From a bacterium (GTDB lineage Bacteria > Myxococcota_A > UBA9160 > UBA4427): a DNA stretch of 64,000 bases. Positions 1 to 64,000 of the stretch are shown here, in pieces (position 1 is the stretch's first letter; every line of letters starts with the position of its first letter). The stretch covers positions 558,001 through 622,000 of the forward strand of contig JANSYR010000001.1 in the NCBI GenBank assembly GCA_024742285.1, given 5' to 3'. The translations under genes and the position numbers were made by a program. The notes beneath the pieces are model-generated. The model saw only the letters and a list, made by a program, of their open reading frames with translations, made no database searches and was not told the DNA's origin.

Positions 1-2
1 GA

Positions 3-236
3 TACGAGATTGTGGATGACTGCGAACCACTCGCGGAGAGCCGAAACCCGACCCGGAAACTGGTCGCGGCGCTTCGCGGCGAGTCAACGCGCGAAGCCGC
101 GATGGCTGCCATCAAGGATAATCTTCTCGGCGCCGACGCAGTGCAGGACAGCGGCAGCGCAAGGAATGCGATCGCTCTAGAGCGCTGCACACCAGAGGGT
201 GTGGATCGTCTTGACGCGGCCGCCGCAGCTCTTTAG
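3..236 (+). CDS. C-terminal part of an unidentified protein, cut by the window edge
   Basis: The frame is open from the first bases of the window to a TAG at 234-236, giving about 77 residues. It is hydrophilic and Ala/Arg rich and ends in a run of alanines. The frame may enter from upstream, so the GTG at 12 need not be the start. The next small gene starts 15 bases downstream, which would suit an operon. I recognise no motif, so even its coding status is only moderately likely. Confidence 0.4.
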   Translation, partial: YEIVDDCEPLAESRNPTRKLVAALRGESTREAAMAAIKDNLLGADAVQDSGSARNAIALERCTPEGVDRLDAAAAAL

Positions 237-251
237 CCGAGAGAAACTGAT

Positions 252-461
252 ATGGCCACCAACACCAAAGACCAGATTCTCGACTGGCTTGGCGAAGGGT
301 ACAAGCTGCGAGTCACCAACGTCGAAGCATCGAAATGGTCGAAGAAGCAGTGGCGGACCGAGTACCTTTGCCGGAAGGCTGCCGCCTGGTACTACTTCGT
401 CTACGACGAGCCAGCGCCGAATGGAAAGCGACGAATCGTCTTCGCGTATGAGGAAACCTAG
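252..461 (+). CDS. Small hypothetical protein, 69 aa
   Basis: The ATG is preceded by a purine-rich GAGAGAAA about 6 bases upstream. The product is basic and aromatic, with a YYFVYDE stretch near residues 47-53, and reads like a compact folded domain. There is no signal peptide and no recognised family. It follows the 5'-truncated frame ending at 236 by 15 bases and converges with the long minus-strand operon that ends at 510. Codon use looks like a real gene. Confidence 0.55.
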   Translation: MATNTKDQILDWLGEGYKLRVTNVEASKWSKKQWRTEYLCRKAAAWYYFVYDEPAPNGKRRIVFAYEET

Positions 462-509
462 AGACGAAACACGTGATCGACGGTCGTCCCACGGCACTTC
501 GGTGACGAC

Positions 510-3500
510 CTAGAGTCGACCCAGTTCGGCCGTTCTAGTCCTCTCGCGTTCGAGATCACCAAGAAAGCGGCGCGCGGCAAAGTATTCGGGCGAGGAAAGA
601 GCGTTGGTCGAAACCGCTTTCCTGAAGTAGATCATCCTATCCCGACCATCGGGGGAGAGAAGCCCCTGGTAGAACCACATCTGGCATCGGATATCCGATG
701 TCGAGAGGTTCTCCACCTGCCCAAGCGAAAATGACTCTTCGGCGGCAGCGATTGCAGCGGCAGCAGCACTCTCGAGCTCGCGGCCGACCGCTTCGGAGTC
801 GCCGGGATCGGCCGCCGCCGCCTGCTCGAGGGCCCTTGCCCAAATCGTCGCTGGCAGGCCTTCGCCAGAGTCCGAGTGCCGATTCCCGACGCCCCAGCGT
901 CGACGACCGGGGAGATAGTCCGCGGAGCTGCGAGTCCCCCCGCCTGCTCGCGACGACGCGAGAATCAGCCTCGCCTCCTGGTCTCGGCGAAGCGGCATTA
1001 CCTCGTCGTAGTTGACCAGCAACTCTCCATCGCGATTCGCCGAGAGAGGGGATGCTGCCGAGAGGAACAATGCCATGAATTCCGACGATTGATCGGTAGG
1101 CAGCCGATCAGTGGAGCTCGATCGCGAAATCTGAGCACCTTCAGAGAATCGGATGGCATCGCGGAGGATGTGGAGTCCTGGATCCAGCCTTTCCGGCGCA
1201 GCGTCTCGAGCATATCGATCCAGCTCCGCGAGAGCATCCGAGGGGGCGCTCGCCAGCAGGAGCGACTCCACATGCGAACGGATGAGCCACGCCGGCGCGA
1301 CGCCGTCCCACTCGTCGATCAGGGTTCGGTAGAGATCTGCAGCCTTCGCCGCCTCGTCAGTGTAGCCAGCTTCGGCCAACACCTTGTGCGCTTCAGCGCG
1401 AAGAGGGCGCTGATCCCGAAGGCGAGGCACGCCGCCATTCTCTCTCGCCGTCGTTGAACCCAAGAGACCCAGCGCAGCTTTGGCCATCTGCGTTTCGCGA
1501 GTGCGGATCAGCAAGTCTGCCACGCGAGACTCGATGTCTTCGCCCGTACCCCTGACGATCTTCGACATCTCTCGCAGGCAGTATGAACGCCGATCGGCTG
1601 GACACTCTTCGATTGCGTCAGTGATTCGCCGGACTCCGCGGTCTGCCTCCTGACTCTCGAGAGCGAAGAGCCTGAGGAAGAGGTCTCGCGTAATACGCCC
1701 GCTTCCTTCGTCGGGGTTCGAGGAATCGGCGACCAGCGACCAGACCGCGAGATGGAAGACATGATCGGGATCCGAGACTCTCAAGAATGACTTGGCCACT
1801 TCCCTAAACGTCTCTTGCCCCATGTCCAAAGCAGTCGGATTCTGTCTACGTAGAATCGCCAACAGGCAAATCTCTTCGGGCTCGTAAGGCTGAACGCCCT
1901 TCGACTCAGTCTCCTCTCGACGAGCTGGCGGACTGTGGAGAAGGCTCCAGCGAATGTACGACTCCCGGAGGTTTGCTCGATCCCGCCAGCTCCGCCGCTC
2001 GTCCCGGAATATGGCCGTCGCAGGCCGAAGGTAGGCCTGACACTGGATGCCGAGCTGCGCTCTCACGAAGAGTGGTCGCTGACCAGAGAAGCTCCTCGCG
2101 AATTCCGAGTACGCGGTCGCCGAATCGGCCGCGACAGCTTCGGAAAAGACTTCGCTCGCCTCCTCGAATCTCCACCATCCAAGATGATCTATACCCTTGG
2201 CGACCTTCTTGCGGGCGATCGAGGAATCGTCCTCCGCGCGCTCGTCTTCAGAGAGACTCGCTGAGATCACACCCTCGACGCAATCAACGGCTCGACGAAG
2301 AAAGGTCTGTGTCCCCGTCATATCCTGCCGAATGTATGCGTCGCAGAATGTGAGCGCGGGGATCACTTCAACGAGATCATGCGCTTCGCGGCCTTCTGTC
2401 TGCAGCCATCGCTTTTGAAGCTCAGAGTGTAGGTGATACAGGAACGCGAGAGAAAACCGTTCTTCCATCCAACTTCGCGTCTCCTCCGTTGACTGCGCGA
2501 GGAACCCGTCCGCGAACGAATCGATCGGAAGAATCGGACCTTCTACGAGGAATTCCGCAAGCGACTTCTCCAACAAAGAGCGAAGTCGCGCCGGAGGCGC
2601 GTCCGGAAACTGGAGTAATCGGCCGGGACGCATCCTGAACGAAACGGTGCCTCCACCGGCGATATCCTGCTGAGGATTGACCGAGTACGAAAAACCGACC
2701 TGGCCGGTGAGGCGAAAGAACGCCGCCTCGAGCGCTTCGCCGACGTGACCCGCGGACGACTCGTCAAGGTGTGAGACCAGCCCAGCTCGAGGCGCCTCGA
2801 TGTTGATCCTGACCGGTTCGAATGAACTCTGTTCGATGGCCGGCGTCACCCCAAAGACGCGAAGAAGATCCTCGGCTTCGGTCTCGGATCGACTCGGAGG
2901 CTTCGAGCCAAGCGACGGCGGATGGGCTACTCGGTCGCCAACCGCTTCTGCAAGAATCGCATGTAGGTCAACGTCCAATCGGGGGAAGAGACTCTGGGGA
3001 ATACAGGCCGGCGAAACGAGTCCGGACGCTCGCGACGCATGGCGCTTCACCAGAGCCTGCTGAAGAGTCAGGGGGTCCTGGATCCACCGACGAACTGCGC
3101 GTTCGAGGTGTGGGTCGATAACGCCCGCCTCGTCAAGAAGCCGGTCGACCGCGAGCGGCGTGAGCGCCATCTCGGGCGCTCGACAGATCTGATCCAGCAG
3201 AGCCTCCACGACCAGCGCCTCTTGAGAGTCAAGGCTGCCTGTCGCGGCGGCAACGGGAACAGCCCACGGAGGGAGCGTCGTCTTGTCGAACACCTGGGCA
3301 TGACCGAGCTCCGCCAGTCGCTCCGATAGCGCTAGCGCGGCTGCGTCGTTGGAAGCGCGGAGTCTTGCGGCCCCCCACCGAATCCCAGCCGGAAGCTGAA
3401 AGCGCGTCTCCCCTGAATTCGAGAAGGACGGGCCTTCACCCGGCCCGAAAGAGACGATGGCAACGTCGCTGGACAGAGTGTGCCATTGAACCTGAAGGTC

Positions 3501-5078
3501 CTCCGGGAGAGGCACGCCCAGGGAACGCTCCAGATCGCCAGACTGCTTCCGCCATTCCCGTACCAACCGATCTTCAGAGAGTCTGCGATAGGGATTCAGA
3601 GAAAGCGTCAGCTGAGATGGACGCCGCGCCAACGGCTCATTGGCTTGTACGCCATGAGTCAGCCAGAGATCGGCCGGAACCCGACCCGCACGCTTTTCGA
3701 GATCACGCAGCAGCCTTTCGGCGTGATCGCCGCCTTTGGAAGCGAGGACCCAGCTGATCGCTTCGTCCACCTTCGATCTCGTATCGATCTGATCCGCATT
3801 GATGTCTTCTAGAACCTCGAGACGACGGGCAACATTCTGGGCATAGTCTGCACGCTGGGAGGCCCAATATGCTATTGCGACGCTCAGCAAGACCAGACCA
3901 GAAGCCGCGAGAACAGACAACGTAGGCCTGAGGATCCTCACCGCTCTCGCCCTTCGGCTGATCCAGGCTTCGAGCATCTTTCCGAGTGCGTCGTGTTGAA
4001 GCTCGTAGTACGTGTGGTGCCGAGTACGCCTGCGGCGAACTACGAAGTTCGATTCAAGAGAACTCAGAATTCTCTCAAGTCGTCGACGTGATACTTTCGC
4101 GTGTTTCCGCAGTCGCTCCTTCTCGAACGTCATCTTCAAACCGTCAGGTGGTGCAAGGCATTCCAGCACCATTGCGGCTTGGAGACGGTCGATTATAGAG
4201 AGGCTGCCTGTTGCGCTCCTGATGAACTTGTTGCAGATCCCATCTCGTCCGCCCAGCCGTTCGTAGGCATCGAGCGTTAGCCGCATAGCCTTCGACTCAA
4301 GGGCGTCATCCCATAGGACCTTACCGATCACCTGCAGCGTAGTAAGCTCGATACTCGCCCTATTCGAGCGTGAACGATCGATTTTCTCCAGATCAGATCT
4401 GATCCGCTTCACGAGGTCTGGATCGATGCTTCTCCCGAAGTGCTCGATGGGCTCGATCAGTGCACGCTCAGCGGCGTCACCATCCAGCGCCTGAAGTCGC
4501 ATCGTGGATTGAAGGATCGAGAGAATCGTCGTCTTGAACGGATCCAGCGCCGCCAGGTACTCCTCTCGCAGGGACAAGAGAATTCGCACGTCGCTTTCAC
4601 AAGCAAGAATGGCCGCCAGCTCCGCTCGAAAAGTATCGACTTCAGCCGGCTCGCGTAGAAGCAGGAACTCGAGCTGATCGAGGATGAGCACGACGCTTCG
4701 ACCGGGACGCGCACCATCTATCGTCGAAGCGAGATCTGCGTCCTCAGCTACGACACCAGGTGCGCCTTCGAGAGACTTCCTCAGGCTCCGCCTGAGTGGC
4801 GCCATCCAGTCGTCCGTGGCCCACGAGTCGTGATAGACGACGTAGGCACCCGACTCTCTCAGTTCTGGAACAACCAAGGCCCGGAGGACGGATGTCTTTC
4901 CTACACCCGAAGGCGCGTAGAGCACGCTGATTCGCGCGGAGTAGATTTTGTTCGAGATCCTGGTCGCGTCATCGTCTCGGCCTGTGAAGATCGCTCGCTG
5001 ACCTTCATGGTACGGACGGATGCCTACGAACGGGTGCTCATCGGGAGTCATGATCGCTTCTGCGCGACCGGTTCTCAC
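510..5078 (-). CDS. STAND-type NTPase (nSTAND1-like) with transmembrane segment and long C-terminal repeat region
   Basis: A 1522-residue predicted signal-transduction NTPase. Residues 12-35 (PFVGIRPYHE...IFTGRD) are the usual entry to nSTAND1 proteins. Walker A is APSGVGKT at 55-62 and Walker B is LILDQLEF around 131-138. A sensor-like LSLREEYLAAL lies near 169-179, and a QHDALGKMLEAW motif near 361-372 closes the ATPase/winged-helix part. One hydrophobic segment (about 383-404) follows. The remaining ~1100 residues look alpha-helical, and several stretches resemble TPR or other superstructure-forming repeats, plausibly the sensor. The GTG start overlaps the stop of the caspase gene (GTGA, 5075-5078); an ATG at 5051 with AGAAG upstream is the alternative. 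It is the last gene of the operon. By analogy with STAND proteins it would oligomerise on sensing a trigger and activate the neighbouring effector; this is inference. Confidence 0.8.
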   Translation of the reverse strand: MRTGRAEAIMTPDEHPFVGIRPYHEGQRAIFTGRDDDATRISNKIYSARISVLYAPSGVGKTSVLRALVVPELRESGAYVVYHDSWATDDWMAPLRRSLRKSLEGAPGVVAEDADLASTIDGARPGRSVVLILDQLEFLLLREPAEVDTFRAELAAILACESDVRILLSLREEYLAALDPFKTTILSILQSTMRLQALDGDAAERALIEPIEHFGRSIDPDLVKRIRSDLEKIDRSRSNRASIELTTLQVIGKVLWDDALESKAMRLTLDAYERLGGRDGICNKFIRSATGSLSIIDRLQAAMVLECLAPPDGLKMTFEKERLRKHAKVSRRRLERILSSLESNFVVRRRRTRHHTYYELQHDALGKMLEAWISRRARAVRILRPTLSVLAASGLVLLSVAIAYWASQRADYAQNVARRLEVLEDINADQIDTRSKVDEAISWVLASKGGDHAERLLRDLEKRAGRVPADLWLTHGVQANEPLARRPSQLTLSLNPYRRLSEDRLVREWRKQSGDLERSLGVPLPEDLQVQWHTLSSDVAIVSFGPGEGPSFSNSGETRFQLPAGIRWGAARLRASNDAAALALSERLAELGHAQVFDKTTLPPWAVPVAAATGSLDSQEALVVEALLDQICRAPEMALTPLAVDRLLDEAGVIDPHLERAVRRWIQDPLTLQQALVKRHASRASGLVSPACIPQSLFPRLDVDLHAILAEAVGDRVAHPPSLGSKPPSRSETEAEDLLRVFGVTPAIEQSSFEPVRINIEAPRAGLVSHLDESSAGHVGEALEAAFFRLTGQVGFSYSVNPQQDIAGGGTVSFRMRPGRLLQFPDAPPARLRSLLEKSLAEFLVEGPILPIDSFADGFLAQSTEETRSWMEERFSLAFLYHLHSELQKRWLQTEGREAHDLVEVIPALTFCDAYIRQDMTGTQTFLRRAVDCVEGVISASLSEDERAEDDSSIARKKVAKGIDHLGWWRFEEASEVFSEAVAADSATAYSEFARSFSGQRPLFVRAQLGIQCQAYLRPATAIFRDERRSWRDRANLRESYIRWSLLHSPPARREETESKGVQPYEPEEICLLAILRRQNPTALDMGQETFREVAKSFLRVSDPDHVFHLAVWSLVADSSNPDEGSGRITRDLFLRLFALESQEADRGVRRITDAIEECPADRRSYCLREMSKIVRGTGEDIESRVADLLIRTRETQMAKAALGLLGSTTARENGGVPRLRDQRPLRAEAHKVLAEAGYTDEAAKAADLYRTLIDEWDGVAPAWLIRSHVESLLLASAPSDALAELDRYARDAAPERLDPGLHILRDAIRFSEGAQISRSSSTDRLPTDQSSEFMALFLSAASPLSANRDGELLVNYDEVMPLRRDQEARLILASSRAGGGTRSSADYLPGRRRWGVGNRHSDSGEGLPATIWARALEQAAAADPGDSEAVGRELESAAAAAIAAAEESFSLGQVENLSTSDIRCQMWFYQGLLSPDGRDRMIYFRKAVSTNALSSPEYFAARRFLGDLERERTRTAELGRL

Positions 5079-6787
5079 GCCGCGCCATCCGACTCTTCGA
5101 GAACCTCGCGCGCGAACTTCTCAGGGTCCAGCCGCACAAGCGTCGCCGGCAGACGCTCCCACCACAGCTCCTCGAGTGAACTGGTAGGCTCCCGAACAGC
5201 GTAGAGCCGCTTGAACGAATCGCGAAACGCGTTCAGGATCAATCTGTACTGCCAGATATCGAGTGCGTACCCGACGAAGACGACAGTGTTTTCCGAAATT
5301 CTTCGAAGGAACTGAGACGGAACTTTCGAGTGCTGGTTCTCCATCTTCGAAAGCAGTGAGATGTAGTCGGTTTCTGTCGCAACTACCGTGTCAACGTCGC
5401 TGGCAGGCACGTTCGCCGCAATCGTTTCCTTCGACCGTCTCGGAAGGAGCCGAGCAATCTTTGGTGCGCCGAGCACCTTGTAGATGACCGTTTCGTCCTC
5501 GAGGTTCAGGAGCAGATCGTCAGCGAGCGTAAAACTCGCACTCGTCTTCCATCCCTCGGAACCGGGACTGCGATCGACTCTGATCAACTGCCCCTCGTTC
5601 GAGGCATCGATCGCATTGATCACGTGGGCGACGATGGTGTACGGGCGCTCGGCCCTCTCGAACTCCTGCTCGAGCACCCAGTCCGAGCTCGCAGAGACGA
5701 CGAGTCCTGCCGTCATCTCTCTCGCTATCGCGCGATGCATCGCGGTCGCGGCGCTCTCTGCGGAGACCGCGCCGAGCGCAGATTCAAGATATCCAAGGAA
5801 AACTGCACGACTCTCGGATACCTGAAACACCTGCTCACAGTTCGTTGCGAGCGAATCCCCGGGCTCGTCGCTGATTCCCGCGAGTTCGAGAATCGATCTC
5901 GCGAGCTCGAACGAGCCCAACTTCCCCGTACCGAACAAGCCCGGTCCGATGAACGGGATCACCTCATTGACGCTGAATAGATTCCGAAGGGCGCGTAGCC
6001 GAGCGAGCTCCGGCCGCGGAGCAGGACTGCCGGCACCCTTCGGAAGCGAGGCCTTGGCGATGAAGATGGGCCCCGACTTCGCGTAGCCCGCGCCGCCCGG
6101 AACCTGTTCGCCGGTGTCTTCCCGGACGTTCCTCTCCAGGTAGTCGCGCAGTTCGTCTACATCGACATAGCCGTCCCTGTTCTGATCAGCCTCACCGGAC
6201 TCCAATCCCCGCACAAGCCACTTCGCGAACGGACTGAGCCCGACATCGGTCTCCGCGATCGATCTCTGGTACGCCTTTGATGACCAGATCACATACTTCC
6301 CGCGACCCGAACCCAGCGCTGAACGCCAACCCGATTCCGCATCTGCGGCGCCTTTGAACTCTCGGGCGAAGGCGCCAGCGAAGCAGCAGTCGAGCATCAA
6401 GACGATCTGGCTGATCGAGGTGTTGTCAATTTTCGCCTTGAGGTCGGATGCCGCGAACGAAGTGTCAGCGACATGGTCCGAGGACGTATCACTCGACGCA
6501 AGAAAGAGCTGATCCCCGTCGCTGATCATCCCGTGACCCGAGATGAAGATGACGAGGAGCCGGGCCTCCGGACGCTTCAGTGCATTGGTGACGGCGATCC
6601 GCATCTCTCTGAGATCCGGATCGACAACGTCGTCGACAGTGAAGCCGCAAGCTTCACTCTCGAGAACAGACTTGAGCGCGGCAACGTCCCGAGCCGGCGT
6701 TCTCAGATCGGCGATAGAAGCATCCGAGTACTCGCCGACGCCGAGAAGAAGCGCGTGGCAGCCGGTGAGGTCACCATCGCTGCTCAC
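5075..6787 (-). CDS. Caspase-family protease fused to EF-hand and SIR2-like domains
   Basis: 570 residues. The N-terminal caspase/C14 fold is clear: strand LLGVGEYSD (14-22), catalytic His85 in FISGHG, catalytic Cys135 in LDCCFAG. A canonical EF-hand loop, DQNRDGYVDVDE (201-212), lies at the end of the protease part. Residues ~260-560 read as a SIR2-like domain: EVIPFIGPGLFG at the nucleotide-binding position, VVSASSDWVLE where most members have TTNxDxxLE, a DYISLL, and the typical C-terminal FVGYALDIWQYRLIL. The usual GAG and TTN elements are altered (GPG, SAS), so NAD hydrolysis may be lost. Start GTG overlaps the EACC1-like gene by four bases and its stop overlaps the STAND gene, so the three are probably translationally coupled. 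Likely the effector of the system: a protease released or activated by the NTPase. Confidence 0.82.
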   Translation of the reverse strand: MSSDGDLTGCHALLLGVGEYSDASIADLRTPARDVAALKSVLESEACGFTVDDVVDPDLREMRIAVTNALKRPEARLLVIFISGHGMISDGDQLFLASSDTSSDHVADTSFAASDLKAKIDNTSISQIVLMLDCCFAGAFAREFKGAADAESGWRSALGSGRGKYVIWSSKAYQRSIAETDVGLSPFAKWLVRGLESGEADQNRDGYVDVDELRDYLERNVREDTGEQVPGGAGYAKSGPIFIAKASLPKGAGSPAPRPELARLRALRNLFSVNEVIPFIGPGLFGTGKLGSFELARSILELAGISDEPGDSLATNCEQVFQVSESRAVFLGYLESALGAVSAESAATAMHRAIAREMTAGLVVSASSDWVLEQEFERAERPYTIVAHVINAIDASNEGQLIRVDRSPGSEGWKTSASFTLADDLLLNLEDETVIYKVLGAPKIARLLPRRSKETIAANVPASDVDTVVATETDYISLLSKMENQHSKVPSQFLRRISENTVVFVGYALDIWQYRLILNAFRDSFKRLYAVREPTSSLEELWWERLPATLVRLDPEKFAREVLEESDGAA

Positions 6788-7239
6788 GGCGCGGATCCGG
6801 ACTCGTCGCCGTTCTGGGATGCCTTCGCAGCCTCGACAAAGGATGCAATTAGATCCTTGACGGCTTCATCGTCGATTCGTTCGGAATCCAGCTCGATCGA
6901 GTGCGCCCCTACCCTGATGTTGACTCGGGTGCGCTCGCGCTCGCCCCATGTGGAAAGCAGGCCGCTAAGCGAGTTGAGTACCTCCTGCAGGACACCGCTC
7001 GAAGCCAGGGAAAAGGCCATCGTCCCGAGCGCCGCAATCTCGGTCGCGAAAGTGCCTATATCCTTGAACCGGGGATCCATCGCGCTGGAAGAATCTGCGC
7101 TGGACCGACTCTCCACCGCCACCGCTTCCGTGGAGTCCGAAAGCCAATCATGGATGCGATTCCGCTGGCCCCGCACCTTTTCCTCGGTCCAGTCATCTTC
7201 GTGCAAAGGCAGGAGAGAAATCTCACATTCAAGAGCCAT
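6784..7239 (-). CDS. EACC1-like (effector-associated constant component) protein
   Basis: 151 residues from the ATG at 7239, which has GGGGGAGGG about 11 bases upstream. The frame stays open to 7413 but the upstream part has no family features. Layout: an N-terminal strand (LECEISLLP), a helix with WL at 32-33, a Gly/Ala-rich amphipathic helix pair (about 63-97) and a beta-hairpin RTRVNIRVGAHSIELD (103-118). This order matches what I recall of EACC1 proteins, small partners encoded beside caspase, trypsin or other effectors in ternary conflict systems. It has no catalytic residues. It overlaps the caspase gene by GTGA (6784-6787). Expected role: scaffold linking effector to NTPase. The family call is a recalled pattern match. 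Confidence 0.6.
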   Translation of the reverse strand: MALECEISLLPLHEDDWTEEKVRGQRNRIHDWLSDSTEAVAVESRSSADSSSAMDPRFKDIGTFATEIAALGTMAFSLASSGVLQEVLNSLSGLLSTWGERERTRVNIRVGAHSIELDSERIDDEAVKDLIASFVEAAKASQNGDESGSAP

Positions 7240-7241
7240 GG

Positions 7242-7559
7242 TTAACAGGCCCTCCCCCAAGCAGGTCCGTACGGCGTCGGACATGCACAACTCGCCCCGT
7301 ACGGGAGGGGATTCATTAGCGCACACGAACCGATGCTCGTACAGCAGTAGTAGGCGGGTCGATACTGCATGGGAGCGTCGGTCGACGGTCGCGGCGTCTG
7401 AACCGGGCGACACATCCCATGACTCGCTGGACTCGAAGGCCAGTGGTCACTCGACGCTTCGATGGCAGCCTTCGCCGAGACTCCGCGCGCTTCAACGGCG
7501 ACTCCGACCGCGAGCGATGCCAACACGAGCACCACTGACAAGAGGGGCCGAGATCGCAT
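7242..7559 (-). CDS. Small exported Cys-rich protein
   Basis: 105 residues. An N-terminal signal peptide (MRSRP then a 15-residue hydrophobic core ending near VEARG) is followed by a Cys-containing tail: MCRP, YYCCTSIGSC and GASCACPTPYGP, seven Cys in all after the signal. A CC...C...CxCPTPYGP arrangement suggests a small disulphide-bonded periplasmic or secreted protein. The ATG follows the stop of the preceding gene with no gap (TAG-ATG), with GGGGGAAAGAAG as ribosome site. The EACC1-like gene begins two bases after its stop. It is therefore almost certainly co-transcribed with the caspase/STAND genes, which is unexpected. Function unknown. Confidence 0.65.
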   Translation of the reverse strand: MRSRPLLSVVLVLASLAVGVAVEARGVSAKAAIEASSDHWPSSPASHGMCRPVQTPRPSTDAPMQYRPAYYCCTSIGSCALMNPLPYGASCACPTPYGPAWGRAC

Positions 7560-7847
7560 CTACTTCTTTCCCCCCGATACTCTTCTTTGATTCGCATTCT
7601 GCGGAACACACATTTCGTTGCGGACGAACGCTCCTCGCCGCTGCCTGCCGCCATCGCAGATCAAACGCTCATATACCTTGTAGCGCTGCCGGCTCGGGCA
7701 ACTGGAGTCCGCGGAGGGCACCGTTGTCTCCCCGGATCGAACACATCCAGACTGCGCGAGGGCGCGATTGCTCGTTGCCACTCCTAGGGAGACCGCCGCG
7801 GCAGCCATGAGAATGAAGATCAATACCCGTGTTTCCGGTTTTCCCAT
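7560..7847 (-). CDS. Small exported protein, first gene of the caspase/STAND operon
   Basis: 95 residues. The signal peptide is MGKPETR plus a hydrophobic run to about ALA-QSG (cleavage near residue 31-32). The mature part is about 63 residues with four Cys (GC, SSC, LIC, MC), basic and without a recognised domain. The ATG at 7847 is preceded by GGGAAGG seven bases upstream, the best ribosome site in the operon. Its stop touches the start of the next small exported gene. A promoter should lie in 7848-7930. Possibly a paired partner of the downstream Cys-rich protein. Confidence 0.65.
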   Translation of the reverse strand: MGKPETRVLIFILMAAAAVSLGVATSNRALAQSGCVRSGETTVPSADSSCPSRQRYKVYERLICDGGRQRRGAFVRNEMCVPQNANQRRVSGGKK

Positions 7848-9631
7848 CTTGACCTTCCCGTTGATCTAGCTTCCCCGTATCAAGGAGAGATCAGCGTACC
7901 CACCCACTTCGATACCTAACATATTTGATTCCCCGGTTGGTCGCATCCGATTCACCAAGCAGAAATCAAGGCGTCCCTCAGGGAAACTCAAGAGAGCGAG
8001 TCTATCGGCTTATCATGAGGTCCCGCGCCATGAGACGGAGACGCGTCGGTTCCGGCTCGAGCGGCCTACACTCGCCAGCGTGGATCCACATACGCCTGGT
8101 CCACGCGCCCTACCTAACGGTCGATTGTGTATATCTGGATACAGAAATGAGGAAGTCCTTCGGGTCGGTGAATCGGATTTCCTAGACCCCGGCCGACTCG
8201 CTGTGCCGCGCCCGAATGGTCGACCGCTGCGCGAGACGTCCGGCGGCGGGTCTACTCGAGCAAGCTACGGGCTCTCAGCGCCGGAGAAGATCGGGGGACC
8301 CTGTGGGGCTACGCGGGGGCCGGCGCGGGCACGTCGAAGACCAGACCTATTGACTCGACTGTCCGCGGGTGATGGTGTGGCCTCTGACGGTGGTAGTCCC
8401 CTAAGCCGAACCGATCGGCCTCTCAGGGGGTGGACGGAGTCGCAGGGATACCGGTCTCAGCTGGACGCAGCTGGCCACTCCGAACCGAGCCGACTCCCAG
8501 CAGGACTTGGAGAGAACCGAACTTCCGATTCGGTTCGGCCAAGACTTGCGGGTTCAGGACGCGAACTTTCATCCCGAAGATTCGGCCGGCGATCTCCAAG
8601 CCAATCCGAACCGCCGATTCGGCCCCAGAGACAAACGAGGGAATTCGCCCGAATCGCCCCTCGCTGAGCCGTCTCCGGTTCGGAGCCCGACGGCCCGATC
8701 CGCCAAGACCCCGCGAGTTCGCGGGCTATTTCGGCGCGCTCGCGAACTCCTACTGAGAGTTCGCATTCCGCCAGCCTGGGTGGCGAGGCGCCTGCGGCGC
8801 AGTGGCGGTGGGGGAAGTCTGGGGCGAACTCGTCTCTGCCGTCGATTCCCTGTTTCGTCGGGAGAATACAGGGAACATTGCCAAACTCGCGCATCGTCCG
8901 GACTGTTGCTTTCAGGATTTCGTTGATGATCCGGATAGTTGCGGACGAGTTCCCTAGGTATCGGAACAGGGAACTATCTCCAGCGAACAGGGACGATCTC
9001 GGGAACACCAGGGAAGGGAGAGCCCCAGTCCTCAGGCGCTACGACGGATTCTCATACTCTCGGCTCTCCGCCGTCGGCTCGCGATCGAGCCAGCGGAGCG
9101 CATGGATCGACGACCCTCTGGACGAGGCCTGCAGCGTCGTTTCGAATCCCCGGTATTGCCGACTGAAGCCCGCGATCCGACTCCCGAACGAAGGTTACGC
9201 AGGCACCGCGCGATCGCGAACCGGGATCACTCGACTTCCTCCGAAGCACTGGGCTCGTCGTGGCCGACCGCGCATTGCTCCCGCGCGAGGCTGAATCTGT
9301 ATCGATCGATATGACTCCGCGTTGCTGGGGCACGATTCGAATGGCGTCCGAGTCTCCACGCGAATGGTTGACGCGCGATCAAGCTGGATGTGCTCCGTCC
9401 ATCGACGTGCCGCCTTCGCTTCGCCTACACCCTCCGGAGACAGCGGGGCGTTCGTTGAATCCGAGGATGCGGAAGACGCGGTTGCGTGTCCGGGTGCGAC
9501 GAAGAAGATCCAGCGGGCGCAGCTCACGGGGGTTCTCCCGATCTCGGGGCGTTGCGAAGCCGACGAGCCAGAACGAGCGCACGATGGTGGTCGTCGGACA
9601 GGGGCAGCAATGCAGGATGACGCTTCATGTC
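7848..9631. other. About 1.8 kb with no convincing gene; contains repeat copy A
   Basis: Every open frame here is short or has the Ser/Arg/Pro-rich composition of random high-GC frames. 7848-7930 should hold the promoter of the minus-strand operon. 8200-8760 is rich in GGTTCGG/CCGAACC-type words, as in old repeats, and a CAGGGAA-type repeat lies at 8800-9017. 9020-9631 lies beyond the end of nnrS and shows nothing I can name. Confidence 0.5.
8800..9017 (+). repeat. Dispersed CAGGGAA-rich repeat, copy A
   Basis: The head AGTGGCGGTGGGGGAAGTCT is followed by GCGAACTCGTCTC. A middle block has GATTCCCTG...AATACAGGGAA. The tail has GTTCCCTAGGTATCGG, then AACAGGGAACTA and further CAGGGA words. The same order of blocks recurs at 25526 and 27214, with a head-only copy near 21159. 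Not coding in any convincing frame. Confidence 0.7.
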
Positions 9632-10861
9632 CTATCCGGGGCGCCCGTCGGGTCGGGGCATAGTGAGGATCGACCAATAGCGGACCGTGAACAGTCCGAA
9701 CGCGCAGGTCCAGGCCAGGGCGCTCGCCAGGAGCACCGCGCGGTGCTCCACGCCGGAGACGAACGGAGCGGCGACGCGCGTCAGCGCGGCCAGGTGGACG
9801 AGCACATAGCACCACACTACGCCTTCCGGCAGAACGAGAGGTCGCCCGGTATGACCGATGCCGACGCGGGTCATCACCGCAATGATCGTGCCCCCGATCG
9901 CACCGACCGTGAGCGCGTGGAGGCCGACCGTCGAAGGTATGGATACGCCCAGGTCGGATGCACCCGCGAGAAGAAGCCCGACGACGACCCATAGGGATCC
10001 CGCATGGAGGGACCACAGCAACGGATCCGAACGAGTCTGCCAGCTCTGCCAGCCCGCCATCCTGGCCAGCGCCGAGAGTCCGGCGATCACGCCGAGGATT
10101 CCCGTGGGCGAGGACCGGCCCAGGATCGAAGCCGACACGGCGGTTGCGACCGCGGATGCGATCGCCAACCGGTTCAGCCACAGCCAGCTCCGGACGACGA
10201 CCGTGCGCCCGCGCTGTCGAAGGGCGTTCTGCGTGAAGGCGGGCGTGATTCGTCCGCCAATCTCGAGGATCAGGATCACGAGCAGGTCGACGGCGAATCG
10301 CAGAGCGGTTCGGGCCAACCCCGGGGCGACCCCGAGAGCGTCGGCGTGTACGGCACCGTTCGCTCCTGCCAGCACCACGACGATTCCGACGACGCCGTAG
10401 TTGCGAACCTGCCCCGAGCCCCAGATCGTACGCAGGGCCGCGACAGCCACTGCGGGCAGGAAGGCGAAGTCGACGAGCGCGACCAGCCAGGCAGGGAGCA
10501 CGGTCGCAACCGCGAACACGACCCGCCCAGCCACCCAGAGGGCCAGCAACGCCGCGAGCGGTCGCCCCGTCAACGCGGGACCGCCCGTCCAAACCGGTGA
10601 GGCCGTCAACAGGAACCCGGCGATCGCCGCCGCCGCGAGTCCGAAGACCATCTCGTGACCATGCCACCACATCGGGGCCAGCCACGCTGGCGTCGGGGCG
10701 CCACCGGTCCACGCGACCACCCACCAGAGAATGGCGATCGATGCGTGGAGCCCCAGCACGAGGAAGAACGGCCGAAAGGCCCGACCCCAGAGGCCGAAGG
10801 GCTCGGACGAGGACGGGGCGAGCTCCTCGACGGCGAGGGCCGGCGCGGGAGGAAGACTCAC
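9632..10861 (-). CDS. nnrS: NnrS family haem/copper-type membrane protein
   Basis: 409 residues with about 12 hydrophobic segments. It opens with the family signature LWGRAFRPFFLVLGLHA and continues with WWHGHEMVFG (about 65-74), EIGGRITPAFTQN, HALTVGAIGG and MTRVGIGHTGRPL, all typical of NnrS. The His residues in these motifs are the presumed metal ligands. NnrS is linked to nitric-oxide resistance and is commonly in NsrR regulons. The GTG start overlaps the stop of the sirohaem reductase by four bases (10858-10861), so the two form one operon. A candidate NsrR operator lies ahead of the operon at 12726. Confidence 0.9.
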   Translation of the reverse strand: MSLPPAPALAVEELAPSSSEPFGLWGRAFRPFFLVLGLHASIAILWWVVAWTGGAPTPAWLAPMWWHGHEMVFGLAAAAIAGFLLTASPVWTGGPALTGRPLAALLALWVAGRVVFAVATVLPAWLVALVDFAFLPAVAVAALRTIWGSGQVRNYGVVGIVVVLAGANGAVHADALGVAPGLARTALRFAVDLLVILILEIGGRITPAFTQNALRQRGRTVVVRSWLWLNRLAIASAVATAVSASILGRSSPTGILGVIAGLSALARMAGWQSWQTRSDPLLWSLHAGSLWVVVGLLLAGASDLGVSIPSTVGLHALTVGAIGGTIIAVMTRVGIGHTGRPLVLPEGVVWCYVLVHLAALTRVAAPFVSGVEHRAVLLASALAWTCAFGLFTVRYWSILTMPRPDGRPG

Positions 10862-12663
10862 GCCGGACTCTCCCGCTTCGAAGCGAGCGTCCTCCCGGGC
10901 TCCGCCTTCTCCCCAGTCAGGAGGTCCCGTCTACCCGCTCCACGCCAACATCGTTCGTAGAAGTCCCCGAGTGCCTCCTTGGACTGCCGACGCTTGGCCC
11001 AGTCCTCGAGCAGCGGTCGCACCCGATCGACGAGCGCATCCTGCGGAACGCTCGCTGCATGGAGCGCACCCAGCCTCGTCCCTTCGAGCGTTCCGCCGAT
11101 GAACACGTCGTAGTGGCCCGGCTTGCGACCGACCAATCCGATGTCGGCGTTGTAGGGTCGCACGCAGCCGTTCGGACAACCGGTCATCCGCAGAGTGATC
11201 GGCGTGTCGTCGAGGCCGAGATCCGCGACGACGCGCTCGAACGCGAGACCTACATCCTCGGAAACGCGCTCGGATTCGGCCAGGGCGAGACCGCAGGTCG
11301 GCATCGCCGGACAAGCGAGCGAGTGGCGGCGAACGAAGCTCAGGCTCTCGGGCAGGGGGAGCGAGAAGGCGCGCAGAACCCGCTCGACTTGCGAAACCTG
11401 CTCTTCCGTCAGATTCGCGAGGAGAATGTTCTGCTGGGGCGTGAGGACGACCGAAGGACGCAGCGCTTCGACGAGCGTTCTCACCACGGTCTTCCAGCGA
11501 TGTCGCGCGTCATCGATGATCCGGCCGTTCGGAAGCCAGATCTCGTAGAGCCAGCGTCCGTCGCCCTGCTCGTGAGGCCCGAGCCAATCTCTATGCTGTA
11601 GCGGTGCCGTGTCGACCCAGGGCTGGAGTGGGAACGCCGCGCGGCGCTCGAACTCGTCGCGGAACACGTCGATCCCCCACTCCTCCACGACGTACTTCAA
11701 GCGAGCGTGGCGGCGATCGGTGCGATCGCCGAAGTCGCGATAGATGGACGCGATCGTCCGAACCGCTTCGACCAGGTGGCGGCGCTCGACGAAGCCGAGT
11801 GGCGTCGCCAGCCGGGCGTACGTCTCGGGCTTGCGATGGGTCAGACCCGATCCGCCGCCGACCAGGACGTTCGCGCCGCGCAGCTCGCCCGACGCCATGA
11901 TGCCGATCAGCCCGACGTCCTGGCCGTGGACATCCGTCGAGTTGTCTTCCGGAAGGGCGAGTCCGGTCTTGAACTTCCGAGGCAGGTACGTGACGCCGTA
12001 GAGGGGTTCGGTCTCGCGACTCGAGTCGATGCACTCGCCATCGAGCCAGATCTCGTGATAGGCGTTGGTCGCGGGGGTCATCGCCTCCGTCAGCTCCGCG
12101 GCCAGACCGTGGAGCGCTCGATAGCCGCCGCGAGCCAGCGGGGCGGGAGGCGCCACGATGTTGCGCTCCACGTCGCCGCATCCGCAGAGGGTCGAGATCA
12201 ACGCTTGGTTGACTCGCTGGATCGCCGTCTTTAGATCCCCCTTCAGCAACCCGTGGAGCTGGAAGTTCTGCCGTGTCGTGATGCGAAGCGAGCGGTTGTA
12301 GACGAGGTCTTCCGCCAGCTCGTCCAGTGCCAGGTACTGCTCGGCGGTCAGCTGGCCGCCGGGGATCTTCGTGCGGACCATGAAAGTGGGCTGGCGGTCC
12401 GCTCCGGTCAGCCGCGCCACGGAACGCGTGTCGCGATCTTCCTGCTGGTAGATTCCATGAAACTTCGCGACGCGCTGATCGAGCTCGGAGAGCCCGGGCT
12501 CGGCGTCCGCGAGGGACTCGCGAAGGCTGCCCCGGAGGTGGCGACTCGCGCCCTTCGTGCGCTCGACGCCGGACGGTGCGCCTTTCCGCGCGAGTGGAGC
12601 CGGAAGGGAGCCGCCGTACGAACGAGGCGCTCCCCGCGATCCGGGACGATCATCGTCGGCCAA
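10858..12663 (-). CDS. Sirohaem/4Fe-4S sulfite or nitrite reductase (CysI/NirA family)
   Basis: About 600 residues. Reads like the haemoprotein subunit of assimilatory sulfite reductase: GVERTKGASRHLRGSL, KFHGIYQQEDRD, a RITTRQNFQLHG block, then CGCGDVERN. The ligands for the iron-sulfur/sirohaem centre appear as CPAMPTCGLALAES followed later by TGCPNGC. It transfers six electrons to sulfite or nitrite in the cytoplasm. I chose the TTG at 12663 because GAGGGAG lies about 8 bases upstream; the longer frame starts at a GTG at 12723 with no ribosome site, three bases from a probable operator. The coupling to nnrS and nearby nsrR suggests a nitrite/NO role as much as sulfur assimilation. No flavoprotein partner is visible nearby. 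Confidence 0.85.
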   Translation of the reverse strand: MADDDRPGSRGAPRSYGGSLPAPLARKGAPSGVERTKGASRHLRGSLRESLADAEPGLSELDQRVAKFHGIYQQEDRDTRSVARLTGADRQPTFMVRTKIPGGQLTAEQYLALDELAEDLVYNRSLRITTRQNFQLHGLLKGDLKTAIQRVNQALISTLCGCGDVERNIVAPPAPLARGGYRALHGLAAELTEAMTPATNAYHEIWLDGECIDSSRETEPLYGVTYLPRKFKTGLALPEDNSTDVHGQDVGLIGIMASGELRGANVLVGGGSGLTHRKPETYARLATPLGFVERRHLVEAVRTIASIYRDFGDRTDRRHARLKYVVEEWGIDVFRDEFERRAAFPLQPWVDTAPLQHRDWLGPHEQGDGRWLYEIWLPNGRIIDDARHRWKTVVRTLVEALRPSVVLTPQQNILLANLTEEQVSQVERVLRAFSLPLPESLSFVRRHSLACPAMPTCGLALAESERVSEDVGLAFERVVADLGLDDTPITLRMTGCPNGCVRPYNADIGLVGRKPGHYDVFIGGTLEGTRLGALHAASVPQDALVDRVRPLLEDWAKRRQSKEALGDFYERCWRGAGRRDLLTGEKAEPGRTLASKRESPA

Positions 12664-12725
12664 GACTGACTCTCCCTCGCGCTCGGCGACCAGAACGGCG
12701 GCTTGCAGAGACGGGCGTCTCACAT

Positions 12726-12748
12726 AAGCTATATCCCGGATAGATCTT
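12726..12748. promoter_or_regulatory. Candidate NsrR-type operator in the divergent promoter
   Basis: Half-sites AAGCTATAT and ATAGATCTT are separated by CCCGG, a 9-5-9 arrangement. They match the recalled NsrR half-sites AAGATGCAT/ATGCATCTT at 6 and 7 of 9 positions. The centre contains a perfect TATCC-C-GGATA. The site lies between the reductase/nnrS operon (minus) and the cyclodeaminase-like gene (plus) and could control both. Confidence 0.5.
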
Positions 12749-12790
12749 TACCATACACCCCCTGTGTCGCAAGGGATCGAGCTGTACATC

Positions 12791-13579
12791 ATGGAGACCC
12801 CGCCTCGAGACGCTGCCGAGGAGATCCGACGGCGCTGCATCGACGCCGCACGGAGCGGCTACGAAGACGCGCTGATGAGCGGACTCTGCCGAGAGGGCGC
12901 GTGGGAGGCGGCCGTGAGCGCGATCCAGCGACTCGATCTCGAACGCGTCAGCGACGACGCGAGCGCGGCCGGTACGCCGACAGACGATGCGTCGAGCAAT
13001 CGGGAGCTGGCCGAGCACTGCATCGACCTGGCTCGGAGGTTCACGCGCGCCGGGCCACCGGCAGCGGGCAGTGCGGCTGCGGTCACCGGCGCGATCGCAG
13101 CGGGCCTGCTGGAATGGGCGGCGGGCGCTACGGAAGGCCGTGGACAGGAGGCGTTCCGCTCCCGGGCGGGGAGAATCAGGGGCCGTGCTGCGGCACTCGC
13201 AGCTTCCCTTGCGTCGGCCGCACAGGAGGATGCCTCCGTGGTCGGGAGCCTCGTCGAATCGCGCGACCGCGCCGATCCTCGATCGGTGCTCCTCGACGCG
13301 ACCGAGTCCGTGCTCGAGGTCGCAACAGGCTGCTCCCAGGTAGCGACGCTCGTCGCCGAGCTCACCCCTCATGCCCAACGGACGTTCCGTCCCGATCTGG
13401 AGGTGGCGCTACGGCTGGCCTGCAGCGCGAGTCAGAGCGCACTCGACTTGTTCGAAACGAATCGTCCAGGCGACGAGGAAGGATCCGAATGGCTCCTGAG
13501 CGCGAAACGACGAGCGTGGAGAGTTCGTCTCCTGCTCCGTCGAGCCGCCGTCGGCATCCGCTCCTCGGACTGGGAGTAG
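12791..13579 (+). CDS. Cyclodeaminase/cyclohydrolase-like (FTCD_C-fold) protein
   Basis: About 262 residues. The first ~45 residues form a helical segment (RRRCIDAARSGYEDALMSGL, then WEAAVSAIQRLD) that I cannot place. From about residue 75 the protein looks like the formiminotransferase-cyclodeaminase C-terminal fold: RAGPPAAGSAAAVTGAIAAG corresponds to the Gly-rich helix start, followed by a helical bundle with AAQEDASVVGSLVES and FRPDLEVALRLACSASQSAL near the end. The ATG at 12791 is preferred; a GTG at 12764 gives nine more residues. It is divergent from the nnrS operon across a shared candidate NsrR site. The substrate is unknown and a folate role is not proven. Confidence 0.55.
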   Translation: METPPRDAAEEIRRRCIDAARSGYEDALMSGLCREGAWEAAVSAIQRLDLERVSDDASAAGTPTDDASSNRELAEHCIDLARRFTRAGPPAAGSAAAVTGAIAAGLLEWAAGATEGRGQEAFRSRAGRIRGRAAALAASLASAAQEDASVVGSLVESRDRADPRSVLLDATESVLEVATGCSQVATLVAELTPHAQRTFRPDLEVALRLACSASQSALDLFETNRPGDEEGSEWLLSAKRRAWRVRLLLRRAAVGIRSSDWE

Positions 13580-13624
13580 CGATCTCTCCGACAAGACACC
13601 GGACGAACTGGGATTCCGCCAGTG

Positions 13625-14068
13625 TCAGATCGCCGACGCGTCCGATGGCCCTTCGATCCGAGCCTCGCATTTTGCGCAAGCACTCGGCTGAGACTCGTCC
13701 CAGCCTGGTCGGCCCTGCGTCCATCGCCCGCAGCTCGAGCACTTCCGCGCACGCGCGTGGTCTTTGTCGAGCACGTATTCACCGAAGCAGCCTTCGGTGC
13801 ACCACTTTCGAAAGCCCGGCATCAGGACTTTCTTGTGGAACTCGTTCTCGACCCAGCGCGTGACCGCGTCGGCGTGGGTCCAGAGCGTCGAGAACTGGTA
13901 CCGGCGCCCGGGTCGAGCCCAGAGGACCGCCTGGAGGCAGCCTTCGACGCCTCGGGTTTCGTCGAGCGTTCGGTCCCGATGGCGAAGGAACTCGGCCTCG
14001 CCCTCGGGCGTAAAGACGAACTCGGCGAGAACGAGGAGGGGAGCCTCGTTCGGTGCAGGGTCACTCAT
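13625..14068 (-). CDS. Antibiotic-biosynthesis-monooxygenase-like (ABM) domain with C-terminal zinc ribbon
   Basis: 147 residues. The first ~95 form a dimeric alpha/beta-barrel of the ABM type: LLVLAEFVFTPEGEAEFLRH, then TRGVEGCLQAVLW, FSTLWTHADAVTRWVENEFH. The tail has paired cysteines CSSC and CAKC spaced by about 20 residues, a likely zinc ribbon that is unusual on this fold. It follows nsrR by 42 bases on the same strand, so it is probably co-transcribed and NO-responsive. Some ABM proteins bind or degrade haem or quinones; the substrate here is not known. Confidence 0.65.
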   Translation of the reverse strand: MSDPAPNEAPLLVLAEFVFTPEGEAEFLRHRDRTLDETRGVEGCLQAVLWARPGRRYQFSTLWTHADAVTRWVENEFHKKVLMPGFRKWCTEGCFGEYVLDKDHARARKCSSCGRWTQGRPGWDESQPSACAKCEARIEGPSDASAI

Positions 14069-14110
14069 GTCGGCGATTCTCCGTTTCGCAGGCGCACCGC
14101 GCGCCTCCCG

Positions 14111-14548
14111 TCACGAGGGCGTCAGCAGACGAACGAGCGTCCGCTTCCGCCGGGCCACGAGATCGGCGAGGGTGTATCGATCGAGGGTCTCGAGGAAGGC
14201 ATCGAGCGCCTCCGCGAGGACGCCCTTCAGCGTGCACGCCGACTCGAGCCGGCAGGTATTCGTGTCTGGATCGAAGCACTCGACGAGGTCCAGGCTCCCT
14301 TCCGCGTGCCGAACGACCTCCCCGACGCCAATCTCGTCGGGGCGCCTCGCGAGCCGAAGCCCCCCGCCGCGCCCACGCACCGTCTCGAGGTAGCCCGCAC
14401 GTCCCAGCTCGTGCACGACCTTCGTGAGGTGGGCCTTCGAGATGTCGTAGGCCTTCGCGATCTCGTCGATCGTCGCCAGATGGTCCGTGTGGACACCCAG
14501 GTACATCAACACGCGCAAGCTGTAGTCGCTGTATCGAGTGAGTCGCAT
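14111..14548 (-). CDS. nsrR: Rrf2-family NO sensor repressor
   Basis: 145 residues, the normal length. The N-terminal winged helix MRLTRYSDYSLRVLMYLGVH is typical, followed by ISKAHLTKVVHELGRAGYL (recognition helix and wing) and GRGGGLRLAR. Cluster cysteines are C91, C99 and C105, within ECFDPDTNTC and SACTLKGVL, as in NsrR rather than IscR. The C-terminal FLETLDRYTLADL is also NsrR-like. NsrR binds a 2Fe-2S or 4Fe-4S cluster, and NO releases it from DNA. A near-consensus operator sits 8-30 bases before the start, implying autoregulation. Confidence 0.88.
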   Translation of the reverse strand: MRLTRYSDYSLRVLMYLGVHTDHLATIDEIAKAYDISKAHLTKVVHELGRAGYLETVRGRGGGLRLARRPDEIGVGEVVRHAEGSLDLVECFDPDTNTCRLESACTLKGVLAEALDAFLETLDRYTLADLVARRKRTLVRLLTPS

Positions 14549-14555
14549 CGACGAA

Positions 14556-14578
14556 AAGATGCATCAAATATCCATGTT
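14556..14578. promoter_or_regulatory. NsrR operator upstream of nsrR
   Basis: Half-sites AAGATGCAT (14556-14564) and ATCCATGTT (14570-14578) with a 5-base spacer. The first half matches the recalled NsrR consensus at all 9 positions and the second at 7 of 9. The position just before the nsrR start codon fits autorepression. Confidence 0.65.
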
Positions 14579-14747
14579 CATGCAAACGCGGCCCCTGCCG
14601 ATTCGATTCCGGGGGCTGCGCGGCCCCCTCAACCGCTTCACCCGTCACCGCGCAGACCCCTTCCAGGGATTCCCCGACGTGCTTCCCCGCCGACATCGCG
14701 AGACGATCTCCGAGAAGGCCGCGGAACGTCGCCAGGAACGAGGAGAA

Positions 14748-15089
14748 CTACGCCGGCTGCGTCCGCGGCTCGACGCCGTGCTCGGCGTGACTCGTTCCGA
14801 GTGCGCGAAGGTCGGCCTCCAGCCATGGCTCTCCGGCGCAATGTGCGAGCCATGACTTCCGGGTTTCCTGAATCGTCTCCTCGCGCTCCGAGAGCGCGTA
14901 CTCGCCGACGAGCGGCACGATGTGCGGGTAGCGCTCCATGAAGCAACCGTGGAATCGCTCGACTGACGTCGAGCGGCTGTGACTCGCGACGCCGAGTCCG
15001 AGCACTGCCGCGGCAATACCCAGACCTCTCTCGGCCGCCTGACGGATGACTTCGTCTTCGAGCTCAGGCCAGACCTGCCTCTGGCTCAT
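14748..15089 (-). CDS. Possible globin-like protein, apparently shortened by an in-frame TAG
   Basis: 113 residues from the ATG at 15089 (GGAAG seven bases upstream). Features suggest a divergent single-domain globin: FHGCFMERYPHIVPLV in the C/D region and WLEADLRALGTSHAEHGV, where His would be the proximal ligand of helix F. After the TAG (14748-14750) the same frame continues with FSSFLATFRGLLGD and an SLEGVCAV segment that resemble globin helices G and H. That suggests a premature stop, or a readthrough product. It lies upstream of nsrR on the same strand. The family call is tentative and the frame could be a hypothetical protein. Confidence 0.35.
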   Translation of the reverse strand: MSQRQVWPELEDEVIRQAAERGLGIAAAVLGLGVASHSRSTSVERFHGCFMERYPHIVPLVGEYALSEREETIQETRKSWLAHCAGEPWLEADLRALGTSHAEHGVEPRTQPA

Positions 15090-15217
15090 GGGACGCTTCC
15101 GCGTCGCCCAAGCTAGCCCTTCAGGTGTTCCCAGTTTCGGGGCAAGTCCTGGCGTCGCGGACAACCCGGATTCCCCGAAGGGCTCCCGATACGAGTCGGC
15201 AGGTCATTTTGACTGAA

Positions 15218-15248
15218 TTTATCGAGTTTATCCGAATTCGATAAACTC
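15218..15248. promoter_or_regulatory. Inverted-repeat operator ahead of the AAA/SEC-C pair
   Basis: GAGTTTATC (15224-15232) and GATAAACTC (15240-15248) are perfect inverted copies around CGAATTC. An overlapping pair TTTATCGA (15218-15225) and TCGATAAA (15238-15245) is also perfect. This AT-rich block stands out in GC-rich surroundings and lies 28 bases before the ATPase start, so a repressor site is likely. Confidence 0.6.
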
Positions 15249-15275
15249 CCTAATTTCGCTATAAACATCCCTGTC

Positions 15276-16466
15276 ATGGACCCTGTCTCGAATCCGTTCG
15301 CCCCTGGCGCAGGCACGCCGCCGCCCGAACTCGCGGGTCGGGACGACGTTCGCGAGGCGGTTCGAATCGCGCTGGAGCGGGTCCGTCGCGGACGCTCGAC
15401 GAAGAGCGTCTTGATGGTTGGACTCCGAGGAGTCGGGAAGACCGTCCTGCTCGACCGGATGCGCGACGACGCCGAGGCGGACGGCATCCACACGGTCCGG
15501 CTCGAAGCGCCGGAATCCCGCTCGCTCCCCGCCCTCCTCGCCCCGGAGCTCCGGCAAGCCCTCCTGCGACTCTCCAGGCTGGAACGTGCCAAGACTCTCG
15601 CAGAGCGGGCGCTTCGCGCGCTCGCCGGCTTCGCCAAGGCGCTCAAGGTCAAGTACGACGACATCGAGGTGGGCCTCGACTTCGAGCCCGAGCCGGGCCT
15701 CGCCGACAACGGCGACCTCGAACGCGACCTTCAGGTCCTGATCGAGGCCGCCGGCGAGGCCGCGAAATCCGGCGACACGGCGCTGGCCATCTTCATCGAC
15801 GAGCTCCAGTACGTCGAGGAGGAGCAGCTCGCCGCCCTGATCACGGCACTCCATCGCGCCGCCCAGCGACGACTCCCCATCGTGCTCGTCGGCGCGGGCC
15901 TCCCACAGCTTCGGGGTCGCATGGGTCGGGCGAAGTCCTACGCGGAACGACTCTTCGACTTCCCCGAGATCGGACCGCTCGACGAAGAAGCCGCGAGCGC
16001 AGCACTCTCTAGGCCGGCCGAAGCCGAGGGCGCCGCGTTCGAGCCGGAAGCGCTCGACGCGGTTCTGGGGAAGACGCGGGGCTACCCGTACTTCCTCCAG
16101 GAGTGGGGGAAGCATTCCTGGGATGCCGCGGACGAGTCCCCCATCACCGCAACGGACGTGGAGCAGGCATCGACGACCACGATCGCGGCACTCGACGAGA
16201 GCTTCTTTCGCGTGCGCTTCGATCGCCTCACGCCGAGCGAGAAGAGGTACCTCCGTGCCATGGCGGAGCTCGGCCCCGGCCCGCACCGCTCGGGCGACAT
16301 CGCAAACGAGCTCGGACGACAGGTCACGTCGCTCGGCCCTACTCGGGGCAAGCTGATCTCGAAGGGCATGATCTGGAGCCCGAGCCACGGAGATACGGCC
16401 TTCACCGTCCCCCTCTTCGACGAGTTCATGCGGCGCATCATGCCGGGCGACGATTGGCGGGAATGA
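15276..16466 (+). CDS. AAA ATPase (Orc1/Cdc6-like) with C-terminal winged helix
   Basis: 396 residues. ELAGRDDVREAVR opens the module. Walker A is GLRGVGKT (49-56) and Walker B is AIFIDELQ (171-178). A sensor-type GAGLPQLRG lies near 206-214 and GYPYFLQEWG near 272-281, as in the ATPase_2/Orc1-type family. From about 312 there is a winged helix: LTPSEKRYLRAMAELG, then SGDIANEL and RGKLISKGMIW. The gene overlaps the SEC-C gene by ATGA, so both are made together. The wing could bind the inverted repeat ahead of the operon. Possible roles are regulation, mobile-element control or defence; the target is unknown. Confidence 0.8.
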   Translation: MDPVSNPFAPGAGTPPPELAGRDDVREAVRIALERVRRGRSTKSVLMVGLRGVGKTVLLDRMRDDAEADGIHTVRLEAPESRSLPALLAPELRQALLRLSRLERAKTLAERALRALAGFAKALKVKYDDIEVGLDFEPEPGLADNGDLERDLQVLIEAAGEAAKSGDTALAIFIDELQYVEEEQLAALITALHRAAQRRLPIVLVGAGLPQLRGRMGRAKSYAERLFDFPEIGPLDEEAASAALSRPAEAEGAAFEPEALDAVLGKTRGYPYFLQEWGKHSWDAADESPITATDVEQASTTTIAALDESFFRVRFDRLTPSEKRYLRAMAELGPGPHRSGDIANELGRQVTSLGPTRGKLISKGMIWSPSHGDTAFTVPLFDEFMRRIMPGDDWRE

Positions 16467-17800
16467 GCGGCGGGCCGCGGCGCAACGATCCCTGCCCCTG
16501 CGGCAGCGGACGCAAGTACAAGCGGTGTCACCTCGCCGAGGACGAGGCCGGACGAGGCGCGCGCACCCGGGCCGAGCGGTTGGGCACGCTCGGAGCCGAC
16601 CTCACCAACGCGATCTGCGCGTACGCGCACGAGCGATTCGGCGAGCGCTGGGACGACCCCGCGTTCGAGATCTTCTTCGAACCTGAAGATGCTTTCCAGC
16701 TCCTGGTGCCGTACTCCGCGCATCACGTTCCGATCGAGGGGCGCACGGCTGCCGAGTGGTTCCGCGAAGCGTTCGAGCCCGAGCTCTCGGCCGACGAGCG
16801 CGCCTGTCTCGACGCCGAGGCTGCGTCGTGGCTCTCGCTCTGGCAAGTCATCGACGGGCGGCCGGGCGACGGACTCACGTTGCGCGATCGACTGACCGGA
16901 CAGGTTCGCGATGTCATCGAACGCACGGCGTCGCGGACCCTGAAGGAGGGCGAGAGCGTGCTCGCGCGGCTGGTCGAGCTCGGCGACTTCGTCTCGATCA
17001 ACGGACTCTACCCCGTCGCCCTGCCCGAGACTGAGGCCGCGGAGATCGAGCGCCGCACCCGCGCGCACCTGCGGCGCAAGCGCGACGTCCGGGTCGAGCG
17101 CCTGCGCGAGCCCAAGACGATGCGCTACCTGATCCGCCGCGTCGACGAAGCGTGCGAGGCGCGGCTCGCGGGGCCAACGCTCGTCAACAACGATGGCGAC
17201 CCGATCCTCTTCACTACGGACCACTTCGAGTTCGAGACGGGGGCAGACGGCGAGATCGCACGCCGGCTGGCGGCGCTCGGTGGCGCGCGCGACCACGAAC
17301 CCGGCGACGATGAAGATGGCGCCGACGCCAGCGAAGTGTTCGACTTCGTCGGACGCGGCGAAGTACTCGTCGGACAGGCGCGCGTCGGCGACCGCCGTCT
17401 GCGCGTCGACACGAACTCCGTGGAGCGAGCTGACACTCTGCGCGGGCGGATCGAGCGTTCTTGTGGATCGCTGCTCCGCCACCTCGTCCGCGAGCACGGC
17501 GATCCACTCTCGGCGGCGGCGGTAGGAGGGGGCTCGGCGGAGGATCAGCGGGACGACGAGCCCAGCCCCGAAAGGCACGCGCTCGCGCGCGCCATCAAGG
17601 AGCAACACTACGCGGAATGGCTCGACGTGCCGGTTCCAGCGCTTCGGGGCGAGACGCCGCGAGGCGCGGTCTCGACGGAAGACGGCCGCGCGCGGGTCGA
17701 GGCCCTGCTCGCCGACGTCGAACGGGCCGAGATGTCGCTCCCTGCCAACGAGCGGTTCGACTTCGGGCGGCTGCGGCGCGAGTTGGGGCTTGGCGAATGA
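16463..17800 (+). CDS. SEC-C zinc-motif protein of unknown function
   Basis: 445 residues from the ATG at 16463, four bases inside the ATPase gene. The N-terminus carries a SEC-C metal-binding motif, NDPCPCGSGRKYKRCH, with ligands C11, C13, C22 and H23 as in the SecA tail. The rest is acidic and helical with no recognised catalytic motif. A strand-rich middle has SINGLYPVALPETE and a GEVLVGQARVGDRRLRVDTNS segment resembling a hairpin domain. Pairing of a SEC-C protein with an AAA protein suggests a two-component module in which the SEC-C motif recruits a partner. Confidence 0.75.
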   Translation: MSGGPRRNDPCPCGSGRKYKRCHLAEDEAGRGARTRAERLGTLGADLTNAICAYAHERFGERWDDPAFEIFFEPEDAFQLLVPYSAHHVPIEGRTAAEWFREAFEPELSADERACLDAEAASWLSLWQVIDGRPGDGLTLRDRLTGQVRDVIERTASRTLKEGESVLARLVELGDFVSINGLYPVALPETEAAEIERRTRAHLRRKRDVRVERLREPKTMRYLIRRVDEACEARLAGPTLVNNDGDPILFTTDHFEFETGADGEIARRLAALGGARDHEPGDDEDGADASEVFDFVGRGEVLVGQARVGDRRLRVDTNSVERADTLRGRIERSCGSLLRHLVREHGDPLSAAAVGGGSAEDQRDDEPSPERHALARAIKEQHYAEWLDVPVPALRGETPRGAVSTEDGRARVEALLADVERAEMSLPANERFDFGRLRRELGLGE

Positions 17801-18278
17801 GGTGCTCCGACGGGCGATAGATTCGCGATCCAAAGGACACCCTGGTGCCGATCACGGGGGTCGAGAGGCACGCTCAAGAGAGCGGGCTCAGCGAAACGCG
17901 GGCAGAGGGCGCGAGCGCTCATCTCGGCTGGTCGAAATCAACGACCCGGCCATTCGAAACGTTTGACTGCGGCCATCTGAGAACGTCCGATTGGCCATGT
18001 GTGAGCCTCTCTGAGAAAGCGCGCAGGCAGCCGAGTCCGTCCCCTCGAGCGGAAGCCGCAGGCCCGAGATTCAGCATCAGTTTCGACTGACTGCTTTTCT
18101 TCGACGTAGTGTCTTTGACCAGGCGGGAAGCTCCGATCTGGCCGAAGCCGAGCACACGCACGAGTTCGGCGCCTGGCGGCAAGCACTCTCCGAAGTCGAG
18201 CAACAACGAGCATCAGGAAGAGAGCGCAGGCGAAGTAGACGACTGAACTGCCGCGGCTCAGAACGAGGCAACTCCGAC
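17801..18278. other. 478-base gap without a convincing gene
   Basis: Short frames occur on both strands, but none has a domain motif or a good ribosome site. I looked for a HigB/RelE toxin just before the HigA-like gene, which would be the normal order, and found none. The region may hold the promoter of the HigA-like gene or a decayed toxin. Confidence 0.4.
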
Positions 18279-18608
18279 ATGGCAAAGTCCTTCAAGAAGC
18301 TACGCGACAAGATGAGCCCCGCGGCCCGCGAGCGCGTCGAACGACGCGTGCGTGGGACGCTTCTCGAAATGACGCTTCAGGAGCTTCGACAGAAAGTCTC
18401 GGGAAAGACGCAGGCCGAGCTCCTGGATGTGACCCAGGGCGCCATCTCCCAGCTCGAGGGTCGCCACGACATTCTTCTCAGTCGACTGGCGAAGTACGTA
18501 CACGCCCTGGGCGGCGATCTCGACCTCGTCGCCCGCTATCCGGACGCCGACGTCCGGATCATCCAGTTCGACGAGAACGACGAGGAGACGGTGGCGACAG
18601 GGACCTGA
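18279..18608 (+). CDS. HigA-like XRE-family antitoxin/regulator, apparently orphan
   Basis: 109 residues. After a basic N-terminal helix (MAKSFKKLRDKMSPAARERV) comes LLEMTLQELRQKVSGKTQAE and VTQGAISQLEGRHDILLSRL, a helix-turn-helix of the type fused or paired with HigB-family RNases. The C-terminal strand GGDLDLVARYPDADVRI is typical of these antitoxins. GAGGCA lies about 9 bases before the ATG. No toxin gene is visible on either side, so it may act as a solitary DNA-binding regulator. Confidence 0.75.
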   Translation: MAKSFKKLRDKMSPAARERVERRVRGTLLEMTLQELRQKVSGKTQAELLDVTQGAISQLEGRHDILLSRLAKYVHALGGDLDLVARYPDADVRIIQFDENDEETVATGT

Positions 18609-18731
18609 GCGTCTCTACTGCCAGATCCCTCGGACGCCCGATCGAAGGCCCGGCCCAGGCTGATCGCGACGAGGCACAGAGGACACGCTCCGTCGGCGCG
18701 TTCCCCACGCAAGGCCCGCCGCCGAACTCCC

Positions 18732-19502
18732 TCAGGAGCAGGGCATGTTGGGATTTCGCATGCCGGTGAACCAGCCGCCGTCGGCGACGAACTCCGAGCC
18801 GGTCGAGTAGCTCGCTTCGTCGGTCGCGAGGAAGACGATGACCTGGGCCACCTCCTCGGGCTGGCCGACGCGAGGGATCGGGAAGTGGGCGTAGACCGAC
18901 TCGTTCAGCTCTTCGACGGACCGGTCCTCCGAGCCTCCCATGGCCGTGTACATCCCGCCGGGATGGACGCTGTTCACGCGAATGCCGTACTGGCCGAGCT
19001 CGATCGCCGCGTTCTTCGTGAGTCCCCGCACGGCCCACTTCGTCGACGAGTATGCGGAGAGCCCGGCGGCCGAGTGCAGACCGTCGATCGACGAGACGTT
19101 GATGATCGACCCGGATCCGGCCGCCTTCATCGGCTCCACGACGGATCGGATGCCCAGGAAGGTCCCGAACTGGTTGATCTTGAACACACGGAGGTAGTCC
19201 TCGTCGGTCGTCTCCGTGATCGCCGCCATGTGGACGACCGCCGCGTTGTTGACGAGCACGTGCAAGGGACCGAGCGACTGCGCGCGTTCGATGGCCGCGT
19301 CCCAGTCGGCTTGCTCCGTCACGTCCATGCGAAGGAACACGGCGTCGTCCCCGAGCTCGTCGGCCAGAGCCTGGCCTTCGCCGTCGAGCACGTCGCCGAA
19401 CACGACCTTCGCCCCCTCCGCGACCATCAGCCGAACGGTCGCCGCTCCGAGACCCCGGGCACCTCCCGTCACGAGGGCCACCTTGCCTTGCAGTCGATTC
19501 AT
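18732..19502 (-). CDS. Short-chain dehydrogenase/reductase (hydroxysteroid dehydrogenase-like)
   Basis: 256 residues, classical SDR. Cofactor motif TGGARGLG (12-19), NNAA (85-88), catalytic Ser138 in INVSSIDG, and Y151-S-S-T-K155. The Asp37 after the second strand (VFGDV) favours NAD(H). The closing segment ATDEASYSTGSEFVADGGW is typical. Reads most like 3-alpha/20-beta-hydroxysteroid or similar alcohol dehydrogenases. It stands alone, convergent with the HigA-like gene and divergent from the hydrolase. Confidence 0.85.
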   Translation of the reverse strand: MNRLQGKVALVTGGARGLGAATVRLMVAEGAKVVFGDVLDGEGQALADELGDDAVFLRMDVTEQADWDAAIERAQSLGPLHVLVNNAAVVHMAAITETTDEDYLRVFKINQFGTFLGIRSVVEPMKAAGSGSIINVSSIDGLHSAAGLSAYSSTKWAVRGLTKNAAIELGQYGIRVNSVHPGGMYTAMGGSEDRSVEELNESVYAHFPIPRVGQPEEVAQVIVFLATDEASYSTGSEFVADGGWFTGMRNPNMPCS

Positions 19503-19741
19503 CCCAGCCCCGAAGTTCGGACAGCGTGATCGCTGTGGGCTTTCAGGCTAGCAAGTCCACGCTCCGGGATTGAGCACGCGGATCGCGCGCGGACGGCCCT
19601 CGCGATCAGGACGCTTCGGGGACAGGCGATCGCAGGCTTCGCTCACGCGTAGGTTTCGTCTGGCCCGCACGAGTACCGTCGCGGCTCGCAGGGCGCTCAG
19701 CCACGCATGAGCGCGTATGCTCTCCCGAGGAGGGCTCTCCC

Positions 19742-21127
19742 ATGCGGCTCGTCTCGCTCGTCCTGCTCGTCTGCGGCTCGTCCGCCCTGCTCGCCTGCGC
19801 ACAGCACGGGCGCCCGGGGAGCGAGGTCCCCCAGACCGCCTGCCACCATCACGCTCACGGAGCTTCGTCGCGCGATTCGGACGCGCTGCTCGCCTTCTCG
19901 GCGGAGCGGCTTCCGCGCATCACCTCGGGGCTCGAGGGAGCCGTCGAGTCCGGTCGCGTCGCCGGCGCCGTGGCGCTCGTGTCCCGCCACGGCGAGATCG
20001 TGTCGCGGAGCGTCGTCGGGGAGCAGGACCTCGAGGCGGGGATCCCGATGCGGGAGGACACGATCTTTCGCATCTACTCCATGTCGAAGCCTGTGACGAG
20101 CGTGGCCGCGATGATCCTCGTCGAGGAAGGACGGCTCCGGCTGGCCGAGCCCGTCGATCGCTGGCTCCCCGAGCTCGCCAATCCCCGGGTGCTGCTCGAT
20201 CCCGAGGGCCCCATCGACCGGACCCGAGCGGCGACGGGGCCGATCACCGTCCGCGATCTGCTGACCCATACGTCGGGCCTCGCCTACGACTTCACGAGTC
20301 GGGGCCCGATCTCCGAGGCGCTTCGCGCACGGGCTCTGCGCGGCAGTGGCTCGACGCTCGAACCCGACGAATTCATGAAACGACTCGGCGAGCTGCCATT
20401 GTTGATGGATCCTGGCACCCAGTGGCACTACGGGCTCTCGAGCGACGTGCTCGGCGTGCTGGTCGCCCGCGTGTCCGGACAGAGCCTGCCCGACTTCCTC
20501 GAGGAGCGGATCTTCGGCCCGCTCGAGATGGTCGACACGGGCTTCTTCGTGCCCGACGAGAAGCTCGAGCGCTTCGCCGTGAACTACGCCCTCGCGCCCG
20601 AGGGCGAGGTCCTCGTCGTCGCGGATCATCCGCGGGACAGTCGCTATCGGAAGCCGCCGAGCATGCCCTCCGGCGGAGGCGGATTGGTCTCGACGGCGGG
20701 CGACTACCTGCGCTTCGCGCGGATGATGACCGAGGGCGGCGCGCTCGACGGCGTCCGGATCCTCGCGCCGAAGAGCGTGGCCTTGATGACCGCGAACGCG
20801 CTTTGGCCTGAGGAACGACCCGCGTCACCGCCCTTCGGAAGCCGCTTCTTCTTCGCGGGATCGGGCTTCGGCCTGGGCGTCTCGGTCCTCGAGGATCCGG
20901 GGCAAGCCGCGCAGTACGGATCGGTCGGCATGCACGGCTGGGGCGGCGCGGCCGGGACCTGGTACTGGTCGGATCCAGCGGAGGACCTCTCCGCGGTCAT
21001 GATGATCCAGGTCATGAATCAGGGCGCGAACTCACCCCTCAGCCGCGACTTCCAGAAGTCGGTCTACCAGGCGCTCGAAACTCAGAGCGCGGGGTGTCGC
21101 CGGGGGCGTGGGCACAGGCGGCGTTGA
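19742..21127 (+). CDS. Beta-lactamase-fold serine hydrolase, lipoprotein
   Basis: 461 residues. The signal peptide ends in a lipobox (LLAC, Cys19), so it is probably anchored in a membrane. The catalytic SxxK is S113-M-S-K116. The second motif is Y230-G-L instead of YxN, as in EstB-type esterases, and HGWGGAAGTWYW near 399-410 replaces KTG. LLTHTSGLAYDF is characteristic of the class-C/beta-lactamase-related group. Likely an esterase or peptidase of the cell envelope rather than an antibiotic-resistance enzyme. GAGGAGGG lies just before the ATG. Confidence 0.85.
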   Translation: MRLVSLVLLVCGSSALLACAQHGRPGSEVPQTACHHHAHGASSRDSDALLAFSAERLPRITSGLEGAVESGRVAGAVALVSRHGEIVSRSVVGEQDLEAGIPMREDTIFRIYSMSKPVTSVAAMILVEEGRLRLAEPVDRWLPELANPRVLLDPEGPIDRTRAATGPITVRDLLTHTSGLAYDFTSRGPISEALRARALRGSGSTLEPDEFMKRLGELPLLMDPGTQWHYGLSSDVLGVLVARVSGQSLPDFLEERIFGPLEMVDTGFFVPDEKLERFAVNYALAPEGEVLVVADHPRDSRYRKPPSMPSGGGGLVSTAGDYLRFARMMTEGGALDGVRILAPKSVALMTANALWPEERPASPPFGSRFFFAGSGFGLGVSVLEDPGQAAQYGSVGMHGWGGAAGTWYWSDPAEDLSAVMMIQVMNQGANSPLSRDFQKSVYQALETQSAGCRRGRGHRRR

Positions 21128-21158
21128 TCGAAGGGGCGGACGCTCCGCGGGAAGGCGG

Positions 21159-21200
21159 GTCGCGGTGGGGGAGCGGAGAGAGAACTCGTCTCCGCCGTTC
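21159..21200 (+). repeat. CAGGGAA-family repeat, head-only copy B
   Basis: GTCGCGGTGGGGGAGCGGAG followed by GAACTCGTCTCC matches the head block of copies A, C and D. No CAGGGA words follow, so this looks like a truncated or eroded copy just downstream of the hydrolase gene. Confidence 0.45.
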
Positions 21201-21404
21201 GTTCGCAGGTCCGTCGGGCGAGTGCAACGAATTGGCCGAGTCGAGCCGGACCGGCTCTCGGGCCGCAGAGCCCAGGTGACCGAGCTGATTGCCGCGACTC
21301 GTGGAGACAGAGCCGTGGGCCATCGATCGCCCACCCGAACTTGCCGTTTGACACCCGTATCGAGCGCCAACTAGCATGGGTTCTCCCTCGCTGAAAGGTT
21401 CGCC

Positions 21405-22763
21405 GTGTCTCGCACTCTGCTTCGCCTCGTGCTTCCCGCCGTCCTCGCTCTGGTCCTGCTCGAGGGCACCCCCGTGGCCGCCGCTCCGGACCGCGTCGCC
21501 GTCCAGGGCCAACTGCTCGACGACCTGGGAGAACCCATCGAAGGGGCCGTCGATCTCCAGGTCTTGATCTGGGACCAGCCGACGGGCGGCACACTCTACT
21601 ACCAGGAGTCCTTCTCCGGACTGGTGACCGACGCGAGCGGCGTGTTCAACCTGGTGCTCGGGACCGGTGTCCTGCAGACGCCGGACGGGATCGGGACCGC
21701 CGTCGAGCTGGCCGGCGACACGGCCCACATCCAGCTCCAGATCGAAGGCGAGCTCCTGGAACCGCGCCAGCCGCTCGGCTCGGTGCCCTTCGCCTTCAAC
21801 AGTCTCTCTGCGGAGAACGCGGAGAACCTGGGCGGTCTGAGCAGCACCGACATCCAGTCCCAGATCGACCTGGCCTCGAGCGACGTCAGCACGCTGAGCG
21901 ACCGCGTCGACACCGACATCGCGACGCTGCAGGGCGTCGATCAGTCGCTGCAGAGTGGAGTCGACGCCAACTCCTCCTCCATCTCCTTTCTCGGATCCCA
22001 GATCCCTTTCAACCTTACGAACCGGTTGGCAGGCGCGGAAGCCCAGCTCTTCGGCGTCCAGACGGATCTCGGCACCGCTCAATCGGACATCGCCGGGTTG
22101 CAGTCCACCGTCGCCGGCCTGCCGCAGCTCTCGGCGGAGAACAATTGGACTGGAATTACCAACGGCTTCGACAACATCCAGGCCAGGTCGATCACGATCA
22201 CGACGGGCCCGTCGACTTCGAGGATCGGCATCGCCTTCGGCAACATCACGAACGTCAACTACATCTTCTCGAACAGCATGGAAGCCGGCTCGATGACGGT
22301 CGCCAATCAGATGAGCGCCGCGTCGGTCCGCATTCGGGGCGGCGCCGACATCGCCGAGCCGTTCGACTTCGACGACGCGCAGGCGATCGTGCCCGGCATG
22401 GTCGTCGCCATCGACCCGGATTCGCCCGGTCGGCTCCGCCTCTCCACCGAGCCCTACGACTCGAAGGTCGCGGGGATCATCAGCGGCGCCGGCGGCGTGC
22501 AGCCGGGCCTCACGCTGAGTCAGGAGGGTTCGATCGCGGACGGAGACCACCCGGTCGCGCTCACGGGGCGTGTCTACACCTGGGTCGACGCCGACGAGAA
22601 CGGACCGGTCCGCCCAGGCGACATGCTCACCACGTCGTCCCGCCCGGGCCACGCGATGCGCGCGAGCGAGCCGACGAAGAGCTTCGGCGCCGTGATCGGC
22701 AAGGCGATGGGTCGACTCGACGAGGGCCAGGGCCTCGTCCTCACGCTGGTCAACCTCCAGTGA
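21405..22763 (+). CDS. Large exported fibre-like protein
   Basis: 452 residues with a signal peptide (MSRTLLRLV... to about VAAAPD). Residues 30-130 form a strand-rich domain (VAVQGQLLDDLGEPIEGAVD...). A long Ser/Asp/Gln-rich stretch of heptad character follows (SSTDIQSQIDLASSDVSTLS and onward), as in trimeric stalks or tail fibres. The C-terminus (about 330-452) is a compact module with GMVVAIDPDSPGRLRLS, KVAGIISGAGG, VALTGRVYTWVDAD and SFGAVIGKAM, known to me from other surface or fibre proteins without a firm function. GTG start with GAAAGG upstream. First of three exported genes; the next start overlaps its stop (GTGA). Confidence 0.7.
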   Translation: MSRTLLRLVLPAVLALVLLEGTPVAAAPDRVAVQGQLLDDLGEPIEGAVDLQVLIWDQPTGGTLYYQESFSGLVTDASGVFNLVLGTGVLQTPDGIGTAVELAGDTAHIQLQIEGELLEPRQPLGSVPFAFNSLSAENAENLGGLSSTDIQSQIDLASSDVSTLSDRVDTDIATLQGVDQSLQSGVDANSSSISFLGSQIPFNLTNRLAGAEAQLFGVQTDLGTAQSDIAGLQSTVAGLPQLSAENNWTGITNGFDNIQARSITITTGPSTSRIGIAFGNITNVNYIFSNSMEAGSMTVANQMSAASVRIRGGADIAEPFDFDDAQAIVPGMVVAIDPDSPGRLRLSTEPYDSKVAGIISGAGGVQPGLTLSQEGSIADGDHPVALTGRVYTWVDADENGPVRPGDMLTTSSRPGHAMRASEPTKSFGAVIGKAMGRLDEGQGLVLTLVNLQ

Positions 22764-23839
22764 TCGGACACGCGCGCTCGAGCAACTGCCCGGGACACGC
22801 GATCGCGATCGCCGCGATGGCCCTGATTTTCTGTCTCGCGGCTGCGCCCGCGTCCAGTCAGGAGTGCGCCTGCGGCGACGGCAATACGCCCGTACTCGGT
22901 TGCTGCGGCGGCGACGGCCAGCGGCTGTGCTCGCTCAGCATCTTCTCGGATTGTCAGACCGCGTGCGTCGCGCCTGCGGAGATCTCGGACCTCGGCGTGA
23001 ACTGCGCGATCCCGCGCAAGATCGGCGAGTCCTGCAGCGCTTTCCGCCCGTGCGATGGCGATACGGCCGCCTGCTACCCGACACCCGCGCAGGGCCTCGG
23101 ATCCCAGACCTGTCTGCCGAACGAGGCGATCGGCAGCGAGCCGTGGAACGATGCGGTCTGCCTGTCGCTCTTCGACCCGTCTCGCCAGAACGCGGTGCTC
23201 GCGCAGCCCAATCTCGGAGCGCAGAGCTTCGGAACCGGGGTCGCCCTTGCCGCCGGAGTCGCCGGCTTCGTCGAGGTCGGCGTCGTCTACGGCACGGGGG
23301 GCGAATACGGCTGCTACCGAAGCGAATGCTTCGGCGGCCAGACGAACGTCTCGGTCGGCGTCTTCGGGTGCGAGGGGCGATTCGAGAGCTGGGAAGCCGT
23401 CGCCTCGACCACGCCGCCGGAAACGGGGAGTTCGTTCCTCGTCGTCGGCAGCGGGTCCGTCGGATTGGGGGCCTCCGTCGGGGTCGTCCTTGACAACGGC
23501 ACACAGGTCGGGTCGGTGGGTTGTGCACTCCTCGAGATCGGCGTCCTCCCTGTCGATATCGGCACATACCAGTGCACGACCCAACGGATCACCTACCTCC
23601 CGGGCTTCGGCTCGCGCGACGAAGCCTACGTCGACTTCAGCTACGAGGGCGTCGAGCAGGGCTCCGAGTTCGCCCCGGCCAGTACGCTCATCCTGGGTTG
23701 GACGCTCGTCGAGGAGAACGGAGTCGTTCGGATCAGGCCGGGCACGTCGAGCGAAACGCTTCTGCTCACAGGCAAGAACGCGGTTCTGGCCGTCGAAGGA
23801 CCGGGCGGCGACGTCGTGATCGGGGTGCCCGCGCCATGA
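22760..23839 (+). CDS. Exported Cys-rich protein of unknown function
   Basis: About 359 residues from a GTG at 22760 that overlaps the previous stop; an ATG at 22817 is the alternative. A signal peptide (AIAIAAMALIFCLAAAPASS) leads into a Cys-rich domain: ECACGDGNTPVLGCCGGDGQ, then DCQTACVAP, RPCDGDTAAC and SQTC. The second half is Gly/Val-rich and strand-forming (FGTGVALAAGVAGFVEVGVV, then SVGLGASVGVVLDNG). There is no anchor at the C-terminus. Its job is probably tied to the fibre-like and PEP-CTERM-like neighbours. Confidence 0.65.
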   Translation: MIGHARSSNCPGHAIAIAAMALIFCLAAAPASSQECACGDGNTPVLGCCGGDGQRLCSLSIFSDCQTACVAPAEISDLGVNCAIPRKIGESCSAFRPCDGDTAACYPTPAQGLGSQTCLPNEAIGSEPWNDAVCLSLFDPSRQNAVLAQPNLGAQSFGTGVALAAGVAGFVEVGVVYGTGGEYGCYRSECFGGQTNVSVGVFGCEGRFESWEAVASTTPPETGSSFLVVGSGSVGLGASVGVVLDNGTQVGSVGCALLEIGVLPVDIGTYQCTTQRITYLPGFGSRDEAYVDFSYEGVEQGSEFAPASTLILGWTLVEENGVVRIRPGTSSETLLLTGKNAVLAVEGPGGDVVIGVPAP

Positions 23840-23888
23840 AGCACGGAACGCCTCACGTCGCACGACCGAACGATCCGGGATCGCCGCG

Positions 23889-25457
23889 ATGAGCGGACGT
23901 AACATCTCTCGGTGGGCACGAGGGCTGCTGGCGTCGATCATGCTCGCGACGGGTACGGCACAGGCAGCGGACGTCGAGAGTCCGAACTATCGGATTCCGA
24001 ACCTCACGGTCACCGGGGCCGCTGGCGACGCGTCGGGCACCGGCGTGCGACTTCGATGGAGCGTGGGAGAGACGCTCAGCGCACAGAGTGACGGCGATCT
24101 CGGCGCTCGCCTCGGGTTCCTGCGGACCGTCATCGCCTACACGGATCGACCTCCGCTTCGGCCGCTGCCCGCCTTCGCTCGCGTCGAACGTTTCGAAGCG
24201 GATCGCTATCTGCCCGACCTCCCCCTCGACGGCCAGCAGGGATGGAGCGCCTTCGGACTCGGTTCGGCGGAGGTCGGGGACGGCTTCGCGGCGACGGGTG
24301 TGCAATCCGTCGAGATCGCGCAGGGCGATGCCGGCGAGGACGGCGTGCGATTCCCGATCGGGCTCGCCACCCGCAATCGCCAGCGCATCTCAGCACAGAC
24401 CACCGTGTTCATTCCCAGCACGCCTCCCAGCGGCAATCTGGGCACCTGGACGGTCGGGCGGCTCGCCTTCGGTGTGGGCGGTTCGGAGGATCGAAACATC
24501 GAGCTCAACGTGATCGAAGAGCCGACGAGCGCCGTCGGAGAGCTCTCGGTGTTCGCCGGACTTGCGACGCGGAGCGCCGGCTTCGTCTCACTCGACCGAT
24601 GGAACCGCTTCGAGCAGGTGCTCGACGTGCCCTCGCAGACCCTCGAAGTCTTCCTGAACGGACGCCTTGTCGAGGCGGGCCCCTACGAGCTCGACCCCAC
24701 GCGGATCCTGGCGTCGTTCGAACTCCTGAAGGTCAAGGGCGACATGCCCGCAGTCTTCGACGACGTCGACGTACGAATCGACGAGACCACGCTCTTCGAC
24801 ACCTCGATGGAAGGTCCCGAGTACCAGCTCCTCGCGATCGCTGGCCAGAATGGTTGGGCCTCCTTTCTAGACGGCGGAAACGCGGACGTCGGCACCGCCG
24901 CGGCGGCGGGCGGCCAGGGGATCACGATCACCCGCGGAAGCGGCGAGGGCCCGGACGCCATCGCGCGGGTCTTCCGCGAGCCGACGCTCGGACGACGCGT
25001 CGAGATCGGCGTCAGCGCCTTTCTCGGCTTCGCGTCGACGTTCTCGGAATGGACCGTCCTGGACTCGGGATTCGATCGGGGCCGGATCGTAGTCCGCGTC
25101 TCGCCGTCCGGCAGGGTCCAGGTCGTCTACGACGGCGTCGTCCACGACCCGGGCTACTTCGTCGATCGCGAGCAGTGGAACCGCTTCGAGCAGATCATCT
25201 CCCCGATCGGCCCGTCCGCCGCGTGGATCGAAGTCCGCGTCAACGGCGAGCGTATCCATGCGGGCGAAGGACTGAACGTCGGCAACGTCGAACTCCGCGA
25301 CGCCTTCTTCCGCGGAAGCCAGGTCGCGAACGACTTCCTCCACATCGACGATCTGCGCATCACGCTTCCCGAGCCGGGTCTGGTCATCCCGGTCGCTCTC
25401 GGCGGAACGTTGCTGGCAGGGGCAGCGCGGAGGAGAATCCGACGATCCCGCCCCTGA
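23889..25457 (+). CDS. Exported protein with PEP-CTERM-like tail
   Basis: 522 residues. Signal peptide to about AQAADVES. Two related strand-rich modules each end in a similar motif: DRWNRFEQVLDVPSQTLEVF with an AGPYELD segment near 220-260, and REQWNRFEQIISPIG with HAGEGLNVG near 430-465. They look like tandem lectin/LamG-type sandwiches. The end is LPEPGLVIPVALGGTLLAGA then RRRIRRSRP: PEP motif, membrane span, basic tail, i.e. an exosortase-dependent sorting signal. Third gene of the exported operon, 49 bases after the second. Confidence 0.72.
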   Translation: MSGRNISRWARGLLASIMLATGTAQAADVESPNYRIPNLTVTGAAGDASGTGVRLRWSVGETLSAQSDGDLGARLGFLRTVIAYTDRPPLRPLPAFARVERFEADRYLPDLPLDGQQGWSAFGLGSAEVGDGFAATGVQSVEIAQGDAGEDGVRFPIGLATRNRQRISAQTTVFIPSTPPSGNLGTWTVGRLAFGVGGSEDRNIELNVIEEPTSAVGELSVFAGLATRSAGFVSLDRWNRFEQVLDVPSQTLEVFLNGRLVEAGPYELDPTRILASFELLKVKGDMPAVFDDVDVRIDETTLFDTSMEGPEYQLLAIAGQNGWASFLDGGNADVGTAAAAGGQGITITRGSGEGPDAIARVFREPTLGRRVEIGVSAFLGFASTFSEWTVLDSGFDRGRIVVRVSPSGRVQVVYDGVVHDPGYFVDREQWNRFEQIISPIGPSAAWIEVRVNGERIHAGEGLNVGNVELRDAFFRGSQVANDFLHIDDLRITLPEPGLVIPVALGGTLLAGAARRRIRRSRP

Positions 25458-25525
25458 CGCTTGGCACGTCGGCCATTCGTCCGAACGTGGCAGAACTGCT
25501 CTCTCGGAGACATGGGTCTGAAAAG

Positions 25526-25734
25526 CTGGCGGTGGGGGGAGTCGCGGGCGTACTGGTCTCAGCCGACGATTCCTTGCGATTCCTTGAAATGCACGGAAAG
25601 TACAGGGAATTCCTGTCGATTCGGGCCCTACGAATACGCTGGCGCGGGACTTTCCGGCGTCATTTCGGTTGGTTGGGGATCAATTCCCTAAGGCACGGAA
25701 CAGGGAGTTTCCGAGCCCCGATCAGGGAATCGGC
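25526..25734 (+). repeat. CAGGGAA-rich repeat, copy C
   Basis: Head GCTGGCGGTGGGGGGAGTCG, middle GATTCCTTG...GTACAGGGAATTCC, tail AATTCCCTAAGGCACGGAAC then AGGGAG and ATCAGGGAATCG. Same block order and spacing as copies A and D. Its right end overlaps the last codons and stop of the nuclease gene (25722). Confidence 0.7.
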
Positions 25735-26646
25735 TCAGAAGCCAGGCTCGCGTCGATCGCGCGCGTGATCGAAGCCAGCTGACGAGCGACCGCGGCAGGC
25801 GCGTTGAGGCCCTCGCCGACACCCATCATCAGAACGACGAGTTCTTGCTCTCGGTACGTCGAAGACCGAGCCGACCGCCGACCCTGGACGAGGCCGCCCA
25901 AGAGCCGCTGATCTCCTTGCAGGACGCTTTCGATTCGTTCGAGGTAGGCATGAAATCGACGACGCGCGATGTCCTTCTCGTCGGCCTGTCCGTCGTGTCC
26001 CCAATATCGTCGGAGTGAAACGATCGGAACATCGTTCCTCGTATCGAAGCGCCAGAACAGCACCTCTGGTCGATCGGTTTTCGTATCGATGCCCAGACGC
26101 GTCTCGAAGAACTCGATCGTTCGCCAAGGACGGCCACGGCTCGTCCCGAAGTACTCGACCATGTGACGAGACGGCTGAGCACCGATCGCCGGGAACGAGG
26201 CCCTGGCGAACGCCTGCAGGCCCACGGGTGAAGAGAACGCACTTCCGACTCCTTCAGAGTCGAGCGCTTCTTCGCGCGCCTCCTCCTCGGCCACATCGAT
26301 TTCTTCCAGCCACGCCAACCAGTCCGTCAGGTATGGATGAGAACCCCTGTGCGCGCGCATCGCGCTGAGGACGGCGTCACGTTCGACTAAGACGAACTCC
26401 TCCGGCCGACCTGTGTGATCACCCTCGTGGACCCATCCAGTCTTGAAGTAGATGCAGACTAGATCGGTCTCCTCGTCGGTCGCGAACTTCCTGCCTGCGT
26501 CGAGCGCCCGGTCCAGCTGATTCGAGTGGTGCGAAGTGTTTGTCTTGTCCTCGATCACGAGATGGACTGATTTACGACCTTCGAAATCGAAGTCGGCCAG
26601 GATATCCGCGTGTCCGGTCTGCCTCGAGAGGTCCCTGAGAACAGCC
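25722..26646 (-). pseudogene. PD-(D/E)XK nuclease-like protein, 5' end lost at an IS3-like element
   Basis: Reading from the edge of the 97-bp element, the frame gives VLRDLSRQTGHADILADFDF and then SVHLVIEDKTNTSHHSNQLD. The Asp of HADIL and the E-x-K of IEDK form the PD-(D/E)XK active site. No ATG, GTG or TTG occurs in frame before the GTG at 26558, which lies after the catalytic Asp, and the frame closes (TGA) inside the element. So the intact gene must have started further upstream and has been cut. The remaining ~300 residues are otherwise uninterrupted (FWRFDTRNDVPIVSLRRYW, a likely DNA-binding half). The stop falls inside repeat copy C. It resembles stand-alone PD-(D/E)XK proteins of phage-defence and restriction contexts. 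Confidence 0.6.
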
Positions 26647-26743
26647 TGAACCGCCCCGGGAATCCCGGAGACTCGGTTAGTTGAGTCCGGCCTTCTCGGC
26701 CGGACTCAACTAACCGAGCCTCCGGCAAACCCGGGGCGGTTCA
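26647..26743. mobile_element. 97-bp palindromic element with IS3-like terminal repeats (MITE or deleted IS)
   Basis: Two 46-base arms around the loop TTCTC (26693-26697) are inverted copies with 42 of 46 positions matching. Each arm starts TGAACCGCCCCGGG at the outer edge, so the whole reads 5'-TG...CA-3', as IS3-family ends do. The inner 21 bases are perfect. The arms differ at four positions (AATC versus TTTG, and one A/G), as left and right IS ends usually do. There is no transposase and no clear target duplication: flanks are AGCC on the left and CGTC on the right. Confidence 0.6.
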
Positions 26744-27014
26744 CGTCTCTATGGGTTTGGCATTCCTGCCTCCGAAGAACTCGATCCCCGGCCCACCGAT
26801 TGGCTTCCGAGTCGTTGACAGCAGTCAAGCCGACTCGATCGTCGTAGATGCGAAGTAGTGCGTCGGCTGCCTGCCGCGCATTCTCAGGCACGAAGTCAGC
26901 GCGAGGCTCCGCCCTCTGACGGTTAAGATTGAGTAGGACGAATTCGACACAAGCGACCTTCGCATCGATGCAGTCTATTAGGCGCTTGTCGTAGCGGGCA
27001 CCCGGCAAACGCAT
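26744..27014 (-). pseudogene. Frame upstream of the element, possibly the nuclease N-terminal part
   Basis: About 90 residues from 27014 to the edge of the element; the frame runs on into the arm and stops at 26706. Sequence is ordinary in composition (KVACVEFVLLNLNRQRAEPR, then ARQAADALLRIYDDRVG). Order and strand fit an N-terminal piece of the nuclease, but simply deleting the element leaves the two parts one base out of frame. It may instead be an unrelated small gene. Confidence 0.3.
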
Positions 27015-27213
27015 TACCGAGACCCCTTTGCTCCGCTACTCCGAGTCAAAGGCTAGGGAGGTTTCCGCTGGCGCAGCTCGATTGAGACCTCTCCATACAC
27101 GGTGATTTATTCCGACTTCGCTCAGGCGGAGTGGCCGGATCGAACGGACGAAACCGCGCGATTTTCCGCGAGTGGCCTCGCACCGTGGCGAGCAGTCTCT
27201 GCTCGAGCCACCT

Positions 27214-27444
27214 CAGTGGCGGTGGGGGGAGTCGGGAGCGAACTCGTCTCCAAGAGTGATTCCCTGATCGACAGGGAAAATACAGGGATTGTCGCCGATT
27301 CCGGCGGTCGCAGAGACCGAACCAGCAGAGATTCCACCGCGGATCCAGCCGGTTGGAAACGAATTCCCTATGGGCTCGAACAGGGAAGCCTTTCGTGCGA
27401 ACAGGGAATCTCCACAGCGCAACAGGGAAAATCGCCTCCCTGTT
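27214..27444 (+). repeat. CAGGGAA-rich repeat, copy D
   Basis: The best-preserved copy. Head CAGTGGCGGTGGGGGGAGTC then GCGAACTCGTCTCC; middle GATTCCCTG...ACAGGGAAAATACAGGGA; tail AATTCCCTATGGGCTCGAAC, AGGGAAGCC, then three more CAGGGAA words. It is in the same orientation as copy C, and the two bracket the broken nuclease. Confidence 0.72.
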
Positions 27445-27473
27445 CAGCACACCCATGGCTCCGATCGCTTCGG

Positions 27474-28445
27474 CTAGTCGCCAGTCGGATCGCGTCCGAA
27501 GAAGAACTCCACCTCGAGCAACTCGAGGTCCGGCGCGCCTTCATGGAAGCTTGCGGGGTAGACGAAACCCTTCGTGAGCTCCGTGATGGCGATCTCGTCC
27601 CACACGCCCTGCGGCTCCGATTTCTTGACCCAGATAGCGCTCGGCATTCCCTCCCGCGTGAGCGCGAAGCGAAGGAGGACGCGGCCGGCGGGCGCCCCAC
27701 TCCGTTCGAGGGCGTTGCGCTCGAGGGAGAATGTCTCGGCGCGGATCGGCTGGGGATCCTCGGGGCGCGTGCGCGCGCGCTCGGGCTTCGCGGATGGCCG
27801 CTCCATCGCCGCGAGTTCCTCGAGACTCTCGACGCTGGCCTGCTCGAGCGCCTCTCTCGCCCGCGCGAGCCCCTCGTTGGCGGCGATCGCCAGGAAAGCG
27901 ACTCGACCGGGGTCGACAACGCTTCGGCGCCGCAGATCGAAGGAATCGACGGCCAGGCCCCTGATACCAAAGGCGTACATCGCGTCGATCTGACCCTGTT
28001 CGGCGGCGGCGCGGATCCACCGTTGGCTCTCGGCCTCGAGCTCGTACTTCGGTCGCGTTCCGTGGCTGCTCATAGGCAGCATGAGGCCGTAGAGGTACTG
28101 GCCGGTCGCGAACCCGGCGTCGGCGGACCGAAATAGGTGGTTCATCGCCAGCTTCATCTGACGCAGCTTCTCCCCCGAGAGCGCGGAGCGCTCGGGGAAC
28201 AGAATAGACTTCTGCAGGGCGTCGAAGCCGACGACCCCGTAGATGATCGCGTGACCGTACTGGGCGTGTCCGGCGGGCGTGGTGGGCCCCGCCTCGGCGC
28301 AAAGGGCCAGCACCTTCGAGTGACTTCCGGGCGCCAGGATCCGGTCGCAGTCGTTGGCGTGGGCGGCACACGGGAGGCCCAGAACCAAAGCGACCCATGC
28401 GGCAATGCCTCGTCGCGTCAACCTCGTCTCGCGTCTCTTCGTCAT
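27474..28445 (-). CDS. Exported Sel1-repeat protein with TonB-like C-terminal domain
   Basis: 323 residues. Signal peptide ends near AHANDCD. Residues 80-200 hold Sel1/TPR-type pairs: SADAGFATGQYLYGLML and AAAEQGQIDAMYAFGIRGLA, then IAANEGLARAREALEQA. The last ~75 residues (GRVLLRFALTREGMPSAIWV, then EIAITELTKGFVYPASF) resemble the TonB C-terminal fold. A periplasmic protein that probably bridges partners. It stands alone on the minus strand just after repeat copy D. Confidence 0.68.
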   Translation of the reverse strand: MTKRRETRLTRRGIAAWVALVLGLPCAAHANDCDRILAPGSHSKVLALCAEAGPTTPAGHAQYGHAIIYGVVGFDALQKSILFPERSALSGEKLRQMKLAMNHLFRSADAGFATGQYLYGLMLPMSSHGTRPKYELEAESQRWIRAAAEQGQIDAMYAFGIRGLAVDSFDLRRRSVVDPGRVAFLAIAANEGLARAREALEQASVESLEELAAMERPSAKPERARTRPEDPQPIRAETFSLERNALERSGAPAGRVLLRFALTREGMPSAIWVKKSEPQGVWDEIAITELTKGFVYPASFHEGAPDLELLEVEFFFGRDPTGD

Positions 28446-28687
28446 GCTCCGACCATTCCTCGCGCGCGGTGGCGCGTCGAGGTGTCAGCCTATCCGATCG
28501 TATCACAGCCCCGAGATACGGCGGGACCCAGCCGATCATTGCTGAGCTGAGTAGACAACAGAAAAGTTCCAGACACTTCGGACGCGTGAATCGAGTCGAG
28601 CGTCCGAAGGGGCTTCATCAATTCAACGAACCCCCACGCGCGAAGCGTCGCCCTCGAAAGGGATTCGAAACGTCGTTGCGTCTTCGC

Positions 28688-29374
28688 TCATCGGGCCGTC
28701 TCCGCGACCACCTGATCGACCGCCCGCGTGATCGCACGCTCGATGATTCCTGCCACGCGCTTGTCGCGAATGCCCTCGAAGCGTTCGAGCGGCTGTGCGT
28801 AGACTGCCCGGCTCACCAAGCGCTCTCCGTCGATGTTCATCTCGAGTGTCACCACCGCAGCCGGATCGTAGTTCGCGTTGTCGGACAAGCTGAACCCGCC
28901 GGGCATCGTCTCGTCCGCGACGCAGGAACTGCCGGAGAGCATCCCCGCGATCCAGTTCGGACCGTGCGTCGAATTCGCGCTGGTGACACCATGACGCATC
29001 ACTGTCTGCAAATTGAGGAAGACATCGAAACGAACCAGCTCGACCCGATCGACTCCGATGGTCGCGTGATCGAGTCGGGATTCGAGGTAGCGCAAGCGGC
29101 TTGGAACCAGGTTGCCTTCTCCGATTCGATAGACGGCGTAGCCGCAGTTCATTCCACCAACGGAGAGCACCTCCGTCTCAGCGAGAACACCCTCCGAATT
29201 GCGGGAATCCGTAAGCGATGCTCCCGGCGTCGTGTCATCGATGGGATAGTTCATTTCGTACGCGACGTTGACGCACCCCAGAAGATCAACCGCCACGACG
29301 AAAGACGACACGATCACGAGCCATCGAGAGCCTCGCCGGACGCTTCCGCGCGGAACGCACCCTTCACGAATCAC
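28688..29374 (-). CDS. Hypothetical lipoprotein
   Basis: 228 residues from a GTG. Hydrophobic core VIVSSFVVAVDLLGC ends in a lipobox (LLGC). The mature protein has no family I know; it shows LRYLESRLDHATIGVDRVEL and a C-terminal helical part VAGIIERAITRAVDQVVAET of the kind seen in small outer-membrane lipoproteins. It lies eight bases after the next lipoprotein gene on the same strand, so the two form an operon. Confidence 0.62.
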   Translation of the reverse strand: MIREGCVPRGSVRRGSRWLVIVSSFVVAVDLLGCVNVAYEMNYPIDDTTPGASLTDSRNSEGVLAETEVLSVGGMNCGYAVYRIGEGNLVPSRLRYLESRLDHATIGVDRVELVRFDVFLNLQTVMRHGVTSANSTHGPNWIAGMLSGSSCVADETMPGGFSLSDNANYDPAAVVTLEMNIDGERLVSRAVYAQPLERFEGIRDKRVAGIIERAITRAVDQVVAETAR

Positions 29375-29381
29375 AACCGTT

Positions 29382-29915
29382 CTACCCGTACCAGTCCATC
29401 ATTGCGTTGAGTCCCGGATTGAGCAGCTCCCTGTGGAGATTCGTCAGAATGGCTCCATGGCTGGCCGAGTGGAATACGATCTCGAATCCCACAGGGTCAA
29501 CCATTTGCAGTTCGTATCCCCACCCGAAGCCGGACGAGTGTGCCAGGAATATCCGAAGCTCGAGGGCGTCATGGGCGCCACGAGGAGCGCGATGGCCGCG
29601 TAGAATTTGATCGAAGCAACCCAGGTCTGCCAGCACTTCGTCCATGTACGCGTCGACCCACGCTAGTACGCCTCGTGATGCATTGAAGACGAAGAGCCGC
29701 TCGCGCTTCGATAGAGCGACAGATTCCGCGCGCACGATGCGCACCTTCGCCCTCACGCCCGTCGGATAATGGAGCGTGTCCGGATGCCGTTCATACGGGA
29801 TCACGCGCGGACCGCAGGCAATACCGACCGCGCCAACGACTAGCAGACAGGCGAATGCGCAAGCGGCGCGTTCCAGGCGCTGCGAAGTTCGCCGAGCTGC
29901 GAGCTCCGAAGACAC
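29382..29915 (-). CDS. Hypothetical lipoprotein
   Basis: About 177 residues from the GTG at 29915; the frame extends to 30002 but that would give an over-long signal peptide. The signal is CAFACLLVVGAVGIACG, with Cys in the lipobox IAC. The mature part contains RVIPYERHPDTLHYPTGVRA and ALELRIFLAHSSGFGWGYEL. No recognised family. It is first of a two-gene lipoprotein operon with the gene ending at 28688. Confidence 0.58.
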   Translation of the reverse strand: MSSELAARRTSQRLERAACAFACLLVVGAVGIACGPRVIPYERHPDTLHYPTGVRAKVRIVRAESVALSKRERLFVFNASRGVLAWVDAYMDEVLADLGCFDQILRGHRAPRGAHDALELRIFLAHSSGFGWGYELQMVDPVGFEIVFHSASHGAILTNLHRELLNPGLNAMMDWYG

Positions 29916-30340
29916 ATGCGACCTGTCGAATCCGCTCCCGAAGATCACGAGAAAACTCCGACGCGCAACGTGACTCTTCCCGCGAAGCGAGCCCCGCGTC
30001 ACGCTTCATCCATAGGAAAGATAGTTCGCGGACTTGCGGCAGGCGGGCCTTGCCGCGACCAGAATAGTACCCATCCCGAGGAGCTGTTTGACGAATCGTC
30101 CCATCGACCGCCCCATCCAAGTCTTGGATCCGCCTGGGTTGAAGTGCCGACGCGTTCGCTCTGCATACGGCCGACCCACGGAGGTGCGGACTTTATGGAG
30201 CCTTCGCAAGTCTCCCTCCAAGACTAGATTGACGCGCGACATGTCGCCTATCTTCGAGGGGTTAGTTGCTCGGCGCATGATCTCGTGTCGCTCGATTCTC
30301 AGTGACCATGGTGCCGACCAAAGCATTCGAGGAGAACGTA

Positions 30341-30844
30341 ATGAGCCAACGCTGGCAGCTCGCTCGGTCGGGCGTCGGTAGAGCTGCTCTGCTCGTAGTT
30401 GGATTCGTTGTCTTGTCTGGCTGCCCAGCGGCCCGCGGGCCGGCTTTCGCCGAGGTTCAGCCGAACGTTGGGGAGAACAAAGTACTTCTTTATGTATTCC
30501 GGACAGGCCCCTTCCTGTTCAACGTGGACCTCGAGATTGGAGACAAGAAGATTCTCCGATTCAAGAGGCGATCGTTTACATGGCTCGCGCTTGACCCGGG
30601 AGTTTATGAGATTCGAGTTCCTGGAGATCTGGGCGGTCGTGTGGGCTTCAAATGCGAACAGCGGCTGTCGCTGGAGTCGCGGGTCGTGTACCTCGAATTC
30701 GAGGTGCTCGGAAACGGGGCAGGGTGCGCACTCGTGTCTGCTTCAGTCGCGAGAGCGCTAATGTCGGATCATCGTTTCCTCGAGCCGCTGACACGAGATC
30801 ATGCCCCGTCGATTCCGTTGCCCGCGGCAAGTGGGGGCCGATGA
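30341..30844 (+). CDS. DUF2846-like lipoprotein
   Basis: 167 residues from the ATG at 30341 (AGGAGA 7 bases before it); an upstream start at 30302 lacks this. Lipobox VLSGC. The mature part KVLLYVFRTGPFLFNVDLEI, then FTWLALDPGVYEIRV, is a beta-sandwich typical of DUF2846-type lipoproteins. Its stop overlaps the next start (ATGA, 30841-30844). Confidence 0.7.
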   Translation: MSQRWQLARSGVGRAALLVVGFVVLSGCPAARGPAFAEVQPNVGENKVLLYVFRTGPFLFNVDLEIGDKKILRFKRRSFTWLALDPGVYEIRVPGDLGGRVGFKCEQRLSLESRVVYLEFEVLGNGAGCALVSASVARALMSDHRFLEPLTRDHAPSIPLPAASGGR

Positions 30845-31326
30845 TGGACAGCGTTCGCGTGCTCTTCGCTGTCGTCCTAGCGGCGGGGATGGCGGTGGGC
30901 TGTGCTGGCACTCCCGATTCCCTGACTCGAACCAGACGTTTCGAATGGCACGGTGCCGCCGGGCAGCCCCGTTCTGAGGTCGCAGTACTGCGAATTGAGG
31001 GAGGAGTGAAGCGAATCGAAAGCGTCGAGATTCCCGCCGATGTCGGCTACGTCGTTCTTCCTCCCGCCGTTTACGGGGTAAGGGTCGAAGAGAGTCTCGG
31101 TCAGGGCCACCTAAAGCACACGGTCTTTTTCGACGCGAGGCCAGGGCGGACGTACTCGATTCGTCGCAACTGGGACCGAGGCATTTTGGCTGGGCCCTCG
31201 GAGACGAAAGCCTACGACGATACGAGCGATCCGGAGCGACATATTACAGCAGAAGCACTCGTTGGAATTCCATTGTTCGTCCCCTTGGCGGCGACTGCGA
31301 ACGATGCAGTGCTGGAGCCGATGTAA
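30841..31326 (+). CDS. Small lipoprotein of the same sandwich type
   Basis: 161 residues, starting at the first of two ATG codons that overlap the previous stop. Signal VLFAVVLAAGMAVGCAG with Cys after MAVG. The body (EVAVLRIEGGVKRIESVEIP, VVLPPAVYGVRVEESLG, TVFFDARPGRTYSIRRNW) has the strand pattern and PxxYxxxV turn of the neighbouring DUF2846-like protein, so the pair probably arose by duplication. Function unknown; outer-membrane location likely. Confidence 0.65.
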   Translation: MMDSVRVLFAVVLAAGMAVGCAGTPDSLTRTRRFEWHGAAGQPRSEVAVLRIEGGVKRIESVEIPADVGYVVLPPAVYGVRVEESLGQGHLKHTVFFDARPGRTYSIRRNWDRGILAGPSETKAYDDTSDPERHITAEALVGIPLFVPLAATANDAVLEPM

Positions 31327-31377
31327 CGCAAGGGCTTTTGGGCGGAGCTCTGGCCGTCCGGAGTGCAGGAGTAAAAT

Positions 31378-31959
31378 GTGCGGCGTTTCCGTGCCCTCGT
31401 ACAACCGAATCCGCTTGTCATTGTGGCCGCAGCTTTCTGCGCATTCGGATGTGCTGGAGCAACAATCGGACCCGCATCGTCGACGCTTTCCCCGATCGGC
31501 GAGGTGCCACAGGCGCGCCGGGATACGATTGGCGTTGCGATTCTGGGCCAACGTGAGTTTCGAACGAACGTCCTCGTGTTGATGTCGTCGGAAACTGATG
31601 CACGCGGCGCAGCTCTTCGTCTGCAGCGCTCGCTTACGGCATCGCACGCCACGCCGGTCGAATTTGACGAGGCAGGTGGCGGCAGAGTGTTCTTCTTCGA
31701 TATCGATACGCCGCTGCAGACGTCGAGCGGCCTCCGCATCGTTCTCCAGTCGTTCTTCGTTGACGATTCGGCCCAGTCGCTGATCAGGCAAATCGCGCCC
31801 AGAATGCACGTTCTGCTTGCGGTCGGCGACGTCGAGCCCCTCGCCGCTCTCGAAGCGTCGAGCGCGCAACCCCACGCGTTCGCTGTGACACCCGACGCGC
31901 TCCGAGCAGCCATTCACGAAGTCGGGGCGTACGTCGCTGACGGTGCTGGATCCCTCTGA
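31378..31959 (+). CDS. Hypothetical lipoprotein
   Basis: 193 residues from a GTG with AGGAG seven bases upstream. Signal LVIVAAAFCAFGCAG, Cys in the lipobox FGC. The mature part starts a strand DTIGVAILGQREFRTNVLVL and contains a short helical C-terminus (TPDALRAAIHEVGAYVADGA). Third in a run of three lipoprotein genes on the plus strand, 51 bases after the second. Confidence 0.62.
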   Translation: MRRFRALVQPNPLVIVAAAFCAFGCAGATIGPASSTLSPIGEVPQARRDTIGVAILGQREFRTNVLVLMSSETDARGAALRLQRSLTASHATPVEFDEAGGGRVFFFDIDTPLQTSSGLRIVLQSFFVDDSAQSLIRQIAPRMHVLLAVGDVEPLAALEASSAQPHAFAVTPDALRAAIHEVGAYVADGAGSL

Positions 31960-32366
31960 CATTAGAGGGCTGCCGCCGAGCGTGCTGCGCGCATGCTGCT
32001 TCCCCCGTGGCAGGGCGAAACGGCATCCATCTGCTTCCAAGATTTTGTGGCTCGCGCTAGTAGTCGCTTCCGCGACTGGTTTGAGCAGACCATCGACGCG
32101 TTGAGCAGGTCGAGAACAGGGAACCGAGGCTCCCTGTACCTGACTTTGCGCGCGAACTCCGTCGAGATCGCCGTCGCGTGAAGGTTCAGGAATGGCCGCA
32201 CCGTTGGAACAACCGCACGAGCCGCTCGCCTAGATTCTGAGCGCGGCAATCGTAGTCGCAAGGAGCGCCACGCGGGACCAGACGCGGAGCGTCGGTACTC
32301 CCGAGGCATGCCCTCGCCCGCGAGTCTCGTTGCGCCCAGGAACGCGGAGATTCTCCAACATGGCAA
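31960..32366. other. 407-base gap, small repeat remnant
   Basis: No gene seen. Near 32116 an ACAGGGA...TCCCTGT inverted pair (7-base arms) followed by GCGCGAACTCC recalls the words of the CAGGGAA repeats and may be a remnant, or a terminator-like hairpin between convergent genes. Confidence 0.35.
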
Positions 32367-33119
32367 TCATCGTCTTCTCGTCCGCGCGAGGCCGGCGAGG
32401 CCCAGCAGGACGAGCAGACCCGTTCCGGGCTCGGGAACGATCGTCGAGTGAATCTCAGTGATCTCACCGAGGTTCAAGAGGGTCAGGATGCCGGAATCCA
32501 CCATTCGATACTCGAGCCTCGACCGATCGAACGCAATTTCGTCGAGGTCGGTGGGCATCGCACCAAGCTGGAGGAACGAAGCTGAGGTGTCGGCGAGGGA
32601 AACCGTCAACCCGTCCCAAACAAACTGAACTAGATCCTGGCGCGAGTACCCGCCCGTCTCCGGATCGAACTCGTAGAGCCCATCACCCGTCAGAAAGTCG
32701 GGTGTCCCATTGAGCAGAATCCGCCGACCGGCTGGACCCGGAATAGTCGGCGTCGCCGGTCGTTCGTAGCCATCGAACAGGGTTCCGTCGATCAGAATGC
32801 TGAAGTCGACGGGGGGCGTCACGAACTCGAACCCGAGTGTTGCGGGGTCTCGGGTGAAGGTCTCCAAGTACTGAGTTCGAATGGCATCCGGTCCGAGGAT
32901 ACCGCCAGGGGGAGGCAACGTACTTGCCCTCGGATCGAGGTCCGTCGAATGCTCGACGACAATCTCGAACTGTGAGCCAACGGCCGCGGCCAGAGGCGAG
33001 TCCGGCCCCGCATCGGCGACTGTGCCCAGGAACGAATGCCGCACGACTTGTGCAGTCGATGTCGCGGGGGCGAGTGCGGAGACGAGGAGCGGGATAAGCA
33101 GGAAGGTCAGTCGGGGCAC
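32367..33119 (-). CDS. PEP-CTERM exported protein
   Basis: 250 residues. Signal peptide MPRLTFLLIPLLVSALAPAT. The body is strand-rich (HSFLGTVADAGPDSPLAAAV, FEFVTPPVDFSILIDGTLFD). The C-terminus VPEPGTGLLVLLGLAGLART then RRR is a complete PEP-CTERM sorting signal. Such proteins are cleaved by an exosortase and often reach the surface or extracellular matrix. No exosortase gene is in this window. Confidence 0.82.
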   Translation of the reverse strand: MPRLTFLLIPLLVSALAPATSTAQVVRHSFLGTVADAGPDSPLAAAVGSQFEIVVEHSTDLDPRASTLPPPGGILGPDAIRTQYLETFTRDPATLGFEFVTPPVDFSILIDGTLFDGYERPATPTIPGPAGRRILLNGTPDFLTGDGLYEFDPETGGYSRQDLVQFVWDGLTVSLADTSASFLQLGAMPTDLDEIAFDRSRLEYRMVDSGILTLLNLGEITEIHSTIVPEPGTGLLVLLGLAGLARTRRR

Positions 33120-33298
33120 TTGGGCTCAGCTCCCAATCAGGCAGGTGCTCTGTAGGCTTCCATCGGGATGGGCTTCTGCAAGACAAGTGGCTCTTCTCAC
33201 CCGTATGTGGCGCAGCAAAGCGAACGATCGATCCACGCATCGAGATACTGCGCTATCGGGAGCCGCTGCTTGCTAGGCACGACTGACGTTCTGCCCGT

Positions 33299-34006
33299 TC
33301 ATCCCTTCGGGTCGAGAACCGTCGAGCGGAAGTGGTCGATGCAGTACTCTGCCGCGACTGCGAGCTCTTGCTTGAGTCCTGCAGCACCGTTCTCTACGAG
33401 TTCCTCGTGAGTCGGCGCATCATCCGTGTACTCCGGAACTCGCGAACAGAACCCCTCGGCCAGTAGCTGCTGGGATCGGGTATCGACAAGACGAAGTTTC
33501 GCCGCGTATATCACGCGATAGCGTGCCCAGTTGGCGGGAAAGTAGATGTAGTTCCAGTTCGTCGTTTGAACATCGACGACGATATCGGCGGAAGAGTAGG
33601 TATCCGCAATCTCCTCGACACTTGCTCCGTCGACCCTGCGACCACCGTTCGGCGAGACGACCGCTCCGTACTCGCGTGACAATCGAACCGCAAGCGCGTC
33701 CGCGATCTCATGCGCTGGATCTTGAATATCGTTCTCCTCGACGAGTTGGTTTCCGGCTGCGATCATCGCGAACGCACCGACCATCGCGAAGGTTGCCTTG
33801 CCTGCAGTTTGCGCCGCGAAGTCAGGACGATCGCGAAGTGTCGTCGTCACCGTGCTGCCATTCACTCGGGCAGCGCTGTCCGGTTCGAGGGGAACCGTCC
33901 GTGTGCTCACGCATCCTGATAACAGCGACAGTCCCGCGACGAGTGCTACCGCTCTAGCGATCGTACTAGATACCCCTCCTCTGCTGGCAAGCCCGACACA
34001 CTCCAT
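33299..34006 (-). CDS. Hypothetical lipoprotein
   Basis: About 235 residues from the ATG at 34006; a longer frame from 34072 overlaps the upstream stop by ATGA but gives too long a signal. Lipobox LLSGC after a clear hydrophobic core (AVALVAGLSLLSGC). A second hydrophobic stretch (ATFAMVGAFAMIAAGNQLV) lies about 55 residues later. The rest, with HEIADALAVRLSREYGAVVS and ADIVVDVQTTNWNYIYFPAN, resembles lipoproteins with a strand-helix domain that I cannot name. Co-directional with, and close to, the PEP-CTERM gene upstream. Confidence 0.6.
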   Translation of the reverse strand: MECVGLASRGGVSSTIARAVALVAGLSLLSGCVSTRTVPLEPDSAARVNGSTVTTTLRDRPDFAAQTAGKATFAMVGAFAMIAAGNQLVEENDIQDPAHEIADALAVRLSREYGAVVSPNGGRRVDGASVEEIADTYSSADIVVDVQTTNWNYIYFPANWARYRVIYAAKLRLVDTRSQQLLAEGFCSRVPEYTDDAPTHEELVENGAAGLKQELAVAAEYCIDHFRSTVLDPKG

Positions 34007-34068
34007 CTCAGCCCCACAGACGCATTCAGCGCTTCCCCGCCTCCGAGACGGCTCACCTAGACATCGGC

Positions 34069-34692
34069 TCATTCGAACGCCCCACGTCTACTCGCGGCCA
34101 GCCCACACAATCCCGCTCCGAGGAGCAGGGCCGTGGTCGGCTCTGGAACTGTCGTCAGGTTGTAAGTGAATACGGTCGTCGTGTTGGGAATGACGGCCGA
34201 TGCCTGAAAGGTCGTCTCCCCGCCCAGCGTGAGATCGAATACGATCGAAGAGGGAAGATCGGTCAGTGTCGTGAAGGGCGATGGGAATGTGCCGTTGGAG
34301 CTAACGAACGGACAGCCTTCGACGGCGCCACCATTCTCCACGCAGTCGATCGCCCGAAACTGACCGGCGGGTGCGCTCAACGTGCCGGCGCCGAAGCCTC
34401 CGGTGAAGATCGCTTCGGCGTTCTGTACGGTGTTCGTGAAAGACGTCACGGCATTGGCGCGGTATTGAATCGTGAGGATACCGGCGTCGTCTAGCGTGGC
34501 GGTTCCGCCGAGCCCGAAGCCACCCGGATCGTTGCCGGCGTCGGCATTCACTGTTCCAGGCGCGATGCCCGAGATATCGCCTGTGAGCACGACATCGAAC
34601 TGGGCGATTGTTGCGCCCTGTGCAGCTCCGACGAAAACGAGCGCGAACGCGAAGGGCATGAGAGAATGAACACGAATGATCGAGAGCAGCAT
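34069..34692 (-). CDS. PEP-CTERM exported protein
   Basis: 207 residues. Signal peptide to about GAAQGATIA. The body is a beta-sandwich with two Cys (AIDCVENGGAVEGCPFV). The end VPEPTTALLLGAGLCGLAAS then RRGAFE is a PEP-CTERM signal. The next gene (lipoprotein) starts at or just after its stop. Its operon partner and the other PEP-CTERM genes point to an exosortase elsewhere in the genome. Confidence 0.8.
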   Translation of the reverse strand: MLLSIIRVHSLMPFAFALVFVGAAQGATIAQFDVVLTGDISGIAPGTVNADAGNDPGGFGLGGTATLDDAGILTIQYRANAVTSFTNTVQNAEAIFTGGFGAGTLSAPAGQFRAIDCVENGGAVEGCPFVSSNGTFPSPFTTLTDLPSSIVFDLTLGGETTFQASAVIPNTTTVFTYNLTTVPEPTTALLLGAGLCGLAASRRGAFE

Positions 34693-35020
34693 TGGACAGC
34701 ATCCTTACAGCAATAGTCGTGGGCTATATCGCTCCGCTCCATCGTGGGCGATGAGCGAAATCGAGAATCCGTGCTTCGAGTTCCGAGCGAGGCTCGGCCC
34801 CGACGTTCCGGACTCACGACCAGAGCAGGCTACCGTCCGCGGCGGCTGAATGTTTTACCGATCATCCCATCGATGATCTCAGCGAAGCGCGAACTCCGAC
34901 GAATCTGAAACGGGGCCGCAATCGCGACGCAACTCTCGTCCGCAGAGGTTCACCGATCGAGAGTCAGGTGGACCGGAGATCGATCCTCACTACTGTAGGC
35001 GTCTGGGCTCTGAATGACCG
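34693..35020. other. 328-base gap, no gene seen
   Basis: Lower GC than its neighbours. It must hold the promoter of the PEP-CTERM/lipoprotein pair and the 3' end of the AraC-type gene's transcript. No frame, repeat or hairpin convinces me. Confidence 0.4.
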
Positions 35021-35962
35021 TCAGGGAGCCCAGCGAACGGGTCGTCGCTTTCGCTTGCGCCATGAAGCCTTCTCACCCTTCGAGACGACTGGCATCCAAA
35101 ACTCGTCCGGCTCTCCGCGAGCCGCGCCCATTGACCTGAGCTGAACACCCTGCGCGTCGTACTCGAACTCCGAATACGGCAGCCAATCCTGGAACGCAAA
35201 GACGACCGTCTGGGTATACAGCGTTCGCGGTCCCGAATGCCGAAACACAGCGAACCGCGCCGGAGGAGTCCGTTTGACGGTCAGCCCATCGGGGACTTCT
35301 CGTGGCAGGGATTCGACGCGCACGCCGGCCAGAGTGAGCATCTCGTCACCCCGGCGCTGGTCCTCGCTTGCGGCCGGATAGGTCAGGCTAAACCTCGGTC
35401 CTCGGGCGAGCTCACCAGCGACAGAGTCGAATCGCTCCCACGCCGACGGAATCACTTCCTTCACGTTCGTGCCGTCGGACATCGCCCAGATGAAGGGGGC
35501 AACGACGCCAATGAACATCTCTTCGCCGCGGTGATCGAGGCGCGGCACTCGCGATTCCGGATTGAGGCGCATCTCGAGGCGCGCTCGCGTCAGCCGAGGC
35601 TCCATCAGATCCGAGAATCGATCTGCTTCTTCCCGGAAGGTCGCAGGGGCTACTCCAAAGTGTGCGCGAAAGGCGCGCGTGTAGGCCGCCTGCGACTTGA
35701 ATCCGACGTCGATCGCGATCTCGAGCATCTTCTGATCGGTCGACAGCAGCCTGTCCATCGACAGGCAGAGCCGCCGTCGCTGGCAGTAGCTACCAACCGA
35801 TTGGCCCACCAGGTTGGAGAAGAGTCGCTGAAGGTGGGTTCTTGACACGTCGCACGCATTGGCGATGTCGACGACGCGCGGTGAATCAAGGAGGTGATCT
35901 TCGATGTAGTCGAGCGCGCGCTCGATCAAGTCCAGCTGGTGTGAATTCGTTTCGTCACTCAT
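35021..35962 (-). CDS. AraC-family regulator with GyrI-like effector domain
   Basis: About 313 residues from the ATG at 35962. The N-terminal double helix-turn-helix is clear: VVDIANACDVSRTHLQRLFS and MLEIAIDVGFKSQAAYTRAF with RAHFGVAPATFRE closing it. The second half has the GyrI-like small-molecule fold: RLDHRGEEMFIGVV, IPSAWERFDSVAG, PPARFAVFRHSG and FQDWLPYSEFEYD. Such Rob/SoxS-like proteins respond to toxic or hydrophobic ligands. It is followed, across a short gap, by a BASS transporter on the same strand, a plausible target. Confidence 0.85.
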   Translation of the reverse strand: MSDETNSHQLDLIERALDYIEDHLLDSPRVVDIANACDVSRTHLQRLFSNLVGQSVGSYCQRRRLCLSMDRLLSTDQKMLEIAIDVGFKSQAAYTRAFRAHFGVAPATFREEADRFSDLMEPRLTRARLEMRLNPESRVPRLDHRGEEMFIGVVAPFIWAMSDGTNVKEVIPSAWERFDSVAGELARGPRFSLTYPAASEDQRRGDEMLTLAGVRVESLPREVPDGLTVKRTPPARFAVFRHSGPRTLYTQTVVFAFQDWLPYSEFEYDAQGVQLRSMGAARGEPDEFWMPVVSKGEKASWRKRKRRPVRWAP

Positions 35963-36173
35963 CGTAACCTGGTTGGCCGAGTCTTCGCGGAAGCTCGGAC
36001 CGACTCTCAACGGGGCGAAGATTCGCCCGATTGTCGACAGACGTTGCGAGCTCGTGGCAGTCAGCGGTCACCGCGGCCTCTGACCACCGCGGCGCGTCAA
36101 TCATGACGTCAAGGACTCGCAATGCAACCCGCCTCGCCCAACCACCAGCCAAGGCTTGGTCACTCTCGGACCG

Positions 36174-37034
36174 CTAGATCCGTTGCGGGCGTGCGCCGAA
36201 ACGCCAGGCGGCGAGGATGAAGACTGCAATCGGGGCCTGAAACATCTGGAACGCGATGCTCGGCATCATCGCTTCGAATCCGATCGAGGATCGAGCGATC
36301 GCGATTGCCAAGAGTCCATTCTTGGCTACCAGCTCGACTGCGATCGTCGCCGTGTCGATCCCGGAGACGCCGCTGGCTCGACAGACCACGACTCCCAGAA
36401 GACCAGCCACCGTGGCCAGCCAGAACGCCGGGACCACGCTGGCAGAGAAGCTACCGATCGGGAGTGGTCGACCCTGAAAGTCCATCATCATCGCGACGAT
36501 GATGGCGACGAGACTCCATTTCGAGAGTCTCCGCGAGACTGCTTCGGGATCGCCTGCTCGTTCTCTCCATGCGATTCCGCAGCACATCGGTAAGATGGTG
36601 AGGAGTCCGAGCTCGAGCGCGGTCGATACGATGGGCAGATTGACTGCGGCCCCTTCGCCACCGTGTAGCCACGAGTAGGCCGAAACCCAGACGGGAACAG
36701 TGCCCAGCGTGAACAGGGTCGCAATGCCGGTCAGCGAGACCGACAGCGCGGTCGATCCACCCGCGAAGAAGACCAGCAGGTTCGAGATGAGCCCCCCTGG
36801 ACAAGCCGCCAGAACGACCAGCCCCGCGCCGACGTCTGAAGTCAGCCCGAAGGCGAGCGCGAGTCCGATTCCCACCAACGGGGTGACCAAGAGCTGCATT
36901 GCGGTGCCAAGTACAATGGAGCGCCGCTCCGAGGCAATCCGTCGAAAGTCATCGATGGACAGCGTCAATCCGATCGCGAACATCATCACGAAGATGGAAA
37001 CCGGGAGAAGAATCTCGCTCATCAGAGACAGCAT
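36174..37034 (-). CDS. Bile acid:sodium symporter (BASS) family transporter
   Basis: 286 residues and about nine hydrophobic segments. Family motifs: FAIGLTLSIDDFRRI near the N-terminus, a MQLLVTPLVGIGLA segment, then VLAACPGGLISNLLVFFAGG (the Na-site loop), and SIAFQMFQAPIAVFILA at the end. Moves an organic anion with Na+, though the substrate cannot be told. It overlaps nothing and lies 13 bases after the Coq4-family gene on the same strand, so the two are co-transcribed. Confidence 0.87.
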   Translation of the reverse strand: MLSLMSEILLPVSIFVMMFAIGLTLSIDDFRRIASERRSIVLGTAMQLLVTPLVGIGLALAFGLTSDVGAGLVVLAACPGGLISNLLVFFAGGSTALSVSLTGIATLFTLGTVPVWVSAYSWLHGGEGAAVNLPIVSTALELGLLTILPMCCGIAWRERAGDPEAVSRRLSKWSLVAIIVAMMMDFQGRPLPIGSFSASVVPAFWLATVAGLLGVVVCRASGVSGIDTATIAVELVAKNGLLAIAIARSSIGFEAMMPSIAFQMFQAPIAVFILAAWRFGARPQRI

Positions 37035-37047
37035 CTCGGTGCCACTC

Positions 37048-37851
37048 CTAGCTGGCGGAGGCGCGGGCCGTGACCTGGCCGTCGCTTGTCTCCTCTAGAA
37101 CCCCGTTGGGATGGACGGCCAGCGGATCGCCAACGCGAAATCTCTCACGCACCACATTAAGCGGAACGGGGAGCAGCTCTTCGTAGGGGGCGAGGATGAG
37201 GCTCGCCGCCCGACGACCTCGACGATACGCCGTCCAGAGGAACCGGCGGACGGGCCAGTTCCGGTGGAACAACATCAGGACCGTGAGAAGTCGAAGTCCA
37301 GGTCCCGCGACCCCCTGCCCCCGCGTGAACAGCAGGACCGCGTTCTCACCGATCGGATCGGTCCCGTACCCGGTGATGACGTGCCAGAGGTCGTGAGAGA
37401 CCGATTGGCGTTTGGCGAACCAACTACGCAGCGGATCGAGAGAGCCCTGAATCTCCTGCCGCCTCTCCGCCATCTCCATCAAAGACTTCGCCGTGATTCC
37501 GTTCCGGTCGGCGTACGCCTGGAACTCGCGGCCGAGGCTGCCGGCGGGGAGCGATTCGAGGAGATCGCGATCGTCGAGCAGCCGTGGTAGGTCGGGACGC
37601 TCCCGCAGCAGGCGCATCCCTTCGGCGCTGGCAGAGAATTCCTGGAAGGGTCGGTCCCCATCGAAGTAGCCGCCGAGGGCCTCGACCATCTCCATCCCGA
37701 GCTCGGTCTTCGTGGGATCCTCTCGCATCTGCTTGAGCAGATCGAAGGCGTGACGCCAGTCGCGGGTGGCTTGGGGCGGAGGCACGGTCCCGACGATTTC
37801 GGCGATTTCGGTGCTAGAGAGTGATGATGCCTGGGGTGTCGTCGCGCTCAT
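37048..37851 (-). CDS. Coq4-family protein (ubiquinone biosynthesis-type)
   Basis: 267 residues. The zinc-binding signature HDLWHVITGYGTDPIGE (153-169: H153, D154, H157, E169) is that of Coq4. AGGAG lies five bases before the ATG. In eukaryotes Coq4 takes part in oxidative decarboxylation of the quinone head group; bacterial members occur in several lineages and may act on other substrates. It shares an operon with the transporter downstream. Confidence 0.87.
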   Translation of the reverse strand: MSATTPQASSLSSTEIAEIVGTVPPPQATRDWRHAFDLLKQMREDPTKTELGMEMVEALGGYFDGDRPFQEFSASAEGMRLLRERPDLPRLLDDRDLLESLPAGSLGREFQAYADRNGITAKSLMEMAERRQEIQGSLDPLRSWFAKRQSVSHDLWHVITGYGTDPIGENAVLLFTRGQGVAGPGLRLLTVLMLFHRNWPVRRFLWTAYRRGRRAASLILAPYEELLPVPLNVVRERFRVGDPLAVHPNGVLEETSDGQVTARASAS

Positions 37852-37962
37852 GGCTGCTCCTGTCTACCGATAGGTGACAGCAGGATTCGCCAGCTGGCGT
37901 CGAAAGTCTCTATGGTTTCCTTACGCTTTTATGGAGATTTGGAATCGCCGAAACCCATTGAT

Positions 37963-40900
37963 TTATCGAGAGGTTTCGCGTGCCCACGGGAGTGCCGCCG
38001 AAACGACCGGCAGGCACTCGAGCGTCTCAGCCAGCCTCCAGGCAGAGTTCGCGGCGTCTACGGCTCTGCCCTCGTCTGACGTGGCGTGCCACACGTTTGC
38101 CAGTCTGATCCTCGACCTGAGCGCTGCGGGCCGCGCTCCGATCGCGTCCTCCCAAGCGACGGCCGCTTCGAGTCGATCCGCGGCTTCTCGGGACCGTCCG
38201 AGCACACCCACGAGTGCGCCGATCGCGGAGCCGACCGTGCCGTTGGTGGCCGGAATGAGGTCGTGGGTGAAGACGAGTGCCTCGTACGGCCGCAGCTGAT
38301 CGATCAGGAGCTGCGCGACATCCACGTCGCGTAGCTCGACTGCAACTTCAGCGAGAAGCGAGAGTGTGATCAGCCAGTGCTCGTCGTGCTCGAGTTCCTC
38401 GATCCTCGAGGTGATCGCGCTCAGTCCCGCTCGCGCCTCGTCGACGCGTCCCGACCGAGCCAGGATCGATAGTGATCCGGCCTTGATGATCTGGGCACTC
38501 CCGTGAAGCGGCGTCTGCTCGATTAGCTCGCGAAACGATCGCTCGTATTCACCCGGCTCGCTCGGCTCACCCACGGCGGCACGTAGCCAGTAGCGCGCAC
38601 CGTCAATCAGCGATTCGGCTCGTTGATTGCCAAGACGGCAGCGCTCTGCGCTCTTGTCGAGATACTCTCGCGCGAGCTTGAAGCGGCCGCAGTTCATCGC
38701 GAACGTGCTTTGCTGGAGGAAAGCGAGGAACTGAAAGACCGGCTGTCGCAGCTCATCGGCCAGACGCTCGAACGCCGATACATGAGATGCCATCTCTCCG
38801 AGCTGACCGATCATGAGATTGGCCCCGATCAGGACTTCGTGCCCGAGCAGAACGAGCTCTGAGCTTCCCAACCGTCTACCGCTCCGAATCGCTTCCTGCC
38901 CGAGATCGATTCGCTCCCTTGGCTGATCGGGTCCGAGTAGCGCCCAGTACCGCGCCGTGAGCACGTCGAAGAGCACGGTCGCGTCATCCTGGTCAAACGG
39001 CTCCGAGGTTGCGGCGTCGACCAATCGACGCCGTTCGCGCAGCGAGAAGCAGTGAGGTTCAGTGAAGACCAGTCGCGAGCACACACGGGCTTTCCACGAC
39101 GGGAATCGGTCGCCAAGGCGATCGAGCGACTCCTCGAGCAGGTCTCCTAGGTCGGACTCGATTGCGAGCCCCAGATAGCGGTACCCGCGAATTCCGATCG
39201 CTGCGCGAGCGAAGAGATCATTTCGCTCGCACCGCCGCGCGATCTCGCATGCGGTCCGAAACCGCGCTCGCGCCGACTCGTGCTGACCCGAGACCCAGCG
39301 CGCCTCCGCCTCCCCAAGGAGCAACTCACAATGCCGGGCTTCGTCATCACGACCGAACAGCTCGAAGGCGCGAACAGCGCGAGCGTGATGGTCAACCGCT
39401 TCAGCATACGCGCATTGGTCGAGCGCCTGATGGGCTGCACGCAGGCTCACTTCAACGGATCGCTCGGCGCCCGCCTCAACGGCACACTCGAAGAGGTGGT
39501 AGGACAGTTCGCCCAGCTGGCGGGATGCGTTTTCGCCATATAGCCGCTCAATAGCTTCGGCGGCCGATCGGTGCGCCCGAACCTTCTCGGCGGCCGTGAG
39601 CTCTTCATAGAGTGTCTGCTGCACGAGCGCGTGAGAGAACCGGAATCGCTCCCGCTCGTCGAGCCCCTCGATGACGCCGAACTCGAGCCCCTCCTGGAGC
39701 CACTCGAGGTACGACCCGTGGCTCTCGGACCGGATCTCAGCAAGGAGGCGGGCGTCGAACTCACGGCCCAGAACGGAGGCATCCCGGAGAATCGCGACAC
39801 TTTGCTCGGACATCGTCTCGAGTCGCCGACCGACGGCGTCCCGTACGCCTTGCGGCAGGATCAGACCGGCCTGCTCCGCGTCCTGCAGCGCCTCCGTGTC
39901 GTGCGCGAGGATGCGCGCGATCTCCTGCACGAAGAACGGGTTGCCTCGCGTCACATCCGCCACGGTCAGGGCGACGCCATCAGAGATGGGTCGATCCACG
40001 ACTCGCTCGACGATCTGTCTAACCTCAGACTCCGCGAGGCCGCGCAAGGAGACACGATCGCAATGCGCGAGACGGGCCAGATCTCCCAGTACCGACCGAA
40101 GGGGATGGCCGCGCCGCACGTCCGTGTCCCTGTACGTCCCGACCAGACAGATTGCATGGTCTCGGATCTGTCGAGCGAGGAACCCGAAGAGCTCCACTGA
40201 ATCTCGGTCCGCCCAGTGAAGATCATCAACGACGACAAGAAGCGGCGTCCGGCGTGAGATTCGTGCGAGAAGTCGCGACAGCGCATCGAAGAGCCGAAAT
40301 CTCGACTGCTCTCCTGGAGCACGTTCCGTACGATCGGCAGGTCCCGATCGCGCTGCCATTTCGGGCATGAGCGACGCGAGATCCTCAACCTCGCTGGGCG
40401 ACAACGTCGCGCCGTCCTCATTCGCGCGGTCGCCGGACACCGAACGGAGGATCTGCACGAAGGGCCAATACGGAGGCGAGCCTTCCCACTCGAAGCAGCG
40501 GCCGATATGGACGTCGGCGCGATTGGAGGAGCGTGCGATCTGATATTCGACCGTCGCCGTCTTTCCGATACCCGGCTCGCCGAGAAGCAAGACGACTCGC
40601 CCACGATTTGCGATCGCCTCCGACAAGGACTTGTCGAGCTGAGCAAGTGCGTCGTCGCGGCCCACGAGCGGCTCGGGCGCGGAATCAGCAGGCTGCGGGG
40701 CCACCGTGTCTTCGCGGTCGACCTCGACAACGTCCGCGACGAATCGGTAGCCGCGACCGTGGACCGTCTTGATGATTCGCTGTGCCGAGCGGTCATCGCC
40801 CAATGCCTGGCGAGCGAGAGTCACACATCGGGGCACGACTGACTCGTTGACGACCTCGCCCGACCAGACGGAATCGAGTAGCTCGACCTTCGACACGACG

Positions 40901-41028
40901 CGGTCCCGATGCTCGACGAGCACGCGCAGGACATCGAAGACCTTGGGTTCGACGGGACACCGCTCCCCATCTCTACGAAGCTCGAAGACGTCTGTGTCGA
41001 TCGCGTATTCGCCGAAGGTCCAGATCAC
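37963..41028 (-). CDS. Winged-helix transcriptional regulator with AAA/STAND-like ATPase and TPR-like tail
   Basis: About 1021 residues from a GTG at 41028; the frame is open to 41193. Residues 3-100 form an OmpR-type winged helix (FGEYAIDTDVFELRRDG, VFDVLRVLVEHRDRVVSKVE, IIKTVHGRGYRFVADV). An AAA ATPase follows: PLVGRDDALAQL, Walker A GEPGIGKT, Walker B LLVVVDDLHWADRDS. The remainder is helical with TPR-like pairs (LRAAHQALDQCAYAEAVDHH, then RHCELLLGEAEARWVSGQHE). One-component sensors of this kind activate nearby genes after ligand binding. Its target here may be the GST gene diverging from it. Confidence 0.82.
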   Translation of the reverse strand: MIWTFGEYAIDTDVFELRRDGERCPVEPKVFDVLRVLVEHRDRVVSKVELLDSVWSGEVVNESVVPRCVTLARQALGDDRSAQRIIKTVHGRGYRFVADVVEVDREDTVAPQPADSAPEPLVGRDDALAQLDKSLSEAIANRGRVVLLLGEPGIGKTATVEYQIARSSNRADVHIGRCFEWEGSPPYWPFVQILRSVSGDRANEDGATLSPSEVEDLASLMPEMAARSGPADRTERAPGEQSRFRLFDALSRLLARISRRTPLLVVVDDLHWADRDSVELFGFLARQIRDHAICLVGTYRDTDVRRGHPLRSVLGDLARLAHCDRVSLRGLAESEVRQIVERVVDRPISDGVALTVADVTRGNPFFVQEIARILAHDTEALQDAEQAGLILPQGVRDAVGRRLETMSEQSVAILRDASVLGREFDARLLAEIRSESHGSYLEWLQEGLEFGVIEGLDERERFRFSHALVQQTLYEELTAAEKVRAHRSAAEAIERLYGENASRQLGELSYHLFECAVEAGAERSVEVSLRAAHQALDQCAYAEAVDHHARAVRAFELFGRDDEARHCELLLGEAEARWVSGQHESARARFRTACEIARRCERNDLFARAAIGIRGYRYLGLAIESDLGDLLEESLDRLGDRFPSWKARVCSRLVFTEPHCFSLRERRRLVDAATSEPFDQDDATVLFDVLTARYWALLGPDQPRERIDLGQEAIRSGRRLGSSELVLLGHEVLIGANLMIGQLGEMASHVSAFERLADELRQPVFQFLAFLQQSTFAMNCGRFKLAREYLDKSAERCRLGNQRAESLIDGARYWLRAAVGEPSEPGEYERSFRELIEQTPLHGSAQIIKAGSLSILARSGRVDEARAGLSAITSRIEELEHDEHWLITLSLLAEVAVELRDVDVAQLLIDQLRPYEALVFTHDLIPATNGTVGSAIGALVGVLGRSREAADRLEAAVAWEDAIGARPAALRSRIRLANVWHATSDEGRAVDAANSAWRLAETLECLPVVSAALPWARETSR

Positions 41029-41195
41029 GGTCAGATCATAGCTGCAGAGGTTTTCTGCCCGCGGGGCGCGACAGACGGCGCTTACGCCGGTGGTGGCGCC
41101 AATACGGCCGACGCCACCCGACAAGGCAATCGTTGACGAGAGCTGCACGATGCCCGATGGTCCGCCGCTTTGTTGACTCCGACGGAGGGGCATCG

Positions 41196-41825
41196 ATGCA
41201 CTGTGAACCGAAGCGACTCTACGACTACCTGTTCTCGGGCAATGGATACAAGATCCGTCTCGCGCTCGCTCAGCTCGGGATCCCCTCCGAATACGAGTTT
41301 CTGGATATCCTCGCGGGTGACACGCGCACGGAGGAGTTCCTCGCCAAGAATCCGAGCGGTGAGATCCCCGTCCTCGAACTCAGCGACGGCACGACGTTGG
41401 TCGAGTCCAACTCGATCCTCTGCTGGCTGACCGAGTCCACTTTTCTGATGCCCGAAGATCGATTGGAGCGAGCCCATGTGCTTCGGTGGATGTTCTTCGA
41501 GCAGAGCAACATCGACCGCGTGATCGGCCGAGCCCGGTTCTGCCGCACGTTTCCGGATGCGGTGAAGGGCTTCGCGACGGAGCGCGATTTCGGGTTGTGG
41601 CTGGGCTTTGGTAGCCGGGCGCTCGGCGTGCTCGACCAGCATCTCGCGACCCGCGATTTTCTAGTGGGCGACAGCTACACTGCAGCGGACATCTGCCTAT
41701 TCGGTTACGTCCATTGTGCGAACGAAGGCGGCTTCGACCTCAGCCGATTCGAGGCGGTATCGCACTGGATCGAGCGGGTACGCAGTCAGCCTGCGCACAT
41801 CGCGATTACTGCCCGACCATCCTAG
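41196..41825 (+). CDS. Glutathione S-transferase
   Basis: 209 residues from the ATG at 41196, which has GGAGGGG seven bases upstream. The thioredoxin-fold half is KRLYDYLFSGNGYKIRLALA then KNPSGEIPVLEL and LVESNSILCWL, where the cis-Pro and ES pair bind glutathione. The helical half begins near residue 85 and ends with GDSYTAADICLFGYVH. Catalytic residue is probably Ser14 or Tyr. Detoxifies electrophiles. Divergent from the large regulator across about 170 bases. Confidence 0.88.
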   Translation: MHCEPKRLYDYLFSGNGYKIRLALAQLGIPSEYEFLDILAGDTRTEEFLAKNPSGEIPVLELSDGTTLVESNSILCWLTESTFLMPEDRLERAHVLRWMFFEQSNIDRVIGRARFCRTFPDAVKGFATERDFGLWLGFGSRALGVLDQHLATRDFLVGDSYTAADICLFGYVHCANEGGFDLSRFEAVSHWIERVRSQPAHIAITARPS

Positions 41826-42042
41826 GGTCTAAGCGAGTGATGGCGCCGCCGCCCATTGGCTTCGTGCGTCCGCTTTTGACTGCCTGCGTCGCGTTGCTTC
41901 ATCCCTCGATTGGATCCAAAACGGCAGAGACCATTGGTCCAATCGGCACGGCGCGCTGACGTTTCGAGCCATCGCGGGTCGCATAGATCGCTGCATGCCT
42001 TCGCCTGCCGGTCTTCGATTGCTTCATCCACGTCGCATCCCC

Positions 42043-42735
42043 TCAACCCTTCCATTCGTCGATCGTGATCGACGGGTCGAATCGAAAAAGGATCAGCTCG
42101 CGGCAGCGATCGACAAAGCCACGATCGCGGAACATCACTGTGAAAAAGTCGCCCTCGAAATCGAGCATGAGGAGGCGGCTGTCTGACCCAGCCTGCCGGA
42201 AGTTTGCATTGATTGAACGGACCGTGCTTAGGAGGTCCGAAAGCGCTCCGGGCTCTGGCGGGATGCCACTCAGTGTGGCGAGCGCCTGCTGTGCGATCTC
42301 CACATTCGCGCGCCAGTCGGACAACCAAATCCCGTCGCGCTCTCCCCTCCGCGACAGACCCTCTCCGTAGTATCCCAGTAGCAGATCCCCTAGATCACCT
42401 CGGAGCATCCTCCGCGGCACGGACCCATGCGTGTCCTTCTGATGTCGTCTCGCATCCGCGAGTGTCCATTCTGGTAGCAGTCCTTCGGACTGAACCTGCT
42501 TGAACCCGTCCGCGAAAGAGGGCGCACGGTCCTCCTCTAGCTCAAAGAGGACGAGGGTTGCTCGCGGCTTCCCGGTGACTCGACTCGTGCCCACTGTCAC
42601 GCTGGCACGATCGCCAGGTCGAGGCTCACGCTTGTTGGAAGATGAGATGTCGAACGGCACCTCACGACCGTCATCCAGTTCGAGGACGCCAAATCCATTG
42701 ACCGTATCGAAAGACTTCAGCGTCGCGTCAGACAT
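42043..42735 (-). CDS. Cold-shock-like domain fused to an unknown domain
   Basis: About 230 residues. The first ~70 resemble a cold-shock/OB fold: SFDTVNGFGVLELDDGREVP then FDISSSNKREPRPGDRASVT, where NGFGVLEL stands for the usual KGFGFI RNP1. The remaining ~160 residues (DARRHQKDTHGSVPRRMLRG, GIWLSDWRANVEIAQQALAT, LLMLDFEGDFFTVMFRDRGF) belong to no family I know. It may bind nucleic acid. GCGGGAAAC precedes the ATG. It stands alone. Confidence 0.6.
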   Translation of the reverse strand: MSDATLKSFDTVNGFGVLELDDGREVPFDISSSNKREPRPGDRASVTVGTSRVTGKPRATLVLFELEEDRAPSFADGFKQVQSEGLLPEWTLADARRHQKDTHGSVPRRMLRGDLGDLLLGYYGEGLSRRGERDGIWLSDWRANVEIAQQALATLSGIPPEPGALSDLLSTVRSINANFRQAGSDSRLLMLDFEGDFFTVMFRDRGFVDRCRELILFRFDPSITIDEWKG

Positions 42736-43220
42736 GTTTCCCGCCATCTTAGATCGATCACATGAATATCAGCACGCCGCAGGCCCGGGCGGCGAGAAGC
42801 ACTTCGCAGATCGTGCATGCGAACGCACATCAGCGAAGACGCGGTACTTGTGACACGCGACACGACTGTACAGCGACCTACAGCGTCGTCGAACAGAGAA
42901 GACTTTCCCGCTGAGGCGTCGTTGCGGTAGCAACGGGGATGACTCCATCCTTCGGCGTGCCTGCAGCACCAGACCGCGACTGAATGCGACGATCGACCAG
43001 CCAGACCCGCCCTTTCTCAGCCGGTCAAGTCCTCGAATCCCAACACGGCTGCTGAATCTTCATGGAACCCTAAGAAGTCCATCAAGACTGGCCTCACTGG
43101 AGCTGAGACGCTCAGCGATATCCACCAAGGAATCGCTATGCCGCTCCACATCGTCCACCGAACAGGTCGGTCCCGCCGCACGAGACATGCCTCTCACACC
43201 TTTTTCCAGGTCTCGCACGT
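42736..43220. other. 485-base gap upstream of the transporter operon
   Basis: No convincing gene on either strand. It should contain the promoter of the RND/LolA/barrel operon and that of the minus-strand cold-shock-like gene. Confidence 0.4.
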
Positions 43221-45638
43221 ATGACCGCGTCGTCGGCACACACGCGCGTCCAGAGATCATTCGAGTGGTATGGCGCTCTCGTCGTCCGCAGGCGGTGGAG
43301 CACACTCGTGCTCTCCATTTCGAGCGCGATCGCGCTCTCTTCCGGCCTGGGCAACCTGACGGCGGACTTTGACGACGACGGCTTCCTGCGAGCGGGTGAC
43401 GACACCCTAGCCGTCTACGACGCGTTCCGCGCTCGCTACGGCCGCGACGACCGGATTCTTGTCGGAATCGAAGCGCCAGACATCTTCGACCTTCAGGCGC
43501 TAGTACGACTGCGCGATCTCCACGAAGCGATCGAGCAGGACGTTCCGCACGTCGCTGAGGTGATGAGCCTCGTCAATGCGCGGGACACACGAGGTGACGG
43601 AGACGAGCTCATCGTTGATGAGCTTCTCGACCCATGGCCGAACGACGCCCTGGAGCTGGCGATCGTCGAACGTAGAGCGATGCTGAATCCACTCTACCTC
43701 AATACGTACTTCTCCCATGACGGTCGCTTCGCAGCCATTGTTGTCGAGCTCGATACGTACACGTCCCTCGACAACTTCGATTCCGACGACGTCGAGCACT
43801 GGTTTCCAGACGACTCGGCGGCGAACAAGACCGAGGCCGAGTACCTCAGCGCAACGGAGACGCGCCAGACGATCCGCGGCCTACGCAAGCTCATCAAGAA
43901 GCATCAGTCGCCGGAATTTCGACTTGATCTGGTCGGAGGCGCGGTCCTTTCGCAATACATGCAGGAGATCTCGACGGAGGATGTACGCCTTCGAACGATG
44001 CTATCTGTGCTGCTGATCGCCGTTGTCCTCCTAGCGCTATTTCGGCGCATCAGCGGGGCTCTTCTTCCCCTGCTGGTGGTGTCTCTTTCCACGATTTCGA
44101 CATTCGGGGCCATGGGATGGATCGGAGTTCCCTTCACGATAGTCACGCAGATCCTCCCTTCGTTCCTGATCGTGGTCGGAATCTGCGACGCGGTACACGT
44201 ACTCGCGCTTGTCTACCAGCGGCTCTCAGCCGGCGACTCCCGCGACACGGCGGTCTCATCCGCCCTCGGGCGTGCCGGGCTGCCCATCGTCCTCACGAGC
44301 TTGACGACGGCCGCAGGCCTGTTTTCGTTCGTTGCCGCAGACATCACTCCGGTCGCCGAGTTCGGCGTGGCCGCGCCCGTTGGCGTTCTGCTGGCTCTCT
44401 TCTACAGCGTGACTCTTCTCCCGGCTTTGCTTGTGATCTCACCCTGGACGCGGGCATCGCATGGTCAACGCGTCTCTACCCCGAATGGAGTCTCCGGAAT
44501 CCTCCTCCACGCCGGAAACATTGCCACTACGCATCCACGAGGGACGATCGCGGTTGTCGCGCTGCTTGTGGTAGCCGCCGTCCCCGGTGTTTCGGCGCTC
44601 CGTCTGAGCAATGACAACCTCGCATGGCTCTTCGAAGACGATCCGATGCGAATGAGCATCGAGCGAATCGATCGTGCGTTCGAAGGTACGGAACGACTGG
44701 AGATTCTCGTCAATACGAGAAGGGAGAATGGGCTGCACGAGCCCGATCACCTGCGACGGATCGACAGTGTCGTCGAGCACGTGATGGGAACGACTGTCGA
44801 GCGCGTCGAGATCGGGAGCGGACTATCAATCGTCGATATCGTGGAGGAGATCAATCAAGCCCTCCACGAGAACCAGATCGAGTCTCGCACGCTGCCGAAC
44901 GACCGTCGATTGATCGCACAGGAGCTCCTGCTCTTTGAGAACAGCGGCACTGACGACCTCGAAGACGTCACTGACAGCCGGTTCCAGGAGGCTCGCCTCA
45001 CGTTTCAGGCGCGCATCGTAGACAGCATGTATTACGTGCCGTTCATCCACTCGCTGGAGTCGGCTCTGCCAAAGATCCTCGGCCCGGACATCGCCGTCGA
45101 AATCACTGGAAAGATGGCGCTTCGCAGCCGCGCGTTTGCTGTTCTGCTCGGGAGCCTGCTTCGGTCCTATGGATTGGCTCTCTTGATCATCTCCCCGCTC
45201 ATGATCCTAATGGTCGGAAGCGTTCGCCGCGGCGTCATCAGCATGATCCCCAATCTACTGCCGGTGTATTTCGTGCTCGCGCTGATGGGGTGGCTCGACA
45301 TCCCGCTGAACATTTCGACCATGCTCGTCGGCAGCATCGTGATTGGGTTAGCGGTGGATGACACGATTCATTTCGTACACGGCTTCGACCGCCATCTCGC
45401 CGAGTGCGGCCATCCTGCGACCGCAGTTCGGCGCACGCTCGAGACCACCGGACGAGCGATGCTCGTAACGACGATTGTTCTCTGCGTCGGATTCTTCGTG
45501 CTCCTGTTCGGCAGCTTCAAGGGGACGATCCACCTCGGGATCCTGGCTGGAAGCGCGAGCCTTGTCGCGTTTCTCGCTGACGTGATCGTCGCGCCCGCGC
45601 TCATGATGCTTGCGCATCCGACGCGACAGGAAGCCTAG
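43221..45638 (+). CDS. RND/MMPL-family transporter
   Basis: 805 residues with two sets of about six membrane segments. The first starts with STLVLSISSAIALSSGLG and a large periplasmic loop, then LLIAVVLLALFRRISGALLP, FLIVVGICDAVHVLALVYQR and the amphipathic turn RLSAGDSRDTAVSSALGRAG. The second half repeats the layout: IVIGLAVDDTIHFVHGFDRH and RRTLETTGRAMLVTTIVLCV. The paired GxxxDxxHxxx motifs are the proton-relay helices. Members of this group move lipids, hopanoids or sterol-like molecules to the outer membrane. First gene of a three-gene operon. Confidence 0.86.
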   Translation: MTASSAHTRVQRSFEWYGALVVRRRWSTLVLSISSAIALSSGLGNLTADFDDDGFLRAGDDTLAVYDAFRARYGRDDRILVGIEAPDIFDLQALVRLRDLHEAIEQDVPHVAEVMSLVNARDTRGDGDELIVDELLDPWPNDALELAIVERRAMLNPLYLNTYFSHDGRFAAIVVELDTYTSLDNFDSDDVEHWFPDDSAANKTEAEYLSATETRQTIRGLRKLIKKHQSPEFRLDLVGGAVLSQYMQEISTEDVRLRTMLSVLLIAVVLLALFRRISGALLPLLVVSLSTISTFGAMGWIGVPFTIVTQILPSFLIVVGICDAVHVLALVYQRLSAGDSRDTAVSSALGRAGLPIVLTSLTTAAGLFSFVAADITPVAEFGVAAPVGVLLALFYSVTLLPALLVISPWTRASHGQRVSTPNGVSGILLHAGNIATTHPRGTIAVVALLVVAAVPGVSALRLSNDNLAWLFEDDPMRMSIERIDRAFEGTERLEILVNTRRENGLHEPDHLRRIDSVVEHVMGTTVERVEIGSGLSIVDIVEEINQALHENQIESRTLPNDRRLIAQELLLFENSGTDDLEDVTDSRFQEARLTFQARIVDSMYYVPFIHSLESALPKILGPDIAVEITGKMALRSRAFAVLLGSLLRSYGLALLIISPLMILMVGSVRRGVISMIPNLLPVYFVLALMGWLDIPLNISTMLVGSIVIGLAVDDTIHFVHGFDRHLAECGHPATAVRRTLETTGRAMLVTTIVLCVGFFVLLFGSFKGTIHLGILAGSASLVAFLADVIVAPALMMLAHPTRQEA

Positions 45639-45752
45639 GAACGAGACGCACCGCGCGAGTCGGCCACCGCCGGCGGCGTGGGATGGGATGTCCGCTGACA
45701 TCGCCTCGGAAGTTTGATCTTTTGGTAGAAGCCGCTTGAGGAGTGTGTGCGT

Positions 45753-46655
45753 ATGTCCAGCGCCTCTTGGATATCGAAGCAAAGCGTGATCAGGTCAAGC
45801 AATTCCCAAGCCCGATCGGGCCGAACACATCGATCTCGATCGTCGCTTCTTCCGATGGTCTGGATGCTGTTCGCGAGCTTCATTTTGTGGCCGACAGCGA
45901 CCGTTGCTGAGGGGTCAGTCGACGACTCCGATGCCCGGCGGATCATGGAACGTGTCGACGCGCGCGATGATGGAGATCGATCGATCCTCGACCTCGAGAT
46001 GATATTGATCGACAGCCGTGATTCGCGCCGAGTGCGCAGGCTCCGCTCGTACGGCCGCGATGAGGGCCGGGACGAGTACTCAATCATGTTCTTCGTAAGT
46101 CCCGCGGACGTCGCCAGCACCGGATTCCTTACGTATGACTATGCCGATCCGGAACGTGACGACGACCAGTGGCTCTACCTCCCGGCGCTCGACCGAATCA
46201 AGCGCCTCGCGGCTTCGGATAAGAGCGGCAGCTTCATGGGCTCTGACTTCAGCTATTCGGACATGTCGCGGCGCCCGCTCGATCACAATGCCTATCGACT
46301 CATGCAGGAGACGGAGCTGCGTGGTCATCGTGTCTGGCAGATCGAAGCGGTCCCAACGACTGATCGGGAGCGTGACGAGACCGGCTACGAGCGGTCCATA
46401 CTCTTCGTTCGTCAGGACAACCATGTCGTGGTGCGAAGCGTGCATTGGCTCGCAAAGGGAAGTCGAGCGAAGTACTTCGACGTGAAGTCGCTCGAGCTGA
46501 TCGATGGCATCTGGGTTCCCACGGAAATGAGCATGACCACCCGCGAGGGCCGAGCAACGATTCACCGTACGATCCTTCTCGTTCGAGAGGCACGATTCGA
46601 CCAGGACCTCGACGACGATCTCTTCTCATTGCGACGACTCGAGAAGGGTCTCTGA
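45753..46655 (+). CDS. Outer membrane lipoprotein-sorting (LolA-like) protein
   Basis: About 300 residues from the ATG at 45753, with GAGGAG nine bases upstream. Signal peptide with core LLPMVWMLFASFILWP ending near TVAEG. The body is the LolA-like fold of this group: RIMERVDARDDGDRSILDLE, MFFVSPADVASTGFLTYDYA, DDQWLYLPALDRIKRLAASD, GSFMGSDFSYSDM. It would carry a hydrophobic ligand across the periplasm between transporter and barrel. 114 bases after the RND gene. Confidence 0.85.
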   Translation: MSSASWISKQSVIRSSNSQARSGRTHRSRSSLLPMVWMLFASFILWPTATVAEGSVDDSDARRIMERVDARDDGDRSILDLEMILIDSRDSRRVRRLRSYGRDEGRDEYSIMFFVSPADVASTGFLTYDYADPERDDDQWLYLPALDRIKRLAASDKSGSFMGSDFSYSDMSRRPLDHNAYRLMQETELRGHRVWQIEAVPTTDRERDETGYERSILFVRQDNHVVVRSVHWLAKGSRAKYFDVKSLELIDGIWVPTEMSMTTREGRATIHRTILLVREARFDQDLDDDLFSLRRLEKGL

Positions 46656-46671
46656 GCCGAGCATCACGGTG

Positions 46672-48036
46672 ATGCTGGGTCGGAAGTTCGGGCGCGCACT
46701 CTCAGCGGCCATGGTGGCCCTCTCCGGGTCCGTGGCGATCGCTACGGAGCGAGAGGACTTCAACGAAGACTTCGAGGACTTCGATTGGGACGAGCCCGTC
46801 CCCATCAGCGAAGCCGGTGATCCCGAGACTGTCGGTCGCGCTTGGGGTCTGTCGGGGAGCGTCGAGATCTCGGGGTCGATCAACCCGATCCGCCACGAGT
46901 CGGCCGCAGGCAACGACTACACGGGCCTTCAGCGGTTGCGAAGCCGGCTCAATCTGGCGTTGGAGCTTGATCTTCCAGCCGATTGGGATCTTCGCGTCGA
47001 GGGCTGGGGGTTCTGGGATGCTGCCTATCTCGCCAATGGGCGCAGCAACTACACCGAGCAGGTGAGAAATCGCTACGAGCTCGACGCGGACGTGGGGGAA
47101 GCCTGGATTCGAGGTGAGATCGCTTCCGACGTCGAGCTGAAGCTTGGACGCCAAATCGTAATCTGGGGTCGATCTGACACGCTCCGCGTACTCGATGTTC
47201 TCAACCCAATCGACAGTCGTGAACCAGCGCGAGCCGATCTCGAAGACCTGCGGCTGCCCGTCGCGATGGCACGCGTGGATGTTTTCGCTTCCAGCTGGCG
47301 CCTCCAGGCGCTCTGGATACCGGAGATTCGATTCGATCGTAGCCCCGTCGCGGGTAGCGACTTCTTTCCCAGCTCCACTGGACTTGGTGAGGAGCGGCCG
47401 GACTCGGTGGCGGAGAGCGAGGTCGCGGCGAGCCTGGTCGGGACCTTCAGCGGTTGGGACCTTTCCCTGAATGGCGCGTGGTTCTGGAACGATCGACCTC
47501 GACTCCGACGAGACCAATCTCCGACGACCCTCGTTCACGATCGCCTCTGGCTTGTCGGCGGCAGCGGAAACCTGGTGCGTGGAGGGTGGCTCTTCAAGAT
47601 GGAGGTGGCCCTCCTGGGGGGCCTTGAGTTCTTCAACGACAGGAGAGAGCGATTACGATTCGATGGGCTCGCTGGTGTCGAATATTTCGGATTGGAGAAC
47701 ACGACGCTCTCGCTCGACTTCGCCAATCGGCACATCTTTCGACACAGATCGGCCATCCGAGAGGCACCCGATTTCGCTCGGCAGGATTCCCAGGAAGTCG
47801 CGCTGCGGATTTCGCGAAGTTTCTTCGACGATCGACTTCACTGCTCGATCCTCGGTTTGCTGTTCGGGATCGACGCTCGGGATGGATCGATCATTCGAGT
47901 CGATCTCGACTACGACCTTCTCGACGGACTGGTTGTTGGAGCGGGCGTGCTGCTGTTTCAAGAGGGAGATCTGCCGCCGCTCGACCGCTGGGAGAAGAAC
48001 GACCGCATCTTGTTTCGTGGGAAGTGGAGCTTCTAG
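46672..48036 (+). CDS. DUF1302-type outer membrane barrel
   Basis: About 454 residues. Signal peptide MLGRKFGRALSAAMVALSGS to VAIATERE. Diagnostic lines: WDLRVEGWGFWDAAYLANGR, VGEAWIRGEIASDVELKLGR, QIVIWGRSDTLRVLDVLNPI and DSREPARADLEDLRLPVAMA. The second half alternates strand and turn and ends in an aromatic residue (GKWSF), as barrels do. Trios of RND transporter, LolA-like protein and DUF1302 barrel are common, so this is probably the exit pore of a lipid-export line. 16 bases after the LolA-like gene. Confidence 0.82.
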   Translation: MLGRKFGRALSAAMVALSGSVAIATEREDFNEDFEDFDWDEPVPISEAGDPETVGRAWGLSGSVEISGSINPIRHESAAGNDYTGLQRLRSRLNLALELDLPADWDLRVEGWGFWDAAYLANGRSNYTEQVRNRYELDADVGEAWIRGEIASDVELKLGRQIVIWGRSDTLRVLDVLNPIDSREPARADLEDLRLPVAMARVDVFASSWRLQALWIPEIRFDRSPVAGSDFFPSSTGLGEERPDSVAESEVAASLVGTFSGWDLSLNGAWFWNDRPRLRRDQSPTTLVHDRLWLVGGSGNLVRGGWLFKMEVALLGGLEFFNDRRERLRFDGLAGVEYFGLENTTLSLDFANRHIFRHRSAIREAPDFARQDSQEVALRISRSFFDDRLHCSILGLLFGIDARDGSIIRVDLDYDLLDGLVVGAGVLLFQEGDLPPLDRWEKNDRILFRGKWSF

Positions 48037-48497
48037 GTCGACCCGGCGAAGCACGAATATTCGTGCGAACCGCTTGATCGCGTCGAGTTTGGTCGACGAG
48101 TCTCGTTTTCTGGAGTCCGACGACGTGCTCATTGTGGCCCACGCGCGCGACGCGTTCTACGCGTAGGGTCTTGTGTGCGGTCATGGGAAATGCGGTCTGC
48201 ACATCGAGGTGGGCTGATCGAGGTATCCGCGAGCCCCGGCAAGAAATCGAGACATTCGGAGCGAGGCTTGTGGCGATGCTCCTTCAACGATGTTGGCACG
48301 CCTCCGTCCGTGCACGTGAACCCACTGCGAATCAATCCGACTATGGTTGCTTCTAGAATGGGTCGGTGCCCACCTCAAGAGCGGGCAAGGGCATTCGGCG
48401 ACGTGCGAGAACGGGAGGAGTGTTATGCCACGCACGACTAGGTTGGCTTTGGGACAGAGTTGTTGACGTTTTCGGTCGACCATGTCATTCTGCTCGG
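48037..48497. other. 461-base gap ahead of the TetR gene
   Basis: No gene seen. A short stem (ACGCGTTCTACGCGT, near 48150) may end the barrel operon. Close to the TetR start, TTGACGTTTTCGG and CCATGTCATTCTGC could be its promoter; TGTCATT recurs in the promoters at 49394 and 52377. Confidence 0.35.
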
Positions 48498-49142
48498 ATG
48501 GTCAGGGCATCACCCGATTCCGATACGCGCTCCCGACAGCGAGACCTGAGGCGAAATTCCCTTCTCGACGCCGCGGAGGGCGTGTTCGGTGCGAACGGCT
48601 TCAAGAAGGCGACGATCGGTGACATTGCAGAGGCCGCCGGCGCGTCCCGACCGCTGGTCTATCGGTACTTCTCCGACAAAGAGAAGCTCTTCGAAGCCGT
48701 CGTGGATCGCATCCTGCACGAGTGGAATGAGGTGCTCACTGCCGAGGCTTCGCGGACGACACCCGGGACCGCGCACACCCTTCGACTGGTGCTTACCGCG
48801 TCCCTCGACTTTGCGCGCGAGCGACACGTCCTCCGAGGTCTCTTGGCGCGCGACTCCCGGCGCGCCCTTGCCGACTACAGCGACGTGATCGAACAGGGGA
48901 GCGAGATGCTTCGGACGCTGCTCGCGAACGTCCTCCGTGCCGGGGTCCAACGCGGCGACGTTCGCGGCGACCTGAACGTCGAGGACGTTGCACACGTCGT
49001 GAGCGAGGTCTTCCTGGCCTATGCCGACCACATCGTTTCGGGCGACGACGCAGGGTTGGGCGAGCGACGCGTCGAGGCGATCCTCGAGACGCTGCTGCAC
49101 GGCCTAATCGTCACGCCTATCCAGAGCCACTCGGGCGCCTGA
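48498..49142 (+). CDS. TetR/AcrR-family regulator
   Basis: 214 residues from the ATG at 48498. The N-terminal helix-turn-helix is textbook: RNSLLDAAEGVFGANGFKKA, TIGDIAEAAGASRPLVYRYF, SDKEKLFEAVVDRIL. The C-terminal ligand domain (about 70-200) has LLARDSRRALADYSDVIEQG and NVEDVAHVVSEVFLAYADHI. It probably represses the SDR or the P450/LLM genes that follow, and its ligand is likely their substrate. 382 bases separate it from the SDR gene. Confidence 0.88.
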   Translation: MVRASPDSDTRSRQRDLRRNSLLDAAEGVFGANGFKKATIGDIAEAAGASRPLVYRYFSDKEKLFEAVVDRILHEWNEVLTAEASRTTPGTAHTLRLVLTASLDFARERHVLRGLLARDSRRALADYSDVIEQGSEMLRTLLANVLRAGVQRGDVRGDLNVEDVAHVVSEVFLAYADHIVSGDDAGLGERRVEAILETLLHGLIVTPIQSHSGA

Positions 49143-49524
49143 TCGACGCCGGCCCCGCACGCCCCCTCGGCTCTCCGAGATCGGGGCGCGCCTCGTCGAG
49201 GGCTCCGGCCCGGAGCGCGCAGATTCCCGTACACGGACACTGCGGCGCCCACCCAATCCTTCTGACATCGGCCGAGGGACGGTCGGCACCGGCAGCGCAG
49301 TCGTCCCACGATTCGACAGAGATGCCCTTCGCCTGCAGGTTGACATTCTTTGACAATTTCGTAACGTTATTGATCAAACAGGATCTGGTCCCGTTTTTGT
49401 CATTACGAAATTTGATCGCGAGTAATCAGAACGAATGGGTGTGGGGTGGGGTGGCGGAATGCCTTGCTCCAAAGGGCTGCGCATGCCAGCTGTCGCCGGG
49501 CCGGTCGAGAAGGAGTCCAATCCA
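49143..49524. other. 382-base intergenic region before the SDR gene
   Basis: No gene seen; a GC-rich left half and an AT-rich right half holding the regulatory motifs listed separately at 49340-49417. AAGGAG close to 49525 is the ribosome site of the SDR gene. Confidence 0.45.
49340..49417. promoter_or_regulatory. AT-rich control region with motifs shared with the P450/LLM promoter
   Basis: TTGACATT (49340-49347), a near inverted pair TTTGACAAT/ATTGATCAAA (49349-49379), ATTTCGTAACG, and TTTTGTCATTACGAAATTTG (49395-49414). TTTTGTCATT, TTGACATT and ATTTCGTAA all recur at 52377-52451. A common regulator, perhaps the TetR next door, could bind both. Confidence 0.45.
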
Positions 49525-50301
49525 ATGCTCAAGGACAAGACGATCGTCATCGCTGGTGTGGGGCAGGGCTTGGGAAGCCAGATCGCACGGCTTGCGTTGC
49601 GTGAGGGCGCGAACGTCGTGCTCGCCGCTCGCAATCGGGTGAACCTCGAGTTGATAGCGGCCGAGCTATCTCCTGAGGGAGAGCGCGTCCTCACTGTCCC
49701 GACGGACATCACCGACCAGTCGCAGTGTCGGTCACTCGTGGAGGCGGCTGCGAAGCACTTCGGGCGCATCGATGGGGTCGTGCAGGTCGCCGCGCTCGAC
49801 CGCGTCTTTGGCGGGCTTGCAGAGGTGACGCGAAACGATTGGATGGACGCCTATGAGCTCGCGGTCGTCGGATCCGCACAGATCGTCCTCGCCGCGGCAC
49901 CTTACATGAAGGACGCCGGCGGTGGCTCTGTCGTCTTGATCGGCTCCCAGTCGAGCTTCGTTCCGATGATTCCGCAGGTCGCGTACGCATCGGCGAAGGG
50001 TGCGCTGATGACCACGATGTATTTCATGGCGAAGGAACTCGCACCCGACAATATTCGGGCGAACACAGTCGTCGCGACTTACATGTGGGGCCCAGCGCTC
50101 GAGGGCTACGTCTCGGAGACGGCCGAGGCCAGGGGGATCGCGCCGGAGGACGTCATCGCCGAGATCTCGAGCACGATGCCCTTGGGTCGGATTCCGACCG
50201 ACGAGGACGTCGCCGAGGCCGTGATCTTCCTGGCCTCGGATCGCGCCTCGACGATCACCGGGCAGCACCTCATGGTCAATTCCGGGCTAGTAATGCGCTG
50301 A
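49525..50301 (+). CDS. Short-chain dehydrogenase/reductase
   Basis: 258 residues from the ATG at 49525 (GAAGGAG about 8 bases upstream). Cofactor segment IVIAGVGQGLGSQIARLALR replaces the usual TGxxxGxG with AGVGQGLG. The active site is VLIGSQSSFVP with YASAKGALM (YxxxK). The C-terminal SDRASTITGQHLMVNSGLVM is typical. Likely oxidises an alcohol of the cluster's substrate. Its 3' end overlaps the convergent epimerase gene by 26 bases. Confidence 0.85.
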   Translation: MLKDKTIVIAGVGQGLGSQIARLALREGANVVLAARNRVNLELIAAELSPEGERVLTVPTDITDQSQCRSLVEAAAKHFGRIDGVVQVAALDRVFGGLAEVTRNDWMDAYELAVVGSAQIVLAAAPYMKDAGGGSVVLIGSQSSFVPMIPQVAYASAKGALMTTMYFMAKELAPDNIRANTVVATYMWGPALEGYVSETAEARGIAPEDVIAEISSTMPLGRIPTDEDVAEAVIFLASDRASTITGQHLMVNSGLVMR

Positions 50302-51199
50302 CGCGATCGAGACAGATCTTCTCGAACGCGTCGCGGAACGAGATCTTGCAGGGCGCCGCAATCGAGTTCAGTAGCGTCGTGTCGAGTACGCCGCCGAGCG
50401 CGACGTTCGGCGTGGGAATCGCCGCAAACTTCGGTTCCACACCAAAGATCTCGCCCGCGCGCTTGGCCATCTCCTGCACCGTGACGACCTCGTCGGAGCC
50501 CCAATTGACGATCGTGGCGGGGACTGCCGCGGCGAACAGTAGGTCGCCGACTTGGCGGCACATGTCATCGATGTGGATCACCGAGTAGGGCTGTGGGTCG
50601 CTCGTCACGTAGACCGGCTGGCCCGCGGCGACCGAATCGACGACCGTCGTGACGACATCGAGGGACGTGCCGTAGGGACACGCAGGTCTCGCGATCGTCA
50701 CCGGAAAATCGAAGGCCTCGGCGCTGAAGCGCACCACGGCCTCGAGCGTCACTTTCGAGGCGGGACTCGACGCTGCCCAGGGCGCAGCAACCAGACCAAT
50801 GTCGTCGGTCTCGACGTATCGATGGTGCGGGTCCTCGTTCCGTGAATAGAGTGTCGCCGCGGACAGGACGAGCGCGGCCCGCGCGTTCTGGCAATGCTGC
50901 AGGACACGTCCCGCGGCGATCGCGTTGAGTTCGATTGCCTCGTGGAACTCGCCCGACCCCTTGCGCGTGTAGGCGTAGTGGAGGACGAGCGAGACGTCGT
51001 CGGGCAGAGCGCCGAGATCGCCCGAGGCCAGGTCGAGCGGAACCGTCCGCACGCCCGCCTCCTCGAGTTCCCGGCGGGCTGCTTCGTTCGTGAAGCGGGC
51101 AGTCCCCCAGACCTCATTGTCCTTCGCCAGGAAACGAGCGACGGGCAACGCGATCGCGCCCGTGACGCCGGTAATGAGGATCTTCTCGTTCTTAATCAT
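50276..51199 (-). CDS. NAD-dependent epimerase/dehydratase family protein
   Basis: 307 residues of the extended SDR type. ILITGVTGAIALPVARFLAK carries the TGxxGxxG variant (TGVTGAIA). SAATLYSRNEDPHHRYVETD stands at the usual Ser/Tyr region, but the classic YxxxK is not obvious; SSPASKVTLEAVV may provide the Lys. IARPACPYGTSLD and YSVIHIDDMCRQVGDLLFAA are typical of the fold. It may be a reductase rather than a sugar epimerase. Same strand as the LLM gene, about 97 bases downstream of it, so probably co-transcribed. Confidence 0.8.
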   Translation of the reverse strand: MIKNEKILITGVTGAIALPVARFLAKDNEVWGTARFTNEAARRELEEAGVRTVPLDLASGDLGALPDDVSLVLHYAYTRKGSGEFHEAIELNAIAAGRVLQHCQNARAALVLSAATLYSRNEDPHHRYVETDDIGLVAAPWAASSPASKVTLEAVVRFSAEAFDFPVTIARPACPYGTSLDVVTTVVDSVAAGQPVYVTSDPQPYSVIHIDDMCRQVGDLLFAAAVPATIVNWGSDEVVTVQEMAKRAGEIFGVEPKFAAIPTPNVALGGVLDTTLLNSIAAPCKISFRDAFEKICLDRVSALLARN

Positions 51200-51296
51200 T
51201 CAGGCCATCCTTCATCCAGGAACGCGCAGGCAACTCGACCCGCTCCTGGGTTCATGGGAGATCCGAAGACGCGGCGGGACGCACTCGACCGCCGTC

Positions 51297-52283
51297 TCAG
51301 AAGTCGTCGGGCAGCGCCTTCTTGAATTCCTCCAACGCCCGCAAGCGCGTTTCGATTCCGGCATAGAGATCCCGCTTCTCCGGCAGCCGCTGGCCCGTTT
51401 CGTCGGGTCCGAGGTCGGCCCACGGCGCGGTTACCCAGTACCGCGTCGCGCCGAGATCTTTCCACCATTTCGCGTACTCGACGCAGTCGTCGAGCTCAAC
51501 CGGCGGCTTCCGCGCGCCCGGCGGGACCTCGAATCGTGGATCAGCGAAGTAGATCATCCCCTCGAGATCGATGTCCTCCGGTCGGCGACCCGCCTGTCGC
51601 GCAGCATCGTGAATCACGCCGAGATCCTCATGAATCTGATCTTCGCTGAAGTACGGATAGGTCGGGAACCACCCGTCCGCGAGTCGCCCGGTCCGGCGCA
51701 GAACGGGCTTCGATTGCCCGCCGATCCAAAGGGGGATCGGCTGCTGGACCGGAAGCGGATTGATCCCGGCGGCGGTGATCGTGTGGTGCTTTCCCTTGTA
51801 GGTCACCACCTCGTTCGTCCAGAGCTGTCGCAAGACTTCCATCTGTTCTTCGATGATCTCGCCTCGCTTCGAGAAATTGATACCGAGTGCTTCGTACTCG
51901 ACGTCGTTCCAGCCGACCGCAATCACGAAGCGCACGCGACCACCCGTCAGGTTGTCGACCGTCGCCGCCTGCTTGGCGAGAAGCGCCGTCTGGCGTTGGG
52001 CGCTGATGAGGATCCCTGTGCATAGCTCGAGCGTTCGGGTCAGACCGGCGAGGTAGCCGAACATGACAAGAGGCTCGTTCCACTTGTGATGCCGTGTGTA
52101 GAGCGGCGGCTTACCGAAGTAGGGACGCCAGTCTGGCCGCGCATCCGTGTCGGCACCGAGCACATGGTCGCCGAGCGTGATGTAGGAGTAGCCAAGACTC
52201 TCCACACCCTTCAGATATTCGGCGATCGCGCCGTGGTCGGATCCGACAAGGTTCTCAGGAAGATTCGTTCCAAGCTCAACCAT
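51297..52283 (-). CDS. LLM-class (luciferase-like, F420- or FMN-dependent) oxidoreductase
   Basis: 328 residues. LGTNLPENLVG and SLGYSYITLGDHVLG open the TIM barrel. EPLVMFGYLAGLTRTLELCT, GILISAQRQTALLAKQAATV, RVRFVIAVGWNDVEYEALGI and WIGGQSKPVLRRTGRLADGW are standard LLM lines, in the TIGR03619-like group often using F420. Probably a reductase or monooxygenase of the catabolic pathway. Divergent from the P450 gene over a 338-base AT-rich region. Confidence 0.85.
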   Translation of the reverse strand: MVELGTNLPENLVGSDHGAIAEYLKGVESLGYSYITLGDHVLGADTDARPDWRPYFGKPPLYTRHHKWNEPLVMFGYLAGLTRTLELCTGILISAQRQTALLAKQAATVDNLTGGRVRFVIAVGWNDVEYEALGINFSKRGEIIEEQMEVLRQLWTNEVVTYKGKHHTITAAGINPLPVQQPIPLWIGGQSKPVLRRTGRLADGWFPTYPYFSEDQIHEDLGVIHDAARQAGRRPEDIDLEGMIYFADPRFEVPPGARKPPVELDDCVEYAKWWKDLGATRYWVTAPWADLGPDETGQRLPEKRDLYAGIETRLRALEEFKKALPDDF

Positions 52284-52376
52284 CCGATGTTCTCCGAATC
52301 ACTGTGGATCGGACTTGGCCGGCCTCAGTGCCGCATCTCCAAGCTCGAACCCCGATCTTGATACATTGAGTTCATA

Positions 52377-52451
52377 TTTTGTCATTCTATTTCGTAATTC
52401 TCCAGGGTTTTGGTGATTTTCGTTGACATTTTAGTCATTGATTGTAATAAC
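52377..52451. promoter_or_regulatory. Divergent promoter between the LLM and P450 genes
   Basis: TTTTGTCATTCTATTTCGTA at 52377-52396, then TTGACATTTTAGTCATTGAT at 52423-52442 (TGAC/GTCA inverted pair). Words TTTTGTCATT, ATTTCGTAA and TTGACATT are shared with 49340-49417. Strikingly AT-rich for this genome. Confidence 0.5.
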
Positions 52452-52621
52452 AACGACTCGGGCGTGGTCTCCGGGTGAGCTCCACGCTGGAACCTGCAAG
52501 CCCGGACGGCGCGACAGGAGAAGCGGCAAATCCGTGCTCCGCCGGCCTGGAACGAGGGACACACGGCGTCGCTTCGTTTCCAGGTCACGTCGGCCGTCTT
52601 CCATACGGAGTGATCACTGCC

Positions 52622-53791
52622 ATGCTCGATTTCGATCCCTATTCGCCCGAAGCACTCGACGACCCGCTCCCGCTCTACAAGCGGCTGCGAGACGAAGCGC
52701 CCTGCTACTTCATCGAAAAGCGGAACTGCTGGGCCCTGTCGCGATTCCAGGACGTATGGGACGGCTTCAGCGAGAACGAGCATTTCACCTCGAAGTTCGG
52801 AGACATCCCGAATCTCGTCATGAAGGAGCCGCGCGAACCGGCCGTCGTCATGATCTCCCATCTCGACCACATCGAGCACAAGCAGATCATGAAAACGCTG
52901 GGCCGATCCCTCGGACCAAAGGCGATTGCGCGAATCAAGCCGCGAATGGAAGAGATCGGCCGCGAGTTGATCGATGCGGCTGCAGAACGCGACGAGTTCG
53001 ACATGGTGCACGACGTCGCCTGGCCGTTCATCTCGCGCTTCACCGCGCTGATCTGCGGACTCCCGGACGAGCTGGGCGCGGAGATCCACCGACTCGCTCA
53101 CATCGGCATTGATGAGATCGCTGAGCGGGCGGTCGGCGTCTACGAGCAGTCCGCGGGGATCGCGATGGAGCACATCGCGAAGAGCCGGGCGAACGGATTC
53201 GAGGGCGACGGTTTGATCGCCGTCTTTGGGCGTCTCGAACAGGCTGGCGAGCTGCACGACACGGGCGACGAGGTCATCGCGAACCATCTCCTCAACTTCC
53301 TGCTCGGCGCTCCCGCGCAGTTCCCGAAGGGGTTCCCGTCGATGGTCTATCGCCTCTATCAGAACCCAGATCAGCGTGCCGAGGTGGCGGCGAATCCCGA
53401 GCTGGCGCGCCAGGCGTTTCTCGAAGCGATCCGAATCGACACGACCACGCAGTCGATGGGGCGCATCGTCACCAAGCCCATCGAGTTCCACGGAAAGACG
53501 ATGCAGCCCGGCCAGGGGGTGCTCTTCATCCTCGCGTCGGCTTCGCGCGACGAGCGGGAGTTCCCGAATCCCGACACGTTCGATATCCACCGGAACCCGA
53601 AGCGCAACATTTCGTTCGGTGTGGGCGAGCACACCTGCGCCGGTAGAAACTTTGGCCCGTTCTTGGGCGAGATGCTCACGCGCCAGCTCCTCGAGCGGAT
53701 GCCCGAGTATGTCGTGGACGATTCGAACCTGAAGAAGCACCAGACGGAGTTCATGAAGGGCTGGGTTCACCTTCCGACGCGGCCCTCATAG
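52622..53791 (+). CDS. Cytochrome P450 lacking the usual I-helix acid/alcohol pair
   Basis: 389 residues from the ATG at 52622; the longer frame from 52475 has a poor N-terminus. Haem loop SFGVGEHTCAGRNFGPFLGE with axial Cys339, ExxR as EAIR (268-271), and FPNPDTFDIHRNPKRN ahead of the haem loop. The I-helix reads NHLLNFLLGAPAQFPKGFPS (221-240): no (A/G)GxD/ET, the motif that activates oxygen in most P450s. So oxygen activation is either substrate-assisted or the enzyme does another reaction. No ferredoxin gene is nearby. Confidence 0.87.
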   Translation: MLDFDPYSPEALDDPLPLYKRLRDEAPCYFIEKRNCWALSRFQDVWDGFSENEHFTSKFGDIPNLVMKEPREPAVVMISHLDHIEHKQIMKTLGRSLGPKAIARIKPRMEEIGRELIDAAAERDEFDMVHDVAWPFISRFTALICGLPDELGAEIHRLAHIGIDEIAERAVGVYEQSAGIAMEHIAKSRANGFEGDGLIAVFGRLEQAGELHDTGDEVIANHLLNFLLGAPAQFPKGFPSMVYRLYQNPDQRAEVAANPELARQAFLEAIRIDTTTQSMGRIVTKPIEFHGKTMQPGQGVLFILASASRDEREFPNPDTFDIHRNPKRNISFGVGEHTCAGRNFGPFLGEMLTRQLLERMPEYVVDDSNLKKHQTEFMKGWVHLPTRPS

Positions 53792-54840
53792 GACGAATGC
53801 CGCGCCGCCCAAGTCGGACATCCGACTTCATGTTCAGTCCGACGGCTGGTCGAACCGAGACCCGAGCGACGCGACCGCAGCTGTCGGATCGATCATTCCG
53901 CCGATTCGACGTTGCGGCGCGATACGAGACCCCTGCCGAGGACCAGGAGCTCGCTACGGAGGGGCGTATGCCTTCGAACTCCCGAGGGTTCACAGCGAAC
54001 AAGCGGGCCGGAGCTGCTGCATCTCGCACCGCCGTTCACAGCGCGACTCGCGCTGCGACTCGCAGACCGGGTTCCGTCAGGCGTCCCTGAGCTCCCGGCC
54101 GCATCCTCGCGCTACGTACCGTACGGAGCCCCTACCTTCGGTTGGCGAATGAGAGCATCGAGAATCCGAGAAGCAGCAACGTCGATGTCGTCGGCTCGGG
54201 GACGACGACGAATCCGGTGAGCACGGTCTCGACTATCGGACGAATCTCTCCGTCAGCATTGACGGCAACCAAGGAAGCACTTCGAATTTCGAACGCGTCG
54301 TAGGACGTTGGAACGAAGAGCCCACCGCCGTCGACGGTCGAGAGGGTCGAGTAGCAAGGACAATCGACGTACTGACGGTCTCATCCGCTGCTGCGAAAGT
54401 GGCGCAGGTATTCAAGACGGAGCAACTACAGGTTGGATGAGATCCAGCCGGGGATTCCAGCAGATCGATTCGCCGATATCAGGGCGACCTAGCGACGCGA
54501 CCGTGCAGGTTGCAGATCGATCCTCGCGCCTCTGCTGGCTCGCGTCACCTCGTCGATACGCTTGGACGATGGACTGCTCCGCAATACTTGGTATTACGAA
54601 TCGTCCCACTGCCGCGATTTGCTGTCCGGCGCCTGCGCGAATACCACCACGTCACCACTATGCAAGTCGGGTGCTCCTCACAGAAAACTGGAGCCCAATG
54701 GGACGATCGATCAAATCCCCCTACGCGCTGGTGTCTACTCTTCCCAGAGCCTACGTCCGCATGTGACAATCCTTTCCTCGGGACGCGAGTGGGGCTCGTC
54801 CTCCGTCGAAGTTGATCAAGCAGAGAACGAGAGAACGAGT
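53792..54840. other. About 1 kb without an intact gene; holds a PEP-CTERM relic
   Basis: Both strands are littered with short frames of poor codon character. The only recognisable item is the minus-strand PEP-CTERM tail at 54132-54380. Upstream of it (54381-54740) may be the rest of the same decayed gene. The last bases (GAGAGAACGAGT) are the ribosome site of the next gene. Confidence 0.5.
54132..54380 (-). pseudogene. Remnant of a PEP-CTERM protein (C-terminal part)
   Basis: Starting just after a TGA (54381-54383), the minus strand reads about 82 residues with no start codon near the beginning: YSTLSTVDGGGLFVPTSYDA, FEIRSASLVAVNADGEIRPI, then VVVPEPTTSTLLLLGFSMLS and FANRR at the stop (54132-54134). 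The tail is a perfect PEP-CTERM signal. The frame just before is shifted by one (a neighbouring frame reads ACATFAAADETVS-like sequence), so a frameshift plus stop has broken the gene. Too short for usual gene callers. Confidence 0.6.
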
Positions 54841-57789
54841 ATGACACTGAGATTCAACCGCCAACGAACGGCGGCGAAGCGCCCGTTCGGCTCCCTTGAA
54901 CTCTTTGCATCCGCGCTGACCGTGCTCTTGCACCTGGGATGCCCCGGCGGTGGCGGCGGCGCCAGCGCGCCGACGGTCTCCGTCGCGGCAAGCCTCGAAT
55001 CGTCGGCGTTTCTCCCCACCGACTCGGGACTCGAATGGACCTATACGCACCCGTCAGGCGTCGTTCGCTTTGACGGGATCCGGGTCGTCGATGGCGAGCA
55101 GGTCAACGTCCTCGATTACCCGAACGATTCACGACTCTACTTCGTGACCTCACGAGACTCGATCGGCCTGCGCGGCTTCTACTCACCGCGAGTCTCGGTC
55201 AGCGGCGTCGGCAGCTTCACCGCGGATGTCATCTTCGACCAGGATCTCCTCCTTTGGCAGGACGGAATGCGCGCGGACATCGAGCGATCGTTCTTGGCTG
55301 GGGGATCCGTGAACATTGTTCCTACCTACGGCGAACAATCCATCTCCGTGACCGGAACTGTGGAGTACCGGGGATACGTGCCGATCAGCGTTCCCCTAGG
55401 AGACTTCGACGGGCATTCGGTCCACGTCGATCTCGTCGTCACGACGACGGTTTCGGGTCTCACGGCCTCGGTTCCGTTTCGCATCTCGTTCGTCTTCGTC
55501 GAAGGCGTCGGCATCGCCTACCAATGGCAGCCGGGGGCAACGAGCCAGCTCTCGTCCTTCAGCGGGAGCGATCGGGATTCGGACGGCATCGCGGATGTCG
55601 TCGACGACTTCCCCGATGATCCCCTCGAGTGGCGAGATACAGACAAAGACGGCATTGGGGACAAGGCCGATCCTGATGATGACGGCGACGGCATCCTCGA
55701 CGCGGATGACCTGTTCCCGCGACATGTCTCGACGCCCGAGGATGCGGATGGCGACGGAGTGGTTGACGGCGAGGACGCAGACGATGACAACGACGGGATC
55801 TTGGACGACGACGACGACTACCCCACGGATCCGCGCTTCTACGATCGACTCTCGTTTCGCACTAACCCGGTCATTCAGGACATCGCTCTGGGAGCCCGTT
55901 CCGATATCACGTTCACGAACGGGTTCACGGTCCGCGGCGAAGGCTTCGAATGGACAGTGGATTCGGATGCTCCCTGGGTGACGTTGGAGACGACGTCTGG
56001 CTATGGCGAGGGCGGGTTTCTCTTCAGAGTCGAGCCCGACGGGCTGGGTCTCGGTAGCTATGACGCGCAGTTCCGTGTGGAGAATCAGGTCACGAGAGAG
56101 GAGCTGATCGGTTTCTACACGCTCAACATCGTCCCGCCGGAGCTCACGATCGAGCCCAACCCCGTCACATTCGATGGGACTTTCACTTGGCGGAGGGCGC
56201 GTTCGGGTTCTGCGCCCTGGGATGGGCTTGAGGAGTGGGTCCGACTGAGCCTGCCGAGTTCCAGCGAGAACCTGACGCTCGCGACGCACGACGTCCTCCC
56301 GGGACCTGGAGTGTTTGAGTACTCCGCACCACCCTTCGTGAAGAACCAGTCAGATCTCTCGATCGAGAACCGCTACCTAATCCTCGATCTGGTCGACCCA
56401 GCGCCGCTCGGCATTGCGGCCGGGGTACGGCGCGGACGCATTGATCTCGATCTCTTCGCCGCGGGTGAGACGTTCACGCATGCGCTCGGGGTCGAGGCGA
56501 TCGTGCCCGAACCCGAGTTCCACGTTCCGACAAGCGTCGTCGCTCTGACGGATTTTCCGACGCGTGGGACGCGAAGCCACGTGATCTACGCGGTAGACCG
56601 CTACGGCGAACCGCTTTCCGAATGGTCTGGGACTACGGATGAAGTCTGGCTCTCGATCGCCCGGGACCCGGCCACCGATGCAATCGTCGTTACCGCCGAT
56701 CCGGCGAGCCTCGGACTGGACGAAACCCACGAAGGCTTCGTCCAGATTTCAAGTACTCATCCGGACATCGCGCCGACCACAAGGACGGTCCGCGTTTCTC
56801 TTCGTCGCGGGAGTACTGATCCGGCGGAGCTCGCGCGGGTGAGCTACGGGGACGGTGGGGTCCAGATGATCGCGGATCCGGCGCGTCCCTACGTCTACCT
56901 TGCGAGAGTCGATGTCGGCGACATCGATGTGTATAACGTGGACACTGGATCCTTGGTTGGCACGATCCTCGATGTCGCGAGCACGTCGATCTCGGAGATC
57001 GAGATCGCTGAGGACGGGAGCGAACTCTACGTCGAGAGCGCCGAGGACGGCCTGATCTATACGGTCGACCTCGACGACTGGACGCGCCGCGACGCCTGGA
57101 ATCCGAGCGCCGATGTCAGCGTTCCTGTGAACCTTGGCAATGGCTTTGCGCGGCTGACGACACAAAGCACGCGGTTTCTCAAGCCCACCTACTGGTTCTT
57201 CCGCGAGTCGACACGCGGCCTCTCGGAGAGAATCGGCGTTGGATACGCAGTCGAGAACCAAGTGTCTCGCAGCGAGGACGGACACCGCTACTGCGACATC
57301 CGGAGATCGATTCCAGCGCCGCAGTGCTACTACTTCGCGTTCGACGAGCCGACAGATCGCGTCTACAACGAGCGGATAGAGTTGCCTGACGGATTCCCCG
57401 CGCGCGACACGTTGGATCTCGCGATAGGACGATACGGCAAGCAGCTGGCCGTTGCCGAGGAGCGTACGCAGGGGTTGCAGGTGGGTTTGCTTGCGAATCC
57501 GAGCGATGGAACTGCGCTATGGCCAGTCACAGGCTACGTGCAGGGCGTCGAGCGCGCGCCGGACGGTAGCTATCACGTTCTCTCGTCCAATCGCGTCCCG
57601 ACCGGACCGGACGACGGGACAAGTCGGTTAGTGATCTTCGAACGAGACGGCTCGATTCGGCTGGAACGACGAATCACGACCACGGACGAGTGGGTCAGCG
57701 GTCCGAGTATGGTCGTCTCAGGGGACGGCGGCGTGACGATCTTTGCGCTTCCTCAGAGCGGCGAACTGCTGTTCGTGCGGAGTGACTGA
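54841..57789 (+). CDS. Large lipoprotein with thrombospondin-type-3 Ca repeats and BACON-like/propeller regions
   Basis: 982 residues. Signal with lipobox HLGC (Cys34) then a Gly run. Residues 50-240 form a strand-rich domain. About 240-340 hold acidic Ca-binding repeats of the thrombospondin-3 type (DRDSDGIADVVDDFPDD, DTDKDGIGDKADPDDDGDGI, DADGDGVVDGEDADDDNDGI). Three Ig/BACON-like modules follow (FEWTVDSDAPWVTLETTSGY; EWSGTTDEVWLSIARDPATD). The last ~300 residues look like a beta-propeller (VYLARVDVGDIDVYNVDTGS; ELYVESAEDGLIYTVDLDDW). Probably a surface adhesin or binding protein unrelated to the flanking enzymes. Confidence 0.75.
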   Translation: MTLRFNRQRTAAKRPFGSLELFASALTVLLHLGCPGGGGGASAPTVSVAASLESSAFLPTDSGLEWTYTHPSGVVRFDGIRVVDGEQVNVLDYPNDSRLYFVTSRDSIGLRGFYSPRVSVSGVGSFTADVIFDQDLLLWQDGMRADIERSFLAGGSVNIVPTYGEQSISVTGTVEYRGYVPISVPLGDFDGHSVHVDLVVTTTVSGLTASVPFRISFVFVEGVGIAYQWQPGATSQLSSFSGSDRDSDGIADVVDDFPDDPLEWRDTDKDGIGDKADPDDDGDGILDADDLFPRHVSTPEDADGDGVVDGEDADDDNDGILDDDDDYPTDPRFYDRLSFRTNPVIQDIALGARSDITFTNGFTVRGEGFEWTVDSDAPWVTLETTSGYGEGGFLFRVEPDGLGLGSYDAQFRVENQVTREELIGFYTLNIVPPELTIEPNPVTFDGTFTWRRARSGSAPWDGLEEWVRLSLPSSSENLTLATHDVLPGPGVFEYSAPPFVKNQSDLSIENRYLILDLVDPAPLGIAAGVRRGRIDLDLFAAGETFTHALGVEAIVPEPEFHVPTSVVALTDFPTRGTRSHVIYAVDRYGEPLSEWSGTTDEVWLSIARDPATDAIVVTADPASLGLDETHEGFVQISSTHPDIAPTTRTVRVSLRRGSTDPAELARVSYGDGGVQMIADPARPYVYLARVDVGDIDVYNVDTGSLVGTILDVASTSISEIEIAEDGSELYVESAEDGLIYTVDLDDWTRRDAWNPSADVSVPVNLGNGFARLTTQSTRFLKPTYWFFRESTRGLSERIGVGYAVENQVSRSEDGHRYCDIRRSIPAPQCYYFAFDEPTDRVYNERIELPDGFPARDTLDLAIGRYGKQLAVAEERTQGLQVGLLANPSDGTALWPVTGYVQGVERAPDGSYHVLSSNRVPTGPDDGTSRLVIFERDGSIRLERRITTTDEWVSGPSMVVSGDGGVTIFALPQSGELLFVRSD

Positions 57790-57940
57790 GGGGACGTCTC
57801 TGATCAGTTTCAGCAGCGGTATTGCGCTCGCGGCGGCTGGGCGCCCGGCCGATCTCGTCGCGCGAATTGAGACTCCCATCTGAAGGGGCTCTCGGCGTGG
57901 CTTGCGATCGAATAGAACTACACCTGCCTTGCAACAGATC

Positions 57941-58861
57941 TCAAGCGTGAGCGTCGCGCTCCGTATCGTCGTGGAATGACCGAATCCGAGCCAGCAGACG
58001 AGCGCCGATTTCCTCGATTTCGCGCCCCCTCAAGTCGAGACTGGGTCCACCGAGTGCAATCGCGATTCCGGGATGAGGGGCGGCGCCATGAATCGGTGCG
58101 GTTATGCAGCTGACCGAATAGGTTGCGTCGCGATCGATTTCGTCGAGGAGGTAGGTCTCCTTTCGAAACAGGGGAACGATTCGGGCGGAAACGTCGCCGA
58201 CGTCGGGACGGTTCACCCGCAGTCGCAGCTCCCTCAGCTCTTCAAAGAGCCTCGCCTCCGCGGTGGTTCGCAGCGTTACCTCGAAGCCCCTCTCGCGGAT
58301 CGCTGCGATCGACTTTTCGATACCGCGGCGCGCGACGATGCCGCCGAGTCCGCTCGCCCAGGCGTCGAAGTCCTTGCGACTCGACCAGGCCATCAGCGAA
58401 GCCCCGAGCGGTGCCTGGAGTGGGAGTCGGAAACCCACGTGGATCGTTTCCGCGAGCGGGTCGGGCAGGGCATGGCGATCGACGAACACGAAAGCATTGC
58501 CGCCGCGAACGAGCAGTGAGCTCGGCAGTCCGAGCTCGTCACCGAGGGCACGCATCGCTTCTCGCGCACGATCGACGAGCGGGATGCGACTCGCCGCTGC
58601 CGCCCCGGCGGCAATCATCGAAGGCCCCAAACGGTAGGCGCGGGTCGCCGGATCCTGCGCCAAGTATCCGGCAGAAGCGAGCGTATTCAGGATGGCGTGG
58701 CACGTTCGCTTGTTCAGCTGCAGGCGACGGCAGAGTTCTGTCAACCCAAAGCTCTCTGCCGGGTGCGCCGTCAGGAGATCGACGATCGCGAGTACTCTTC
58801 GGGTCGGATTCGAGGGCGCGCTCGCTGCGGCGGCGGCTCGCGCATTTTTCGGCGGAGGCAT
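57941..58861 (-). CDS. IclR-family regulator
   Basis: 306 residues. After an Ala-rich lead, the wHTH is RRVLAIVDLLTAHPAESFGL and TELCRRLQLNKRTCHAILNT. The GAF-like effector half (about 90-290) has LGLPSSLLVRGGNAFVFVDR, GFRLPLQAPLGASLMAWSS, SVSCITAPIHGAAPHPGIAI. Divergent from the second P450 across only 78 bases; a 16-base palindrome and an ATGGTAACCT word lie between them. Likely controls that P450 and senses its substrate. Confidence 0.86.
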   Translation of the reverse strand: MPPPKNARAAAAASAPSNPTRRVLAIVDLLTAHPAESFGLTELCRRLQLNKRTCHAILNTLASAGYLAQDPATRAYRLGPSMIAAGAAAASRIPLVDRAREAMRALGDELGLPSSLLVRGGNAFVFVDRHALPDPLAETIHVGFRLPLQAPLGASLMAWSSRKDFDAWASGLGGIVARRGIEKSIAAIRERGFEVTLRTTAEARLFEELRELRLRVNRPDVGDVSARIVPLFRKETYLLDEIDRDATYSVSCITAPIHGAAPHPGIAIALGGPSLDLRGREIEEIGARLLARIRSFHDDTERDAHA

Positions 58862-58867
58862 GCGTGC

Positions 58868-58908
58868 TATGGTAACCTATTCCATACCCGTGGTATAAAT
58901 ATTTATAC
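58868..58908. promoter_or_regulatory. Operators between IclR and P450 genes
   Basis: TATGG (58868) and CCATA (58882) form an inverted pair containing ATGGTAACCT (58869-58878). GTATAAATATTTATAC (58893-58908) is a perfect 16-base palindrome and may be an operator or overlap the -10. ATGGTAACCT occurs again at 63057 over the start of the other IclR gene. Confidence 0.5.
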
Positions 58909-58939
58909 TGATCAATCATATAGGTCGAGTGAGGCGATC

Positions 58940-60118
58940 ATGGACGCAAGCCCCGTACTGCCCGATATGGATTTCGCCTATGCAGACGCGCCCAATCTCC
59001 ACGAGGTGCTTGACGACCTCCGGGCGCAAGGGCCAGTCGTCCCTGTCCGCTACCACGGCAAACTCGCGTATCTCATCACGCGCTACGACGCGGTCAAGCA
59101 GGCTTTCGCCGATGAGGAGCATTTCGCGTCGTCTGCCTTTTACAAGGTGTTCGCCGAGCCAAGTCAAGGCCGAACGATCCAGGCCATGGACGGCGAGGAG
59201 CATCGCATCAATCGCCAGCTCGTCTCGCGCCCCTTCCTTCCCCGCCAGGTCAAGAGCTACATCGAGGGCTGCATCACGGAGGAGGCAGTACGGCGCCTCG
59301 GGGCGCTCGAGGGGAGACGCGAAGTCGACCTGATTGAGCGATTCGCACGGCCCTTTCCGTTCTCGGTGATCACGCGCCTCCTCGGACTGCCAATCCACGA
59401 CGAAGCGCAGTTTCTCGAGTGGGCACTCAAAGTGATCGACTACCCGTGGGATCCCGACGGCGCCTTGCGCGCACGCAGGCAGTTCGAGGACTATCTCCGG
59501 CCGATCCTCAACGATCGCCGTGACGAGCCTGCAGACGACGTCCTTGCTTTGCTGACCACCGCGGAGATCGACGGCAAACGGCTCAGCGACGCCGAGATCT
59601 TCGCGTTCTGCCTCCAGCTTTTTCCCGCTGGTTCCGACACGGCCTACAAGAATCTGGGCAGCCTTCTCTACGCCATCCTGTCGACGCCGGGCATGCGGGA
59701 ACGAGTACGCGGGACGGATCAGGACCGCGACGACCTCGTGCTCGAGGGTCTGCGCTGGCAGGCACCGGTTGCTCTCCAGCCGCGCTGTTGCAGCGCGGAC
59801 GTCGAGTTTGGCGGCGTCAAGATTGCGGCCGGCACGCCAATGCTCTTCGGGATCACCGCGGCGAACCACGACCCCGACGTGTTCCCCGATCCTCGACGTT
59901 TCGACCCCGATCGGACGAACAAGAACCTGAATCTCGCCTTCGGCCACGGCGAGCACTTCTGTCTGGGATCGCACCTCGCGCGCCGAGAGCTCGAGATCGC
60001 CATCAAGCTCGCCTTCGAGCACTTCCCGGATATGGAGCTGATACCCGAGCGGCCCGCGGTGTTCTCAGGGTGTGTGTTCCGCGGCGTGCGCGATCTATGG
60101 GCCCGGCTGGAGCCCTGA
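58940..60118 (+). CDS. Cytochrome P450
   Basis: 392 residues from the ATG at 58940. Complete set of motifs: I-helix AGSDTA (230-235), ExxR as EGLR (269-272), PERF-like FDPDR, and haem loop FGHGEHFCLGSHLARRE with Cys341. Related to bacterial class-I P450s that hydroxylate terpenes, fatty acids or steroids and need a ferredoxin, none of which is encoded here. The longer frame from 58697 has an unsuitable N-terminus. Next to the IclR gene it is divergent from. Confidence 0.9.
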   Translation: MDASPVLPDMDFAYADAPNLHEVLDDLRAQGPVVPVRYHGKLAYLITRYDAVKQAFADEEHFASSAFYKVFAEPSQGRTIQAMDGEEHRINRQLVSRPFLPRQVKSYIEGCITEEAVRRLGALEGRREVDLIERFARPFPFSVITRLLGLPIHDEAQFLEWALKVIDYPWDPDGALRARRQFEDYLRPILNDRRDEPADDVLALLTTAEIDGKRLSDAEIFAFCLQLFPAGSDTAYKNLGSLLYAILSTPGMRERVRGTDQDRDDLVLEGLRWQAPVALQPRCCSADVEFGGVKIAAGTPMLFGITAANHDPDVFPDPRRFDPDRTNKNLNLAFGHGEHFCLGSHLARRELEIAIKLAFEHFPDMELIPERPAVFSGCVFRGVRDLWARLEP

Positions 60119-60449
60119 ATCCCCTCGGTTTGCGGCGTCGCTCGCGTGCAGCGGAGAAGAACGCTTAGCCCTCATTAAAGCCCCACCGGTTCGTCACCGG
60201 GTTCCCCGTAACCCGGCTCGACGACCTACGAAGGCCGCCATCGCACGCCAAATGACCGCACGACTGGGCCCAAAAGGGCGGCAGAATCTTCGGCGTACCC
60301 GCGCGCAATCTATGGACTTGCGCGCGGAGGCGAAATGACTGGTGACTCGGGAAACATTCACGGCGAGACAGGGTGGCCTCGAACAGGCAAGACACCTGGT
60401 TGGGATCCAGCTCATGAATGTCTTCGTCGCCTCAGTCTTCGGCGGACAA
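60119..60449. other. 331-base gap between convergent genes
   Basis: No gene seen; contains the hairpin at 60197. Otherwise unremarkable. Confidence 0.4.
60197..60216. terminator. Possible stem-loop after the P450 gene
   Basis: CCGGGTT and AACCCGG are perfect 7-base arms around CCCCGT. There is no T-run, so factor-independent termination is doubtful. Confidence 0.25.
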
Positions 60450-60998
60450 CTAGGATTCAAGACCACCGCGCGGATACGGCGGCGGGCCGACGAACGGACG
60501 TGGGAAGTGGCCGGTATGCCATTGTTTGGCGGTCTCGCGTCGAATGATCTTCCAATCTTCGCCATCGCGTACGAGATCGTCCTGGTACCGGAGCCCCAGC
60601 ACGAGATGTTCCAGCGGGCTGTCGTCCGCCTCTATGTGGTACCCGACGACCAAGCTCCCGACGCATCCCTCGTCGCCGTCGATCTCGACGTACTGGTTGC
60701 CGACGAAGTGCATCGAGGCGTCCCACGCGTGCAGGGCCTCCTCCATCCCGTCCAGGTACGCGTCGAGCTGGCCTGACTCGGCAGGCCCGACGCACACGCA
60801 GTCCGGATGGAAGACGGTGCGCACCAGGTCGAAGTCGATCGAATCGACGCCATATGCGTAGCCACGGTAGAGGTTCTTTATCACCTCACGATCCTGCAGC
60901 CAGCGGACCGTCGCCTCCAGGTCGCGGGCCGGGGGCGACGGCGATTCGCGAAACGTCATCAACCGTCGCTTCTCGTTTCGTCCGTCCTTGGCGCTCAT
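60450..60998 (-). CDS. SnoaL-like (NTF2-fold) protein
   Basis: 182 residues. VRWLQDREVIKNLYRGYAYG and VDSIDFDLVRTVFHPDCVCV are the opening helices of the SnoaL-like fold, followed by the strands LVVGYHIEADD, HLVLGLRYQDDLVRDGEDWK and IIRRETAKQWH. Members act as isomerases, hydrolases or ligand-binding partners in polyketide, terpene and steroid pathways. It lies 79 bases after the BVMO gene on the same strand, so co-transcription is likely. Confidence 0.8.
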   Translation of the reverse strand: MSAKDGRNEKRRLMTFRESPSPPARDLEATVRWLQDREVIKNLYRGYAYGVDSIDFDLVRTVFHPDCVCVGPAESGQLDAYLDGMEEALHAWDASMHFVGNQYVEIDGDEGCVGSLVVGYHIEADDSPLEHLVLGLRYQDDLVRDGEDWKIIRRETAKQWHTGHFPRPFVGPPPYPRGGLES

Positions 60999-61077
60999 CT
61001 ACTCGCCCCCTGCTCGGCACGCGCCGATCGCAACGCGACTTCGCGGATACGGTTGGGTCGCGCCCTCCTACCAGTCG

Positions 61078-62961
61078 TCACGATCCGAACTTCAGCTCGT
61101 CAAGATTTGGCTCCCGCTGCATCGCGTAGAGTTCGGCGGTCTCATACGGCGAGCTCACGAGCAGTCTGCCCGCAGCATCGACGTAGTAGTTTCGATCGAC
61201 GGAGCGAGTGTCCTTGATAAAGGCGAGTCTCGACGCCACCGTATCGAGGTGTGTGTTGTGCGCCTCGAACGCCGTCTCCGTCACCTCGACGTTTGCATGT
61301 CCTTCCTCGAACATCGTCTGGAGACATTGCGCGATATAGGCCGCCCAGATCTGGAACCAGGAAGGCAAGGAGATGCCGCCCGAGACGGGCTGGGAGTTGG
61401 GTCCGTAGAGCATGAAGAAGTTCGGGAATCGCGGAACCATCATGCCGAGATAGGCGCGTGGGCTCTCAGGCGCCCAGTAGTCCCGCAGATTCACACCCTC
61501 TCGCCCGTGATACTCGGCGGGCCAGAGGAACTTTTCGACTTCGAAGCCTGTCGCGAAGACGACAAGGTCCACCTCGAAGTGCTTCCCGTCGGTAGTCTCG
61601 ATCCCCCTCTTCGTGAGTCGTTCGATTCCTGAAGTGACGAGATCGACATTCTCCCGAGTGAGCGCCTTGTACCAACCATTGTCGACCACCGGCCGGCGGA
61701 CCATCGGCGCGTAGTCGGGAACCAGATTCTCGAGCAGGTCCGGCCTATCGCCGATCTGCTCCTTGATGTAGGCGATCAGCGAGTCGCGCAACTCTTCGCT
61801 CTTTTGCGAGATATGCCCGCCCTGCTCTTCCCACTCGGGATCCGGCGTTAGGTAGTCCTCGTGCCAGGTCATGAGCCCGATAATCGAAGTGAAGCGACTC
61901 CAGTTCCAGTAGCCCGGAAGGTTGTCGAGCAACCACCGGACTTCGGGCTCGACCGCTCGTCCGTAGTTGGGCCGCGGGGCGATCCACTGAGGCGTGCGTT
62001 GGAAGACGCGGACGTGATCGGCGTGCTCGGCCACGGGTGAGACGAGCTGGACGCCCGTCGATCCGTTCCCCACGACGGCGACGCGCATTCCTCGAACGTC
62101 GTGCTCGCGCGTCCACTGTGTGGGATGGAGAATCGTGCCCTCGAACTCGTCGATTCCCTCGATGTCCGGCAGCTTGGGCGTAGAGAAGATTCCGGCCGCG
62201 CTGATCACGACGTTCGCGGCGTGCTCGACGCGTCGCCCGTCGGGTCCCTGGAACGCGAGATGCCATTTCGACTCGTCGTCATCGAAGCGTGCGTCTTCGA
62301 GGTCGTGGCCGAAGCGGATGTGTTCGCGAACGCCGTATTTCTCGGCGATGAACTCGAGGTAGGCTCTGACCTCCTCCCCGCGCGCGAAGTACTCAGTCCA
62401 CGGGTACTCATCGTCGAAGCTGAACTCGTAGGTGATGCTGAGCGTGTCGACGCGGATGTCGGGGTACTTGTGAATGCTCCAGGTCCCGCCGATCTCACCG
62501 CGTCGGTCGTAGAGGACGTAGGGGATGCCGAGTCGTTGGAGCTGAACAGCCATTGCGATTCCGGCCGGACCGGCGCCGATGATCGCGACCTCGAATTGCT
62601 CGGGAGCTGCCGCGCTGCCCGACGATCGCTCAAACTGGAACGGGTACGGTTCGAAGGCCAGAAACTTCCGCCGGACCTCGAAATGCTCGTCTCGCGTGGG
62701 GACGCCGAGCACGAGATCCATCAGCTTGCGGAGCTCCTCGTCTGTGGGGACGCGCCGCTCGAGGGTGCCGATCCGGGTTTCCAGCAGATACGCGGCGCGG
62801 TCGGCCAGCCGCGCGCGACTCGCGTCGTCGAGGATCTCCACGGGGCCGAGTTCGGCGAGCTCGGGATCGCCCGTCGCCTGGTACAGAGCTATGCGAAGCG
62901 CGGCAAGGTCGGAGGCTTCGACGGCCCGGCGGATGAAAGCTGCATCGATCTGTTGGTCCAT
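61078..62961 (-). CDS. Flavin-containing Baeyer-Villiger-type monooxygenase
   Basis: 627 residues, longer than most by an N-terminal ~110-residue helical segment. FAD site VAIIGAGPAGIAMAVQLQRL (G129, G131, G134), the BVMO fingerprint FEGTILHPTQW (273-283, FxGxxxHxxxW), then NADPH site VAVVGNGSTGVQLVS (295-308). VFATGFEVEKFLWP is a typical late motif. It converts a ketone to an ester or lactone using NADPH and O2. AGGAG is just before the ATG. It shares an operon with the SnoaL-like gene and sits divergent to an IclR gene. Confidence 0.9.
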   Translation of the reverse strand: MDQQIDAAFIRRAVEASDLAALRIALYQATGDPELAELGPVEILDDASRARLADRAAYLLETRIGTLERRVPTDEELRKLMDLVLGVPTRDEHFEVRRKFLAFEPYPFQFERSSGSAAAPEQFEVAIIGAGPAGIAMAVQLQRLGIPYVLYDRRGEIGGTWSIHKYPDIRVDTLSITYEFSFDDEYPWTEYFARGEEVRAYLEFIAEKYGVREHIRFGHDLEDARFDDDESKWHLAFQGPDGRRVEHAANVVISAAGIFSTPKLPDIEGIDEFEGTILHPTQWTREHDVRGMRVAVVGNGSTGVQLVSPVAEHADHVRVFQRTPQWIAPRPNYGRAVEPEVRWLLDNLPGYWNWSRFTSIIGLMTWHEDYLTPDPEWEEQGGHISQKSEELRDSLIAYIKEQIGDRPDLLENLVPDYAPMVRRPVVDNGWYKALTRENVDLVTSGIERLTKRGIETTDGKHFEVDLVVFATGFEVEKFLWPAEYHGREGVNLRDYWAPESPRAYLGMMVPRFPNFFMLYGPNSQPVSGGISLPSWFQIWAAYIAQCLQTMFEEGHANVEVTETAFEAHNTHLDTVASRLAFIKDTRSVDRNYYVDAAGRLLVSSPYETAELYAMQREPNLDELKFGS

Positions 62962-63056
62962 GATCTCGCTCCTCGGGGCGGGGAAGTCGCCCGATTCCGC
63001 GAATTTGCCTGGTGTCCCAGACCTTCGTCGGTTGCAATGGCGAGATTCTTATCGCA

Positions 63057-63938
63057 ATGGTAACCTTCGACTCTGTGTCTCGACGCGCCCTCTCTGCGAC
63101 TCGTGCTGCCGACCTTCTCAATTTTCTTGCGGCTCACCCCGACGAGACACTCACGTACTCGGAGCTATCCAGCCGGCTCGACATCAACAAGGCGTCGGCG
63201 CACAACCTCCTGATGGCGCTGACGGAATGCGGCTACCTCCGGCGCGACCCGAAGGACCGCACGTTCTCGCTGGGCGCCGCGCTGGTCGCGATCGGCGATG
63301 CGGCGCTCCGCAAGAATCCGCTCGTCGACGAGACCCGTATCGAGATGTCGAGACTCGCGAAGGCGCTGGGTATCGGGGCGGTCGCGCTCGTCCGTGCCGG
63401 CTCGGACGCGCTGTGTATTGCCCGCACAGGAGCCCGCCGCGCGAAGATCGATCCACCCGAAGTCGGCCAGCGAATTCCCATCATGGCGCCGCTTGTCTCC
63501 GCATTCGTCGCGTGGGCGCCCGAGGACGAGATCGACCGTTGGCTGCTACGGGGAAGCACCAACGACGACGAGCAGCGAAGAGCTCGAGAAGGACTCGAAA
63601 GGGTTCGGAATCGCGGCTACAGCGTCGCCCTCGAGTTCTCGGGTCGTCGTCGGCTGGGTGATCTGATCGTGGAGCTGGCGGATGATCCGCATTCTGAAAA
63701 TCTGCGACAGAAGCTGCACGAGACCATCGGAGAGCTGGGGCGAGCTTCGTACCAATTCCGCGAAGCGGACGGACGACAGCAGAGCATCAGCACGATCACC
63801 GCGCCGGTCTTCGATCGCCACGGCGACGTGTCTGTCGCCGTTTCGCTCCAGGTCTTCGAGAGCGGACTCGACTCGAGCGATGTTGCTGCGATGGGCGATC
63901 GCTTGTTGGAGATGACCCGGTCGATCTCTCTCAGCTAG
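63057..63938 (+). CDS. IclR-family regulator
   Basis: 293 residues from the ATG at 63057; a longer frame begins at 63012. wHTH: RAADLLNFLAAHPDETLTYS and ELSSRLDINKASAHNLLMAL. The effector half has LGIGAVALVRAGSDALCIAR, VGQRIPIMAPLVSAFVAWAP and VSVAVSLQVFESG. The start codon overlaps ATGGTAACCT, the same word found upstream of the IclR at 57941. Divergent from the BVMO/SnoaL pair, which it probably regulates. Nothing follows to the end of the window. Confidence 0.85.
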   Translation: MVTFDSVSRRALSATRAADLLNFLAAHPDETLTYSELSSRLDINKASAHNLLMALTECGYLRRDPKDRTFSLGAALVAIGDAALRKNPLVDETRIEMSRLAKALGIGAVALVRAGSDALCIARTGARRAKIDPPEVGQRIPIMAPLVSAFVAWAPEDEIDRWLLRGSTNDDEQRRAREGLERVRNRGYSVALEFSGRRRLGDLIVELADDPHSENLRQKLHETIGELGRASYQFREADGRQQSISTITAPVFDRHGDVSVAVSLQVFESGLDSSDVAAMGDRLLEMTRSISLS

Positions 63939-64000
63939 GCAGCCTGAGCCGAAGAGATCTGCTCTCCCAACCGACCAGTGCGCTACTGGCCGTTGCCCCC

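Follow-up and report, generated by a model that had tools for sequence, protein, structure and literature searches.

NsrR regulons have been described in gamma- and beta-proteobacteria and in Bacillus (Rodionov et al. 2005, PMC1274295), and the locus analysed here resembles them in its Rrf2 repressor, in a palindrome with a five-base centre and in having nnrS as a target. As given there, the NsrR operator is gATGyAT-N5-ATrCATc, and the geometry of the sites in the window (the whole stretch of DNA analysed, 64 kb) agrees with it. The usual targets there are hmp, hcp and dnrN (ytfE), together with the conserved nnrS. In contrast, a CysI-type reductase and an ABM/zinc-ribbon protein are found here, and in this clade the half site comes nearer to GATnTAT than to the GATGYAT of those regulons. 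The NsrR of Streptomyces coelicolor (PDB 5n07) is alike in three Cys and Asp8 as ligands, in Arg12 and in a 23-bp operator. However, its cysteines are spaced 93/99/105 instead of 91/99/105, and its targets are hmpA1, hmpA2, and nsrR.

The reductase of the locus (P0002) is homologous over its whole length to CysI, the NADPH sulfite reductase haemoprotein (PDB 6c3m), including the sirohaem/4Fe-4S cysteines and the lysine pair of YLPRKFK. Unlike CysI, it has an NsrR-type operator and no sulfate-assimilation gene among its neighbours at the locus, and another sulfite-type reductase is present in the genome. NirBD, which is called detoxifying in PMC1274295, is similar as a sirohaem enzyme proposed for nitrite removal, but no pyridine-nucleotide reductase, BFD or Rieske part is present in P0002. 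A search of the open-access literature, mostly without full text, gave no description of an NsrR-controlled CysI-type reductase or of an nsrR-abm pair.

Layout and proposed regulation of the locus

The features of the locus are as follows.

14111-14548, minus strand: nsrR, Rrf2-family repressor of 145 aa with C91, C99, C105, D8, and R12
13625-14068, minus strand: abm, gene 2 of the nsrR operon; ABM domain (about residues 1-100) and C-terminal CxxC...CxxC zinc-ribbon-like tail
12791-13579, plus strand: FTCD_C-like gene (PF04961), transcribed away from sir; GTG 12764 is a second possible start
10858-12663, minus strand: sir, CysI-type sirohaem/4Fe-4S reductase, by NCBIfam NF010029 and alignment with E. 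coli SiRHP
9632-10861, minus strand: nnrS (PF05940), in an operon with sir, whose last 4 bases it shares
14556-14578, unstranded: operator 1, AAGATGCAT-CAAAT-ATCCATGTT, candidate autoregulatory site before nsrR-abm
12726-12748, unstranded: operator 2, AAGCTATAT-CCCGG-ATAGATCTT, between sir-nnrS and the FTCD_C-like gene, where their promoters diverge

The two operators, the way they are conserved, the order of the genes and the residues that ligate the cluster were all observed. From these we infer with good confidence that the locus is a compact regulon of the NsrR type with a pair of operators, in which sir would encode an inducible sirohaem enzyme; DNA binding, the effector and what the enzyme does belong to the inferred part. 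An earlier note on this DNA had predicted one NO-controlled regulon covering all of these genes, and had named conservation of the sites upstream of orthologues as a check. The NsrR type and the union of nsrR-abm with sir-nnrS were upheld: candidate sites stand beside nsrR in 10 of the 12 relatives with an nsrR orthologue and before the sir unit in both G003 and G012. The membership of the FTCD_C-like gene did not gain such support, no relatives of it being found in the genomes searched.

In the proposed mechanism, the repressor with an intact Fe-S cluster would occupy operator 1 and keep nsrR-abm off, and on operator 2 it would keep sir-nnrS off. NO or another cluster-damaging agent would then release it. 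Under NO stress, the CysI-type reductase would most likely convert nitrogen oxides such as nitrite to ammonia, next to NnrS. As a second choice, it would replace a housekeeping sulfite reductase damaged by NO. It is a tentative proposal that a CysI-type enzyme has been captured by the NsrR regulon as an NO-inducible nitrite/NO reductase, and that the nsrR-linked ABM/zinc-ribbon protein is an unrecognised nitrosative-stress factor. If the proposed regulon is right, an enzyme type of sulfur assimilation would have moved into the NO response, sirohaem enzymes would have a testable role in NO or nitrite detoxification, and the nsrR-abm pair would gain a place in nitrosative stress. The operator motif could also be used for mapping NsrR regulons across a class of little-studied genomes.

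Operator 1 lies 7 bases upstream of the ATG of nsrR. For sir, the TTG at 12663 (behind GAGGGAGAG) is the likely start rather than the GTG at 12723, which is 2 bases from operator 2. With the starts as read here, the window and G003 both have a candidate site some 60 to 70 bases upstream of where sir probably starts. The promoter scan found no sigma-70-like promoter in either operator region.

The FTCD_C-like gene would belong to the regulon solely by its shared promoter and position. Its product (P0003) matches PF04961 at 46.2 bits (cut-off 24.5), and the AlphaFold model, made without an alignment, is all-helical with a mean pLDDT of 53.6, too poor for a structure search. Searches of 78 other genomes and of a 377-genome sample of the phylum gave no relative of P0003, and in G012 abm, sir, and nnrS form one unit without an FTCD_C-like gene. 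Both observations favour a recent insertion unrelated to NO, operator 2 serving sir-nnrS only, and we regard this as rather probable. On the other hand, operator 2 lies 42 bases before the likely ATG of the FTCD_C-like gene and 15 before its GTG, and a repressor bound there could shut both promoters.

The CysI-type reductase and its companions

The sir product contains a NIR_SIR domain (148 bits). It scores 631 bits with NCBIfam NF010029, over the cut-off of 457, and 510 bits with the TIGR02041 CysI model, below the cut-off of 757. The motifs C-x5-C and CPNGC, which we take to be the sirohaem/4Fe-4S cysteines, are present in 3/3 sir orthologues and were aligned to E. coli SiRHP. No CysJ flavoprotein gene is found among the neighbours of sir in the window. 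The idea that P0002 is the only sulfite reductase of the genome was ruled out by two further NIR_SIR proteins: a NirA-type reductase stands with DUF934 and PALP (cysteine-synthase-type) genes on C13, and a separate NirB/D-like fusion lies on C3. Since the genome has a separate NirA-type enzyme beside cysteine genes and a separate NirB/D-type enzyme, P0002 would therefore be a third sirohaem reductase, that of the NO regulon. It is probably not the housekeeping sulfite reductase, and it likely serves to remove nitrite or related nitrogen oxides. To our knowledge, an enzyme of the sulfite/nitrite-reductase type is not usually counted in NO defence. Of the SIRs outside the clade, the 80 closest (about 40-52% identity) have neither nnrS nor abm as a neighbour in the stretches examined.

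NnrS matches PF05940 at 354 bits (cut-off 28). The ABM protein matches PF03992 at 28.3 bits (cut-off 23.1), its predicted fold gives a Foldseek TM of 0.78 (target length) to 3fgv, and C110, C113, C131, and C134 are invariant in 7/7 sequences. The abm gene adjoins nsrR in 6 of the 12 relatives, that is, in 7 of 13 nsrR genomes counting that of the window. Two of the relatives with this adjacency (G012 and G066) have a site of its own before abm.

Type of the repressor

The nsrR product (P0005) is an Rrf2 protein (PF02082, 137 bits; cut-off 30). Cysteines 91, 99, and 105, already pointed out in the earlier note, are indeed present and are the only ones in its 145 residues. Three Cys in the cluster region are found in 13/13 nsrR orthologues, Arg12 in 13/13 and Asp8 in 12/13, with Glu in G036. 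Together, Asp8, Arg12, and three Cys make up the NsrR cluster network according to the structural account (PMC5411485).

Alternatively, the repressor could answer to an iron or redox signal instead of NO, as a regulator of the RirA kind or another Fe-S member of the Rrf2 family; the sites and targets would then be unchanged. P0005 obtains 141 bits with the NCBIfam RirA model (cut-off 193), slightly above the 126.9 bits obtained with the NsrR model (cut-off 182), both scores being below their cut-offs. The NsrR model is an equivalog, and its cut-off may take in less than the whole functional family. Furthermore, three cysteines are common to IscR, NsrR, and RirA (PMC5863699). However, RirA is described in the same paper as having an extra fourth Cys at the N-terminus and no conserved Asp8, whereas P0005 has Asp8, the fourth ligand of NsrR, and no N-terminal Cys. 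The operator geometry and nnrS are also of the NsrR type, judged by PMC1274295, and the closest solved relative of P0005 is the NsrR of S. coelicolor. RirA identity, which was considered for the higher model score, was rejected in view of Asp8, the absent N-terminal Cys and the operator type. A regulator of the wider RirA-like kind is improbable, and the NsrR type is preferred.

The two operators and their conservation

Both operators are palindromes of 9-5-9 geometry. The earlier note had placed one upstream of nsrR with a perfect half, and the second between sir/nnrS and the cyclodeaminase-like gene, and both were recovered there. The exact half AAGATGCAT occurs once in the 64 kb, at operator 1. 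The first scoring was done with what we take to be the enterobacterial NsrR consensus, which was matched at 16/18 by operator 1 and at 13/18 by operator 2, the top two of the window. Operator 1 is the only place in the genome with three or fewer mismatches to it. However, operator 2 alone is unconvincing by this consensus, because 13/18 is expected by chance 0.63 times per 64 kb. As a yardstick for operator 2 it was too weak and was replaced by a clade weight matrix, trained only on the nsrR-upstream sites of nine relatives; the window's own sites, G042, G052, and G003 were left out.

With the clade matrix, operator 2 scores 28.1 bits and operator 1 scores 20.7 bits, and the third best place in the 64 kb reaches 12.7. 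In about 1.13 Mb of unrelated DNA, one place was as good as operator 1 and none was as good as operator 2. The top score in 0.39 Mb of other loci of the relatives was 14.3. Column-permuted matrices matched the observed score in 0/2000 cases for operator 2 and in 2/2000 for operator 1. The lineage pattern AAGATNTAT-N5-ATANATCTT is met in three places genome-wide, namely both operators and one weaker place (reversed control, 0); of all places in the 6.55 Mb genome, operator 2 fits it best, with one mismatch. That operator 2 is an AT-rich palindrome which arose by chance at a promoter, as the AT-rich surroundings and the expected frequency of 13/18 matches might suggest, is very improbable: when the 5032 low-GC 23-mers in the 64 kb are ranked, the operators come first and second, far above the third, and equivalent sites precede the sir units of G003 and G012.

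In the count of 12 relatives, the second Rrf2 protein of G008 (L080, 43% identity) was omitted from the nsrR orthologues, and the more distant G084 and G087 (class level) were kept outside. G084 has a site of 15.4 bits, and no site was found in G087 by the clade matrix. The sites of G042 and G052 are weak (11.8 and 12.1 bits). For nnrS, 30 loci and then eight more were tested for a site, with other matches (fragments or not fetched) outside the count. Copies distant from nsrR in nsrR-positive relatives had a site in 0/6 tested, and over the 30 loci the difference between nsrR-positive and nsrR-negative genomes was not significant (p 0.22). A site before nnrS in all nsrR-positive genomes was thus not borne out.

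A close sir orthologue is found in two relatives only, G003 and G012, where sir adjoins nsrR behind a candidate site in gene orders unlike that of the window. Only three genomes, that of the window included, have this sir beside nsrR, so the evidence that the sir link is conserved comes from these two relatives. Outside the training set, sites were found between sir and nsrR in G003 (24.0 bits), before abm-sir-nnrS in G012 (25.9 bits), before abm in G066 (21.6 bits), and before nnrS in G061 (24.0 bits) and G008 (29.4 bits).

Two palindromic sites near nsrR

The genome is 6.55 Mb in 56 contigs; the window spans C1:558001-622000, and its G+C content is 63%. The features of the region are as follows.

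9632-10861, minus strand: nnrS, overlapping sir by four bases
10858-about 12663, minus strand: sir, gene of a CysI-type sirohaem reductase (P0002)
12726-12748: site 2, between sir-nnrS and the FTCD_C-like gene
12791-13579, plus strand: FTCD_C-like gene, between abm and sir
13625-14068, minus strand: abm, gene of an ABM-domain protein with a zinc-ribbon-like cysteine tail, 42 bases from nsrR
14111-14548, minus strand: nsrR, gene of an Rrf2-type regulator (P0005), family assigned by profile match
14556-14578: site 1, before nsrR-abm

Each site consists of two 9-base halves around a 5-base centre. The enterobacterial NsrR consensus is AAGATGCAT-N5-ATGCATCTT. Site 1 matched it at 16 of 18 positions and site 2 at 13 of 18, and these were the top two places of the window; a 13/18 match is expected by chance 0.63 times per 64 kb. 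When up to three mismatches were allowed, site 1 was the sole place found in the genome. A similar palindrome, with the lineage form AAGATnTAT-N5-ATAnATCTT, stands upstream of nsrR in most relatives with an orthologue.

A weight matrix was built on the nsrR-upstream sites of nine relatives, taken as the best consensus matches within 200 bases before nsrR; the window's own sites and G003, G042 and G052 were excluded. Because of this choice, the scores of the training sites themselves are not independent; in a leave-one-out analysis they were 17.7 to 27.8. The matrix scored site 2 at 28.1 bits and site 1 at 20.7 bits, against 12.7 for the third best place of the window. The two candidate operators of identical 9-5-9 geometry in the earlier note were borne out. 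In 1.13 Mb around unrelated sulfite reductases, no place reached 28.1 bits and one reached at least 20.7, and the top score in 0.39 Mb of other loci in relatives was 14.3. Among 2000 permuted-column matrices, the observed score was reached 0 times for site 2 and 2 times for site 1. The lineage pattern with up to three mismatches occurred at three places in the genome, sites 1 and 2 and C1:180624 (17.2 bits, L176), and its reversed form at none. The genome has three more Rrf2 genes that pass the cut-off, and around these nothing scored above 11.0 bits.

A short ORF (14748-15089), which lies upstream of nsrR and shares its strand, has coding-like codon positions and no match in Pfam or NCBIfam. 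A perfect 9-7-9 inverted repeat, GAGTTTATC/GATAAACTC (15224-15248), lies in an AT-rich stretch just 5' of an ATPase-like gene (15276-16466, plus strand) and looks like a putative operator of that gene.

Conservation of the sites

Among 79 genomes, including our own, nsrR orthologues were found in 12 relatives (56-77% identity). The matrix scan placed a site of at least 20 bits beside nsrR in 10 of the 12 (nine in the training set, and G003), so that site conservation upstream of orthologues, the check proposed earlier, was obtained. The G003 site (24.0 bits) is an independent test outside the training set. Sites in G042 and G052 were weak (11.8 and 12.1 bits). Other sites that were not used for training precede nnrS in G061 (24.0 bits) and G008 (29.4 bits), abm in G066 (21.6 bits) and abm-sir-nnrS in G012 (25.9 bits). 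Of the 13 genomes with nsrR, 7 contained the lineage pattern with up to two mismatches, versus 5 of the 66 without nsrR (Fisher p 0.0003), in a partly circular test. None of six tested nnrS copies away from nsrR in nsrR-positive relatives had a site, and site presence at 30 nnrS loci did not differ significantly between nsrR-positive and nsrR-negative genomes (p 0.22).

In G034, NsrR-like sites were seen before an OsmC-like gene (L070:12925-12947, 19.3 bits) and, about 21 kb from nsrR, 5' of an ORF without a Pfam match near a Rnk/GreA-type ORF (L254:1510-1532, 26 bits). Another in G036 (L077:3983-4005, 21.3 bits) precedes a carboxymuconolactone-decarboxylase-like gene. The OsmC-like and decarboxylase-like genes are possible further regulon members.

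Type of the repressor

The closest solved structure to P0005 is S. coelicolor NsrR. P0005 has Asp8, Arg12 and three cysteines, the residues that make up the cluster network of NsrR as described in PMC5411485. Of 13 orthologues, 12 have Asp8 and all have Arg12. In contrast, Asp8 is absent from RirA, which carries an additional N-terminal cysteine, according to PMC5863699. P0005 fell below both the NsrR and the RirA cut-offs of NCBIfam; its RirA score was slightly the higher, which counts against the NsrR reading.

At class level, the orthologue of G084 has a site of 15.4 bits and that of G087 has none with the matrix. Both adjoin haem-copper oxidase genes, the former COX1 and cytochrome c (L174) and the latter COX2, COX1 and SCO (L175). 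These oxidases are possibly NO-reductase-type enzymes.

Candidate members of the regulon

Close sir orthologues (66-79% identity) were found only in G003 and G012 among the 79 genomes. In G003, sir is divergent from the adjoining nsrR with one site in between, and no nnrS match was found anywhere in the genome. Therefore, the site there would serve sir and nsrR. In G012, sir adjoins nsrR downstream of abm and is followed by nnrS. Thus, gene order differs in the three genomes and the site stays with sir.

P0002 scored above the cut-off of NF010029, a curated sulfite-reductase haemoprotein model, and below that of TIGR02041. Two further NIR_SIR proteins are encoded in the genome. One, of NirA type on C13, adjoins DUF934 and PALP genes and looks like the housekeeping sulfite reductase. 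In the other, on C3, pyridine-nucleotide reductase, BFD, NIR_SIR and Rieske parts are fused, and it resembles NirB/D. The nearest relatives of P0002 outside the clade (Phycisphaeraceae, Thermoanaerobaculia and others) share about 40-52% identity, and nnrS or abm was found in the flanking stretches of none of 80. We infer a role of P0002 in nitrite or NO removal. A precedent is A. fumigatus, in which sirohaem matters for NO resistance, an effect ascribed to nitrite reductase in PMC6240589.

The abm gene is beside nsrR in 6 of the 12 relatives. In seven abm proteins from seven genomes, the tail cysteines C110, C113, C131 and C134 are invariant, as are many residues of the ABM part. The predicted structure, with a mean pLDDT of 80, matches structures of the ABM fold.

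The FTCD_C-like protein matched PF04961 at 46 bits, and the codon-position G+C signal of its gene is weaker than in the neighbours. The earlier note had included this gene in the regulon. It may belong there through sharing site 2 with sir-nnrS, the one point in its favour; against this, no relative was found in 78 other genomes or among 377 phylum genomes (up to six candidates scored per genome).

A PAPS/APS reductase is encoded on C4, where LuxC-, LuxE- and luciferase-like genes lie near it and another Rrf2 gene (L177).
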